Source: Eubacterium sp. (GTDB lineage Bacteria > Bacillota > Clostridia > Peptostreptococcales > Anaerovoracaceae). From it: a stretch of 50,098 nucleotides of DNA. This document shows positions 1 to 50,098 of the stretch, piece by piece. Each line of letters starts with the position of its first letter. Position 1 is the stretch's first letter. Both the position numbers and the translations under genes were made by a program. The notes beneath the pieces are model-generated. The model saw only the letters and a list, made by a program, of their open reading frames with translations. It made no database searches and was not told the DNA's origin. The stretch lies in NCBI GenBank assembly GCA_021769965.1, contig JAETRU010000030.1, forward strand, positions 1 through 50,098, in the 5' to 3' direction.

Positions 1-115
1 GAGCAAGCGGGACGCAGACCCTGATCCACGACTTGGGGCAGGCAAGGAATACTTTGTTCTGTTAAAAATACATTGGAGTTGTCAACAAAAAACTCCACAA
101 CAACTTGACACGACC
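1..115 (+). repeat. Terminal inverted repeat, left copy (end of an insertion sequence)
   Basis: Bases 1-115 are the exact reverse complement of the last 115 bases of the window. An open frame at 3-65 ends in a stop and encodes a short tail (LIHDLGQARNTLFC preceded by ASGTQT), which looks like the C-terminus of a transposase. It is followed by about 50 bp of non-coding DNA ending near a GTGTCAAGTTGTTG-type tip. I read this as the 3' end of an insertion sequence whose body lies outside the window. The IS family is not recognised. Such a repeat is the usual reason an assembly stops. Confidence 0.6.
3..65 (+). pseudogene. C-terminal tail of a probable transposase (partial at window edge)
   Basis: Twenty codons ending in TAA at 63-65 are visible; the rest of the gene would lie to the left of the window. 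The same peptide is encoded on the minus strand at 50034-50096. The repetition at both contig ends is the reason for calling it a transposase fragment. The peptide alone is too short to assign a family. Confidence 0.35.
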
Positions 116-131
116 GTCACTGACCTTGCAA

Positions 132-160
132 TTGACAAATCCGATTTCATGCTGTATAAT
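132..160 (+). promoter_or_regulatory. Consensus sigma-A promoter for the MATE gene
   Basis: TTGACA at 132-137 and TATAAT at 155-160 are separated by 17 bp, a perfect vegetative promoter. It starts a leader of about 210 nt that contains two terminator-like hairpins before the MATE start codon. Confidence 0.85.
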
Positions 161-204
161 AATTAAGCTTGCTCGGAGGGCAAATCATTCATTAGAAATG
201 ATGG

Positions 205-254
205 GCTGGATAAGGCAACAGGCTGAGATGCCTGTAACTTTATCCGGCTTTTTT
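205..254 (+). terminator. Leader hairpin 1 with U tract (putative attenuator)
   Basis: GCTGGATAA at 205-213 pairs with TTATCCGGC at 240-248. Inside sits a second stem, ACAGGC with GCCTGT. Six T follow directly at 249-254. This is a full intrinsic terminator only 45 bp after the promoter and 125 bp before the efflux gene, so read-through or antitermination would be needed for expression. Confidence 0.7.
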
Positions 255-326
255 GTTGTTACGATTCATTCAGAAGTCATCGGAGGTTCTGCGGCCGCAG
301 CCGTAAGGACGATAAAGATGTCGAGT

Positions 327-365
327 GCGCTCGGTTATAAATGGATTACCGAGCGCTATTTTTAT
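327..365 (+). terminator. Leader hairpin 2 with T-rich tail
   Basis: GCGCTCGGT at 327-335 and ACCGAGCGC at 348-356 form a 9-bp perfect stem followed by TATTTTTATG. It ends 5 bp before the Shine-Dalgarno of the MATE gene. It could be a second attenuator or a structure affecting ribosome access. Confidence 0.5.
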
Positions 366-379
366 GTTTAGGAGGAAAA

Positions 380-1732
380 ATGGATATGGACTTACTGACA
401 AGCAAAATTAAACCTATGTATTTTAAGTATTTAACTGCTGCTTTTGGCAGCGCGTTGATTTCTTCAATTTATGGCGTTGTCGATATAGCGATGGTTGGCC
501 AGTATCAAGGGCCAAGCGGTACAGCGGCGCTTGCCGTGGTTGCTCCAATTTGGAATATCATATACAGTTTAGGTCTGCTGATGGGCATTGGCGGCAGTGT
601 GCTTTTCAGCACATTGCGGGGAAAATCTGAGGAGAACAGAAAGGACTCCAATGAGTATTTTACCGCTGCCCTGATTGGTGTTGCCATTTTAGCTGTAATT
701 ACATGGGCGGGAGTCATCTTCTTTGACCATGGGTTACTGATGCTGTTTGGTGCAGAGGAAACATTGCTCCCGCTTGCCAAACAGTACTTATTTCCTGTAA
801 AGTTTGTAGTTCCGAGTTTTCTGCTCACACAGTTAATGGCGGCTTTTCTTCGCAATGACGGAAATCCCGGACTTGCCACAAAATCCGTACTATTCGGCGG
901 AGTTTTCAATGTTTTCGGAGACTGGTTCTTTGTATTCGTTTTGGACATGGGAATTATGGGCGCCGGTCTTGCTACAGCTATGGGTTCTGTGTTTTCCCTG
1001 CTCATGATGCTGACACATTTCCGCAGTAAAAAGAACACACTGAAATTAGTAAAGCCGACAAAGCTGTTATCGAAACTGAAATCTATCAGCATAACCGGAT
1101 TCTCCACTTTCTTCATCGATGTGGCAATGGGAATTTTAACAATGCTGTTTAACCGTCAGATTTTGAAATATCTTGGTACAGATGCTCTATCTGTTTACGG
1201 TATTATTATCAACATCAGCACCTTTGTTCAGTGCTGCGCGTACAGTATCGGTCAGGCTTCTCAACCGATTATCTCCACCAACTTCGGAGCTAAGCAGTGG
1301 AAACGCATCAGCCAGGTTTTAAAATATGCTTTGGGAACAGCGGTCGTATTTGGTTTGATCTGGACAGCGCTGGCTGAACTTGTACCAAATCTCTTCGTCC
1401 GTATCTTCATGACACCGACAGAAGAGATCCTCACGATTGCTCCGAATATTATCCGCAGTTATGGAATCAGCTTCCTGCTTTTACCCTTTAATATTTTCTC
1501 AACTTACTATTTCCAAGCGTTGATGAAACCCACTGCGTCTTTCCTCGTTTCCGTGGGTAGAGGCGCAGTCATCAGCGGCATTTTGATTTATCTTTTGCCT
1601 GCTTCGCTGGGTGCAAATGCTGTTTGGTTCGCAATGCCTGTTACGGAGTTAATTGTTGCAATCGCTGTCGCGGCTGCAATGATTCGATATTCAAAGCAGT
1701 TATCAGCGAATACACACGCTCAACTGCACTAA
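380..1732 (+). CDS. MATE family multidrug/sodium efflux transporter
   Basis: A 450-residue polytopic membrane protein of the MATE (multi-antimicrobial extrusion) family, which exports cationic drugs or metabolites in exchange for Na+ or H+. Roughly 12 hydrophobic segments run along the chain in two similar halves. The N-terminal half has the MATE-like stretch SSIYGVVDIAMVGQY and the second half has INISTFVQCCAYSIGQASQP, typical of the MepA/DinF-like branch. The start at 380 (MDMDLL) is chosen because GGAGG at 371-375 lies 4 bp upstream; a longer in-frame start at 341 would fall inside leader hairpin 2. The gene stands alone between its promoter and a hairpin at 1757-1800. Substrate cannot be told from sequence. 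Confidence 0.9.
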   Translation: MDMDLLTSKIKPMYFKYLTAAFGSALISSIYGVVDIAMVGQYQGPSGTAALAVVAPIWNIIYSLGLLMGIGGSVLFSTLRGKSEENRKDSNEYFTAALIGVAILAVITWAGVIFFDHGLLMLFGAEETLLPLAKQYLFPVKFVVPSFLLTQLMAAFLRNDGNPGLATKSVLFGGVFNVFGDWFFVFVLDMGIMGAGLATAMGSVFSLLMMLTHFRSKKNTLKLVKPTKLLSKLKSISITGFSTFFIDVAMGILTMLFNRQILKYLGTDALSVYGIIINISTFVQCCAYSIGQASQPIISTNFGAKQWKRISQVLKYALGTAVVFGLIWTALAELVPNLFVRIFMTPTEEILTIAPNIIRSYGISFLLLPFNIFSTYYFQALMKPTASFLVSVGRGAVISGILIYLLPASLGANAVWFAMPVTELIVAIAVAAAMIRYSKQLSANTHAQLH

Positions 1733-1756
1733 TATGTTTGTGTGCCATGCCCTGCA

Positions 1757-1805
1757 CACAAAAGAAAGAACGCTAACTTTGTATCAAAATTAGCGTTCTT
1801 ATTTG
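1757..1805 (-). terminator. Bidirectional hairpin; probable displaced native ssrA terminator
   Basis: AAGAACGCTAA at 1766-1776 pairs with TTAGCGTTCTT at 1790-1800. Read on the minus strand the stem is followed by a T-rich run (TTTCTTTTGTG, 1757-1767 region), a good intrinsic terminator. It lies immediately after the distal copy of the tmRNA 3' end (CCA at 1804-1806), the spacing expected of an ssrA terminator. It can also stop the MATE transcript from the other side. Confidence 0.7.
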
Positions 1806-1822
1806 GTGGAGATGAGGAGAAT
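1804..1822. other. Distal attachment core (copy of tmRNA 3' end)
   Basis: TGGTGGAGATGAGGAGAAT is identical over 19 bp to the reverse complement of the tmRNA 3' end at 16336-16354. With the nearby integrase remnant this marks the distal att site of an element inserted into ssrA. Confidence 0.75.
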
Positions 1823-2034
1823 TACGCGTCTTGCTTCCGCAATCCGCCGCCCTGCGGCTCCCCTCTCGGTCGCCTCGGACCGTGACCTATTCTCAGCTCC
1901 ACCGGACCTGCTCATTTCACGGTCACGCTCTTGAAGCCCTAGCCAGATTTGCGCTGCAAATCTATGGCAGGTCTCATGTCAAAACGCCCCAGCTTTAGCT
2001 GGCTGGCGTTGACGGCTAGAGTTCGACTCTCTAC
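1804..2034. repeat. Structured element-end repeat, copy 1 (about 230 bp)
   Basis: This begins with the tmRNA-3'-like core and is repeated directly at 16100-16329. The last 117 bp (1918-2034) are identical to 16213-16329; the first half has diverged. Several dyads are visible: a long stem GTCAACGCC/GGCGTTTTGAC around CCAGCT-AGCTGG, AGATTTGC/GCAAATCT, GACCGTGA/TCACGGTC, and smaller ones. The right end (about 2014-2032) resembles a T-arm, AGAGTTCGACTCTCT. No ORF is convincing. It may be an attachment/arm-site region or a non-coding RNA. Confidence 0.6.
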
Positions 2035-2090
2035 TTTCTCGCTGTTTTGTTTGAAAAAAGTCACGTTTTACACCCAATCAATACAGTATG

Positions 2091-2426
2091 CTATTCAGAC
2101 TCTAAATCAGCGATATAATCATCGAAGCTTTCAATAGAATCAAGTTCCATACGATCAAATACATCTGTGTAAGTATCAAGAGTAGTTCTTATATCTGTAT
2201 GACCAAGCCAGCCTTTAAGCACCACCGGCTCTATGCCGGCCTCGATGCATCTTGTTGCAAAGGTATGCCTCAGGCAGTGCTGTCTGAAACCCTTAAGTCC
2301 TGCTCTTTTGCACACAGTATTAAAGGCACTGCTAACTCTCGATGTCGATATTATAACATTATTTCGTGAATCGTAGAAGATAAGTCCGTAAGGATTTTCC
2401 TTCATTTCTCCAAGAGCTTCTTCAAG
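2091..2426 (-). pseudogene. Tyrosine recombinase (integrase), C-terminal remnant
   Basis: The surviving part is about the last 110 residues of a phage/ICE-type tyrosine integrase. It keeps the box II motif HCLRHTFATR (HxxR), the GWLGHTDIRTT motif with the catalytic His, and the nucleophile region TLDTYTDV. The N-terminal arm-binding domain and the first catalytic Arg are missing because the frame is cut at 2427 by the end of the IS66 element. The missing half is not found on the other side of the IS. It ends 57 bp from the structured repeat at 1804-2034, the usual place for an integrase, so it was probably the enzyme that inserted the island into ssrA. Confidence 0.8.
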
Positions 2427-2515
2427 GTAAGCGTCAAAAAGCAGGCAAGTTAAGCGGATAAAAAACAGGATATCTCTGTTTGCGAGATATCCCGGGGTCT
2501 TCTGTTATTAAGTTT

Positions 2516-4123
2516 TTATGCTTCGGCTTCCGGTTCTTTCCGTCTGCATGTATCGGGGATTTTTTCTGACCATGGAAGAAGTTCGTCCAGTTCCTCTTTT
2601 GTCAAGGCCTTTTCGCTTTTTCCTCTCAGCTCTTCAAAAATGTAATTGAAGTACTCAAACAGCAGCAGCCCGTTTTCTTTTGCTGTAATAGCCAGGCTGT
2701 ACCATACGGCGCTGCTGTCTGCTCCCTTTGGTGTATTACAAAACAGCCAGTTTTTTCTGCCCATTACAAAAGGTCGTATTGCTCTCTCCGCTATGTTGTT
2801 GGAAAGCTCAATCTGTGCATCTTTGAAGTAATTCTCCAGATATTCTTTTTCGTTCAGGCAGTATTTCAGTGCCTTACTTATTGCTGTATTGGCAGGGCCT
2901 GTTTTTTCTCTTTCTTTCTCTGCCCATTTTAAGAACTGCTCCAGCACTTTCCTGATGTGCTTTTCTTTCCACGCAAGCCGCTCTTCTTCCGGAATTTTTT
3001 TCGCTCTCGCATCCAGGGCGAACAGCACATTACAATACCGGACTCCTTTTCTCTCCGGACTCTTCCTGTTTAGTGCCCCTGCCTTTTTCACTGCCTTTTC
3101 CGCATCAACAAATTTTCTTCTTACATGGGCAAGGCAGCCGACCCGTACAACATCCTTCACTTTGTTGTATCCGTCATATCCGTCACACTGCAGGATTCCT
3201 TCATAACCCTTTAGGAACTCACAGGGCACATCACCTGCGCGGGAAGGGGCATAATGATACAGCACAATCGGATGCATGCTGGTATGATTGTTTGCAAACA
3301 GCCACATGTAGCTTTTGCTCTCCGCTTTTCTTCCGGGCTCCCTTAAAACCTGTACCGGTGTCTCATCTGCATGCAGATATGTTTCCTCCAGCAGATGCTC
3401 CTTCATCCTCTCATACAGCTGTTTACCATACTGCTGTGCTGTGCGCACTACCCAGTGGGAAAGGTTCTGCCGGCTCAGCTTCAATCCATAGCTTTTGAAA
3501 TCTTCCGCTGTTTTGTACAGCGATGTACGGTCTTCAAATTTCCTGCACAGGATAAATGCCATCAGGGATGGGGAAAGCAGCGCACCATGCAGCAGCGGCG
3601 CAGGGGCTTTTGCCTGGATAATCGGTGTATGCTCTGCATTCTTTTCACATTCTCTGCATACATAAGTATAGCTTAGATGTTCATGTACCTGTACTTTTGC
3701 AGGAATGATTTCAATCTCCTTGCGTACAGTCTTTTTCATGACTGCCAGAGGACTTCCGCACTGCGGACATACAGCTTCCTCTCCGCTTAAGGTATATTCC
3801 GTCACTGTTTTTGCAATATTTTTTAATTTGACTTCCTTTGCGCCTTTGGTCTTTTTCTTCCTTGGCGGTTTTACCTGCTCCATCTTCGGTTCAGGCTGCG
3901 TATCTGTATCTGCTTCTTCTGCCTCATTAAAAAAATTCAGCTGTTCTTCTCCCGCTTTGCTCTGTTCGGAACTTGCACCGTATTTCTTCTTTGTCATCAG
4001 GCGGATCTGTTCTTCATAAACTTCAGCTTTCTGTTTCCATTGTTCTGCTTCTGCAGATACCTGTACCGCATATTCTTCTAATTCTTTTCGCGGCATTTCT
4101 GCCAGTTCTATCTTCTTAACCAT
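2516..4123 (-). CDS. tnpC: IS66 family transposase TnpC
   Basis: The 535-residue DDE transposase of IS66 elements. An N-terminal coiled coil (about residues 15-50) is followed by a basic linker and a zinc-ribbon-like pair of CxxC motifs (CPQCGS near 118, CREC near 156). The catalytic core has HADETPVQVL, LQCDGYDGYNK and, late, SNNIAERAIRPFVMGRKNW, which carry the expected D, D and E. The C-terminus has the small IS66 extension ELDELLPWS. Length is normal for the family, so the gene looks intact. It lies 63 bp downstream of the accessory gene. Confidence 0.92.
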   Translation of the reverse strand: MVKKIELAEMPRKELEEYAVQVSAEAEQWKQKAEVYEEQIRLMTKKKYGASSEQSKAGEEQLNFFNEAEEADTDTQPEPKMEQVKPPRKKKTKGAKEVKLKNIAKTVTEYTLSGEEAVCPQCGSPLAVMKKTVRKEIEIIPAKVQVHEHLSYTYVCRECEKNAEHTPIIQAKAPAPLLHGALLSPSLMAFILCRKFEDRTSLYKTAEDFKSYGLKLSRQNLSHWVVRTAQQYGKQLYERMKEHLLEETYLHADETPVQVLREPGRKAESKSYMWLFANNHTSMHPIVLYHYAPSRAGDVPCEFLKGYEGILQCDGYDGYNKVKDVVRVGCLAHVRRKFVDAEKAVKKAGALNRKSPERKGVRYCNVLFALDARAKKIPEEERLAWKEKHIRKVLEQFLKWAEKEREKTGPANTAISKALKYCLNEKEYLENYFKDAQIELSNNIAERAIRPFVMGRKNWLFCNTPKGADSSAVWYSLAITAKENGLLLFEYFNYIFEELRGKSEKALTKEELDELLPWSEKIPDTCRRKEPEAEA

Positions 4124-4186
4124 ACTTTAATTATACCAGAAATCATTGATTTTTCAATGGTTTTTGGGGTTTTGGCAGATACTTTT

Positions 4187-4684
4187 TCATAGCATTTGCA
4201 GAATGCTTTCCATCATCTGTTCAGAAAAAAATCTGTCTGTCTCCGGCCACTTTATACTGCCGTTTTCTTTATGGGATTTTGTAAAAAGAAAACCAACGCC
4301 TGTCCAGCGAAGCATGCAGACCGTTTTGCGGTCCGGACTGAGAAACAGATAATCGTCCCCGCTATATGCATCCATTTTCATCACATTGCCAATGACTGCC
4401 AGCAGTGTATCCTTCCCAAGACACGGTGCCGGCGGTCTGTAAAGGTGCAAAATCTTTCCTGTCCCTTGATTCGGATAGTCCAGACGGCATGCATCTTCAA
4501 GGATGAACTGAGCAGGTTTTCTCAATTCCGGCAGAATTCCTTTCTTCCTGTATCGTCTTTTCATCTCAAAGTAGACGCCTATGGAAATATCATGTTCACG
4601 GCACCATTGCCGCTGGGATATGGGTGCATTGACTGCTTCTTCAAAGATTTTGAACCAGTCTTCTGCTTTTCTCAGTTTTTTCAT
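4187..4684 (-). CDS. IS66 accessory protein, TnpA-like and TnpB-like parts in one frame
   Basis: The 165 residues appear to join two IS66 accessory proteins that are usually separate. Residues 1-50 (RKAEDWFKIFEEA, SQRQWCREHDIS, YFEMKRRYRKKG) resemble the helix-turn-helix TnpA. Residues about 100-150 (MDAYSGDDYLFLSPDRKTVCMLRWTG followed by GSIKWP) resemble the core of TnpB, which normally has a phenylalanine-rich DPFSG-FVFCN-RRRD-KILYWDRDG-RFRWP pattern. The start has a good GAGGAATC Shine-Dalgarno. Reading it as a fusion or as a reduced element is inference from motif resemblance. Confidence 0.7.
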   Translation of the reverse strand: MKKLRKAEDWFKIFEEAVNAPISQRQWCREHDISIGVYFEMKRRYRKKGILPELRKPAQFILEDACRLDYPNQGTGKILHLYRPPAPCLGKDTLLAVIGNVMKMDAYSGDDYLFLSPDRKTVCMLRWTGVGFLFTKSHKENGSIKWPETDRFFSEQMMESILQML

Positions 4685-4799
4685 TTGATTCCTCCGTATT
4701 GCTTTTCTGTATTCTATCGGAGGATTGCTTACTTTTCAAGGTGCCTGCTTTTTGGCGCTTACTTCGCAGACCGAAAGACACACAACCCATCAGTCAATA

Positions 4800-4893
4800 G
4801 TTGTGCTAAAAGCCGCAGGTTAAACAGGATTAACACAACTGCAGGCACCCAAAGTTGTGCCAGGAGTGACGAAATAAGCAGAATTAGCACAAC
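4800..4893. repeat. Two tandem 40-bp hairpin elements (GTTGTGCTAA arms)
   Basis: 4800-4839 and 4854-4893 are each 40 bp with outer arms GTTGTGCTAA (degenerate in the second as GTTGTGCCAG) and TTAACACAAC or TTAGCACAAC. A 14-bp spacer separates them. They lie in the gap between the IS66 element and the feoB terminator. No coding frame or U tract explains them. The arm skeleton resembles that of the 39-bp arrays at 16765 and 25567. Confidence 0.6.
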
Positions 4894-4910
4894 TCAGGAG
4901 CACATTCCCA

Positions 4911-4967
4911 TCAAAAAAAACAGAAAAGCCGCAGGCATTAACGGAAATCGCCGTCAATGCCTGCGGC
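4911..4967 (-). terminator. Intrinsic terminator of feoAB
   Basis: GCCGCAGGCATT at 4928-4939 pairs with AATGCCTGCGGC at 4956-4967, extended inwards by ACGG/CCGT. On the minus strand the stem is followed by TTTTCTG and eight T. It lies 83 bp past the feoB stop codon. Confidence 0.88.
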
Positions 4968-5049
4968 CACAGCTTATTTCAGCTTATTTCAGCACATTTC
5001 AGTTCAGCGCTGCATGCATCTGCAGCGAAAAATGCATCTCTTCTCCTTT

Positions 5050-7404
5050 TTATCCAATCAAAAAGCCTCCGGCCGCATTGACAACAAATGCGACAATCCA
5101 CGCTACCAGACACTGCAGAACGACCACAGCAACGGCCCATTTTCCGCCCAGTTCCTTTCTGACCGCTCCGATTGCCGCAACGCACGGCGTATACAGAAGG
5201 GTAAAGACCAGAAATACGATGGCGGAAAGCGGTGTAAATATGGTAGTAAGCGCATCGATTCCGTTTCCGAGAAGCACCGTCATAGTGCTGACAACGCTTT
5301 CCTTTGCCGTAAAGCCTGTAATCAGCGCCGTAGAAACGCGCCAGTCCCCAAAACCCAGCGGCGCGAAAATCGGCGCTATAAAACCGCCAATCAAAGCCAG
5401 CAGGCTGTCATGGGAATCGCTGACTACATTAAAGTGACTGTCAAAGGTCTGCAGGAACCAGATAATCAGCGTTGCCACAAAAATCACTGTAAAGGCCCTT
5501 GTGATAAAATCCTTTGCCTTGTCCCAAATCAGCCTTCCCACACTTTTCAGCCCCGGGAAGCGGTAGTTAGGCAGTTCCATAACAAAAGGCACCGGTTCGC
5601 CTTTAAATTTTGTATTTCCCAAAATCAGTGCGTAAAGCACCGCCACGATAATGCCCGTAAAATACATCAGGGTCATAACCAGTGCGCCGTGATCCGGGAA
5701 AAAGGCTGCCGTCAGAAGTCCATAAATCGGCAGCTTTGCAGAGCAGCTCATAAACGGCGTCAGCATGATGGTCATTTTACGGTCACGCTCGGAAGGCAGG
5801 GTTCTCGTCGCCATGATGGCAGGAACCGTACAGCCGAATCCGATAATCATCGGTACAAAACTCCGTCCCGACAAGCCCAGCTTTCGCAGAATTTTATCCA
5901 TGACAAAGGCCACACGCGCCATATATCCGCTGTCCTCCAAAATGGACAGGAAGAAAAACAGAGTTACGATGGTTGGAAGGAAACTCAGCACGCTGCCCAC
6001 GCCTGCGAAAGCACCGTCAATCACCAGCGAGTGAATAACCGGATTGATTTCCGCCGCGGTAAGTGCGCTGTCAGTCAAATCCGTAAGCCAGCCGATTCCC
6101 GATTCCATCAGGTCCGAAAGCCATGCGCCGATCACCCCGAAAGTCAGCCAGAAAATCAGCGCCATAATGCCGATAAAGCTTGGAATTGCAGTGAATTTTC
6201 CCGTCAGGACGCGGTCCATCGCCTGACTGCGCATATGCTCTTTACTCTCCGCCGGCTTTACCACAGTGGCTCTGCAGACTTTGTCGATAAAGGAAAAACG
6301 CATGTTGGCAAGGGTTGCCGTCCTGTCCATGCCGCTTTCCTTTTCCAGCTGCAGAATAATGTGTTCCAAAAGTTCCTGCTCGTTCTGATCCAGTTCCAGT
6401 TTTTCCAGAATCAGTTTATCGCCTTCAATCAGTTTTCCGGCTGCAAAGCGGGGCGGAATGCCTTTTGCGGCTGCGTGGTCATCGATCAAATGCATGATGG
6501 AGTGCAGGCATCTGTGCAGCGCACCGCCGTCTTCCGCATTTGCGTCACAGAAATCCATTCTGCCCGGGCATTCCCGGAATTTTGCCACGTGAACAGCATG
6601 GTCGATCAGTTCCTCAATACCTTCGTTTTTGGCAGCGGAAATCGGAATAACCGGAATGCCCAGTGCCGCTTCCAGTTCGTTGATCTTGATTGTACCGCCG
6701 TTTGCGTGAACCTCGTCCATCATATTCAGAGCCAGAACCATCGGAATGTTCAGCTCGATCAGCTGCATAGTCAAATACAGATTCCGCTCGATGTTGGTGG
6801 CATCCACAATATTGATAATTCCCTTCGGTTTATCGTTTAAGAAAAACTCTCTGGTGACGATTTCCTCGCTGGTGTAAGGGGACATAGAATAAATACCCGG
6901 AAGGTCAGTCACCAGCGTATTGCTCATTTTACCGATCTGGCCGTCTTTTCTGTCGACCGTTACGCCGGGAAAGTTGCCCACATGCTGGTTAGAGCCTGTC
7001 AGCCGGTTAAAAAGCGTCGTCTTTCCGCAGTTCTGATTGCCGGCAAGACCAAAGGTCAGGATTTCGTTTTCGGAAAGCGCTGCTCCCTTCGGCGCAGTGT
7101 GAAATTTCCCCATTTCACCGAGGCCCGGATGCTCCACCTTTCCAAAGTCTACGCTGCCGCCGTCCGCATCATCGCTGCTGCCGGCAGGTTCCACCTGAAT
7201 TTCTTTCGCATCGGAAAGTCTCAAAGTCAGCTCATAGCCCCAAATCCTGTATTCGATTGGATCGCCCATGGGCGCTGCTTTTATATATGTAATGGTTTTG
7301 CCCGGAATCAGTCCCATGTCGAGGAAATGCTGCCGCAGAGAGCCGCTTCCGCCTACGGACAAAATCCTGGCCGTTTCACCTTTTTTCAGTTGATCTAAGG
7401 TCAT
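5050..7404 (-). CDS. feoB: Ferrous iron transporter FeoB with N-terminal FeoA domain
   Basis: A 784-residue fusion. Residues 1-75 are an SH3-like FeoA domain (TLDQLKKGETARILSVGG, LRQHFLDMGLIPG). After a linker comes the FeoB G domain with GNQNCGKTTLFNRLTG (P-loop), VGNFPGVTVD, DLPGIYSM and NMMD motifs, then the helical regulatory part. The membrane half has two Gate motifs, including SGRSFVPMIIGFGCTVPAIMATR and FTLLYTPCVAAIGAVRKELG. It imports Fe2+ across the cytoplasmic membrane. The start has a strong AGGAGG. Expression is probably iron controlled (promoter and dyad at 7444-7477). Fused FeoA-FeoB proteins are known in anaerobes. It lies inside the ssrA island. Confidence 0.95.
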   Translation of the reverse strand: MTLDQLKKGETARILSVGGSGSLRQHFLDMGLIPGKTITYIKAAPMGDPIEYRIWGYELTLRLSDAKEIQVEPAGSSDDADGGSVDFGKVEHPGLGEMGKFHTAPKGAALSENEILTFGLAGNQNCGKTTLFNRLTGSNQHVGNFPGVTVDRKDGQIGKMSNTLVTDLPGIYSMSPYTSEEIVTREFFLNDKPKGIINIVDATNIERNLYLTMQLIELNIPMVLALNMMDEVHANGGTIKINELEAALGIPVIPISAAKNEGIEELIDHAVHVAKFRECPGRMDFCDANAEDGGALHRCLHSIMHLIDDHAAAKGIPPRFAAGKLIEGDKLILEKLELDQNEQELLEHIILQLEKESGMDRTATLANMRFSFIDKVCRATVVKPAESKEHMRSQAMDRVLTGKFTAIPSFIGIMALIFWLTFGVIGAWLSDLMESGIGWLTDLTDSALTAAEINPVIHSLVIDGAFAGVGSVLSFLPTIVTLFFFLSILEDSGYMARVAFVMDKILRKLGLSGRSFVPMIIGFGCTVPAIMATRTLPSERDRKMTIMLTPFMSCSAKLPIYGLLTAAFFPDHGALVMTLMYFTGIIVAVLYALILGNTKFKGEPVPFVMELPNYRFPGLKSVGRLIWDKAKDFITRAFTVIFVATLIIWFLQTFDSHFNVVSDSHDSLLALIGGFIAPIFAPLGFGDWRVSTALITGFTAKESVVSTMTVLLGNGIDALTTIFTPLSAIVFLVFTLLYTPCVAAIGAVRKELGGKWAVAVVVLQCLVAWIVAFVVNAAGGFLIG

Positions 7405-7443
7405 ATACGACCTCCTTTCTTCCTGTTGTATTTTGCAAAGATT

Positions 7444-7477
7444 ATTCTACCACCACCCGGAGTTAGCGTCAACTAAC
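7444..7477 (-). promoter_or_regulatory. feoB promoter with overlapping dyad (candidate DtxR/Fur-type operator)
   Basis: On the minus strand TTGACG (7467-7472) and TAGAAT (7444-7449) are 17 bp apart. The -35 box sits inside a dyad GTTAGTTGACGCTAAC (arms GTTAG and CTAAC, about 7462-7477). Its position over the -35 suits a repressor, and a DtxR-type metal repressor would fit the gene; the regulator itself is not in this window. Confidence 0.6.
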
Positions 7478-7493
7478 AAGTATGTTTTTTTGT

Positions 7494-7522
7494 ACAAAAA
7501 AACCGGAGCGTTTCTGCTCCGG
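7494..7522 (-). terminator. Terminator of the cold-shock gene
   Basis: CCGGAGC at 7503-7509 and GCTCCGG at 7516-7522 form a perfect stem, followed on the minus strand by a run of T (7494-7502 region). It separates the cold-shock gene from feoB. Confidence 0.85.
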
Positions 7523-7535
7523 CTCACTCTATTCT

Positions 7536-7751
7536 TTATGCTTCTTTTACTTTTACATTTGCAGCACGAACGCGGTCTTCGTTTCTCGGATCAGCTTCCA
7601 CATCATAGCTGACCTTCTGTCCTTCTACCAGATTTCTGTAACCTTCTCCCTCAATTGCCGAGAAATGCACAAAAACATCTGCACCACCGTTGTCATCCTG
7701 GATAAATCCAAAGCCCTTGTCAGCATTAAACCATTTTACTGTACCGTCCAT
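7536..7751 (-). CDS. Cold-shock domain protein (CspA family)
   Basis: A 71-residue single cold-shock (OB-fold) domain that binds single-stranded RNA and DNA as a chaperone. The two RNA-binding motifs are clear: KGFGFIQ (RNP1) near residues 13-19 and DVFVHF (RNP2) near 25-30. The start [13 protein letters not shown] is typical and is preceded by GGGAGGAACTG. It is a single gene with its own promoter, a long structured 5' leader and a terminator. Which of the chromosomal csp paralogues it corresponds to cannot be told. Confidence 0.95.
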
Positions 7752-7804
7752 TTTCAGTTCCTCCCTTTCTAAATCCTGTCGAATTCTTCCCCGCTAAAAG
7801 GAAA

Positions 7805-7850
7805 GGTTCCATCCTGTGAATCATCAAAAATTAATTCACAAAATGGAACC
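7805..7850 (-). promoter_or_regulatory. Long hairpin in the csp 5' leader
   Basis: GGTTCCAT at 7805-7812 and ATGGAACC at 7843-7850 close a stem that continues with GTGAAT/ATTCAC around an AT-rich loop. It lies between the likely promoter (extended -10 near 7880) and the csp Shine-Dalgarno. Cold-shock genes often have structured leaders that act in temperature control, so a regulatory role is plausible. It lacks a clean U tract. Confidence 0.5.
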
Positions 7851-7879
7851 AGTGCAAATTCTCTATTGATTACACTATT

Positions 7880-7888
7880 ATCATAGCA
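7880..7888 (-). promoter_or_regulatory. Extended -10 of the csp promoter
   Basis: On the minus strand the sequence is TGCTATGAT, an extended -10 element (TGn plus TATGAT). No strong -35 is seen. It gives a csp leader of about 120 nt. Confidence 0.5.
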
Positions 7889-7966
7889 CAAAGTTTTGAA
7901 AAAATAAAGCTTTTTGCTAGATAATTAACACAATTTCGTAAAAAACATTTTCTTTTGCGGCGCCGG

Positions 7967-8590
7967 TCAGTATTTCGGCAGAACCAATCGCTTTTCCACA
8001 ACCTCTGCAACTAACTGCAGCGTATTCTGATAACCTGTCTTCTGCAAAATATTCTTGATATGGTACTTGACTGTATTTTGTGTAATCTCAAGGTTTTCCG
8101 CAATTTCTTCATATTTTTTGCCCTGGGCAAGCTCTCGAATGATATCAAATTCCCGACCGGTAAATTCATCACTGCTGCTGCACCCGATCCGAAGCACCGG
8201 TGTATCTTCCGGGTAGACCTGCTCGCCATTCATGACCCGCTCGCAGACTTCAAGCAGCGCCGTGCTACCGTATTCTTTATACCAAAAACCCTCGCAGCCG
8301 CAGGCTTTTGCCTTTTGAATAAAGGAATACTCCGGCATAGAGGTCATAATAATAATCCTGATTCCGGGGTTGTACTGTTTGATTTTTGCCGCAGCTTTCA
8401 GCCCGGATTCTTCATCGGCCGTGCAGACATCCATCAGAATCAGATCCACATGTCCGCGAAGACAGGCAATTTCTGCATTGGCCGCATTTTCAATGGAAGC
8501 GTGCAGCACATATTTTTCGGAACCGGCAATCAGGCCCTCAATCGCTTCCCGTGTAATTCTTGAATCTTCCACAACTAAAACCTGAATCAT
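7967..8590 (-). CDS. LuxR/NarL family response regulator
   Basis: A 207-residue two-domain regulator. The receiver domain begins MIQVLVVEDSRITREA (acidic pocket) and has the phosphoacceptor in LILMDVCTADEESG near residue 55, then IIIMTSM and the lysine in FWYKEYGS. The C-terminal DNA-binding domain is a LuxR-type helix-turn-helix, FTGREFDIIRELAQGKKYEEIA followed by LEITQNTVKYHIKNILQKTG. The start at 8590 is preferred: AAAGGAGG lies 6 bp upstream and its ATGA overlaps the stop of the kinase gene. It is the last gene of the signalling operon and should be phosphorylated by that kinase. Confidence 0.92.
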   Translation of the reverse strand: MIQVLVVEDSRITREAIEGLIAGSEKYVLHASIENAANAEIACLRGHVDLILMDVCTADEESGLKAAAKIKQYNPGIRIIIMTSMPEYSFIQKAKACGCEGFWYKEYGSTALLEVCERVMNGEQVYPEDTPVLRIGCSSSDEFTGREFDIIRELAQGKKYEEIAENLEITQNTVKYHIKNILQKTGYQNTLQLVAEVVEKRLVLPKY

Positions 8591-9618
8591 TTCCATCCTC
8601 CTTTACACGGCCGGTCAACATCAAAAGGAATATCGACAATCAGAACAACACTGCCGCAGCAGGACACTTCCATGGAGGCTCCTTCCTGCTCCAGCCTCTG
8701 CCTGAGCGCACCCAGTCCTCCGCCTTCTGTAATTTCTGAAACATCTGTGCGCCCGTTGCCGGATATTTCTATATGGTAGCCTTCCCAGTTCTGTTCAATC
8801 GAAACCATCAGCTCTGTTGCGTCTGCATGACGTACTGCATTGGTAAGCGCCTCGCGGACAGCGGCATACAAAAGCTGTAATGCTTTGCGGCTTTCCGGCT
8901 GTTTTCCGGAAAAAGTAACTTTGCATCCGATCAGTTCCGCTACCCTAAGCAGTTCGGACTGCAGTGAAGAATCCGGAATCGTCCATACCGTAGGAATATT
9001 GGAAAAATCCCGAATGGTACTGCTCCAGCTTTCCCTCAGCGCGTCGGCATTTTCCACAAGATTATCTTCTGCCTCTGCTTTTGCGGTTGCAAGCAGGCAG
9101 CGTCCAAGCTCATCATGGATATGCATTTTCGCAGCAAGGATTTCCTTATTCAGATTGATCTCCACAATGCTGTCCAGCAGAGCTTTCTGCCTCTGCTGCA
9201 TTCTGCGGAGCCGAATCGTGTTTTCGTACAGTTCTTCACTGAGCCGATAAAGTTCTGTGATTTCCGCAGCCTCCAGCTGAACAGTATGAAGATCAAGCAT
9301 CCGCCGCTCAAACCGCCAGACCGAGCTGTCTGCGATACGGAAAAAAATCTGCATGCCGGTGTTTTCACTCCCATGATTATCGTCTTTCGGAAGCCATGGC
9401 TGTTCGAGTTTTTTCACCTTTTCTTTTCCTGCAAAGTTTGTCAGTTCATCCCATGCTGCTTTTGCGTTGAGAATCGTGTGTCCTGTCAGCTCCAGCACCA
9501 GTTCATTCATCTTCTTATTTGCGAGGATGACCCGTCCGTCCGGTGCAGAAAAACAAATACCGCCGGGATAGGAATCTATTGCCGTTTTGATGATCTTCGC
9601 CGATGTTTTCTTTTTCAT
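8587..9618 (-). CDS. Soluble histidine kinase (HisKA_3/HATPase)
   Basis: 343 residues without a membrane segment. The N-terminus (about 10-60) resembles a PAS-like domain (YPGGICFSAPDGRVILANKKMNEL). A coiled coil around 120-165 leads into the dimerisation box with the phosphoacceptor histidine in HIHDELGRCLLA. The ATPase domain has the N box REALTNAVRHADA, the G1 region ISGNG and the G2 region GGGLGALRQRL. It is therefore a catalytically complete NarX/DesK-type kinase. It starts 2 bp after the upstream membrane gene, so the two are translationally coupled, and probably receives its signal through that protein. Confidence 0.9.
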   Translation of the reverse strand: MKKKTSAKIIKTAIDSYPGGICFSAPDGRVILANKKMNELVLELTGHTILNAKAAWDELTNFAGKEKVKKLEQPWLPKDDNHGSENTGMQIFFRIADSSVWRFERRMLDLHTVQLEAAEITELYRLSEELYENTIRLRRMQQRQKALLDSIVEINLNKEILAAKMHIHDELGRCLLATAKAEAEDNLVENADALRESWSSTIRDFSNIPTVWTIPDSSLQSELLRVAELIGCKVTFSGKQPESRKALQLLYAAVREALTNAVRHADATELMVSIEQNWEGYHIEISGNGRTDVSEITEGGGLGALRQRLEQEGASMEVSCCGSVVLIVDIPFDVDRPCKGGWK

Positions 9619-9620
9619 GA

Positions 9621-11255
9621 CTATGCCCCATCCCCTTCCTTTACAAGCAGCAGCCTTGTGCCTTCCGGACTTTTTTCTGCCAGAATCCCGTATCCGTCCC
9701 CAAAGGAACAGGAGTCAAACTCGTAATTGATACCCGCAAGTTCAAAGCAGGCTTTTTCTCTGATTCGTACTGTCACAGAGGTCATGCAGAAATCTGCCTT
9801 TTCCAGAATCATCTCCAGCGTTTTCATGATCAAAAGCATATATTCCGGTTCTAAATCCGCTGCAGGGCGGAAATCGATTTCTGTCTTTATACCGATTTTG
9901 TTCATTCCTTTTGCCAGGTCCTGTAAGCTGATTGCCAGGTCTTCTTTTGGAATCGCCCGCTTCTCCTGACAGGTGAGCCTGAGACTGCAGAACCGCTTGA
10001 TGTAGGTGCCGATCAGGCAGATCCTGTTCCAGTCATCCTTTGAAAGTGTATCTTTCGATAAAATCTCTGAAAGACGCGCAAGCTGGGCGGAAGTCTCTGA
10101 AGACAGGCTGTCATAGATATCATTGCGTGCCTGCACACTCGCTTCATTTGACCGGATTCGGATTTCCTGTGCCAGCAAATCCCGTTTTTCCTCCAGTTCC
10201 GCATTCAAACTTTTAAGCTCCCGCAAAGCCCGGTTGATTTTGGTTAGATCCGTCTGCCAAATCATATATCCGCCCCGAATATGATGCAGATGCATCGTAA
10301 TGTCTTCGGATGCGGCAAACTTCCGCTCCCGCTTCAAAACTTCCAGCATGGCAGGGGTAATATCCGCAGCACTTTCCGAGGCTGCAGCTGCTGCTCCGTC
10401 CGAAGAGATAATCTGCATCGCTACCGTAGAGCGCCGAAATACTTCACCGTACTGCGTATTTACGGGAATCAGTCCGGTCAGAATATAGAGTTCCCAGCAG
10501 AGCACAACGATAAAAATCAGACCGGCTGAGTACTCCACAATCTCAAAACGCACCACATAGTCCGCTGCTGCATAGGGAATACTGAACAAAAACAACAGAA
10601 GCGGCTCATAAAACGGAATCAGCTTTCGATAAAAGGATGCCGTTTCTGCCGTGCCGTTTCGCTGATAAATCACATAAATCTGATATCCGATCAGTCCCAG
10701 TGCCCATATGTAGATGATGTATGTTCCAATATACGGATGAAAGTACAAATTCGGCTGCGGCTCTGTTTCAATGGTGTAGTATAAAAAATGATGCAGGTCG
10801 TTCGTCAGTGCCATCACGCTTAAACCGCCGGCCGGAATCAGCAGCAGATACCACTTTTTATCAATTCTGTAATCATCTGCTTTACCGAGATAGAATGCGC
10901 CGTAAAGACCAAACAACGGAATCAGCACAGCTGCGATATTGATGAAATAGCCGGTGAACCGCATCCACGGAATATTTACATAGAGAAACGCATCCTGAAC
11001 AAAACGAACGGTCAAATACAGAATACAGACCACATTCTGTGCGGTCAGATGACTGCGCATGGTTTTCTGCGTAATCTTTGTACTGATCGTATTCTGCCAT
11101 CCAAAAAGCAGCAGCATATAAACTGCCCATACAATATAAGGGCGCAGAAAATCCTCCGGCCAATACCGCATGCTCAGCTGCCGATACACTGAAACAATCA
11201 GCAGCAGCGCTGCGGCCAGTATGAGCCTTACCTTGGTTTTTCTGCGCTCTGTCAT
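9621..11255 (-). CDS. 7TM sensor with degenerate histidine-kinase-like region
   Basis: 544 residues. About seven membrane segments fill residues 10-260. After a linker, a coiled coil (near 345-375, INRALRELKSLNAELEEKRDLL) leads to a region laid out like a HisKA_3 dimerisation box. Where the histidine should be, the sequence reads RNDIYDSLS, so the phosphoacceptor is absent, and the C-terminus keeps only traces of an ATPase fold (FGDGYGILAE) without a recognisable N box. I infer a pseudokinase that senses at the membrane and works through the catalytic kinase encoded immediately downstream. An AGGAGG site precedes the start. It could also be a divergent active kinase. Confidence 0.75.
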   Translation of the reverse strand: MTERRKTKVRLILAAALLLIVSVYRQLSMRYWPEDFLRPYIVWAVYMLLLFGWQNTISTKITQKTMRSHLTAQNVVCILYLTVRFVQDAFLYVNIPWMRFTGYFINIAAVLIPLFGLYGAFYLGKADDYRIDKKWYLLLIPAGGLSVMALTNDLHHFLYYTIETEPQPNLYFHPYIGTYIIYIWALGLIGYQIYVIYQRNGTAETASFYRKLIPFYEPLLLFLFSIPYAAADYVVRFEIVEYSAGLIFIVVLCWELYILTGLIPVNTQYGEVFRRSTVAMQIISSDGAAAAASESAADITPAMLEVLKRERKFAASEDITMHLHHIRGGYMIWQTDLTKINRALRELKSLNAELEEKRDLLAQEIRIRSNEASVQARNDIYDSLSSETSAQLARLSEILSKDTLSKDDWNRICLIGTYIKRFCSLRLTCQEKRAIPKEDLAISLQDLAKGMNKIGIKTEIDFRPAADLEPEYMLLIMKTLEMILEKADFCMTSVTVRIREKACFELAGINYEFDSCSFGDGYGILAEKSPEGTRLLLVKEGDGA

Positions 11256-11292
11256 TTTATCCTCCTACTGTTTTCGTACAACAGGAAATCGA

Positions 11293-12723
11293 TTATTTGA
11301 TGCTAATCTTGATGCTTCCTTTCTTACCGGTTCCATCTGTCGCCTGTGCGGTAATCGTGACGGTTTTGCCCTTTCCGGCTTTTTTCGCCGTCACTTTTCC
11401 GGTGCTGCTTACAACAGCATATTTGGTATTGCTGCTCTTCCATTTCAGACCGGTGTTTGCACCCTTTGAAGCCGTCACTTTGGCTTTCAGCGTCAGTGTC
11501 TTTCCGGCTTTTACGGATTTCAGCCCGGAAACGGTGATTTTTTTCACTTCGCCTTTCATGGACTGAATTTTATAAGCTGCTTTCACACCGCTTCCGTCTT
11601 TTGCAGCCGCTGTAATCGTAACTGTCTTGCCGCCGGAGCCGGCTTTCATCGTAACCGTACCGGACTGGGTAACTGTTGCGACCTTTGTATTGCTCGATTT
11701 CCACTTCAGCTCCTGATTCACCGCATCGGACGGTGTGATTTTCGCTGTAAGCTTTATCTTTTTGCCGGCGGCAATCTTTTTCGAAATGCCGGAGATTGCA
11801 ATTTGGGAAACCTTCTTGTTTGCATCATATGTATATTCGGCATTCACCACCGTATTGTTATATTGATCTTTTGATACTGTAGTCTTTACTTTTACCGGTG
11901 CTCTCTGAGGTGACGGCGCATTCGGGAAATCTGCCAGGAATACTTCATTTTCGCCGTCCAGAATGTAGTAATCCGGATTGAGGGTTTTCAGGGAAAACCG
12001 CATGATATAGGACTCGCCTGCCGCAAAAGTATCCGTATCGGCCATTTCTTTTCCATCCGCAGTATAAAACTTTGGCACAGGCATACCGCTCATAAGATCA
12101 AAAGTATAGATTTCTCCCTCAGGAATCCGATAGCTCGAATTTTTATAGACAAGAGCATCGCTCCAGTCACTTGGATGGGTACCGATTAAATCGGCATATC
12201 TCGGCGCGTATATAGGAAAATCGCAGTCAACAATTCTCCGTGCCAAGTTGAATTCAAATTCCGCGTAAATAACTGTATTTCCTTTTTCGTCTTTGGCAGT
12301 TTTCGCCCTGGCGGTGTAATTTCGATACCATCCCCAGTAATCTCTGATCATTACCGTGTTGTTTTCGCCGAGTATGTATTCATCGGTGCTGCTTGTCTTC
12401 AAGGAAAATGCCGCCCTATAGGTCTCAGTATCATTAAATTTGTCACTGCCGGACATTTCTTTTCCGTCTGCAGTATAGAACTTCCAGTCATAGGAACTGA
12501 TTCTATTGGTCACGGTTTCATAAGAACCCGGATTTTTATATGAAATCTGGGATACTTTGCTGTCATTTGGCGTTTTCCCATCCAAATCCAGCGGTAAAGT
12601 TACATATATTTCTCCATTGACGGTCACAGGTGCACTGCCGGACTCCGCATTTACTGCTGCCGGAATCATCGTTACCAGCATGCACAGCGTCAGCAAAAGC
12701 ACGCCTAATTTTTTTCGTTTCAT
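11293..12723 (-). CDS. Secreted protein with tandem Big_2-like Ig domains (paralogue 2)
   Basis: 476 residues. A signal peptide is clear (MKRKKLGVLLLTLCMLVTMIPAAVNA, cleavage near 26). The middle (30-300) shows two similar blocks with the repeated phrase KFYTADGKEM plus SF-LKT and a YILGEN/YILDGEN turn, suggesting an internal duplication. The last about 180 residues are two bacterial Ig-like group 2 domains with ISKKIAAGKKIKLTAKITPS, LKWKSSNTKVATV and LKSVKAGKTLTLKAKVTA. These domains commonly mediate adhesion or extracellular binding. No LPxTG motif is present, so it is released or held non-covalently. It lies 37 bp before the sensor gene, in the same operon. Confidence 0.85.
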   Translation of the reverse strand: MKRKKLGVLLLTLCMLVTMIPAAVNAESGSAPVTVNGEIYVTLPLDLDGKTPNDSKVSQISYKNPGSYETVTNRISSYDWKFYTADGKEMSGSDKFNDTETYRAAFSLKTSSTDEYILGENNTVMIRDYWGWYRNYTARAKTAKDEKGNTVIYAEFEFNLARRIVDCDFPIYAPRYADLIGTHPSDWSDALVYKNSSYRIPEGEIYTFDLMSGMPVPKFYTADGKEMADTDTFAAGESYIMRFSLKTLNPDYYILDGENEVFLADFPNAPSPQRAPVKVKTTVSKDQYNNTVVNAEYTYDANKKVSQIAISGISKKIAAGKKIKLTAKITPSDAVNQELKWKSSNTKVATVTQSGTVTMKAGSGGKTVTITAAAKDGSGVKAAYKIQSMKGEVKKITVSGLKSVKAGKTLTLKAKVTASKGANTGLKWKSSNTKYAVVSSTGKVTAKKAGKGKTVTITAQATDGTGKKGSIKISIK

Positions 12724-12779
12724 AAGGTTTCCTCCTCGTATTCATTTATCAAATACCGTTCTTTGCAGCCGGCCATTGA

Positions 12780-14168
12780 TTATTTGATTGTAATCTTGAT
12801 GGTGCCTTTCCTACCGGTTCCATCTGTCGCCTGTGCAGTAATCGTGACGGTTTTGCCCTTTCCGGCTTTTTTGGCTGTCACTTTTCCGGTACTGCTTACA
12901 ACAGCATATTTGGTATTGCTGCTCTTCCATTTTAAATTGGTGTTTGCACCCTTAGAAGCTGTCACTTTGGCTTTCAACTTCAGTGTTTTTCCTGCTTTTA
13001 CGGTTTTCAGCCCGGAAACGGCGACCTTTTTCACTTCGCCTTTCATGGACTGGATTTTATAAACAGCTTTCTGCCCGCTTCCGTCTTTGGCAGATGCTGT
13101 AATCGTAACCGTCTTGCCGCCGGAGCCGGCTTTTATCGTAACAAGACCGGACTGGGTAACTGTCGCGGCCTTTGTATTGCTCGATTTCCACTTCAGTTCC
13201 TGATTTGCCGCATCGGACGGTGTGATTTTTGCCGTAAGCTTTATCTTCTTTCCTGCGGCAATCTTTTTCGAAATGCCGGAGATTGTAATTTTGGAAATTC
13301 TCTTATCAGCATCTTCAGCGCTCAGCACATCAAGATCGAGCGACGCATCTACAAGGTTCTCGCGGTTGACATTGGCAGTTACAACCACCTGCAGAGCGTC
13401 GGGACGATTTGGCTCAGTAGGCTTTATTCCCGTGATTGAAAAAATATAGCCGTCCTCATTAGTCTCCGCAGTGATATCCGCATAAGTACCCGTGCCTCTG
13501 AAGAATCCGTATTCAACAAATACGGATTTGGGGTCCACCGTCTTTTTCGTCCCGTTCGGTAAAGTCATAATGAGCCGGGCATTGTATTTAACAGTCTGCC
13601 CAATCACAGCTGTTATCTTATCTAAGGCCGTATTCGCCGCATCATCTGCTTTAGAAAAAACGAATTTATAAACCGCATCCGGATTCTCATAGGTTACATT
13701 TACCTTTTTCTCAACAACAACATTACCGTTTTCATCGCGCACCTGCACTTTATACGGGATTGCTGTTCCGGCTGCTTCCTTTTGCGTAGTGTCGATGCAT
13801 GACACATAAAACTCGCGGGTTTCGCCGGGTTCAATCGGTACAATACGCTGACCGTTGACAAATTTCGGCGTCAAATAAGAAAGGATGATTCCACTGTAAG
13901 TAAGGTCTGCATCATCATTATTGCAGTCCAAAACATGCACAGTCATCCCATCCGGCGCAGCCGCAGAACTGCCTTTGTTGGTAATGGACATTTTAAGCGA
14001 TAGCTGTCCGCGAATCATGCCTTCCATCTGTGCTTCACAGTTGATGTTCCAGTCGGATGCCGCCTGGGCCTTGACCTGCGCAGACCGTGCATATACAAAA
14101 GATGCCGGAAATAATGTCAGCACCATGCACAGCGTCAGCAACAGCACACCTAATTTTTTCAGTTTCAT
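12780..14168 (-). CDS. Secreted protein with tandem Big_2-like Ig domains (paralogue 1)
   Basis: 462 residues from the ATG at 14168, chosen because AGGAGG lies just upstream; an in-frame ATG 30 bp earlier lacks a site. A signal peptide (MKLKKLGVLLLTLCMVLTLFPASFVYA) is followed by a unique N-terminal region (about 40-280) unlike that of the neighbour. The C-terminal 180 residues are two Ig-like group 2 domains nearly identical to those of the downstream gene (ISKKIAAGKKIKLTAKITPS, LKWKSSNTKAATV). The shared C-terminus with different N-termini suggests tandem duplication with swapping of the outer domain. It is the first gene of the operon. Confidence 0.85.
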   Translation of the reverse strand: MKLKKLGVLLLTLCMVLTLFPASFVYARSAQVKAQAASDWNINCEAQMEGMIRGQLSLKMSITNKGSSAAAPDGMTVHVLDCNNDDADLTYSGIILSYLTPKFVNGQRIVPIEPGETREFYVSCIDTTQKEAAGTAIPYKVQVRDENGNVVVEKKVNVTYENPDAVYKFVFSKADDAANTALDKITAVIGQTVKYNARLIMTLPNGTKKTVDPKSVFVEYGFFRGTGTYADITAETNEDGYIFSITGIKPTEPNRPDALQVVVTANVNRENLVDASLDLDVLSAEDADKRISKITISGISKKIAAGKKIKLTAKITPSDAANQELKWKSSNTKAATVTQSGLVTIKAGSGGKTVTITASAKDGSGQKAVYKIQSMKGEVKKVAVSGLKTVKAGKTLKLKAKVTASKGANTNLKWKSSNTKYAVVSSTGKVTAKKAGKGKTVTITAQATDGTGRKGTIKITIK

Positions 14169-14211
14169 GAAACCCCCTCCTTTTTGGGAAAAATTCAAAA
14201 TTATTTAAGTA

Positions 14212-14220
14212 ATCTTAGCA
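14212..14220 (-). promoter_or_regulatory. Candidate extended -10 promoter of the signalling operon
   Basis: Minus-strand TGCTAAGAT lies 44 bp upstream of the first Ig-domain gene. The -35 region is poor (T-rich), as often seen with extended -10 promoters. Confidence 0.4.
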
Positions 14221-14399
14221 TAACACATTTAAAGTAAAAACTTCCCACACAATCGGGTAGGTTTCGGAAATAAATTTTAATAACAGCCTTCTGCGGCCGG
14301 TAAGGCGCGTCTAGTTCAGCCTTATAATTATATTATAAATGCCGTTTTCGATTTCGTAAATGTAAAATTCACCCAAGGTCGGCGAGGCTTCGACAATCG

Positions 14400-14426
14400 C
14401 ACATTATTTTCATAAAATATAATGTG
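14400..14426. promoter_or_regulatory. Upstream AbiEi-type operator dyad
   Basis: Arms CACATTA (14400-14406) and TAATGTG (14420-14426) form an inverted repeat with the same half-sites as the promoter-proximal dyad at 14453-14481. AbiEi antitoxins are known to repress their own promoter by binding inverted repeats. Confidence 0.65.
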
Positions 14427-14443
14427 TCGTCGTCGCTTTATTC

Positions 14444-14481
14444 TTGACACTAACACATTATTTTAGTAAAATTTAATGTGT
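14444..14481 (+). promoter_or_regulatory. abiE promoter overlapped by operator dyad
   Basis: TTGACA at 14444-14449 and TAAAAT at 14467-14472 are 17 bp apart. The inverted repeat ACACATTA (14453-14460) and TAATGTGT (14474-14481) covers the spacer and the -10 box, the arrangement needed for negative autoregulation by the antitoxin. Confidence 0.75.
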
Positions 14482-14508
14482 AATTGTCAAGAAAGCGAGG
14501 TGACAGCT

Positions 14509-15102
14509 ATGGCCGATAAAGAAACGATAAAAGAACTGTTGGAAGCATCTACAGGCGGAACAATCACCGCAAAACAGGTAACAGCCGCAGGACTGCACCG
14601 CAGCGTTTTGCAGGAACTTGTAAAATGTGGCGAGCTGTACCGTTATGGGCGCGGCATATATGTGCACAGTAATGCGTGGGAAGATGATTTGTATCTTTTG
14701 CAATGCAAATACGGGCGCGGCATATATTCCAATGATACTGCACTATATCTGCTGGGCTATTCCGACCGCACCCCGATAAAATACACAATGACTTTCCCAA
14801 AGGGCTATAATACCCCATCCTTGAAACAGGAAAGCGTTTTGATTAAGCGCGTTGTGCCGGAAAACTATTCCCTGGGTATAATTGAAATTAACTCACCTTG
14901 CGGCAATCCTCTTCGGATTTACAATTTAGAAAGAACATTATGCGATATTCTGCGCGGCAGTGGCAGCGACATTCAAATTATCACCGATGCAATGAAACGC
15001 TATGCAGCTTCCAAAGACAAAGACATTTACAAACTATTGCAGTATGCGAATCAGCTTCGTGTGAAGTCTAAAGTACAGCGTTATATGGAGGTACTGCTAT
15101 GA
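14509..15102 (+). CDS. abiEi: AbiEi-family antitoxin (type IV toxin-antitoxin)
   Basis: 197 residues. The N-terminal winged helix (residues about 1-60: IKELLEASTGGTITAKQVTAAGLHRSVLQELVKCGELYRYGRGIYV) is the AbiEi DNA-binding antitoxin domain. The rest (DTALYLLGYSDRTP, TMTFPKGYNTP, IYNLERTLCDILR) matches the AbiEi C-terminal domain that counteracts the toxin and helps binding to the operator. The start at 14509 follows a GCGAGGTGA site; an earlier in-frame start would fall in the operator. It overlaps abiEii by 4 bp (ATGA). It should repress its own promoter through the two dyads at 14400-14481. Confidence 0.9.
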   Translation: MADKETIKELLEASTGGTITAKQVTAAGLHRSVLQELVKCGELYRYGRGIYVHSNAWEDDLYLLQCKYGRGIYSNDTALYLLGYSDRTPIKYTMTFPKGYNTPSLKQESVLIKRVVPENYSLGIIEINSPCGNPLRIYNLERTLCDILRGSGSDIQIITDAMKRYAASKDKDIYKLLQYANQLRVKSKVQRYMEVLL

Positions 15103-15944
15103 TTACCAAAAATCCAATGCAGCTGAAAGCATTCATTAAAAAGAAAGCCAAGGAGAAAAATGTATCTGCCCAGCTCGTCATGCAGAACTATATGCTTGAA
15201 CGACTACTGGAACGAATTTCACTTTCACCATATAAACACAATTTCATTCTGAAAGGCGGTTTTCTCATTTCTGCAATCGTCGGCTTGGACACGCGGACCA
15301 CGATGGATCTAGATACTACCATCAAAGGCTTTACGCTTACCCATGAATCTATCCGCAATATTTTTACGGAGATTTGTGCTATAGATGTTGACGATGATGT
15401 AATATTTGAAATGGGGGATATTTCAGATATACGTGAGGGCGACGATTATCCCGGAGTTCGCGTAAGGCTGAACGCTAACTATACGCCGATTAGCATACCC
15501 TTAACCGTTGATGTCACTACCGGAGATATTATCACACCACGAGAAATCGAATACACATTTTCGTTGCTGTTCGATGACCGCAGCATCAGTATCCTTGCCT
15601 ATAACCTTGAAACAGTTTTAGCTGAGAAAATAGAAACGGTATTGTCACGCAGTACAGCCAATACCCGTCCGAGAGATTTCTATGATATTCACATTCTGTA
15701 TTCCCTGCGTGGAGCGGAGTGCAATAAAATGACACTTCGGGAAGCTCTGGAACGAACAGCAAATAAGCGGGGCAGCAGCAGAGTACTGACAATCTATCCG
15801 GACATTATTGCAGAAATCCGTGAAAGCGATACCCTTCGGAATTTCTGGAAGAGGTACCGGCGGGATTTTGACTATGTAAAAGACATTTCCTTTGACGATG
15901 CCTGCGATACTGTACAGCGTATTATGGATATTATTATGAAATAA
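15099..15944 (+). CDS. abiEii: AbiEii-family nucleotidyltransferase toxin
   Basis: 281 residues of the AbiEii/AbiGii family, GTP-binding or nucleotidyl-transferring toxins that arrest growth and can abort phage infection. The nucleotidyltransferase motifs are visible: KGGFLISAIVG near 52, TMDLDTTIKGF (DxD) near 70, the conserved ETVLAEKIETVLSR lysine region near 170-185, and NTRPRDFYDIHIL near 190-200. Translation is coupled to the antitoxin by an ATGA overlap. It is the last gene before the att copy at 16100, consistent with cargo of an ssrA-inserted element. Confidence 0.92.
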   Translation: MITKNPMQLKAFIKKKAKEKNVSAQLVMQNYMLERLLERISLSPYKHNFILKGGFLISAIVGLDTRTTMDLDTTIKGFTLTHESIRNIFTEICAIDVDDDVIFEMGDISDIREGDDYPGVRVRLNANYTPISIPLTVDVTTGDIITPREIEYTFSLLFDDRSISILAYNLETVLAEKIETVLSRSTANTRPRDFYDIHILYSLRGAECNKMTLREALERTANKRGSSRVLTIYPDIIAEIRESDTLRNFWKRYRRDFDYVKDISFDDACDTVQRIMDIIMK

Positions 15945-16054
15945 TCAATTAATAAAATATTACAGCCCCTTGAGCATTACTCTTCATCATTTCCACGACG
16001 GCTTGGCACGGCTGATTAGTGTAAAACAATTGATATTCCAAAAGTTATATACTA

Positions 16055-16100
16055 GATTCAAAATTGTAGTCAAAATGTAGTCAAGAAAAAATGTTAAAAT
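16055..16100. other. Short direct repeats beside the att core
   Basis: TGTAGTCAA occurs twice in close succession just before the core copy at 16100. Short direct repeats beside a core are common as arm sites of tyrosine integrases. Elsewhere in 15945-16100 nothing coding or terminator-like is seen. Confidence 0.25.
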
Positions 16101-16329
16101 GGTGGAGATGAGGAGAGTTTGCGTGCTGCCGACGCACCCCGCCGTCCTGCGGCTCCCTTTTCGGTCGCCTTGGACCGTGACCTATTCGCAGGTTCACAGA
16201 ACCTGCTCACTTCACGGTCACGCTCTTGAAGCCCTAGCCAGATTTGCGCTGCAAATCTATGGCAGGTCTCATGTCAAAACGCCCCAGCTTTAGCTGGCTG
16301 GCGTTGACGGCTAGAGTTCGACTCTCTAC
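16100..16329. repeat. Structured element-end repeat, copy 2 (about 230 bp)
   Basis: This is the second direct copy of the element at 1804-2034. It starts with TGGTGGAGATGAGGAGA, a 17-bp match to the tmRNA 3' end, and ends 6 bp before the genuine tmRNA 3' end at 16336. Compared with copy 1, one inner hairpin reads CAGGTTC-ACA-GAACCTG instead of CAGCTCC-ACC-GGACCTG, so at least one base pair has changed on both sides of the stem. Confidence 0.6.
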
Positions 16330-16335
16330 GTGTCT

Positions 16336-16695
16336 TGGTGGAGATGAGGAGAATCGAACTCCTGTCCGAAAGCATTTCCACAGGACTTTCTCCGAGCGCA
16401 GCTGGTGATTTAAATTTCGCTTTTCTGCCCGCCCATCAGCAGGCTGACAGAAACGCTATCCCGTAAGTCCCTTACGATACCGGGAACTCTCGCAAGGTTT
16501 TCCTGTATAATCGATGCCAGGTTTCCAGCCTACAGGTAAACTGGAGCTGACACGCGTGCTGCGTTAATTAAGCAGCTAATGCGAAATTATTATTCTTTTT
16601 AGCGTTTATATTTAAACGGCCACTTTTAACGTAGACTTGGCGACTACGGCTCGCTTATCCGGCTTCTACACCCCCGTCGAAACCTTTACACCCCC
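16336..16695 (-). ncRNA. ssrA: Transfer-messenger RNA (tmRNA)
   Basis: 360 nt. The 5' end GGGGGUGUAAAGGUUUCGACGG-type sequence (16695 downwards) pairs with the 3' acceptor CAUCUCC, and the encoded CCA is at 16336-16338. The T-arm is AGGAGUUCGAUUCUCCU. The tag reading frame lies at 16568-16603 and encodes AKKNNNFALAA, ending in UAA, a typical (A)..NNFALAA degradation tag. tmRNA rescues stalled ribosomes together with SmpB, encoded just upstream. The 3' end is the target of the island; an intact 3' end is kept here. Confidence 0.97.
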
Positions 16696-16702
16696 ATGTG
16701 TT

Positions 16703-16731
16703 TTTATATATTTATTTTACAGCAATTTCAA
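16703..16731 (-). promoter_or_regulatory. ssrA promoter
   Basis: On the minus strand TTGAAA (16726-16731) and TATAAA (16703-16708) are 17 bp apart and the tmRNA 5' G is 8 nt after the -10 box. Confidence 0.85.
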
Positions 16732-16764
16732 CAACTTTGCAACCGGCAAATGACGGAAAAAGAA

Positions 16765-17118
16765 ATTGAGCAAATTCCGCTGTTTTCGTCTGTTTTGCTC
16801 AATCCATCCAACGGTCATCAGCTATAAATTGAGCATTTCTGCCTTAAAATCTCGATTTTGCTCAAGTCTACAGATCTCCATACCCGGGAAATTGAGCAAA
16901 TTCTGCTGTTTTTGTCTGTTTTGCTCAATCCATCCAACGATCATCAGCTATAAATTGAGCATTTCCACCTCAAAATCTCGATTTTGCTCAAGTCTACAGA
17001 TCTCCATACCCGGGAAATTGAGCAAATTCCGCTGTTTTCGTCTGTTTTGCTCAATCCATCCAACGATCATCAGCTATAAATTGAGCATTTCTGCCTCAAA
17101 ATCTTGATTTTGCTCAAT
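16765..17118. repeat. Array of six 39-bp inverted-arm elements with 24-bp spacers
   Basis: Elements start at 16765, 16828, 16891, 16954, 17017 and 17080, exactly 63 bp apart. Each is 39 bp with outer arms ATTGAGCA and TGCTCAAT or TGCTCAAG. Two interior types alternate: odd elements contain CCGCTGTTTTCGTCTG-like sequence, even ones TGCCTCAAAATCTCGA-like sequence. The spacers also alternate (CCATCCAACGRTCATCAGC and TCTACAGATCTCCATACCC types), so the array is also a 126-bp tandem repeat. It fills the gap between smpB and the ssrA promoter. No cas gene is nearby. Confidence 0.85.
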
Positions 17119-17196
17119 CGGCCCAGTGTTCAACCTGCCCAGTGCCAACCCATGCATCGCTCAACCGGCCCTGACAGTCTGAAAACAGCCTTTCTT

Positions 17197-17661
17197 CTAC
17201 CAACGCTGCTTCATCGCTTTGTCGATCTTCCGGGCAGCGTCCTTTTTCGCCATGTCGTCCCGTTTATCGTAGTTTTTCTTACCCCGGGCCACTGCCAGCT
17301 CCATCTTGGCCCGGCCTTCCTCGTTGATGTACATGTTCAGCGGCACCAGAGTCATTCCCTTCAGCGTCGTATATCCGATCAGCTTTCGGATCTCCTGCTT
17401 GTGAAGCAGCAGCTTCCTCGCGCGCAGCGGATCCACATTGAACCGGTTTCCCTGCTCATAGGGGCTGATGTTCATGCCGTAGATCCACATTTCGCCTTTT
17501 TCGATCTTGGCGTAGCTCTCTTTGATGCTGACCTTGCCGGCCCGGACTGATTTGATCTCCGTTCCGGTAAGCACGATGCCTGCCTCATATACCTCTTCTA
17601 TAAAATAATCATGGCGTGCCTTTTTGTTGTTGGCCACCATTTTCTTTTCTCTCTTTGCCAT
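17197..17661 (-). CDS. smpB: SsrA-binding protein SmpB
   Basis: 154 residues, the usual length. SmpB binds the tRNA-like part of tmRNA and carries it into stalled ribosomes. Family landmarks: [27 protein letters not shown] at the start, [39 protein letters not shown], and the basic C-terminal tail [28 protein letters not shown] that enters the mRNA channel. The start at 17661 has a distant site; an ATG at 17640 is possible. It is the last protein gene before ssrA on the same strand, downstream of the signal peptidases. Confidence 0.95.
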
Positions 17662-17709
17662 ACGTCTAAGTACCTTTCCTCCGCGGCGGCAGACCGCCTG
17701 CCTTCCGGA

Positions 17710-18225
17710 TCACCATTGATATAATACCTTTCCTGCCAGGTCGTCCTCCCGCACCAGCCCTACCGTCTCACTGCGGCTGTCCGTGCTGACCGCCCGGTTA
17801 TCCCCGAGCACAAAAACATACCCGTCAGGCACGCTGATTTCATACATTTCTCCACTGATATCCTCAGTAAAGACATACTCTTCTTCAAGGGGCGCATTAT
17901 TGACATAGACACGGCCGCAGGTGATCATGACCCGATCGCCGCCTACGCCGATGACCCTCTTCATCATCCGCTTTCCTTCTCCTGTAGGCGCATACACCTG
18001 GCTGTCAAAGAAAACCACATCTCCGCGCCGCACATCAAAACCGGCCACACTGTCCAGACGTTCAAAGTCTCTGGTACTGCAACGGACCAGTACCCGCTGT
18101 CCCTGTTCAAAACCGGGCATCATGCTGCTGTCCGTCACCTGCGTGATCTGAAAAAACACCGCCAGCGCAGCGCCTCCGCCTATGCCCAATACTGCCGCCA
18201 GAAAAAAAGCGATCCATCTTTTCAT
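17710..18225 (-). CDS. Type I signal peptidase (third of three)
   Basis: 171 residues from the ATG at 18225, preferred because CAGGAGAG lies 8 bp upstream and it starts 2 bp after the preceding stop; an in-frame ATG at 18246 has no site. One N-terminal membrane helix is followed by the S26 protease fold. The catalytic serine is in SSMMPGF and the lysine in KRMMKRVIGVGG; the late box is GDNRAVSTDSR. It removes signal peptides on the outer face of the membrane. It is more divergent than its two neighbours: VRCSTRDF replaces the usual YLLVNKQ-type stretch, and the C-terminal YPF box is missing. Confidence 0.88.
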   Translation of the reverse strand: MKRWIAFFLAAVLGIGGGAALAVFFQITQVTDSSMMPGFEQGQRVLVRCSTRDFERLDSVAGFDVRRGDVVFFDSQVYAPTGEGKRMMKRVIGVGGDRVMITCGRVYVNNAPLEEEYVFTEDISGEMYEISVPDGYVFVLGDNRAVSTDSRSETVGLVREDDLAGKVLYQW

Positions 18226-18227
18226 TT

Positions 18228-18761
18228 TTAGTCTCTCCTGATCCATCCGATTTCATCAAATGGATAGAGCCGGAACACGACCCTGCCGACGATCTCCGAT
18301 TTTTTCACAAAGCCTACGGCCAGATCCCTGCTGTCCCTGCTGCCGGCGCGATTGTCCCCCATGCAGAAATAGGAATCCTCCGGCACCCGCACCGTATAAA
18401 CAGTTCCGTCAGTGTAACTGTCCTTGGTATAGGACTCCTTCAGCTCTTCTCCATTTATGTAGACTTTGCCGTTCTCCACGGATACCAGCTCTCCGGGCAG
18501 CGCCACGATTCGCTTGATCAGCTTCTTCTCCTGCCCTTCATCATCCTTCAGCTGGGACTGAAACACGACCACGTCGCCCCGCTTAGGCTTTCCGGTATGG
18601 ACATACGCCTGCTTGTTCACCAGAAGATAATCACGGTTCGAAAAATTCGGCTCCATAGAACTGCCGGATACCGACGTGGGTACCACAAACTGCAGGATCA
18701 CAAATGCCGAAACCATTGCAGAAACCAGAGCTTTAGCCCATTCCTTCCATTCTTCTCCCAT
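18228..18761 (-). CDS. Type I signal peptidase (second of three)
   Basis: 177 residues from the ATG at 18761 (MGEEWKEWAK), with AGGGG 6 bp upstream. Earlier in-frame starts overlap the preceding gene. One membrane anchor (about 10-28) precedes the S26 fold. The catalytic serine is in SGSSMEPNFSNRDYLL and the lysine in KKLIKRIVALPGE; then GDNRAGSRDSRDLAVG and the C-terminal RLYPFDEIGWI. It very likely cleaves exported preproteins. Its clear similarity to the upstream gene points to tandem duplication. Confidence 0.9.
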   Translation of the reverse strand: MGEEWKEWAKALVSAMVSAFVILQFVVPTSVSGSSMEPNFSNRDYLLVNKQAYVHTGKPKRGDVVVFQSQLKDDEGQEKKLIKRIVALPGELVSVENGKVYINGEELKESYTKDSYTDGTVYTVRVPEDSYFCMGDNRAGSRDSRDLAVGFVKKSEIVGRVVFRLYPFDEIGWIRRD

Positions 18762-18777
18762 ACGCGTCCCCTGTTCT

Positions 18778-19320
18778 TTACTCATCAAACGGATTTCTGA
18801 TCAGGCCGATCTTTTCAAACGGATACAGCCGTAGTACGACTTTTCCCACGATCTGATCCCGGCTGACACAGCCCACGCTCGGATCCCGGCTGTCTACACT
18901 GACCCTCCGGTTATCACCCATACAGAAATAAGAATTCTCCGGCACCACCAGATCCTGTACATCCGTACCCTGAGCTCTGTTGTTGCCCTCTTCGTTGATG
19001 TAATCCTCCTCCAGCGCTTTGCCGTTTATGTACACATCATCGTCAGTGATGTTGATCGTCTCCCCCGGCAGACCGATGATACGCTTGATCAGCATCTTTT
19101 CATCGCCGTTCTCCTGTACCAGCGACGAATGCACGACTACCACATCTCCCCGCTGCGGCGATCCGAACATCTTGTAGGACTGCTTGCTCACGAAGAGGTA
19201 ATCATTCTCGTAAAAATTCGGCTCCATGGAGCTCTGCTTCACCAGCGTCGGCTTGACAAAGAATATCACCGCCAGTGCGATGATCAGCGCCAGCGCAATA
19301 CTTTTGATCCATTCCTTCAT
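18778..19320 (-). CDS. lepB: Type I signal peptidase (first of three)
   Basis: 180 residues, one N-terminal membrane helix (about 5-22) and the complete S26 signal peptidase fold. The serine is in KQSSMEPNFYENDYLF, the lysine in EKMLIKRIIGLPGE, and the D box is GDNRRVSVDSRDPSVG, ending RLYPFEKIGLIRNPF. The start has AGGGGGA 6 bp upstream. It follows the pseudouridine synthase gene by 10 bp and is followed by two paralogues. The set may share or divide the secretion load; which is the housekeeping enzyme cannot be told. Confidence 0.92.
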   Translation of the reverse strand: MKEWIKSIALALIIALAVIFFVKPTLVKQSSMEPNFYENDYLFVSKQSYKMFGSPQRGDVVVVHSSLVQENGDEKMLIKRIIGLPGETINITDDDVYINGKALEEDYINEEGNNRAQGTDVQDLVVPENSYFCMGDNRRVSVDSRDPSVGCVSRDQIVGKVVLRLYPFEKIGLIRNPFDE

Positions 19321-19330
19321 TTATTTCCCC

Positions 19331-20314
19331 CTATTCATCATGTTCAAAAATTGCAGACTTTATTCTTTTAAAGTCTTCGGGAAGCTCCGCCCGGATCTCC
19401 CTGCCGTCCAGATACGCAAGAGGCCCGCCGCTGACCGCAAAACGCAGACAATAAGCGTGAAGCAGCTGGGCGTTCAGCCCGAACTGCTGCCGAACCCTGC
19501 GGTTGACCCGCGGATCCCCGTACTTGACGTCTCCGATAACAGGACATCCCGCCTTTGCCATGTGCGCGCGTATCTGATGCGTCCGGCCGGTGATGATCTC
19601 CACCTCCATCAAAGTGTATCCGCCCCGGGTCTCTACGGGCCGGGCTATGGTCTCCATGACCCGGCCCTCCCCGCCTTCCGGCGTCAGAGTGATCCGGTTT
19701 TTGTCACTGTCTTTCACCATATGATCCACCAGATGCAGTTCCTCCCTGACCGTTCCCGACACGATGGTCAAATAGAACTTTCTGATCTTATCCTTCTCCT
19801 GGATCATCCGGTTCAGCTCCCGAAGAGACGCCGCGTTCTTTCCGAAGAGGACCAGTCCCGTAGTGTTGCGGTCCAGCCGGTTGACCGGCGCAGGCGTAAA
19901 GGTCTTCTCCAGGCGCGGATTATAATCGTCCTTTTCTATCAGGTAATCGATGACCTGGTTGGCCAGATGATTCTTTTTCTCATGTTTGTCGCCATGGGTC
20001 AGCAGTCCGTAAGGTTTCTCCACCGCTATGATGTTTTCATCTTCATAAGCGATGTGAAACTGCCTGCGGGCATGAGAAATCTTCCGCTTCTTTTCAAAAG
20101 CGGCCAGAGTTTCTTTTCTGACATAAAGAGATACTGTATCTCCCAGCTTTAGAACTGTATCCTCCCTGGCTCTTTTGCCGTTGACCTTCACGTCCTTGCG
20201 TATAGCTTTATAGATAAAGCTCAGCGGCGCGTTTTCCATATATTTCCGAAGGAACTTGTCCAATCGCTGATCCTGTTCATTTTTTCCGATTTCTATATTA
20301 ATCATACCATCCAT
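19331..20314 (-). CDS. RluA-family RNA pseudouridine synthase
   Basis: 327 residues. An N-terminal S4 RNA-binding domain (DQRLDKFLRKYM, AIRKDVKVNGKRAREDTVLKLGDTVSLYV) is followed by the RluA catalytic domain. The motif II region reads PVNRLDRNTTGLVLFGK, with the catalytic aspartate in RLDR. Further boxes are TGRTHQIRAHMAKAGCPVIGDVKYGD and the C-terminal LLHAYCLRF. RluC/RluD-type enzymes modify uridines in 23S rRNA; the exact target is unknown. The start (20314, or 20305) is uncertain because neither has a strong site. It heads a run of minus-strand genes down to smpB. Confidence 0.92.
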   Translation of the reverse strand: MDGMINIEIGKNEQDQRLDKFLRKYMENAPLSFIYKAIRKDVKVNGKRAREDTVLKLGDTVSLYVRKETLAAFEKKRKISHARRQFHIAYEDENIIAVEKPYGLLTHGDKHEKKNHLANQVIDYLIEKDDYNPRLEKTFTPAPVNRLDRNTTGLVLFGKNAASLRELNRMIQEKDKIRKFYLTIVSGTVREELHLVDHMVKDSDKNRITLTPEGGEGRVMETIARPVETRGGYTLMEVEIITGRTHQIRAHMAKAGCPVIGDVKYGDPRVNRRVRQQFGLNAQLLHAYCLRFAVSGGPLAYLDGREIRAELPEDFKRIKSAIFEHDE

Positions 20315-20411
20315 TATACATCAGATCCGGCCTGAACGCAAAATTTATTTGTCCTTTCCAAAAAAGTATGTTAAATTATATATATACACATTCGGAAAAG
20401 GGGAACGAAAA

Positions 20412-20858
20412 ATGAAAGGTCTCAAAGATTTTTTATACGATAAAAACGACATTCTCATTGCCGCGGTCATTCTGGCCGCAGCCATCCTGCTCATTATATG
20501 GCGCATGGATGTGATCATGGAATATCCGCATACGCTGGCTGAGGAAACCGGCACAGAAGTCACCACCGATGATTCCGCCGTGGACGATGACGACACTTCC
20601 GGCAGCGAGACCGGCGCCCAGACAGACACCCTTTGGTCAGATGATATGCTGACCCGTGACGTGACGGTCACCGTGCAGGGAGGAAGCGCTGTAGCGGCCG
20701 TGCAGAGTCTCATTGACGCCGGACTGTTTGACTCCTATGACCAGTACGCGCAGGTATGTTCTGACGCCGGATGCACACCGGAAAACATCAAGGCGACGAC
20801 GTTCACCTTTGAAGCCGGCAGCACCCGGGCAGACATCGCAAGGCTTGTGACAGCCTGA
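20412..20858 (+). CDS. Small membrane protein with MltG/YceG-like C-terminus
   Basis: 148 residues from the ATG at 20412, with AAGGGGAAC upstream. One membrane helix near 15-35 (ILIAAVILAAAILLIIW) is followed by an acidic Ser/Thr/Asp-rich linker (about 45-75) and a C-terminal domain with AVQSLIDAGLFDSYDQYAQVCSDAG and FEAGSTRADIARLV. That end resembles the short LysM-like module at the start of endolytic transglycosylase MltG; the catalytic domain is absent. A cell-envelope role is a guess. Confidence 0.65.
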   Translation: MKGLKDFLYDKNDILIAAVILAAAILLIIWRMDVIMEYPHTLAEETGTEVTTDDSAVDDDDTSGSETGAQTDTLWSDDMLTRDVTVTVQGGSAVAAVQSLIDAGLFDSYDQYAQVCSDAGCTPENIKATTFTFEAGSTRADIARLVTA

Positions 20859-20867
20859 AAATAAACG

Positions 20868-21134
20868 CTATTTCTTCATGAGCCCGATGACTTTGTTCAG
20901 CCGGGCTTTTTGCTGCCCGTTCATCATGGGCATCAGGCTCTGGACCAGGGCCATCTGCTTATCATAGGGGATATTCGCCGCGTTGAGTTTATCCTGCAGT
21001 TTCAGGATCTCTGCCTCGATCTCCGCGTCGCTTTTCCGCTCGTAGCGTCTTGCCGTCTCCGCGGCTTTTTTCTTATCTGCGGGAACGCCCAGCTGACCGG
21101 CCAGTTCCATGATCGACTTTTCATCTAACTTCAT
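20868..21134 (-). CDS. Uncharacterised small helical protein
   Basis: 88 residues from the ATG at 21134, which has an ideal AGGAGG site; an earlier in-frame start has none. The sequence is highly charged and helical (KKKAAETARRYERKSDAEIEAEILKLQDKL, then DKQMALVQSLMPMMNGQQKARLNKVIGLMKK). There is no signal peptide or membrane segment. It starts divergently from the small plus-strand gene at 21221. Not assigned to a family. Confidence 0.7.
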   Translation of the reverse strand: MKLDEKSIMELAGQLGVPADKKKAAETARRYERKSDAEIEAEILKLQDKLNAANIPYDKQMALVQSLMPMMNGQQKARLNKVIGLMKK

Positions 21135-21220
21135 ATTCGATTCCTCCTCTTCTCTATCTACTATATGCACCAAAGCTTCTGGAATTTCATATTCTGTTTA
21201 TAGAAAAACGGAGGTGAACT

Positions 21221-21544
21221 ATGGTAAATAATCCAATTCCCATCATTCTGGTCCTGGCTGTGATCTCCCGCCGCCGCGGTCTATCCGCGCCTGCCCTCGG
21301 CGGTTTCGGCGGACCGGGCAGTCTGGAGCTGGAAGCCTTTCTGGACAACGCCAGAACCTGCATCAACACCATCGACAGGCTGAACGGCATCGCCCATAGC
21401 GGCCCGGCAGTCTTAAGCAGTCTGGGTAATGTGGCCGCTCTGACCGGCGGCGGTTCCGGTGCGGGCGGCGGCAATACCGGCGGATCAGGAGGACTTCCCG
21501 ATATGAAAAAAATTATGGAAATCGTTGAAAATTTACCTCTTTAG
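21221..21544 (+). CDS. Uncharacterised glycine-rich small protein
   Basis: 107 residues preceded by GGAGGTGAACT. A short hydrophobic start (NPIPIILVLAVIS) leads to a glycine-rich stretch (ALGGFGGPGS), a helical middle (LELEAFLDNARTCINTIDRLNGIA), a second glycine-rich stretch (GGGSGAGGGNTGGSGG) and a short helix PDMKKIMEIVENLPL. The companion protein encoded divergently has a similar MEL/VMEIV-type helix, so they may act together. The aldolase promoter lies in its last codons. Function unknown. Confidence 0.65.
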   Translation: MVNNPIPIILVLAVISRRRGLSAPALGGFGGPGSLELEAFLDNARTCINTIDRLNGIAHSGPAVLSSLGNVAALTGGGSGAGGGNTGGSGGLPDMKKIMEIVENLPL

Positions 21545-21552
21545 TGTATAAT
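21525..21552 (+). promoter_or_regulatory. Promoter of fructose-bisphosphate aldolase
   Basis: TTGAAA at 21525-21530 and TATAAT at 21547-21552 with a 16-bp spacer, overlapping the 3' end of the preceding gene, 32 bp before the aldolase start. Confidence 0.75.
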
Positions 21553-21583
21553 AAAAATATATGCTTTTAAGGAGGTAGAACAT

Positions 21584-22513
21584 ATGGCACTAGTCACGAC
21601 CAAAGACATGTTTGCCAAGGCGATCGACAACGATTACGCCATCGGCGCATTTAATGTAAACAATATGGAGATCATTCAGGGTATCGTAACAGCGGCGCAG
21701 CTGGAAAACGCGCCTCTGATCCTGCAGGTTTCCGCCGGCGCCAGAAAATACGCAAAGCCGGCATATCTGACAAAGCTGGTAGAAGCGGCGATCGAAGACA
21801 CCGGAGTTGACGTGGCGCTTCATCTGGACCACGGTGAAGACTTCGATATCTGCAAGAAATGTGTGGACGACGGATTCACTTCCGTGATGATCGACGGCTC
21901 CAAGCATCCTTTTGAGGAGAATATCGCTCTGACTAAGGAAGTGGTGGAATACGCCCACGCCCACGGCGTCGTCGTAGAAGCCGAACTGGGAAAGCTGTCC
22001 GGCGTAGAAGACAACATCAAAGTCGACGCCCGCTCCGCTTCCTTCACAGATCCTGACGAGGCCGCGGAATTCGTAGAACGGACCGGCGTAGACTCTCTGG
22101 CTATCGCCATCGGAACCAGCCACGGCGCATATAAGTTCAAAGGCGAACCGTACTTAGATTTTGAAAGACTGAAGAAGATCCATTCCCTGATCCCGAAAAC
22201 GCCGCTGGTGCTCCACGGCGCGTCTTCCGTGCTGAAGGAATTTGTAGACCGCTGCAACCAGTACGGCGGCGAGATCCCGGGCGCGCAGGGCGTTCCGGAG
22301 GACATGATCCACGAAGCTGTTAAATACGGCATCTGCAAGGTAAACGTGGATACCGACCTGCGTCTTGCCATGACGGCAGAGATCCGCAGAGTTCTGGCAG
22401 AAAATCCGGGCGAATTTGACCCTCGTAAGTATCTGGGTCCCGGCAGAGACGCCATCACCCGCATGGTGCAGCACAAGATCCGCGACATGCTCAACGCGTC
22501 CGGCAGAAAATAA
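21584..22513 (+). CDS. fba: Class II fructose-bisphosphate aldolase
   Basis: 309 residues. The zinc-dependent enzyme splits fructose-1,6-bisphosphate into glyceraldehyde-3-phosphate and dihydroxyacetone phosphate in glycolysis and works in reverse in gluconeogenesis. Motifs: AIGAFNVNNMEIIQGIV at the start, LHLDHGEDFD (metal and catalytic), MIDGSKHPFEENI, VVVEAELGKLSG, GTSHGAYKF, LVLHGASSV and KVNVDTDLR. An AAGGAGGTAG site lies before the ATG. It is monocistronic, with its own promoter and a strong terminator at 22539. A bisphosphate-sugar relative (tagatose type) is possible but less likely. Confidence 0.95.
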   Translation: MALVTTKDMFAKAIDNDYAIGAFNVNNMEIIQGIVTAAQLENAPLILQVSAGARKYAKPAYLTKLVEAAIEDTGVDVALHLDHGEDFDICKKCVDDGFTSVMIDGSKHPFEENIALTKEVVEYAHAHGVVVEAELGKLSGVEDNIKVDARSASFTDPDEAAEFVERTGVDSLAIAIGTSHGAYKFKGEPYLDFERLKKIHSLIPKTPLVLHGASSVLKEFVDRCNQYGGEIPGAQGVPEDMIHEAVKYGICKVNVDTDLRLAMTAEIRRVLAENPGEFDPRKYLGPGRDAITRMVQHKIRDMLNASGRK

Positions 22514-22537
22514 AAGTATTATAACAGAAAGCTATAC

Positions 22538-22570
22538 AAAAAGACCCGCCAGGCAGCGGGTCTTTTTTGT
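22538..22570 (+). terminator. Terminator after fba (probably bidirectional)
   Basis: AAAAGACCCGC and GCGGGTCTTTTTT form an 11-bp stem around CAGGCA with a T run. The A run on the other side lets it also stop the convergent LuxR gene. Confidence 0.92.
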
Positions 22571-22602
22571 TCTCATTGTTTATATCCTTATTGCTTATAT
22601 TC

Positions 22603-23550
22603 TCAGCTGTTCTGCGAAGCATCCGCCTTCGGCTGATTGCCCTCTTTCTCGTCTCTTACGATACACACCGCTTCTACACGGCTGCGCACATCCATTTTGC
22701 GGAACAAATTGTAAATGTGAGCCTTTACCGTGCTCTCTGATATGAACAGCTCGTCAGCGATCTGCGTATTGGTCTTGCCGTCGTAGATCTCCCGCAGGAT
22801 CTCTACTTCCCGTTTCGTCAGTTCAAATTTTTCCTTTACCATCTCCATGGCAGTGTCCAGATCAATTGCCGGCGCCTCCTCCTGCAGGTAGGACCTGGCA
22901 AAATCCCGCTTGTACAGCAGCGTCATATTGGCGACATTGATCACCAGCCAGTAAATAATAGTAAAGTTCATTACATTGGCCGAATGCTCAAAGATTCCGG
23001 ATTCCGTGACGAAATATGTAAGATAGTTGACCACCATAAACACGGTGATCACTGCCTTATATGCCTGCAGCATCCTGCTCTGTCCGCTCTCGCGGCCTTT
23101 GACCAGACAAAAGCCGCTGGCAGCCACCAGCAAAACGATCAGCGGAAGGTCGATGATCAGACGTACCCATTTGATACTCGGGAAAAATATGATTGCAATG
23201 AGCCAGATAGCCATATAGACTATGCCAAACCGTTTGGCAGCCTGATTCAGGCGCTCCCCGTAAACAGTATTCGTAATGTTGGTCTCAACTCTGACCCACA
23301 GAATGACCAGTACCGCGATCAGACAGTCACCGAAGCTGACCATCAGATCCCTTCCAGAAAAGTGGATGATATTGTCACTATAGTAAATGAGAAAGTCGTA
23401 AACATTCATGATCAGCAACATACCGATGAAGGGCTTCATTACAGCAAAGGTCTTTTCCTTATCTCCTTTGCCGGCCAGCCACTGAATCGTCAGCGCCGAA
23501 ACGCCGATCAATATTGTAAAAATATAACAAAATACAATAAAATGCGTCAT
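22603..23550 (-). CDS. Membrane-bound LuxR-type transcriptional regulator
   Basis: 315 residues. About seven hydrophobic helices fill the first 220 residues (for example FIVFCYIFTILIGVSALTI and LIIDLPLIVLLVAASGFCLV). The C-terminal 65 residues are a LuxR-type helix-turn-helix: LTKREVEILREIYDGKTNTQIADELFISESTVKAHIYNLFRKM. No receiver or kinase motif is present, so this is a one-component membrane sensor-regulator. It follows nhaC by 134 bp on the same strand, after a hairpin, and may respond to ion or energy state; that is inference. Confidence 0.85.
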   Translation of the reverse strand: MTHFIVFCYIFTILIGVSALTIQWLAGKGDKEKTFAVMKPFIGMLLIMNVYDFLIYYSDNIIHFSGRDLMVSFGDCLIAVLVILWVRVETNITNTVYGERLNQAAKRFGIVYMAIWLIAIIFFPSIKWVRLIIDLPLIVLLVAASGFCLVKGRESGQSRMLQAYKAVITVFMVVNYLTYFVTESGIFEHSANVMNFTIIYWLVINVANMTLLYKRDFARSYLQEEAPAIDLDTAMEMVKEKFELTKREVEILREIYDGKTNTQIADELFISESTVKAHIYNLFRKMDVRSRVEAVCIVRDEKEGNQPKADASQNS

Positions 23551-23600
23551 ACTGCGATCCTTTCCACAAAATATGTATCTTATTTATTTTACTACGAAAC

Positions 23601-23647
23601 AAAAAAAAGTGCAATCGAAAAGCCGGGTAAAATTCCCGACCTTTCGA
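23601..23647 (-). terminator. Terminator after nhaC
   Basis: TCGAAA at 23615-23620 pairs with TTTCGA at 23642-23647, with an inner CGGG/CCCG stem. On the minus strand eight T follow at 23608-23601. Confidence 0.7.
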
Positions 23648-23683
23648 CATTTATTTTACTCAATATATGAAGGAAGTTTTCTG

Positions 23684-25279
23684 CTATGCTTCCAGAGCTT
23701 TCAGCGCGTCCTCCTTGTCCTTGGCTCTCTGCTCCATAACTCTCTCGTATTCTTCGTCGGTCATCTTCTCCATGGAAATGCCGGTGAAGCCATAGAATAT
23801 AGATACGATCGGGTTGATCCAGCAGAGGAACGCAAACGGGGCATATCCTCCCGCGCCCCATTGCGGCGCTCCCAGGAAGGTGCTCATAGTAGCGCCGCAG
23901 GTGTTCCACGGCACCAGATTGGAAGTGATGGTTCCGGAGTCCTCCAGACATCTGGACAGATTCTTCGGAGCCAGCCTTCTGTCTTCATATGCCTCTTTAA
24001 ACATTCTGCCCGGCAGTACGAGAGCCAGATACTGGTCGCCTGCGATGATGTTCATGAAGATGCAGCTGAAGATCGTTACGGTTACCAGCATGCCTGTGTT
24101 CTTTGCCAGCTTCAGCAGCTGATTCGCCAGAGTTCCCAGCATTCCCGAAGAGTCCATGATACCGCCGTAGCACATCGCGCAGATGATCAGATTGATGGTC
24201 CACATCATGGACTGCATGCCGCCCTTTTCATCGATCAAAGCGCCGACGTTAAACTCACCGACGACTGCGTCGCTGAAGCCTTCTGCAGCTGCCAGAGCAG
24301 CGAACTCACCCTGATCCATAGTAAACGACAGTTCGAACTGTTCTTTGAGAGCCGCGAACTCAGGGCTCATATTTCCTACGCTATATCCATAGTGAAGGAT
24401 CGACGGCCAGTCTGCCAGTGAAATTCCCTGGAACACAGAACCTATAATACAGCCAAGCACGATGCCGCCGATGAGGCCCGGCAGAGCCGGCAGCTTCAAA
24501 GCTACGATGATGATGACCACTACAGGCGGGATCAGCATAGCCGGGTTGATGACAAAGTTGATCTTCAAAGCTTCCTGCATATCCGCGACGATGCTCATGT
24601 TCGCATCACCGGATGCCCGCATACCCAGAATCGCATAGATCACCAGCGCGATGACCAGTGACGGCGTTACGGTCCAGATCATATGCTTGATATGGTCAAA
24701 GAGTGTCGCGCCTGCCATGGCCGGTGCCAGATTGGTGGTATCAGACAGCGGCGACATTTTGTCTCCGAAGTAAGCGCCGGATACGATGGCTCCGGCTGTC
24801 ATCGGTACGGAGATGCCCAGACCGGTTCCGACGCCGATCAGCGCGATACCGATAGTTCCGGCCGTGGTCCACGAAGAACCGGTCGCCAGAGATACGATAC
24901 AGCAGAGGATACAGCTTGCCATCAGGAAGATGGACGGTTTCAGGATCATCAGTCCGTAATAGATCATGGCCGGAACTACGCCGGAAGCGATCCAGGAACC
25001 GATCAGAGATCCTACTGTAATAAGGATCAGCATGGCCTGCATGGATCTGTTGATAGAGGCTATGATACCGGCCTCCAGATACGCCCATTTATATCCGTTG
25101 GCAACAGCCACCACTGCCGCGAAGATCGCGGACGCGATCAGGGCGATATGTACTTCTCCATAGCCGCATGCGAAGGCATCTCCGAAGATTTTCCCCAGAA
25201 TGCCCAGTACGTACATCAGTACGCAGATGGTAAAAAGTATCGTTACAAGACACTGCCACATTGGGATCTTTCTACCCAT
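23684..25279 (-). CDS. nhaC: Na+/H+ antiporter, NhaC family
   Basis: 531 residues with about 12 membrane helices. NhaC exchanges internal Na+ for external H+ and keeps cytoplasmic sodium and pH in range. Family features: LVTILFTICVLMYVLG near the start, SLIGSWIASGVVPAMIYYGL, ATGSSWTTAGTIGIALIGVG, SGAYFGDKMSPLSDTTNLA and the late LGAPQWGAGGYAPFAFLCW. A promoter with TATAAT lies 114 bp upstream. It fits a sodium-cycling cell that also has three Na+-coupled amino acid carriers here. Malate/lactate antiport, known for some NhaC relatives, cannot be excluded. Confidence 0.93.
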   Translation of the reverse strand: MGRKIPMWQCLVTILFTICVLMYVLGILGKIFGDAFACGYGEVHIALIASAIFAAVVAVANGYKWAYLEAGIIASINRSMQAMLILITVGSLIGSWIASGVVPAMIYYGLMILKPSIFLMASCILCCIVSLATGSSWTTAGTIGIALIGVGTGLGISVPMTAGAIVSGAYFGDKMSPLSDTTNLAPAMAGATLFDHIKHMIWTVTPSLVIALVIYAILGMRASGDANMSIVADMQEALKINFVINPAMLIPPVVVIIIVALKLPALPGLIGGIVLGCIIGSVFQGISLADWPSILHYGYSVGNMSPEFAALKEQFELSFTMDQGEFAALAAAEGFSDAVVGEFNVGALIDEKGGMQSMMWTINLIICAMCYGGIMDSSGMLGTLANQLLKLAKNTGMLVTVTIFSCIFMNIIAGDQYLALVLPGRMFKEAYEDRRLAPKNLSRCLEDSGTITSNLVPWNTCGATMSTFLGAPQWGAGGYAPFAFLCWINPIVSIFYGFTGISMEKMTDEEYERVMEQRAKDKEDALKALEA

Positions 25280-25392
25280 AAATAAGTCCCCCTTTTCTAA
25301 AAATGAAAATGTGAAAAAGAAATTATCATGCAGCCCGTCCCGCCGTTTCCATAAGGCAGATGGTTGTCCGGCGGATCCGGATTACATGACAC

Positions 25393-25421
25393 ATTATATG
25401 TGGGACTGACGCCTTTCGCAA
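25393..25421 (-). promoter_or_regulatory. Promoter of nhaC
   Basis: Minus-strand TTGCGA (25416-25421) and TATAAT (25393-25398) are 17 bp apart. The leader of about 105 nt contains a CCGCCG/CGGCGG dyad. I do not recognise a known Na+ or Li+ riboswitch in it. Confidence 0.65.
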
Positions 25422-25566
25422 TTAGACCCAAGTCTTAAACATTCGGGAAATGGCCGGGAAATCATAGGCGCTTAGACTTATGCGGCGGCCGCGCATGGCG
25501 TTGGTGCGCTCCTCCTGCCCGAACGGACCCGCCAAACTGGCTGCGTTGACCGAATTGATCGGGTGG

Positions 25567-25731
25567 ATTGAGCAAATCGGATCATTTCAGGGCATTTTGC
25601 TCAAGTCTGCTGACTTGCAGTGCGGTCGGATTGAGCAAATCAGATCATTTCAAGGCATTTTGCTCAAATCTGCTGACTTCCAGTGCGGTCGGATTGAGCA
25701 AATCGGATCATTTCAGGAGATTTTGCTCAAG
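25567..25731. repeat. Array of three 39-bp inverted-arm elements with 24-bp spacers
   Basis: Elements start at 25567, 25630 and 25693, exactly 63 bp apart. Each has arms ATTGAGCAAAT and ATTTTGCTCAA around TCGGATCATTTCAGGGC-like interiors. The spacers are TCTGCTGACTTGCAGTGCGG-like, 24 bp. Arms, element length and spacer length equal those of the array at 16765, whereas interiors and spacers do not match. The 285 bp before the array (25280-25566) holds only the nhaC promoter and leader. Confidence 0.85.
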
Positions 25732-25751
25732 TCTGCTGACAAAAGAGTATA

Positions 25752-25803
25752 AAAATACACCTTCAGCCCCGGCCTTGCGGTCAGCATCAAAGGTGCATAT
25801 TCA
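25752..25803 (-). terminator. Terminator after the lipoprotein gene
   Basis: TGCACCTT and AAGGTGTA close a long stem around a GC-rich interior, followed on the minus strand by TTTTTAT. Confidence 0.6.
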
Positions 25804-25812
25804 TTAGAATTA

Positions 25813-26457
25813 TTATTTGATGAACGGGATATACTCATTGTTACTACATTTGATATAGATCCTGTTCGGCTCGTCTTTATTCCCATATAACTCATCACCC
25901 TCTGACATCAAAGTGCTGTCATTACCGGTGAAATTCTCACTTACCATCGGCGCATCCTGGTAAACGACCTTTCGAATAGTCCCGATCCTGCTCCAGTCAT
26001 CAGAAAGCGTCTTTTCGAAACTGTCTCCAAAATAGCCGCCTTCTCTGACATATAGCGCATCCTGTACATATATCATAGATTCATAGCATTTAACATACAG
26101 TACATATTTATCCTTTTCAATCTGAAGATAAATTCTGTCATCGTCTTCTTTGTTTGCATATAGCTTATCTCCCACTTCCCCGCTGGTACAATTGGCAGTA
26201 TAATCTTTACATTTTTCATCTATCCGCTCTTCATGGGTAAGTTTATATTCAATTTCGCCTATTTCTTCCCATCCGTCCGGCAAAGTGTCCCTCACCTCAC
26301 TTTTTACCAGATAGATCGTATCATTTACATATACAGCCGGACGGGGTGCTCCCTCTCCTGGCTGCTTTGTTATGCCGCTGCAGGCTGTCAGAAAAAGCAA
26401 TGGCAGCGATAATAAAAAAATCATCAATAGTCCTTTGAAAACGATCCTCATTCTCAT
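25813..26457 (-). CDS. Lipoprotein with internally duplicated domain
   Basis: 214 residues. A lipoprotein signal peptide (GLLMIFLLSLPLLFLTAC) ends in the lipobox LTAC, so the cysteine near residue 26 should be acylated and the protein anchored on the outer membrane face. The mature part has two similar halves of about 85 residues. The first has PAVYVNDTIYLV, LPDGWEEIGEI and GDKLYANKEDDDRIYLQ. The second has SMIYVQDALYVR, LSDDWSRIGTI and GDELYGNKDEPNRIYIK. The family is not recognised; no enzyme motif is seen. AAGGAG lies about 10 bp before the start. Confidence 0.8.
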   Translation of the reverse strand: MRMRIVFKGLLMIFLLSLPLLFLTACSGITKQPGEGAPRPAVYVNDTIYLVKSEVRDTLPDGWEEIGEIEYKLTHEERIDEKCKDYTANCTSGEVGDKLYANKEDDDRIYLQIEKDKYVLYVKCYESMIYVQDALYVREGGYFGDSFEKTLSDDWSRIGTIRKVVYQDAPMVSENFTGNDSTLMSEGDELYGNKDEPNRIYIKCSNNEYIPFIK

Positions 26458-26545
26458 GGCAAAGCAACTCCTTCTGTTCGCGCATTCACTTTTTTCAAGG
26501 TAACTTCTGACTTTTCTCCATTATAGCATATACCGCTATCCAGTT

Positions 26546-27043
26546 TCAATTCAGTTCATCAAAGGATATATCCAGCTGGCGGAAAGCTATGAGCTGTCGT
26601 TCTGTCAGCTCAAACTGAAAATACGCCTCGTGTGGACATACCTTTGCCCATATTTTTTCATCTGCCCCCGCAAATCCGTAATCTTCAAATGCATAATCGC
26701 CGACAAATATCGGTGTTTTGAAAAAATCCAGTTCAAGAGCCGTGCAGTCTGCCTGCTGCAGATCAAAAAAGCATATATCCCAAATCCCCGGCCATGTAAA
26801 AAACGATCCCACCGAAAAGGTTCTCTTGTACAGACCATAGGGCTTCAAATCGCTGGTCAGCGTATCTTCCCCATCCTTATAGTCCTCAAACATAGCTTCA
26901 ACCTCGCTTCTGCATTGGCACGCCTGCCGGTCTATTTCCTTTACGAATCCGTTTGGGCTGCTGAATCCCATCTTTCTGACATCACACAGGCTCAAATTTT
27001 CAATATGTCCGATTTTCCTCTTTCTTTCCTCTTCAATACTCAT
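26546..27043 (-). CDS. Uncharacterised cytosolic protein
   Basis: 165 residues without signal peptide or membrane helix. Charged N-terminus (MSIEEERKRKIGHIENL), aromatic-rich middle (YKRTFSVGSFFTWPGIWDICFFD, DYAFEDYGFAGADEKIW) and a C-terminal ELTERQLIAFRQLDISFDEL. Codon use resembles the lipoprotein gene 88 bp downstream. The start site has a poor Shine-Dalgarno. I do not recognise the family; an immunity-like protein is one possibility but nothing here proves it. Confidence 0.6.
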   Translation of the reverse strand: MSIEEERKRKIGHIENLSLCDVRKMGFSSPNGFVKEIDRQACQCRSEVEAMFEDYKDGEDTLTSDLKPYGLYKRTFSVGSFFTWPGIWDICFFDLQQADCTALELDFFKTPIFVGDYAFEDYGFAGADEKIWAKVCPHEAYFQFELTERQLIAFRQLDISFDELN

Positions 27044-27386
27044 TAGCTTACTCTGTATGAGTTCCTCTAATACGTCCTTTTTTATGCCGCCTGTGTGGCG
27101 GGCGGGTCAGAACCAGAAAGCTGCTGCTTTTTTTGCAAAAGCGAACCAGCATCTCTGATTTTTCTATGATATTCTTTTCACTTCTGTTGCATATTTTAAT
27201 CATCATGTTTGTTCTCGTCATTTTATATACGTTTTCAATATTTACATTTCAGAATTCCAGACTGTCTCTGCAAGCTGCCCATTTTCTCAGCTCGTACCGA
27301 GAATTTTTCGCCTCTCATCCAAATTCTCCCCACTAACGCACTGTCCGCGGCCAAAAGGCCGCGGACAGCTTCTTCCATATTATAAA
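27044..27386. other. Gap without a convincing gene
   Basis: A 67-codon plus-strand frame (27133-27336) encodes a hydrophobic peptide but starts at TTG without a clear site. The only strong feature is the perfect hairpin at 27341-27368. Confidence 0.5.
27341..27368. repeat. Perfect 12-bp hairpin between unknown gene and pncB
   Basis: CTGTCCGCGGCC and GGCCGCGGACAG flank a loop of four A (four U on the minus strand). It lies 18 bp past the pncB stop. No U tract follows on either strand, so it is not a textbook terminator, but it may protect or help end the pncB transcript. Confidence 0.6.
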
Positions 27387-28823
27387 CTACCGAATAGTAT
27401 GCTCTTCAATGAGCTCATTCTTCATATTCCACAGATTCTGTGAAAGATCCACATAGTAGGTCTGCGGATTCTCAAAACGCAGGGTCTCGCCCCAGAGCGT
27501 CTCGATCTGCTCCTGGCAATACGTCTTGATATCATCGATAGACGGACTCTGATAAACGCACTTACCCTTATCGAAGAGCTGCACCCGCAGGTTCTTCGCA
27601 TGGAAATTATACAGTTTTTTCTTCTTCCATACGGCGTTAGGATCGAAGATCTCATAACCGTCTACTTCAGGGATCGTCTCTCCGTCTACGGTCATCACGT
27701 CAGCAAGGGCCTTGCCCGTCTCATTGTCGAAGAGCCGGTACAGGGTCTTGAAGCCCGGATTGGTGATCTTCTCCACGTTCTCGGAGATCTTGATCTTAGG
27801 AATGATGACGCCGTCCTTTTCCAGTGCGGCCAGCTTGTATACGCCGCCGAATACCGGCTCGGACTTGGCCGTGATCAGCCGCTCGCCTACGCCAAAAGAA
27901 TCGATCTGCGCGCCTTCCATGATGACATCTCTGATGATGTATTCATCCAGAGAATTGGATACTGTAATGGTGCAGTCTGTAAGACCTGCATCATCCAGCA
28001 TTTTTCTCGCCCGCTTGGTCAGATACGCCACGTCGCCGCTGTCGATACGAATGCCCATTTTCCGCGGTTTTACTTCCTTAAATACCCGGATCGCGGCAGG
28101 TACGCCTGATTTCAAAACATTGTAGGTATCTACCAGCAATGTGCAGTTATCCGGATAGATCTCCGCGTACTTTTTGAAAGCCTCGTATTCGCTCGGGAAC
28201 ATCTGAACCCAGCTGTGAGCCATGGTTCCCAAAGCCGCAATGCCGTAATCCCGGTCAGCGATAGTACAGGCTGTGCCAGCACAGCCGCCGATATAAGCAG
28301 CTCTCGCGCCATAAACCGCCGCCGCCGTACCGTGAGCTCTTCTGGTGCCGAATTCCATTACCGGCCGGCCCTGCGCGGCACGGACGATCCGGTTTGCCTT
28401 AGTGGCGATCAGGCTCTGATGGTTGATGATCAGCAGCAGCATCGTCTCAACGAACTGCGCCTGGATCACCGGCCCGCGTACCGTCAGAATCGGTTCATGA
28501 GGGAAGATCGGTGTTCCCTCCGGCACGCCCCAGACATCGCATACGAATTCAAAATTACGAAGATATTCCAGAAATCCTTCGCAGAATATCCCTTTTCCTC
28601 TGAGGTACTCAATATCCTCATCTGTAAACTTCAGGTTATTCAGGTACTCAATAACCTGCTCCACCCCTGCCATGATGGCATAGCCGCCGCCATCGGGGAC
28701 ATTTCTGAAGAACATATCAAAATAAGCGATATCCTCTTCAATGCTACCTGACTGAAAATAGCCGTTTGCCATGGTGATCTCATAGAAGTCCGTCAACATC
28801 GTCAGGTTTTCATTCTTCATCAT
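27387..28823 (-). CDS. pncB: Nicotinate phosphoribosyltransferase
   Basis: 478 residues. The enzyme joins nicotinate to PRPP, with ATP, to give nicotinate mononucleotide in NAD salvage. Motifs: LTMLTDFYEITMANGYF at the start, GTPIFPHEPILTVRGP, the EFGTRRAHG signature near 158, GVPAAIRVFKEVKPRKMGIRIDSGDVAYLTK and FGVGERLIT. An AAGGAGACAATC site precedes the first ATG. It is probably a single gene, on the same strand as uvrA but separated by a short AT-rich gap. Confidence 0.94.
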   Translation of the reverse strand: MMKNENLTMLTDFYEITMANGYFQSGSIEEDIAYFDMFFRNVPDGGGYAIMAGVEQVIEYLNNLKFTDEDIEYLRGKGIFCEGFLEYLRNFEFVCDVWGVPEGTPIFPHEPILTVRGPVIQAQFVETMLLLIINHQSLIATKANRIVRAAQGRPVMEFGTRRAHGTAAAVYGARAAYIGGCAGTACTIADRDYGIAALGTMAHSWVQMFPSEYEAFKKYAEIYPDNCTLLVDTYNVLKSGVPAAIRVFKEVKPRKMGIRIDSGDVAYLTKRARKMLDDAGLTDCTITVSNSLDEYIIRDVIMEGAQIDSFGVGERLITAKSEPVFGGVYKLAALEKDGVIIPKIKISENVEKITNPGFKTLYRLFDNETGKALADVMTVDGETIPEVDGYEIFDPNAVWKKKKLYNFHAKNLRVQLFDKGKCVYQSPSIDDIKTYCQEQIETLWGETLRFENPQTYYVDLSQNLWNMKNELIEEHTIR

Positions 28824-28908
28824 TTTGGATTGTCTCCTTTTTACCTGTTCGTCAGGATCTTTTGTCCATCAAAACACTATAAATAAATGTACAATTCTAC
28901 ATTATACA

Positions 28909-31743
28909 CTATTTCAACATTTTCTTCAAGAACTGTCCTGTATAAGATGCGCTGCAGGCGGCAATTTCCTCCGGCGTGCCGGTCGCGACGATGTTTCCGC
29001 CCCTGTTTCCGCCTTCCGGTCCCAGATCGATGACATGATCCGCCCGCTTGATCACATCCAGATTATGCTCGATGACCACCACGGTATTTCCGGCGTCTAC
29101 CAGTTTATCCAGCACAGCTACCAGCTTATCTACGTCAGCGAAATGCAGACCGGTGGTAGGCTCGTCCAGAATATACAGTGTCTTTCCGGTGCTGCGTTTA
29201 GACAGTTCAGTAGCCAGCTTGACTCTCTGCGCCTCGCCCCCGGACAGCTGAGTGGAAGGCTGTCCCAGCTTGATGTAATCCAGTCCCACTTCGCTGAGCG
29301 TATCCAGCTGCCTTTTGATCGACGGAAGATTTTTGAAAAACTCCAGCGCCTCCGCCACACTCATGTCCAGTACGTCAAAGATGCTCTTTCCCTTGTATTT
29401 TACCTCCAGGGTCTCCCGGTTATACCGCCTGCCCTTGCAGACCTCGCACGGCACATAGACATCCGGCAGGAAATGCATCTCGATCTTGATGATGCCGTCT
29501 CCGCTGCAGGCCTCGCAGCGTCCTCCCTTCACATTAAAGCTGAATCGTCCCTTCTCAAAACCGCGGATCTTGGATTCCGGCAGAGACGCGAACAGGTCCC
29601 GGATATGGGTAAACATGCCGGTATAGGTGGCCGGGTTGGATCTCGGCGTCCGTCCGATCGGCGACTGGTCGATATCGATGACTTTGTCGATGTTTTCCAG
29701 TCCGATGATCTCGTCAAATCTGCCGGCTTCATCCTTAGTCCTGTTGATGATCCTGGACGCGCCTTTGTTAAGGATCTCGTTGATCAGACTGCTTTTTCCG
29801 GAGCCTGATACCCCGGTGACACAGACGAATTTTCCCAGTGGAATATCCACATCGATATGCTGCAGATTATTCTCCGCCGCGCCTTTGATGGTGATAAACC
29901 TGCCGTTGCCCTCTCTGCGCATCTTCGGCACTTCGATCCGCTTCTTTCCAGACAGATACTGTCCCGTGATAGAGTCAGGGCAGGCTTTGATGTCCTCTAC
30001 AGTTCCCTGGGCTACCAGCTCGCCGCCGTAAATGCCGGCCGCAGGCCCGATGTCGATGATATGATCCGCCGCGTACATGGTGTCCTCGTCGTGTTCCACC
30101 ACCAGCAAAGTGTTTCCCAGGTCTGTCAGATGCCGCAGCGTTTCCAGCAGTTTCGCGTTATCCCTCTGGTGCAGCCCGATGCTTGGCTCATCCAGAATGT
30201 ACAGTACGCCCATCAGGCTGGAACCGATCTGGGTAGCAAGGCGGATACGCTGAGATTCTCCGCCGGACAAAGTGCCTGCTGCCCGGGACAGGGTCAGATA
30301 TTCCAGACCCACGTTCAGCAGAAATGTCAGTCTCGCTTTGATCTCTTTGATGATCTGTCTTCCGATGATCTGTTCTTTCTCTGTCAGCTGCAGATGATCG
30401 ATAAACTCATAAGCCTCCCGGATGGACATGTCGGAAAGCTCAGCCAGATTCTTGCCGCCTACGGTGACGGCCAGCACCTCCGGCTTCAGACGCTTGCCTT
30501 TGCAGTCCGGACAGGTTTTGACCATCATATACTTCTGCATCTTTTCCTTCATGAACTCAGAGTGGGTCTCCCGATAACGGCGCTCCACATTGTTGATCAT
30601 TCCCTCAAAAGGATGATCCCTCTGAGAAACGCTGCCGCTGCTCCGGCTGGTATAGGTGTATTTCAGATGTCTGCCTCCGGTGCCGTAGAGCAGTTCCTGT
30701 TTGAAGGACTCCGGCAGATCTTTATACGGCACCGTCAGGTCTACGTTGTGCTCCTTTGCCAGAGCGTCGATCATCTGACGGTAGACGCCGGAAAACTCCA
30801 TGGAAGCGAAGATAGTTCCCAGCGCGCCGCCTATGACGCTTTTATCTGTTTTGATGATCAGTTCCGGATCGATCTTCTGGGTGAATCCCAGTCCGTTACA
30901 GGCAGGACAGGCGCCAAAGGGACTGTTGAAGGAGAACATTCTCGGTTCCAGTTCTTCGATGCTGACACCGTGCTCCGGACACGCCAGCTTAGTGGAAAAA
31001 GTCTTCTCTGTCTTGTAGTCCTCATCCTGAAACTGAACGACGACCAGACCGTCTCCCTGATGCATGGCAAGCTCTGCCGCCTCGGAAATACGGCTTTCCT
31101 GACCTTTTTTGATGATGATCCGGTCCACCACGATCTCTATGGTATGTTTGAATTTCTTGTCCAGCTTGATCTCTTCTTCGTTGATCAGGCGTATCTCACC
31201 GTCGATCCTGACCCTGGTAAAGCCCTCTTTCCGGATCCGTTCCAGGATCTTCTCGTGCTCGCCCTTCCTCTGGCGAACGACCGGCGCCATGATCATCAGC
31301 CGGGTCCCTTCCGGGAATTCCATAATAGAGTCCACCATCTGATCCACGGTCTGACTGCTGATGGGCCTGCCGCAGACCGGACAGTGAGGCCGGCCGATAC
31401 GGGCATACAGCAGACGCAGATAGTCATGGATCTCTGTCACCGTGCCCACAGTGGACCGCGGATTCTTGCTGGTGATCTTCTGATCGATGGATATGGCCGG
31501 TGAAAGCCCTTCGATCAGCTCCACATCCGGCTTGTCCATCTGCCCGAGAAACTGGCGGGCATAAGAAGACAGGCTTTCCACATACCGGCGCTGTCCTTCC
31601 GCGTAGATCGTATCAAAAGCCAGAGATGATTTGCCCGAGCCGGAGAGACCGGTCAGTACCACCAGTTTATCTCTGGGTATCGTTACATCGATATTTTTTA
31701 GATTATTTTCATTGGCTCCTTTAACGATAATTTCGTTCGGCAT
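28909..31743 (-). CDS. uvrA: Excinuclease ABC subunit A (UvrA)
   Basis: 944 residues, normal length. UvrA is the damage-sensing ATPase that loads UvrB in nucleotide excision repair. Two ABC modules are present: Walker [15 protein letters not shown] near 31 and [15 protein letters not shown] near 640; signature [20 protein letters not shown] and [20 protein letters not shown]; Walker [13 protein letters not shown] and [12 protein letters not shown]. Zinc modules: CPDCKGKRL-type and [29 protein letters not shown]. It starts 15 bp after the uvrB stop and is co-transcribed with it. Confidence 0.98.
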
Positions 31744-31758
31744 CCATTTCCTCCTTTT

Positions 31759-33735
31759 CTACTGCAGTCTTACCTTGTATTCAAATATCTGGTCACGAAG
31801 CTGGGCCGCGCGTTCAAACTGCAGATCCGCGGCTGCCTGTTTCATTTCTGTCTCCAGATCCCTGATATAATCCTTCAATTCCTTCTGGGTCAGTTCCAGA
31901 GGCTTTTTGCCCTTGTAGCTGCCCTCATCGTCAGCAGGCTTGGTAGCCTCGATAACAGCCCTGACGGACTTCTGGACGCTCTTCGGCGTAATGCCGTGCT
32001 CTTTGTTGTATCGGTCCTGAATGCTCCGTCTTCGGTTCGTCTCATCGATGGCCGCCCTCATGGCCTTGCTGATACCGTCAGCGTACATGATGACCCTGCC
32101 GCCAGCATTTCTCGCCGCGCGCCCGATAGTCTGGATCAAAGAGGTCTCCGTCCGCAGGAATCCTTCTTTGTCAGCGTCTAAAATGGCTACCAGAGATACC
32201 TCCGGAATGTCCAGACCTTCCCTGAGCAGGTTGATACCCACCAGAACGTCAAATTCTCCCAGTCGCAGATCGCGAATGATCTCCAGACGTTCCAGCGTGT
32301 CCACCTCAGAATGAAGGTACCTGACTCTGATGCCTGCGCCCGTCAGATAATCGGTCAGACTTTCCGCCATCTTCTTCGTCAAAGTGGTGACAAAGGCTCT
32401 CTCGCCGCGCTCCGCCGTGGCTCTCAGTTCTCCGATCAGGTCGTCGATCTGTCCTTCGATCTTGCGGACAATGATCGGCGGATCCAGAAGACCGGTCGGA
32501 CGGATGATCTGCTCGGCCGTGATGCCGCCCGCAGCCTCTTTTTCATAGTCTGCCGGCGTGGCGCTGACATATACCGCCTGATTGACCAGCTTTTCAAATT
32601 CCGCGAACTGCAGCGGCCGGTTGTCCAGCGCCGACGGCAGCCGGAAACCGTACTCCACCAGAGAGGATTTGCGCGAACGGTCTCCCGCGTACATGGCCCG
32701 CAGCTGAGGCAGCATGACGTGAGACTCGTCGATGAGAAGCAAAAAGTCATCCGGAAAATAGTCGATCAGCGTATATGGTCTGGTGCCCGGCGCAAGACCG
32801 TTGATGTGCCGGGAATAGTTTTCGATGCCCTTACAGGAGCCGATCTCCCGCAGCATCTCCATATCGTAGCGGGTCCTCTGCTCGATGCGCTGCGCTTCCA
32901 GCAGCTTGCCCCGGTCCTTGAACCACTGTACCCTTTCTTCCAGCTCCGCTTCTATGGTGGTCAGAGCACGTTCCATGTTCTCCTTTGATGTAACATAGTG
33001 AGATGCCGGGTAAATGGCTACATGGTTCCGCAGTCCCAGGATCTCACCGGTCAGAGGATTCATCTCTTTGATCGTCTCCACCTCGTCGCCGAACAGCTCG
33101 ACGCGCACAGCTTTGTCCGATCCTGCCGGATAGATGTCGATGATGTCTCCGCGCACCCGGAAGGTTCCCCGTTCAAAGGCCATGTCGTTTCGGGTGTACT
33201 GAATGTCCACCAGCTTTCTCAGGATCTCGTTGCGGGGCTTTTCCATGCCCGGACGCAGAGAGATCATCTGGTTTTCATAGTCAAAAGGACTTCCCAGACC
33301 ATAGATGCAGGAAACAGAAGCCACGATGATGACATCCTTTCTCTCTGCCAGAGCTGCCGTCGCCGAGTGGCGCAGCTTTTCGATCTCGTCGTTGATCTGA
33401 GAATCCTTTTCTATATAGGTATCCGTCGAAGGCACATAAGCTTCCGGCTGATAGTAATCATAGTAGCTCACAAAGTATTCCACGGCGTTTTCCGGGAAGA
33501 ACTCTTTGAATTCCCCGTGGAGCTGGGCTGCCAGCGTCTTATTATGTGAGATGACCAGCGTAGGTTTCTGCACACGCTCGATGATATTGGCCATAGTAAA
33601 GGTCTTGCCTGATCCGGTGACCCCCATCAGCGTCTGATGCTTCTTGCCTTTTAAAATGCCCTCTGCCAGCCGGTCGATAGCCTGAGGCTGGTCGCCGGTA
33701 GGGGCGTAATCTGAATGCAGTTTAAATGCAGGCAT
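31759..33735 (-). CDS. uvrB: Excinuclease ABC subunit B (UvrB)
   Basis: 658 residues. The helicase-like UvrB verifies damage and recruits UvrC. Walker [15 protein letters not shown], the beta-hairpin [53 protein letters not shown] and the C-terminal UVR domain ([36 protein letters not shown]) are all present. It is the first gene of the uvrBA operon, behind a promoter with TATAAT at 33806-33811. DinR/LexA control is common for uvrBA; I did not see a clear LexA box. Confidence 0.98.
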
Positions 33736-33805
33736 GTACTTTTTCCCTTTCTTTTTTCATATCTCTGTTGCTAATACCATCTTTTCAGGTTTTTTGGTAC
33801 GAACT

Positions 33806-33834
33806 ATTATATCACAGATCAGGCGATACTTCAA
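33806..33834 (-). promoter_or_regulatory. uvrBA promoter
   Basis: Minus-strand TTGAAG (33829-33834) and TATAAT (33806-33811) with a 17-bp spacer, about 70 bp before the uvrB start. Confidence 0.75.
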
Positions 33835-33870
33835 ACAAATGTTCTGTTTTTCATTATGCTTCGTTACGAA

Positions 33871-33900
33871 TAAGAAAAAATCGGCAGCGTTACACTGCCG
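33871..33900 (-). terminator. Terminator after yitT-like gene
   Basis: CGGCAG at 33882-33887 and CTGCCG at 33895-33900 form a stem followed on the minus strand by ATTTTTTCTT. Confidence 0.8.
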
Positions 33901-33949
33901 AACACAAATCTGTTTTCTATGCGCCCCGAATTCTGTTTCGCAGGAATCT

Positions 33950-34828
33950 TCAGTCATTCGGCCTGTTGTAAAACCAGCCGCCGATCTGAGTCGTCTTTAT
34001 CACATTGACAAAGGCCTGAGGGTCGGCCTCTTTGATCGCCGCCAGAACTTTGCTCACTTCCGCGCTGGAAACGACAGAATACAGCATGTTTCTCTCGGTC
34101 CCCTCATAGCACCCGATCCCTTTGAACAGCGTCGCGTCATGGTTGGTCAGCTCTTTGATGCGTCCGTAGAGCACATTGGGCTGGTCGGTAATGATCAGCA
34201 GAGTGTGTTTCTGATAGCGTTTGTACAGCATCTGGATCACCTGCGTCGAGCAGTACTGGAATATGATGGAGTACAGCGCCCGGTCAAAACCGAACAGAAT
34301 GCCGGCTGTGACCAGAATGCACACGTTGCCCATAAAAATGTAGTTCCACGCGTCGATGCCCTTTTTCTCCGAAAAATAAATGGAGATAAAATCCGTGCCG
34401 CCTCCGCTGGCCCCCACGTAAAGGCTCAGGCTGATGGCAGCGCCGTTGAGGATACCGCCGAAGATACAGATCAGCAGCACATCATAGGTGATAGTCACCG
34501 TCGGCAGAATATCAGTCAGCACGCTGCTCAGCGCTATGACATATATAGAATAGAAGGTAAAGCGTTTACCCAGATATCTTATGCCGATATACGCCGGTAT
34601 CAGGTTCAGCGGAATGTATATCATGGTATACGGCGGCGCCGGCAGTCCCAGATACTCGGTACAGATCTGCTGGATCAGCAGAGTGATACCTGCAAACCCG
34701 CCGGGAAACAGCCCTCCTGCCTGTACGAAGCTCTGCAGATTGAACGCGTACAATGCCGCGCCTGCGGTGCAGAACAGCAGCCTGCGCAGTTCCTTCTTCA
34801 TCCGCTTCCGCGAATCCACTGTCTCCAT
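33950..34828 (-). CDS. YitT-family membrane protein
   Basis: 292 residues. Five to six membrane helices (for example LLFCTAGAALYAFNLQSFVQAGGLFPGGFAGITLLIQQ, and the family stretch ASGGGTDFISIYFSEKKG) are followed by a cytosolic C-terminal DUF2179 domain (LLIITDQPNVLYGRIKELTNHDATLFKGIGCYEGTERNMLYSVVS). Members are widespread in Firmicutes; transport of an unknown solute is supposed. The Shine-Dalgarno GGAGGAGG lies in the last codons of the upstream gene, so the two are translationally coupled. Confidence 0.88.
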   Translation of the reverse strand: METVDSRKRMKKELRRLLFCTAGAALYAFNLQSFVQAGGLFPGGFAGITLLIQQICTEYLGLPAPPYTMIYIPLNLIPAYIGIRYLGKRFTFYSIYVIALSSVLTDILPTVTITYDVLLICIFGGILNGAAISLSLYVGASGGGTDFISIYFSEKKGIDAWNYIFMGNVCILVTAGILFGFDRALYSIIFQYCSTQVIQMLYKRYQKHTLLIITDQPNVLYGRIKELTNHDATLFKGIGCYEGTERNMLYSVVSSAEVSKVLAAIKEADPQAFVNVIKTTQIGGWFYNRPND

Positions 34829-34830
34829 GT

Positions 34831-35310
34831 CTACGCCTCCTCCGGCAGTTTGCTCACGTCGATCCAGTCTGCCGCATTGGAATACCGGTACAGCTCGTCG
34901 CAGGTAAACTCAATGGCGCTGTTGGCGCTTCCGCAGGCCGGAAATACTGTATCAAAACGCTGCAGCGACTTGTCGCAGTAGACCTTTACGTCCGGATTTT
35001 CTATGGCAAAAGCGCATACGCCTCCGATAACGTGGCCAGTATACGCTACCACCTCTTCGGCAGTGAGCATCTTAGCCTTGAAACCGAACTGCGCTTTAAA
35101 CTTTTTGTTGTCGATCCGCGCGTCACCCGCCGTCTGGATCAAAAGGCATCCGTCCGGGCTTTTAAAGGACAGGGTCTTGCATATTCTGGCGCCCTCTACG
35201 CCTACAGCCTGCGCTGCCAGATCCACCGTTGCGCTGGACACGTCAAACTCCTGTATTCTTTCTTCTATACCCAGGGTCCTGAAATAGGCCCTTACTTTTT
35301 CGATCGCCAT
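34831..35310 (-). CDS. YbaK/ProX-like aminoacyl-tRNA deacylase
   Basis: 159 residues of the YbaK/EbsC family, single-domain editing enzymes that hydrolyse mischarged aminoacyl-tRNA (typically Cys- or Ala-tRNAPro). Landmarks: AAQAVGVEGARICKTLSFKSPDGCLLIQTAGDARID with the conserved lysine, KMLTAEEVVAYTGHVIGGVCAFAI, and the closing VFPACGSANSAIEFTCDELYRYS. A strong AAAGGAGGAATTTT precedes the ATG. First gene of a two-gene operon with the YitT-like gene. Confidence 0.9.
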   Translation of the reverse strand: MAIEKVRAYFRTLGIEERIQEFDVSSATVDLAAQAVGVEGARICKTLSFKSPDGCLLIQTAGDARIDNKKFKAQFGFKAKMLTAEEVVAYTGHVIGGVCAFAIENPDVKVYCDKSLQRFDTVFPACGSANSAIEFTCDELYRYSNAADWIDVSKLPEEA

Positions 35311-35478
35311 AAAATTCCTCCTTTGTTTTGGTTCACTTTAAATTTTACGAGGTACGGCAGACAAAATCAAGAGAAGCTTTGTGTTTTTTTCGTCTCCTTT
35401 CGACAAAATTTTTCATAGACCAAAGTATGAAACCGGAAAAACCGCCTAAACCCCTGGTCTTAATTGGCGGGGACCCCC

Positions 35479-35507
35479 TTGAAATCAACATTTTCGGTCA
35501 GTACAAT
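35479..35507 (+). promoter_or_regulatory. Promoter of NSS transporter 1
   Basis: TTGAAA at 35479-35484 and TACAAT at 35502-35507, 17-bp spacer, 66 bp before the start codon. Confidence 0.7.
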
Positions 35508-35573
35508 AAACTCAAAATTCGGAATTGATTTTCTGATTTATAACTTTTTATTCATTGTAAAGGAGGTAACTTT

Positions 35574-36980
35574 ATGGAAAACAATAACCAGGAAAGAGGC
35601 AAGTTTAACAGTAATTTCGGTTTTCTTATGGCTTCTGTAGGCTCTGCCGTAGGGCTTGGCAATCTCTGGGGATTCCCGTATAAGATGGGAAACGGCGGAG
35701 GCTTTGCTTTCTTGCTGCTGTACATCTTTCTGGCAGTCTTTATCGGTTACGCGTGTATGATCGGCGAGTTCTCACTGGGAAGAAAAGGACAGCTGTCCGC
35801 GATCGGCTCCTATGAGAAGTGCGACAAACGGTTTACGTTCAACGGCTGGCTGGCCGTGCTGGTACCGTTCTTCCTCTTGTCGTTTTACTGTACCCTGGGC
35901 GGCTATGTGACCAAGTACATGATCGCCAACCTGGGCGACATCTTTGGCGCCAGCTGGGGCGTAAACGGCATGAACAGTGAAGAGTACTTCAACGGATTCA
36001 TCGGAAGCGGCGCGCCCGCTGTCATCTATGGCATCATATTCTTAATTCTGACGGTTCTCATCGTCATGGGCGGCGTCTCCGGCGGCATTGAGAAATTCTC
36101 GGTCATCGCTATGCCTGCTTTGTTCGTACTGCTGGTGATCGTAGTGATCAGAAGCGTCACCCTGCCGGGCGCGTCAGAAGGTCTGGCGTTTATGTTCAAG
36201 CCGGATTTCTCCGTCTTCAAAGGCACCGGCTGGATCAAAGTGCTGGCTTCCGCCGGAGGACAGATCTTCTTCTCCCTGTCGCTGGCTTCAGGCTGCATGA
36301 TCGTATACGGTTCTTATCTGGATAAAAAAGAAAATCTGGAAAAGAACGCGATTCTGGTTCCGATCTGCGATACTACCGTAGCGCTGCTGGCAGGACTGGC
36401 CACGCTGCCGGCGACCTTCGCCATGGGTATGCAGCCGGCTGCAGGTCCGGGCATGCTGTTTGTAACGCTCCAGTCTGTGTTTGGCGCCATGGGCGGCGCA
36501 GGCCCGATCTTCGGATTTGCGTTCTACCTGCTGGTATTCTTCGCAGCGCTGACTTCCTCCATCGGCATGATGGAAGGCGCCGTCTCCGCATTTATGGACA
36601 GAGCAGCTGAAAAAGGCAAAAAACCAAGCAGAACAGCCATCAGCTGGATCATTGCCGGTGTAGCCGGTATCGGATCTCTGATCGTATCCATCGACGCTCT
36701 GGGTTCAGGCCCTCTGCCGAAGCCTTTCGGTCTGGGCACCTGGCTGGACGCCTTCGACCTGTTCGCGGAAGGCTTCATGATGCCGATCGGATGTCTGATC
36801 ATGGCGCTGATGCTGGGATGGTTCCATCCGGATTACATAGACGACGAAGTGAGACTGGGAAGCAGCTACAAGACCAAAGGCTTCGTGAACTTCTGTCTCA
36901 AATGGATCGCCCCGCCTTTCCTGGTCTTTATCTTCATAGGCCAGATGGATGGATTCTTCAGTCTGGGTCTGTTCAGCTAG
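35574..36980 (+). CDS. Sodium-dependent (NSS/SNF family) transporter 1
   Basis: 468 residues, 11-12 membrane helices of the LeuT fold. The first helix has the sodium-site signature GSAVGLGNLWGFPYKMGNGGGFAFL. Others include GEFSLGRKGQ, GGVSGGIEKFSVIAMPALF and, in helix 6-8, GGQIFFSLSLASGCMIVYGSYL and AALTSSIGMMEGAVSA. Bacterial members (MhsT, Tyt1, LeuT) import amino acids with Na+. The substrate is not predictable here. It has its own promoter, an AAGGAGG site and a terminator. Codon use is GC-rich, like transporter 3. Confidence 0.93.
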   Translation: MENNNQERGKFNSNFGFLMASVGSAVGLGNLWGFPYKMGNGGGFAFLLLYIFLAVFIGYACMIGEFSLGRKGQLSAIGSYEKCDKRFTFNGWLAVLVPFFLLSFYCTLGGYVTKYMIANLGDIFGASWGVNGMNSEEYFNGFIGSGAPAVIYGIIFLILTVLIVMGGVSGGIEKFSVIAMPALFVLLVIVVIRSVTLPGASEGLAFMFKPDFSVFKGTGWIKVLASAGGQIFFSLSLASGCMIVYGSYLDKKENLEKNAILVPICDTTVALLAGLATLPATFAMGMQPAAGPGMLFVTLQSVFGAMGGAGPIFGFAFYLLVFFAALTSSIGMMEGAVSAFMDRAAEKGKKPSRTAISWIIAGVAGIGSLIVSIDALGSGPLPKPFGLGTWLDAFDLFAEGFMMPIGCLIMALMLGWFHPDYIDDEVRLGSSYKTKGFVNFCLKWIAPPFLVFIFIGQMDGFFSLGLFS

Positions 36981-37026
36981 TTCTTACAACCTGACCGATC
37001 CCGAAAGGATCAAATAAATGCATAAA

Positions 37027-37069
37027 AAGGAAATGGCTTCTGCTTCCCGCAGAGGCCATTTCCTTTTTA
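37027..37069 (+). terminator. Terminator after NSS transporter 1
   Basis: AAGGAAATGGCTTCTGC and GCAGAGGCCATTTCCTT form a 17-bp stem (one G-U pair) followed by T-rich sequence. The rest of 36981-37332 holds only the next promoter and leader. Confidence 0.92.
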
Positions 37070-37245
37070 TTATATCCTATAAATAACGCTGTTTCTGCTG
37101 CCGTATCTAATCGTGCATTTTTGAATATAATTCGACAGTACATTGACAAAAAAATAACAATCAGGCTTTTTTTCGTGATTATATCTAAAAAAACAAACTC
37201 ATTTTGCAATTTTCTAACAATTTTTCTGATTTTTGTGTATACATG

Positions 37246-37275
37246 TTGACTTTACACCCATTTACCGCCTATAAT
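37246..37275 (+). promoter_or_regulatory. Promoter of NSS transporter 2
   Basis: TTGACT at 37246-37251 and TATAAT at 37270-37275 with an 18-bp spacer. Confidence 0.75.
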
Positions 37276-37332
37276 GAAGTTGTAAAAAGTTATTTTTATG
37301 CATTTATTTGATCCTAATTAGGAGGTAGTTCA

Positions 37333-38748
37333 ATGGAACAAAAAAACAACAAAGGCTTTAACAGCAATTTTGGATTCCTGATGGCTTCCATCGGATCTGC
37401 TGTAGGTCTCGGTAACCTTTGGTCCTTCCCGTTTAAGATGGGTAACATGGGTGGATTTGTATTCCTGCTCTGTTATCTGTTCTTCCTGGTAGTCGTAGGT
37501 TATCCTCTGCTGATGGGCGAATTTGCCATCGGTCGTAAAACAGGCAAAGCTGCAATTGAGGGCTTTGAAAACACAAACAGGAGTTTCAAAATCTTTGGTA
37601 TCATTGAAACAATCGTACCTTATTTCCTGGTTGCATTCTACTGCACATTCGGCGGATACATCACTAAATATCTGGTTGCATCCATCGGCTGGCTGTTTGG
37701 TGCCGGCGATCTTGGTACTTCTGATGCCGGTGAATACTTCGGTGGTTTTATTTCCAGCGGTATGCCAGCTATTCTCTACATGGTAATTTTCTGGGCACTG
37801 ACTGTACTTATCGTTTATCTGGGTACATCCGGTATTGAAAAGTTTTGTAAATTTGCAATTCCTGCCCTGATCGTATGTATGATTATCATCATTATCAGAG
37901 CAATTACTCTGCCGGGCTCCGGCGAAGGCCTCGCTTTCATTTTCAAACCTGATCTGAGCGCATTTAAAGGGCTTGGATGGATTGGCGTTCTGGGCGCAGC
38001 AGGAAACCAGTGCTTCTTCTCGCTGTCTCTGGCATCCGGCTGTCTGATTGCATACGGTGCTAAACTGAACAAGAGCGAAAATCTGGAAAAGAACGCAGCA
38101 ATCGTAGCTGCTGCTGATACTCTTGTTGCAGTTATGGCAGGCGTCTGCATCTTCCCGGCAGTATTCGCATACGGTCTGGAACCAGGCGCAGGTCCTGGAC
38201 TTCTGTTCTCCACCATGGTAACTGTATTCCAGAACATGGGTGGATTCGGTCCTATCTTCAGCGTAATCTTCTTCCTGCTGGTATTCTTCGCAGCTCTGTC
38301 TTCCTCCATCGGTATGATGGAAGGTGGTATCCAGGCTATGGTAGACGCACAGGAAAGAAAAGGCAAGATGGGCGGCAGAGCAAAATGCGTTGCACTGACT
38401 GCAGTAATCGCCCTTGCTGGTAACTTAATCGTAACCGGTGACGGTCTTGGTTCTTCCCGTTGGTGGAATCCGCTGGCTGCACTCCTTGGACCTGAAGCAG
38501 GCAAGGTATGGCTGGACTTCTTCGATCTGTTTGCAGAAGGTCTGCTGATGCCAATCGGCGCTACCGGTATGGCTATCATGCTTGGCTGGACCAGACTGAG
38601 ATTCCTCGATGAGGAAGTTGCAGAAGGTTCCGACTTCAAGACAAAGGGCTTCGTACATTTCTGTCTGAAATGGCTGGATCCAATCATCTGCGGTATTTTA
38701 ATTATCGTATCTCTAGACGGATTCTTCAACTTCACAGATCTGTTCTAA
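37333..38748 (+). CDS. Sodium-dependent (NSS/SNF family) transporter 2
   Basis: 471 residues, LeuT-fold, with GSAVGLGNLWSFPFKMGNMGGFVFL in helix 1, GEFAIGRKTGKAAIEGF, GTSGIEKFCKFAIPALIV and GNQCFFSLSLASGCLIAYGAKL later. It is the middle of three paralogues, about equally distinct from both neighbours by eye. Its codons favour GGT, GCA and GTA, while the other two favour GGC, GCG and GTC. That difference suggests a separate history or different expression. It has its own promoter, an AGGAGGTAG site and a terminator. Confidence 0.93.
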   Translation: MEQKNNKGFNSNFGFLMASIGSAVGLGNLWSFPFKMGNMGGFVFLLCYLFFLVVVGYPLLMGEFAIGRKTGKAAIEGFENTNRSFKIFGIIETIVPYFLVAFYCTFGGYITKYLVASIGWLFGAGDLGTSDAGEYFGGFISSGMPAILYMVIFWALTVLIVYLGTSGIEKFCKFAIPALIVCMIIIIIRAITLPGSGEGLAFIFKPDLSAFKGLGWIGVLGAAGNQCFFSLSLASGCLIAYGAKLNKSENLEKNAAIVAAADTLVAVMAGVCIFPAVFAYGLEPGAGPGLLFSTMVTVFQNMGGFGPIFSVIFFLLVFFAALSSSIGMMEGGIQAMVDAQERKGKMGGRAKCVALTAVIALAGNLIVTGDGLGSSRWWNPLAALLGPEAGKVWLDFFDLFAEGLLMPIGATGMAIMLGWTRLRFLDEEVAEGSDFKTKGFVHFCLKWLDPIICGILIIVSLDGFFNFTDLF

Positions 38749-38795
38749 ACAACGGATACATATACGGAATACACCATTCAAACAATTTGATACTT

Positions 38796-38828
38796 AAAAA
38801 TCGGGATTCTTCGGAATCCCGATTTTTT
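38796..38828 (+). terminator. Terminator after NSS transporter 2
   Basis: AAAAATCGGGATTC, a TTCG tetraloop and GAATCCCGATTTTTT form a near-ideal intrinsic terminator. Confidence 0.95.
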
Positions 38829-38923
38829 CGGGCTTTCCGACTATTTTTCCGCATAAGAAAGCATTTGATTTTATTCAGTTTTTTATTTCAAAACACAAAT
38901 TCTATATTATCTTTATGTTACCA

Positions 38924-38952
38924 TTGACAAATATGAATCTAACAGATATAAT
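38924..38952 (+). promoter_or_regulatory. Consensus promoter of NSS transporter 3
   Basis: TTGACA at 38924-38929 and TATAAT at 38947-38952 with a 17-bp spacer. Confidence 0.88.
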
Positions 38953-39014
38953 GGAAAGACATAAAGACATACTGTATTTTATTTTGCAATTTTTAATCAG
39001 GAGGAAATTGTCTC

Positions 39015-40409
39015 ATGGAACAACATGGAAAAGGACAGTGGGCCAGTAATTTTGGCTTCTTAATGGCCGCGATCGGCTCTGCTGTTGGTCTTGGCAATCT
39101 GTGGGGATTCCCGTACAAAATGGGAATGAACGGCGGTTTTGCCTTTCTTATTCTTTATCTCATACTGGTCGTGCTGGTCGGTTATGTCATCTGTCTGGGA
39201 GAGCTTTCTCTGGGCAGACATTTCGGCAAAGGCGTTGTCGGGTCCTATGAATCCCTCAGCAAGAAATATGCCTTCATCGGCTGGTTCGGATGGATCTCCC
39301 CGCTGCTGATCTTAGGCTTTTACTGCATGCTGGGCGGCTACTGTCTGAAATATGCCGTTGCTAATATCGGCGACCTGTTTGGCGCGGGCTTCGGCGTAGG
39401 CGGCGCGGACAGCGCGGAATACTTCGGCGCGTTCTCCACCGATATGCTGTCAAGCTCCATCTATACCGTTATTTTCGTAGCGCTGACCGTTCTCATCGTA
39501 CGGGGCGGCGTTTCCAGCGGTATCGAAAAATTCACGAAAGTCGCGATGCCGGCGCTGTTCTTCGCTCTGGTCGTAGTTATCATCAGAAGCGTCACCATGC
39601 CGGGTGCTGCCGCAGGACTGGAATTTATGTTTAAGCCAAACTGGGAAGTATTCAAAGGCGCGGGTTTTGTCAACGTCCTCGCTGCGGCAGGCGGTCAGAT
39701 GTTCTTCTCTCTGTCACTGGGCATGGGTATCACCGTTACCTACGGATCCTATATGACAAAGGACGCCAGCCTGGAAAGAAGCGCGCTGATCATTCCGTTC
39801 GCGGATACCATCATCGCAATTATGGCAGGTCTTGCAATCATGCCGGCAGTATTTGCTTCCGGACTTAACCCTGCAGGCGGCCCGGGACTTCTGTTCGTAA
39901 CATTACAGACCGTATTCTCCGCAATGGGCGGCTTTGGTCCGATCTTCGGATTTATCTTCTACGGTCTGGTGTTCATCGCTGCCATCACTTCTTCCATCGC
40001 GCTTCTGGAAGCTGTCAGCTCCACCGTCATGGACAAGCGCGCAGAAAAAGGCAAACCGATCGACAGAAAACTGGTCGTTACCATCATGGGTATCATCGTC
40101 GGTCTGGAAGGCGTCTTTGTTGCTCTGGACGGTCTGGGCGGCAACGGCTTCCCGCAGATCTTCGGTCAGGGCTGCTGGCTGGATTCCTTCGATCTGGTTT
40201 CCGAAGGTATTCTGATGCCGCTGGGCGCATGCTACATGGCGATCATTCTGCCGACAGAACTGGTCGACAAAGAAGTTACCCTCAACGGAAACAAATTCAC
40301 GACCCAGAAATTCTTCGATTTCTGCATCAAGTTCGCAGCGCCGCTGCTCATGGTTCTGGTATTGCTGGGACAGATCGATACATTCTTCAAACTGGGAATT
40401 TTCTCCTAA
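39015..40409 (+). CDS. Sodium-dependent (NSS/SNF family) transporter 3
   Basis: 464 residues, LeuT-fold. Helix 1 reads GSAVGLGNLWGFPYKMGMNGGFAFL; later GELSLGRHFGKGVVGSYESL, GGVSSGIEKFTKVAMPALFF, GGQMFFSLSLGMGITVTYGSYM and AAITSSIALLEAVSS. In the helix 6 and 8 areas that line the substrate pocket it differs from its neighbours (SLGMGITV against SLASGCMI or SLASGCLI), so the substrate may differ. It has its own consensus promoter, an AGGAGG site and a terminator. Confidence 0.93.
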   Translation: MEQHGKGQWASNFGFLMAAIGSAVGLGNLWGFPYKMGMNGGFAFLILYLILVVLVGYVICLGELSLGRHFGKGVVGSYESLSKKYAFIGWFGWISPLLILGFYCMLGGYCLKYAVANIGDLFGAGFGVGGADSAEYFGAFSTDMLSSSIYTVIFVALTVLIVRGGVSSGIEKFTKVAMPALFFALVVVIIRSVTMPGAAAGLEFMFKPNWEVFKGAGFVNVLAAAGGQMFFSLSLGMGITVTYGSYMTKDASLERSALIIPFADTIIAIMAGLAIMPAVFASGLNPAGGPGLLFVTLQTVFSAMGGFGPIFGFIFYGLVFIAAITSSIALLEAVSSTVMDKRAEKGKPIDRKLVVTIMGIIVGLEGVFVALDGLGGNGFPQIFGQGCWLDSFDLVSEGILMPLGACYMAIILPTELVDKEVTLNGNKFTTQKFFDFCIKFAAPLLMVLVLLGQIDTFFKLGIFS

Positions 40410-40439
40410 AGAAAGTTTTATAATAAGTATCAACGCTTT

Positions 40440-40486
40440 AAAAGGGACGCGATCTCAGGCAAAACCTGAGACAGCGTCCCTTTTTT
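40440..40486 (+). terminator. Terminator after NSS transporter 3 (bidirectional)
   Basis: AAAGGGACGC pairs with GCGTCCCTTT, with an inner CTCAGG/CCTGAG stem, then six T. It also separates the convergent transglutaminase-like gene. Confidence 0.93.
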
Positions 40487-40523
40487 CATCTCTTATTTAT
40501 CTTCTTCAAACTGCACCCTTCGG

Positions 40524-41921
40524 CTATATCTGATGGATATCGATCTCTGTATAGTCAAAGCTCCAGTCGCTGCCGTAGAGTCCGCGATCCATGTATTCCA
40601 CTTCACCGCACTGATTGTCGCAAGGGTCTTCTCTAGGAAACGCCTTTGCCGGGATCAGATCTGCCTGGAACTGATCGTTGATCGGAATACGGAACGGATC
40701 CACGTTGCCGAAGAAATAATTCCACCGTTTTTCGTGGCCTCTTCTATAAGCCGACCCGCCATAGGACAGATCCACGTACAGCCAGCCCTTTGACGGAAGC
40801 CAGAACATAGCCCAGTCGTGCATGCCGATATTTCCCGGTTTGGCGTCGATGCCCGACTGCCACTGCGCCGGAATGCCGCAGATACGGCACAATGTAATGA
40901 ACAGCAGCGCCTGGATGCCGCAGTCGCCTCTCAGATTGACGGCACAGTATTCGCTGAGATTGTCGATCGCCGCATAATCCCGCGTAAAGCGATACATGAC
41001 CTTGGTCGTGATATAGTCGTAGATGTTTCTGGCCGTTTTCAGCATATCGCCGCTGTCATCAGCCAGTTCCGCCGCCAGCGTCCTCAGATACGGAGTAAAC
41101 TGAATATGCGGCAGCTGCTCGCCCAGGAATTCCTCCATTCCATCAGGGATGCTGCCCTGCTCCGGTTCCATCTTCTCGATCGCCTTCCAGGAAAGATCTG
41201 TGTAGCTTCCTATGTAATCAAAGGCATATTCCACTGAATACGACTGTCCCTTCATCGCAGGCCCCTCAAAATAGGCCGTCGGATGACCGTCTCTGTCAGA
41301 CGGCATGGCTGCCGGTTCCGGTGACACTGACAGGATCTGCAGATCATGGATCTGCTGACGCTGCACCGGCAGCGGAATATGTACACGCACCTTCCGTCCT
41401 TCCTCCAGTCCTGTAGGCTCCAGATTGACCTGATGGCGGATGTGAATATGGGCGGATGTTTCCTGACCGTCTGTCAGCGGCTGCGCAAGCAATGCGTCAA
41501 CCGCGTCCGGTTCGTAGACCGGCTTCTTTTCGCCGGCCTCCGCGGCCTCTCTCTGGCGGAATTCCGGATACACGTTGAACAGAGTCGAGCAAAAGCTGCG
41601 CAGGTACCTCGGCGTCTCATCTATATAGATAAAATCCACCTTGTTGTCCATCCGCAGTTCCTTCAGCTCCTCCACGGCGAAAGACGGAATCCTCTCACGA
41701 ATGATAGACAGCGCCTCTTCTTCTGTGTAGATATAGCACTTCTCCAGATGCTGCAGATTGATCAGCTCCAGTTCCAGTCTGCATCGCATAGCCTGCGTCA
41801 GTTCGCCTTCCAGACGCCGCTGAATCAGCGCGCTGACCCGGTCAAAATGGCCGCTCCACTTCTCTTTCATGATGTCTTCCGGCAAAGGCACCGAAAGATA
41901 CCTTGGATCATAGTTTTCCAT
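40524..41921 (-). CDS. Transglutaminase-like domain protein
   Basis: 465 residues from the ATG at 41921, which lies 8 bp after AAGGAGG (an ATG 6 bp earlier is too close). No signal peptide, so probably cytosolic. The C-terminal half has the transglutaminase/protease core: NLRGDCGIQALLFITLCRICGIPAQW with the cysteine, and GMHDWAMFWLPSKGWLYVDLSYGG with the histidine and a following aspartate. The N-terminal half (about 1-220) is helical then beta-rich and not recognised. Many such proteins are peptidases rather than cross-linkers. It lies alone between the transporter block and PFOR. Confidence 0.82.
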   Translation of the reverse strand: MENYDPRYLSVPLPEDIMKEKWSGHFDRVSALIQRRLEGELTQAMRCRLELELINLQHLEKCYIYTEEEALSIIRERIPSFAVEELKELRMDNKVDFIYIDETPRYLRSFCSTLFNVYPEFRQREAAEAGEKKPVYEPDAVDALLAQPLTDGQETSAHIHIRHQVNLEPTGLEEGRKVRVHIPLPVQRQQIHDLQILSVSPEPAAMPSDRDGHPTAYFEGPAMKGQSYSVEYAFDYIGSYTDLSWKAIEKMEPEQGSIPDGMEEFLGEQLPHIQFTPYLRTLAAELADDSGDMLKTARNIYDYITTKVMYRFTRDYAAIDNLSEYCAVNLRGDCGIQALLFITLCRICGIPAQWQSGIDAKPGNIGMHDWAMFWLPSKGWLYVDLSYGGSAYRRGHEKRWNYFFGNVDPFRIPINDQFQADLIPAKAFPREDPCDNQCGEVEYMDRGLYGSDWSFDYTEIDIHQI

Positions 41922-42078
41922 ATTCATGTCCTCCTTCTCCGCCTTATCTTAAAAAGCTGTATGTGTATACAACCATCATACCCTATTCCGGCAGGAAAAT
42001 CCATAGCCATTATCAAAAAAAGTGAAAAAACGCCATGGGACGGTCTTCCGCCCCACAGCGAATACAATACTGCTGATT

Positions 42079-45639
<3,561 letters not shown>

Positions 45640-45674
45640 CTAAAAATTTGTTTTAATATCAAACATTTTGTTTT

Positions 45675-45723
45675 ATTGTACAAACAATGGTACTACTTTA
45701 CCCCATTACAGCGTAAATGTCAA
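45675..45723 (-). promoter_or_regulatory. PFOR promoter and downstream dyad
   Basis: Minus-strand TTGACA (45718-45723) and TAAAGT (45695-45700), 17-bp spacer. Just downstream, at 45675-45688, is the dyad ATTGT-TTGT-ACAAT, which could be a repressor site near the transcription start. Confidence 0.7.
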
Positions 45724-45772
45724 GAATGTATCTACAAAAATACAATATACATGAATATGCGTTCTGTATACA

Positions 45773-46033
45773 TCAATTGCACAGCAATAGAAGGGTCACG
45801 ACCCCCGGCACGCCTAGTACTCCTACGACCAGCGCATTTACAATGTTGACCGGTATCATGACCCCTATATTCATTCCTATGAAATTTATTACAATCAGAA
45901 GCACAGCTCCCGCCATACTGTTGGCGATCAGCTTCAGCACCATCTTTAACGGCACGAGCAGGGCACGGCCCAGCAGAAAGATCAGGATCAATGCTCCTCC
46001 AAAAGTCAGATATACGCCCATTTCCATTTCCAT
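45773..46033 (-). CDS. bofA: BofA family protein (pro-sigma-K processing inhibitor)
   Basis: 86 residues from the ATG at 46033, chosen for the AGGAGGG site 6 bp upstream; a longer frame to 46222 is non-coding in look. Two hydrophobic helices (VYLTFGGALILIFLLGRALLVPLK and IVNALVVGVLGVPGVVTLLLL) are joined by VLKLIANSMAGAVLLIVINFIG. In Bacillus, BofA holds the SpoIVFB protease inactive in the forespore membrane. Its presence points to a spore-forming lineage. It lies divergent from the DUF2508 gene. Confidence 0.88.
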   Translation of the reverse strand: MEMEMGVYLTFGGALILIFLLGRALLVPLKMVLKLIANSMAGAVLLIVINFIGMNIGVMIPVNIVNALVVGVLGVPGVVTLLLLCN

Positions 46034-46147
46034 GACTATCCCTCCTGATAAAAACAGCGTTTTCCGTATGAAGATAAACGCCCCTTGTATAAAATATGCG
46101 GATGTGGAATAAAATAGAATCAAACGAAATGAAAAGGATGTGATTTC

Positions 46148-46393
46148 TTGAAGCTGCATATCAGCCTTCCCGGCAGCGCCAAAATGGAAACGGACGCGGA
46201 TCAGCTCCGTCAGAATCGTCAATTGCTTTCCTATATAAACAGCGCCCGCTCCGAGATGGAGCAGGCTGCCTGTCTGTTTAATGAACTTACCGATACAGCC
46301 GCTGTAGATTACGCATCCTACAGTTTTCTCGCGGCAAAGACAAAATATGAATATCTGATGCGCCAGGCCAAGGAACAGGGGCTCTCACTGTAG
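46148..46393 (+). CDS. DUF2508 (YaaL-like) protein, inverted relative to its neighbours
   Basis: 81 residues starting at TTG (46148) with AAGGATG 7 bp upstream. The C-terminal half EMEQAACLFNELTDTAAVDYASYSFLAAKTKYEYLMRQAKEQGLS matches the DUF2508 pattern of a helical hairpin ending in KYEYLLKKAKE. In Bacillus and many clostridia this gene lies between recR and bofA on the same strand. Here it keeps that place but is on the opposite strand, divergent from bofA and convergent with recR. Function unknown. Confidence 0.8.
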   Translation: MKLHISLPGSAKMETDADQLRQNRQLLSYINSARSEMEQAACLFNELTDTAAVDYASYSFLAAKTKYEYLMRQAKEQGLSL

Positions 46394-46464
46394 CTCCTGC
46401 CGCAGGCGCAGCAAAAACCGGGCGGTCTGACGCTGTGAAAGCGCCGGACGGACACCCTTTGATC

Positions 46465-47067
46465 CTACAGTTCTCTGCGGCCCTCCATGGCCTTCAGCAG
46501 TGTGACCTCATCAGCATACTCCAAGTCGCCGCCGACAGGGATCCCGTTGGCTATGCGGCTGACTTTTATGCCGGAGGGTTTGATCAGCCTGGCTATATAC
46601 ATGGCTGTAGCCTCTCCTTCAATGTTGGGATTGGTTGCCAGGATCAGCTCATTGACACCGGGGTTTTCCTGCAGGCGGACGATAAGCTGCTTCAGGTTGA
46701 TATCTTCAGGGCCGATGCCGTCCATAGGCGAGATCGCGCCGTGAAGTACGTGATACTGACCGTCAAACTCCTTGATGCGCTCCATCGCCATCACGTCCCT
46801 CGGGCTCTCTACAACGCAGATAACGTCTTTTCGGCGGCTGTTGTCGCTGCAGATCGCGCAGGGATCCTGATCTGTCAGATTTCCGCAGATTGAGCAGTAG
46901 CGCATATTTTCTTTGGCCTCTGTAATGGCGTATGCCAACGCCTGCGCTTCTTTGTCCGGTAATGAAAGAATATGGAAGGCCAGTCTCTGGGCTGTTTTAC
47001 CGCCGATGCCCGGCAGCTTGGACAGTTCGTTGATCAGCCGTCCTAATGGTCTGGGATACTGTTTCAT
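46465..47067 (-). CDS. recR: Recombination mediator RecR
   Basis: 200 residues, full length. RecR with RecO/RecF loads RecA at gaps. The helix-hairpin-helix [20 protein letters not shown] is followed by a zinc finger ([16 protein letters not shown]), the Toprim domain ([37 protein letters not shown]) and the C-terminal [24 protein letters not shown]. It follows ybaB by 10 bp and is in the dnaX-ybaB-recR operon. Confidence 0.97.
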
Positions 47068-47077
47068 ATTCCGCTTC

Positions 47078-47434
47078 CTACACCAGTCCCGGAATGTTGA
47101 GGCCTCCGGTCAGTTTTCCCATTTCCGCGTTGGAAATGTCGTCTATCTGGCGCATTGCCTCGTTGACAGCGGCTACGACCAGATCCTGCAGCATCTCTAC
47201 ATCATCAGGATCTACCACGTCTTTATCGATACACAGCGCCACGATCTCTTTTTTTCCATTGACTGTAACGCTGACCGCGCCGCCGCCGGAGGTGGTGGTG
47301 ATCTCTTTTTCTTCAAGCTCTGCCTGCATCTGCTCCATCTGGCGCTGCATTGCCTGCATCTGTTGCAGCTGTTTCTGCATATTTCCCGCGCCTGGCGCCT
47401 TTGGCCTTTTACCTGCTCTCATACCTTTTCCCAT
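47078..47434 (-). CDS. ybaB: YbaB/EbfC family nucleoid-associated protein
   Basis: 118 residues. A basic N-terminus is followed by a long helix ([27 protein letters not shown]), then the conserved strand [46 protein letters not shown]. It forms a dimer that binds DNA. Its place between dnaX and recR is the standard bacterial order, and the tail of variable glycine-rich residues is typical. Confidence 0.95.
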
Positions 47435-47477
47435 ATCTTTTTTCCTCGCTTTCTATTATATATGTTCAGTTTGGTTT

Positions 47478-49292
47478 TTATTCTATACGGACCTTTACGC
47501 CCAGTTCCTGTCCGACCCGGGCTGCCAGTTCTTCCATCTCCTGATCCGGCGCCGCGATGTCTTCCTGCTGCTCCTCGGAACGGATGAGCATCTTCAGTTT
47601 CCTGCCGATGACATGTTCCATCAGCTGGCAGATCTGGTTCTGGTTATCTTTCAGATAGGTATTGACGAAATCCCCGTGGGTAATGACAATAAACTCTGTC
47701 TCATTGATTCCCGCCAGGGTCGTCCCTGTCCGTATAAGATTAAAGCTTCCTTTTATATCCTCAGCCTCTTCAAAGACTCTCTGCCAGATCTCATCCAGAT
47801 CATATGCTGTCTGAGGTCTTCGCTGCGGCGGCGGGCTCTGCGGCGATGGATCTGATGGACCCGGATCTGCCTGCTGCCGGTGATCTGGCTGATTTTCAAA
47901 GGCTGGCTGGCTCTGCATACCCTGCCGGCCCTGCATGCCCGGCTGATGCTGATTCTGTAAAGCTGCCGGTTCTGCTGCCCATGGCGGAACAGCCGCGGCG
48001 TCTGCCGGAGCAGACGGACTCATGACGGACGCCCTTTGATCGGTCCGGGCCGGTCTGACAGGTACAACTGCCTGTCTCGGAGGGCGCGTCTGACTGTTTG
48101 CGGATCCTGCTGCCGCGGGGCGTGTTTCGGACAGTCCAGCAGCGATGGTGACAATGGCCAGCTCCAGCAATATCCTCGGCTGGGTGGAATAGCGGGCATC
48201 GCCTATGGTCTTTGACAGGGTGATGATGCCGCTGTTGATCTCATCCAGGGATATCTGGCTGCTCTGGCTGCGGAGTTTTTCTATGTTCTCGGTGGACATG
48301 TTGAGCATGTCTTCGGCGTTTTTAATGTATTTTGTGATCAGCAGGCTGCGGTAATGGCTCATCCAGTCTTTCATCAGCTGTTTGACATCTTTACCTTCCT
48401 GAAGGGCCTGATCCAGCAGCACCAGCGCTCCCGCCACGTCGTGCAAGGCCACCTTTTCTGTAAGATCGATGAAAAACTCTTCGGACACGGTTCCCAGAAA
48501 ATCCAGTATGATATCCCGATCCAGCTTTTTATCTCCCGCGGACAGGCACTGATCGAGAATGCTGAGCCCGTCTCTGACGGAACCGTCCGCGTTGGCGGCC
48601 AGCAGCCTGAGGGCGCTTTCGGTGATCTCTACGCCTTTTTCTCTGCAGATGCGGCCCATATGCTCGATGAGCACCGGCTCTGGTACCCGTTTGAAATCCA
48701 GACGCATGCATCGGGACAGAATGGTCTGAGGCAGCTTCTGCGGATCCGTGGTCGCCAGAATGAACATGACGTTTTCCGGCGGTTCTTCCAGCGTCTTTAA
48801 AAGGGCATTGAAGGCGCCGGCAGACAGCATGTGGACCTCATCTATAATGTAGACTTTTTTGCGGCCGACGGCCGGCGGATACTTGACGCTTTCTCTCAGT
48901 TCCCGGATATTGTCCACGCCGTTGTTGGAGGCAGCGTCGATCTCGATAACATCCATGAAGGTTCCGTTCTTAATGGCCATGCAGTTGGCGCAATGGCCGC
49001 ATGGAGGGGTCTGCGGCGAACCGGCAGTCTGCGCAGCCTGCTGACCTTCCGGCTGATCTTCCGGCCGGCCGCCGGATCCGGAAAGCATGGCGTCTGCCTC
49101 CAGACAGTTGACTGCCTTTGCCAGGATCCTGGCCGTGGTGGTCTTTCCTGTACCTCTGGTCCCGCAGAAAAGATAAGCGTGACTGACCGTACCAGTCTGT
49201 ATCTGGTGTTTTAAAATTCTAACGATATGGTCCTGTCCGATGATCTCATCAAAGACCTCCGGTCTCGCAGCCCGGTACAAAGCTGTATACAT
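47478..49292 (-). CDS. dnaX: DNA polymerase III subunit gamma/tau
   Basis: 604 residues from the ATG at 49292 (MYTALYRAARPEVFDEIIGQ), preferred because AAGGAGG lies 6 bp upstream; a start at 49349 has none. The AAA+ clamp-loader domain has GTRGTGKTTTARILAKAVNC (Walker A), a zinc-binding segment ending CGHCANC, EIDAASNNGVDNIRELRE, VYIIDEVHMLS and the sensor ILATTDPQKLPQTILSRC. A Gln/Pro-rich linker (about 410-490) leads to the tau C-terminus. The first zinc cysteine is separated from CGHC by an unusually long stretch of 34 residues. Confidence 0.96.
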   Translation of the reverse strand: MYTALYRAARPEVFDEIIGQDHIVRILKHQIQTGTVSHAYLFCGTRGTGKTTTARILAKAVNCLEADAMLSGSGGRPEDQPEGQQAAQTAGSPQTPPCGHCANCMAIKNGTFMDVIEIDAASNNGVDNIRELRESVKYPPAVGRKKVYIIDEVHMLSAGAFNALLKTLEEPPENVMFILATTDPQKLPQTILSRCMRLDFKRVPEPVLIEHMGRICREKGVEITESALRLLAANADGSVRDGLSILDQCLSAGDKKLDRDIILDFLGTVSEEFFIDLTEKVALHDVAGALVLLDQALQEGKDVKQLMKDWMSHYRSLLITKYIKNAEDMLNMSTENIEKLRSQSSQISLDEINSGIITLSKTIGDARYSTQPRILLELAIVTIAAGLSETRPAAAGSANSQTRPPRQAVVPVRPARTDQRASVMSPSAPADAAAVPPWAAEPAALQNQHQPGMQGRQGMQSQPAFENQPDHRQQADPGPSDPSPQSPPPQRRPQTAYDLDEIWQRVFEEAEDIKGSFNLIRTGTTLAGINETEFIVITHGDFVNTYLKDNQNQICQLMEHVIGRKLKMLIRSEEQQEDIAAPDQEMEELAARVGQELGVKVRIE

Positions 49293-49433
49293 GTTCTGCC
49301 TCCTTGCCTCTGCGGCTTTTCTGCCTCTCTTTGCAAAAATATCTGTCAAATCAGACGTATCCGAATCAGAGAGCTTATCTTATGCGCAATCGCGCAACTG
49401 TGCAACTGTGCAATGCCTGTGCAATGCCTGTGC

Positions 49434-49699
49434 GCGCCACTTTTGGATAAAAAAATCAAACTTACGGCGTGCAGTGCTTCCGACGCGCCGCTTTTGTCCC
49501 CGCAAACCGCCGCTTATGGCGCGCATACCCTTTATCTATGCTGCCAAACGCCTGAAAAGACGATTCCGGCAGCCAGGATCAGCCCGATTCCGCATGCGGC
49601 CGCCTTTTATGCGCAATATAAATGCGAAATTGATACAAAAAGTGGCGTATCTCAAGTCAGGCGCGCCGTAATGTTACTAAAATCTCCAAAAAGTGGCGC
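49434..49699. repeat. Short repeats in the ffs-dnaX gap (51-bp spacing)
   Basis: GCGCCACTTTTGG at 49434 and GCGCCGCTTTTGT at 49485 are 51 bp apart. In inverse orientation CAAAAAGTGGCG lies at 49636 and again from 49687, also 51 bp apart. Upstream, GTGCAACT and GTGCAATGCCT are each doubled. The gap from 49293 to 49754 contains no convincing gene. Confidence 0.5.
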
Positions 49700-49754
49700 A
49701 GTTGATTTCTGCCTGCTGATCTGTCGAGTCTCAAAATCTGCCGCTTCTGTCTGC

Positions 49755-49932
49755 AAAAAAGAAATTGTCCTTTTATAGCTCCGCAGGCTAGGAGAAGGCT
49801 GATCTGCGGCACATAAGAACTTCCGCTTATTGCTGCTTCCTTCCGGACCTGACAAGGTTCACGGCATCCCATTGCGCAGGACCCAAACCAAACCAGGCGA
49901 AGCTATAAAAGGACAATTTTCAATTCATCGTA
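49755..49932 (-). ncRNA. ffs: Signal recognition particle RNA (small type)
   Basis: The conserved apical domain is clear on the minus strand: GCCGUGAACCUUGUCAGG, UCCGGAAGGAAGCAGC and AAUAAGCGG (about 49810-49875). It binds Ffh and FtsY and directs membrane proteins. The hairpin is extended by a perfect 19-bp helix at the base (49762-49780 with 49901-49919), which is followed by six U (49760-49755) and so also acts as the terminator. The transcript is about 170-178 nt from the promoter at 49939-49967. The Alu domain of the long Bacillus-type RNA is not seen. Confidence 0.9.
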
Positions 49933-49938
49933 CATTCT

Positions 49939-49967
49939 ATTATATTGTTTTTGCGGGGAAATGTCAA
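49939..49967 (-). promoter_or_regulatory. Consensus promoter of ffs
   Basis: Minus-strand TTGACA (49962-49967) and TATAAT (49939-49944) with a 17-bp spacer, a perfect vegetative promoter suitable for a stable RNA. Confidence 0.88.
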
Positions 49968-49983
49968 ATTGTATTTTTGTGAG

Positions 49984-50098
49984 GGTCGTGTCAAGTTGTT
50001 GTGGAGTTTTTTGTTGACAACTCCAATGTATTTTTAACAGAACAAAGTATTCCTTGCCTGCCCCAAGTCGTGGATCAGGGTCTGCGTCCCGCTTGCTC
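49984..50098 (-). repeat. Terminal inverted repeat, right copy (end of an insertion sequence)
   Basis: Exact reverse complement of 1-115, with the transposase-like C-terminal tail on the minus strand at 50034-50096. The tip lies only 17 bp upstream of the ffs -35 box, so an element inserted here would sit right behind the SRP RNA promoter. Confidence 0.6.

What the first reader, a model, noticed from the sequence alone, without database searches (positions are those of the whole stretch)
16765..17118. Six 39-bp inverted-arm elements in exact 63-bp register between smpB and ssrA
Each element is 39 bp with arms ATTGAGCA/TGCTCAAT(G) and each spacer is 24 bp, with no length drift over 354 bp. Two interior types alternate and two spacer types alternate. 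Conserved arms and lengths with different interiors do not fit CRISPR, plain tandem duplication or intrinsic terminators. 63 bp is six turns of B-DNA, which would place all arms on one face, so a phased protein-binding array or a mobile hairpin family is possible. It lies in the region that drives tmRNA synthesis.
Basis: seen in the sequence. Interest (0 to 1): 0.75.

Follow-up and report, generated by a model that had tools for sequence, protein, structure and literature searches.

The report
Nuclease-paired helically phased palindrome arrays
The six repeats next to the tmRNA gene belong to a genome-wide set of evenly phased DNA sites that appears to be recognised by an uncharacterised nuclease-like protein encoded beside one of the arrays; related bacteria carry similar proteins, several of them beside an array with its own recognition sequence.

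Summary
In detail: six TTGAGCA-N23-TGCTCAA elements at 63-bp spacing between smpB and ssrA. That position is incidental: the genome (an Emergencia species) holds 69 exact copies in 16 arrays, plus one lone 47-bp variant; no other of 349 family genomes has an array. Spacings are multiples of about 10.5 bp; arms stay constant while interiors and spacers drift; A/T triplets sit at positions 8-10, 18-20, 28-30. This fits a DNA-binding array, not an RNA hairpin. An arm-blind scan found more families of this design here (TTGGGCT-N23, 29 exact copies) and in congeners, with other arms. One TTGAGCA array starts 32 bp after a gene for a 261-aa protein without a Pfam/NCBIfam family: a novel N-terminal domain plus a PD-(D/E)XK-like domain with invariant E, D, E, H. 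Paralogs often sit beside arrays with their own arms (strict detector: 12 of 35 loci, against 5 of 300 random windows); two ortholog pairs share arms. The family occurs in 113 of 165 Anaerovoracaceae genomes. The logic resembles REP/RAYT, but the enzyme is unrelated. Binding and cleavage are inferred, not shown; 23 of 35 loci fail the strict detector.

The parts
16766..16802 (.). element 1, TTGAGCA-N23-TGCTCAA, interior type A
16829..16865 (.). element 2, interior type B
16892..16928 (.). element 3, interior type A
16955..16991 (.). element 4, interior type B
17018..17054 (.). element 5, interior type A
17081..17117 (.). element 6, interior type B
25568..25604 (.). second array in the window, element 1
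25631..25667 (.). second array, element 2
25694..25730 (.). second array, element 3
17197..17661 (-). smpB (by eye); its 3' end lies 80 bp from the first array (context, not part of the system)
16336..16695 (-). ssrA / tmRNA (context, not part of the system)

Best explanation
The array is a set of specific DNA-binding sites for one member of an uncharacterised nuclease-like family whose gene lies elsewhere in the genome (G000:C69:42744-43529, locus L024:11745-12530), with a three-unit TTGAGCA array starting 32 bp after its stop codon. Proposed mechanism: the N-terminal helix - three strands - long helix domain of two protomers reads the two inverted 7-bp arms, whose starts are 30 bp (about three turns) apart. 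A/T blocks every 10 bp between the arms let the DNA bend or wrap. Neighbouring units at whole-turn spacings put all complexes on one face, so they can stack. The C-terminal PD-(D/E)XK-like domain can nick or cut at or near the site; break repair and unequal recombination then grow and homogenise each array locally, while the need to be bound keeps arms and phase. Paralogs have their own arm sequences and arrays. Shown: the arrays, phase, arm constancy, nuclease-array adjacency at a part of the loci, private arms per array-bearing paralog, shared arms in two ortholog pairs, invariant nuclease-like residues. Inferred: binding, cleavage, which domain reads the arms, how arrays grow, what the cell gains. 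I think it most likely works like a REP/RAYT pair, as an intragenomic nuclease-repeat partnership, rather than as a gene-specific regulator.
For: 69 exact units in the whole genome, 0 for the reversed pattern. Only 2 degenerate in-register units (one arm substitution each) within 150 bp of an exact F1 unit in 602 kb. Phasing: 46 distinct family-by-spacing values in 9 families, R = 0.83 at 10.5 bp, 0 of 2000 random sets as strong. A/T at 8-10, 18-20, 28-30 in F1 and F3. Family members beside F1, F2, F3 and TGACA arrays. Arm-blind strict detector: 12 of 35 nuclease loci against 5 of 300 random windows of two congeners (p = 1e-9) and 18 of 300 of own stretches chosen partly for arrays (p = 6e-6); without the 4 loci that led me to the family 8 of 31, p = 2e-6 against the 5 of 300. 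Near-diagonal arm-by-locus matrix. Two ortholog pairs share arms: TGCATAT (proteins 80% identical) and TGACA (62%); by pairwise identity the F1 protein's nearest relative in the set (45%) has TTGTGCA arms, one base from TTGAGCA. E159, D189, E204 and H205 invariant in 33 homologs; C-terminus matches PADLOC PDC-S68 profiles, best E 1e-28 to 1e-30; Foldseek's top, weak hits include a restriction-endonuclease-like protein and DrdV. A copy in another family of the class (G503) also has an adjacent array, period 53.
Against: No binding or cleavage data. 23 of 35 nuclease loci fail the strict detector; some of these have looser repeats (L290, L292, L293), others show none. The random control windows are not matched for intergenic content. 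In the tree the F1 protein groups first with L264 (TTCTAGAA arms) at weak support 80/72, and the TTGTGCA protein next, so the one-base-apart arms may be luck. The N-terminal domain matches no known DNA-binding fold; its best Foldseek hit is prefoldin, weak. Only one F1 array lies beside its nuclease; with 17 F1 places and several copies that single adjacency is not in itself improbable (rough estimate, no call), so the case rests on the whole set. Own TGACA arrays (L031, L036) had no family member in those loci. E-H stands where (D/E)-x-K is usual; K221 is only nearly invariant.
Confidence: 0.66

Rival explanations
1. The arrays are binding sites of an unidentified nucleoid or regulatory protein (BIME-like 3'-end elements that tune supercoiling or insulate transcription units); the nuclease is a neighbour or a parasite that settles near or targets such arrays.
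For: At 15 of 17 F1 places an ORF's 3' end lies 15-164 bp away (C7: 320 bp; C34: not readable at the contig end), so none of those 15 is a divergent gap (mechanical longest-ORF picks, read by eye). Phased A/T blocks suit bending; arms are kept while interiors drift.
Against: F3 clusters do occur between divergent ORFs (C7, C14a). Arms differ between species and families, and array-bearing nuclease loci have their own arms, shared by two ortholog pairs, which a host protein indifferent to the nuclease would not explain.
Confidence: 0.18
2. They are non-autonomous mobile palindromes (REP/REPIN- or MITE-like) spread by this or another transposase.
For: Multi-copy, intergenic, species-specific, several families per genome; REPs and BIMEs have such features (start of the abstract of PMC2817692 seen in the listing).
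Against: Interiors of different F1 arrays are nearly unrelated: identity 0.39 against 0.32 shuffled, so slightly but not much above chance. One IS200-like Y1 transposase copy in the genome. No hairpin-type pairing inside the arms. No empty site or target duplication could be tested.
Confidence: 0.1
3. RNA elements: the array is transcribed and folds into hairpins (processing sites, attenuators, terminators).
For: Seven single elements folded as RNA have z-scores of -1.6 to -3.9; an inverted repeat is expected to.
Against: Positions 10/28 are 99% A/T yet pair in 19% of F1 elements against 50% for shuffled partners; F3 positions 8-10 pair in 21-34% though nearly all A/T. Spacing follows the DNA helical repeat. 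No Rfam family at gathering threshold on the arrays.
Confidence: 0.03
4. Neutral tandem duplication, or part of a repeat protein.
For: 63 is a multiple of 3 and an open frame runs through the array; adjacent units in many arrays are about 80-100% alike.
Against: In W1, C7, C60 and C74 adjacent units are only 30-43% identical in the interior and 19-46% in the spacer yet keep perfect arms and 63-bp spacing. Spacings of 62 and 53 and the 47-bp element break any frame.
Confidence: 0.02

Closest known systems
REP / BIME repeats with RAYT (REP-associated tyrosine transposase)
   Same: Intergenic, species-specific, multi-family palindromic repeats, regularly spaced, with a dedicated nuclease gene beside one cluster and orphan clusters elsewhere (REP side partly recalled; abstract start of PMC2817692).
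   Different: The protein has a PD-(D/E)XK-like domain, not a Y1/HUH one. The genome has one IS200-like Y1 copy and no expansion. Elements are 7-bp arms 30 bp apart at whole-turn spacings, not compact hairpins; interiors are hardly shared between loci.
Neisserial dRS3/NIME arrays (recalled, no call)
   Same: Short inverted-repeat modules alternating with variable spacers in intergenic arrays.
   Different: No helical phasing or cognate PD-(D/E)XK gene known to me.
PADLOC candidates PDC-S68 / PDC-S69
   Same: The C-terminal ~120 residues match the end of these profiles.
   Different: Those profiles are 1,202-1,273 (S68) and 289 (S69) positions long; here a stand-alone ~260-aa protein with another N-terminal domain, multi-copy, often beside arrays.
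Iteron, parS or sopC type phased arrays (recalled)
   Same: Short sites in tandem for a dedicated protein.
   Different: Chromosome-wide dispersal, several specificities per genome, partner is nuclease-like.

Membership tests
REP/RAYT | associated Y1 (HUH) tyrosine transposase, PF01797 | tested here: not met
   one IS200-like copy in G000 (contig C18, which holds no listed F1 or F3 element), none in G005 or G002
REP/RAYT | imperfect palindromic hairpin as the recognised unit | tested here: not met
   inner positions A/T-rich but not paired
REP/RAYT | multi-copy extragenic repeats private to a lineage, one cluster beside the cognate gene | tested here: met
   for F1 the cognate assignment is itself an inference
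PD-(D/E)XK nuclease superfamily | fold and acidic active site | tested here: inconclusive
   E159, D189, E204, H205 invariant; PDC-S68 profiles E 1e-28; AF2 pLDDT 91.7; Foldseek hits to such folds but E no better than 0.02
CRISPR | conserved repeat with unique spacers | tested here: not met
   spacers duplicated within arrays, unit interior varies; Cas genes not searched for
Known RNA element (Rfam) | match to an Rfam family at gathering threshold | tested here: not met
   only tmRNA and SRP RNA in the window
BIME (gyrase/IHF binding) | binding of gyrase, IHF or Pol I | not testable with these tools
   -

The most novel reading that the evidence does not exclude
A previously undescribed class of chromosomal nuclease-repeat systems: a multi-copy family of two-domain nucleases in which many members have their own 7-8 bp arm sequence, written out in helically phased arrays beside the gene and, for some, across the genome, so that recognition specificity can be read from the genome and has diversified between paralogs. 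It could serve as an intragenomic selfish or domesticated pair, or as a nuclease held on chromosomal decoy arrays (its nuclease domain is shared with candidate phage-defence proteins).
Probability: 0.6. Interest if true: 0.9.

Novelty: categorically new. Interest (0 to 1): 0.84.

Why it matters
If right, this is a second, independently built solution to what REP/RAYT does: a dedicated nuclease kept with a genome-wide set of its own sites. It would give targets to a protein family found in 113 of 165 well-assembled Anaerovoracaceae genomes for which Pfam and NCBIfam gave no family, and hand experimenters several nuclease-site pairs from one genome (TTGAGCA, TTGGGCT, TTTCGTA and others) for working out a recognition code. 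It would also explain a class of intergenic repeats in gut Clostridia that is easily mistaken for neutral tandem repeats.

Tried and rejected
RAYT-type transposase: rejected, one Y1 copy. RNA hairpin: rejected by the lack of pairing at A/T positions. tmRNA-specific regulation: rejected, 17 places and none seen at smpB of relatives. Repeat protein: rejected, frame-breaking spacings and diverged units. Longest-ORF picks do run through some arrays from the side (C7, C34, C60, C78b); I read these as overcalled starts. Phage or plasmid origin: the double-unit pattern had 0 hits in viral contigs and 0 in genome contigs (the tool may leave out the own genome); protein homologs in viral contigs (1), plasmids (6) and phage records (3) are distant or partial. 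The F4 pattern was written with the wrong gap and says nothing. The F2 exact-37 pattern gave 0 because F2 has a 22-bp gap and an extra half-site. N-terminal domain: no convincing fold match; single-member hits to Arm-DNA-bind_3 (E 0.0035; 0.0056) and DUF6788 (E 0.29) are leads only. Paper searches (listings and starts of abstracts only; no paper opened) showed nothing describing such a pair; subscription papers are not held.

Rows dropped and limits of counts: one search looked at all 38 nuclease loci then held; one search left out 3 of them (L281, L283, L288) as cut by contig ends; L283 has an ATTGACA repeat. In one search I chose 23 loci and 14 arms, so that matrix shows specificity, not an unbiased rate; the rate is that. 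The 300 control windows come from G011 and G005 stretches at random places and are not matched to gene ends; the 300 own windows (18 positive) come from stretches partly fetched because they hold arrays. smpB loci of the genus in the same call: 1 of 10 positive, the own one. One search uses 16 arrays; the lone 47-bp element is left out, as are lone in-register half-sites seen at the ends of two arrays (L019:6810, L045:14689). One search was limited to genomes at least 90% complete; its row counts include fragments. One search's nine families were chosen, with 0-2 arm mismatches allowed.

Full report
Observation. The window holds six exact TTGAGCA-N23-TGCTCAA elements at 16766-17117, each 63 bp from the next, between smpB (by eye) and ssrA. 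A second, three-unit array of the same kind is at 25568-25730. With exact arms the shuffled window gives none.

Genome-wide. In the own genome (2.99 Mb, 82 contigs) the exact 37-bp element occurs 69 times, the reversed pattern 0 times; allowing gaps of 15-35 adds one 47-bp element. They form 16 arrays of 2-6 exact units plus the lone 47-bp one. I read all 17 places as intergenic; at C7, C34, C60 and C78b a longest-ORF pick runs through or into the array. Of 349 family genomes searched, own included, three others have one match each and none an array. By SmpB likeness and by matching contig lengths and coordinates the genome belongs with Emergencia; G005 is E. timonensis SN18 and G011 Emergencia sp. 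1XD21-10. Downstream of smpB in 11 congeners no such array is seen; seven of them could be read to tmRNA (by eye); 0 of 78 named smpB loci have one by the strict detector.

Anatomy. Inverted half-sites alternate 30 and 33 bp apart; the exceptions (23, 12, 40, 75 and 32) are shifts of about one, two or four turns, or of one base. Arms are nearly constant: within 150 bp of an exact unit only two degenerate in-register units were found in 602 kb, both with CTGAGCA, at L016:241 inside the C7 array and L029:9923 at an array edge; two arrays end in a lone half-site (L019:6810, L045:14689). A/T fills positions 8-10, 18-20 and 28-30. Adjacent units are alike in many arrays but only 30-43% identical in the interior in W1, C7, C60 and C74, where arms and 63-bp spacing still hold. 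Inner A/T positions do not pair as a hairpin would: 10/28 pair in 19% of elements against 50% shuffled. Between arrays, interiors are nearly unrelated (0.39 against 0.32 shuffled).

More families. Scans blind to arm sequence found further families. In the own genome: TTGGGCT-N23-AGCCCAA (F3), 29 exact copies genome-wide, none in 12 congeners, 0 reversed, plus 23 near copies with 1-3 arm substitutions; GTTCGGCA arrays (F2); TGACA arrays (F4); TTTCGTA arrays beside the C42 gene and two dispersed TTTCGTA-N23 pairs. In G011: TTGTGCA, TGCATAT, CTGACAA, GCACCAT, GCGCCAT; in G005: GCGTAAC-N23. In 207 kb of G002 none stood out. Over nine families the 46 distinct spacings cluster on multiples of 10.5 bp (R = 0.83; 0 of 2000 random sets reach it).

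The protein. A gene beside an F2 array and a gene beside an F3 array proved homologous (46.5% identity), and tblastn with these two over the fetched DNA put a third member directly before an F1 array and a fourth, in G011, next to a TGACA array. The F1 member is L024:11745-12530, G000:C69:42744-43529, 261 aa; its array starts 32 bp after the stop codon. All 13 Emergencia genomes searched match: 11 rows, fragments included, in the own genome and in G011, one in G002. In the family, 113 of 165 genomes at least 90% complete and 36 of 55 genera match, up to 18 rows in one genome; in the phylum sample 27 of 398, own included, many only over the nuclease domain in larger proteins or over the N-terminal domain alone. 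Pfam and NCBIfam gave no consistent family; the C-terminal part matches PADLOC PDC-S68. In 33 homologs E159, D189, E204, H205 are invariant and K221 nearly so. The AlphaFold2 model (pLDDT 91.7, pTM 0.61) has helix - three strands - long helix, then an alpha/beta domain. Foldseek's top eight hits, all weak (E 0.02-0.35), include a restriction-endonuclease-like protein, DrdV, R2 and Card1, which I know (recalled) as PD-(D/E)XK-type folds; the N-terminal domain (pLDDT 93.7) gives only weak prefoldin hits.

Pairing. In 600 bp on either side, 12 of 35 loci carry a strict repeated inverted-arm array, against 5 of 300 random windows of two congeners (p = 1e-9) and 18 of 300 of array-rich own stretches (p = 6e-6); leaving out the four loci that led me to the family, 8 of 31 (p = 2e-6). 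Arm-by-locus counts are near-diagonal (arms chosen). In the own genome six of seven intact copies examined have their own repeated arms, though C62 and C51 fail the strict detector; the seventh, C38, has two GCGCCAT half-sites 248 bp apart and lies in an unresolved clade with the G012 copy, whose arms are GCGCCAT. Orthologs of G007 and G011 share TGCATAT and TGACA arms. By pairwise identity the F1 protein's nearest relative in the set (45%) has TTGTGCA arms; in the tree L264 with TTCTAGAA arms groups closer at weak support. Paralogs 50-57% identical can have quite different arms. Of three copies fetched from outside Emergencia, one from another family of the class (G503) has an array of period 53, one (G099) has four CCCAATAAC half-sites, one (G337) a single inverted pair.

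Reading. I conclude that the array is most likely one of many site clusters of a nuclease-like protein encoded elsewhere in the genome, as REPs relate to RAYTs, but with an unrelated enzyme and a helix-phased site. The DNA anatomy and the partial pairing are shown; binding, cutting, which domain reads the arms, and the benefit to cell or element are inferred. Searches of open papers showed no description (listings only).

Noticed in passing
L017:3808-4080, L031:7878-8210, L130-L138 (own genome): F3 clusters (TTGGGCT) often look mirror-symmetric: AAA-flanked units on one side and TTT-flanked units on the other of a central spacer that looks alike between clusters (by eye).
   Followed up: partly
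L030:1-178 (own), L081:5537-5787 and L094:481-714 (E. timonensis): A different tandem family, period 90-101, with varying inverted arms (GGAAACATT, AGAACCATT) and a shared ACGGCGTTGCCGC core in both species.
   Followed up: no
L031:1403-1510 and L036:12408-12520 (own): TGACA arrays of the type paired with a family member in G011 and G007, here without one in the fetched locus: possible orphan arrays.
   Followed up: partly
phylum sample, e.g. G476:C1:919832-920104, G415:C16:227948-228223: ORFs of about 100-110 aa matching only the N-terminal domain (profile positions about 3-89); possibly related to DUF6788 (recalled; E 0.29 for one member).
   Followed up: no
window 14476-15944: Two adjacent ORFs that look like an AbiEi/AbiEii toxin-antitoxin pair just beyond ssrA (judged by eye, not searched).
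   Followed up: no
window 17710-19320: Three consecutive signal-peptidase-I-like genes next to smpB (by eye).
   Followed up: no
window 49753-49954 (-): Bacterial large SRP RNA.
   Followed up: no
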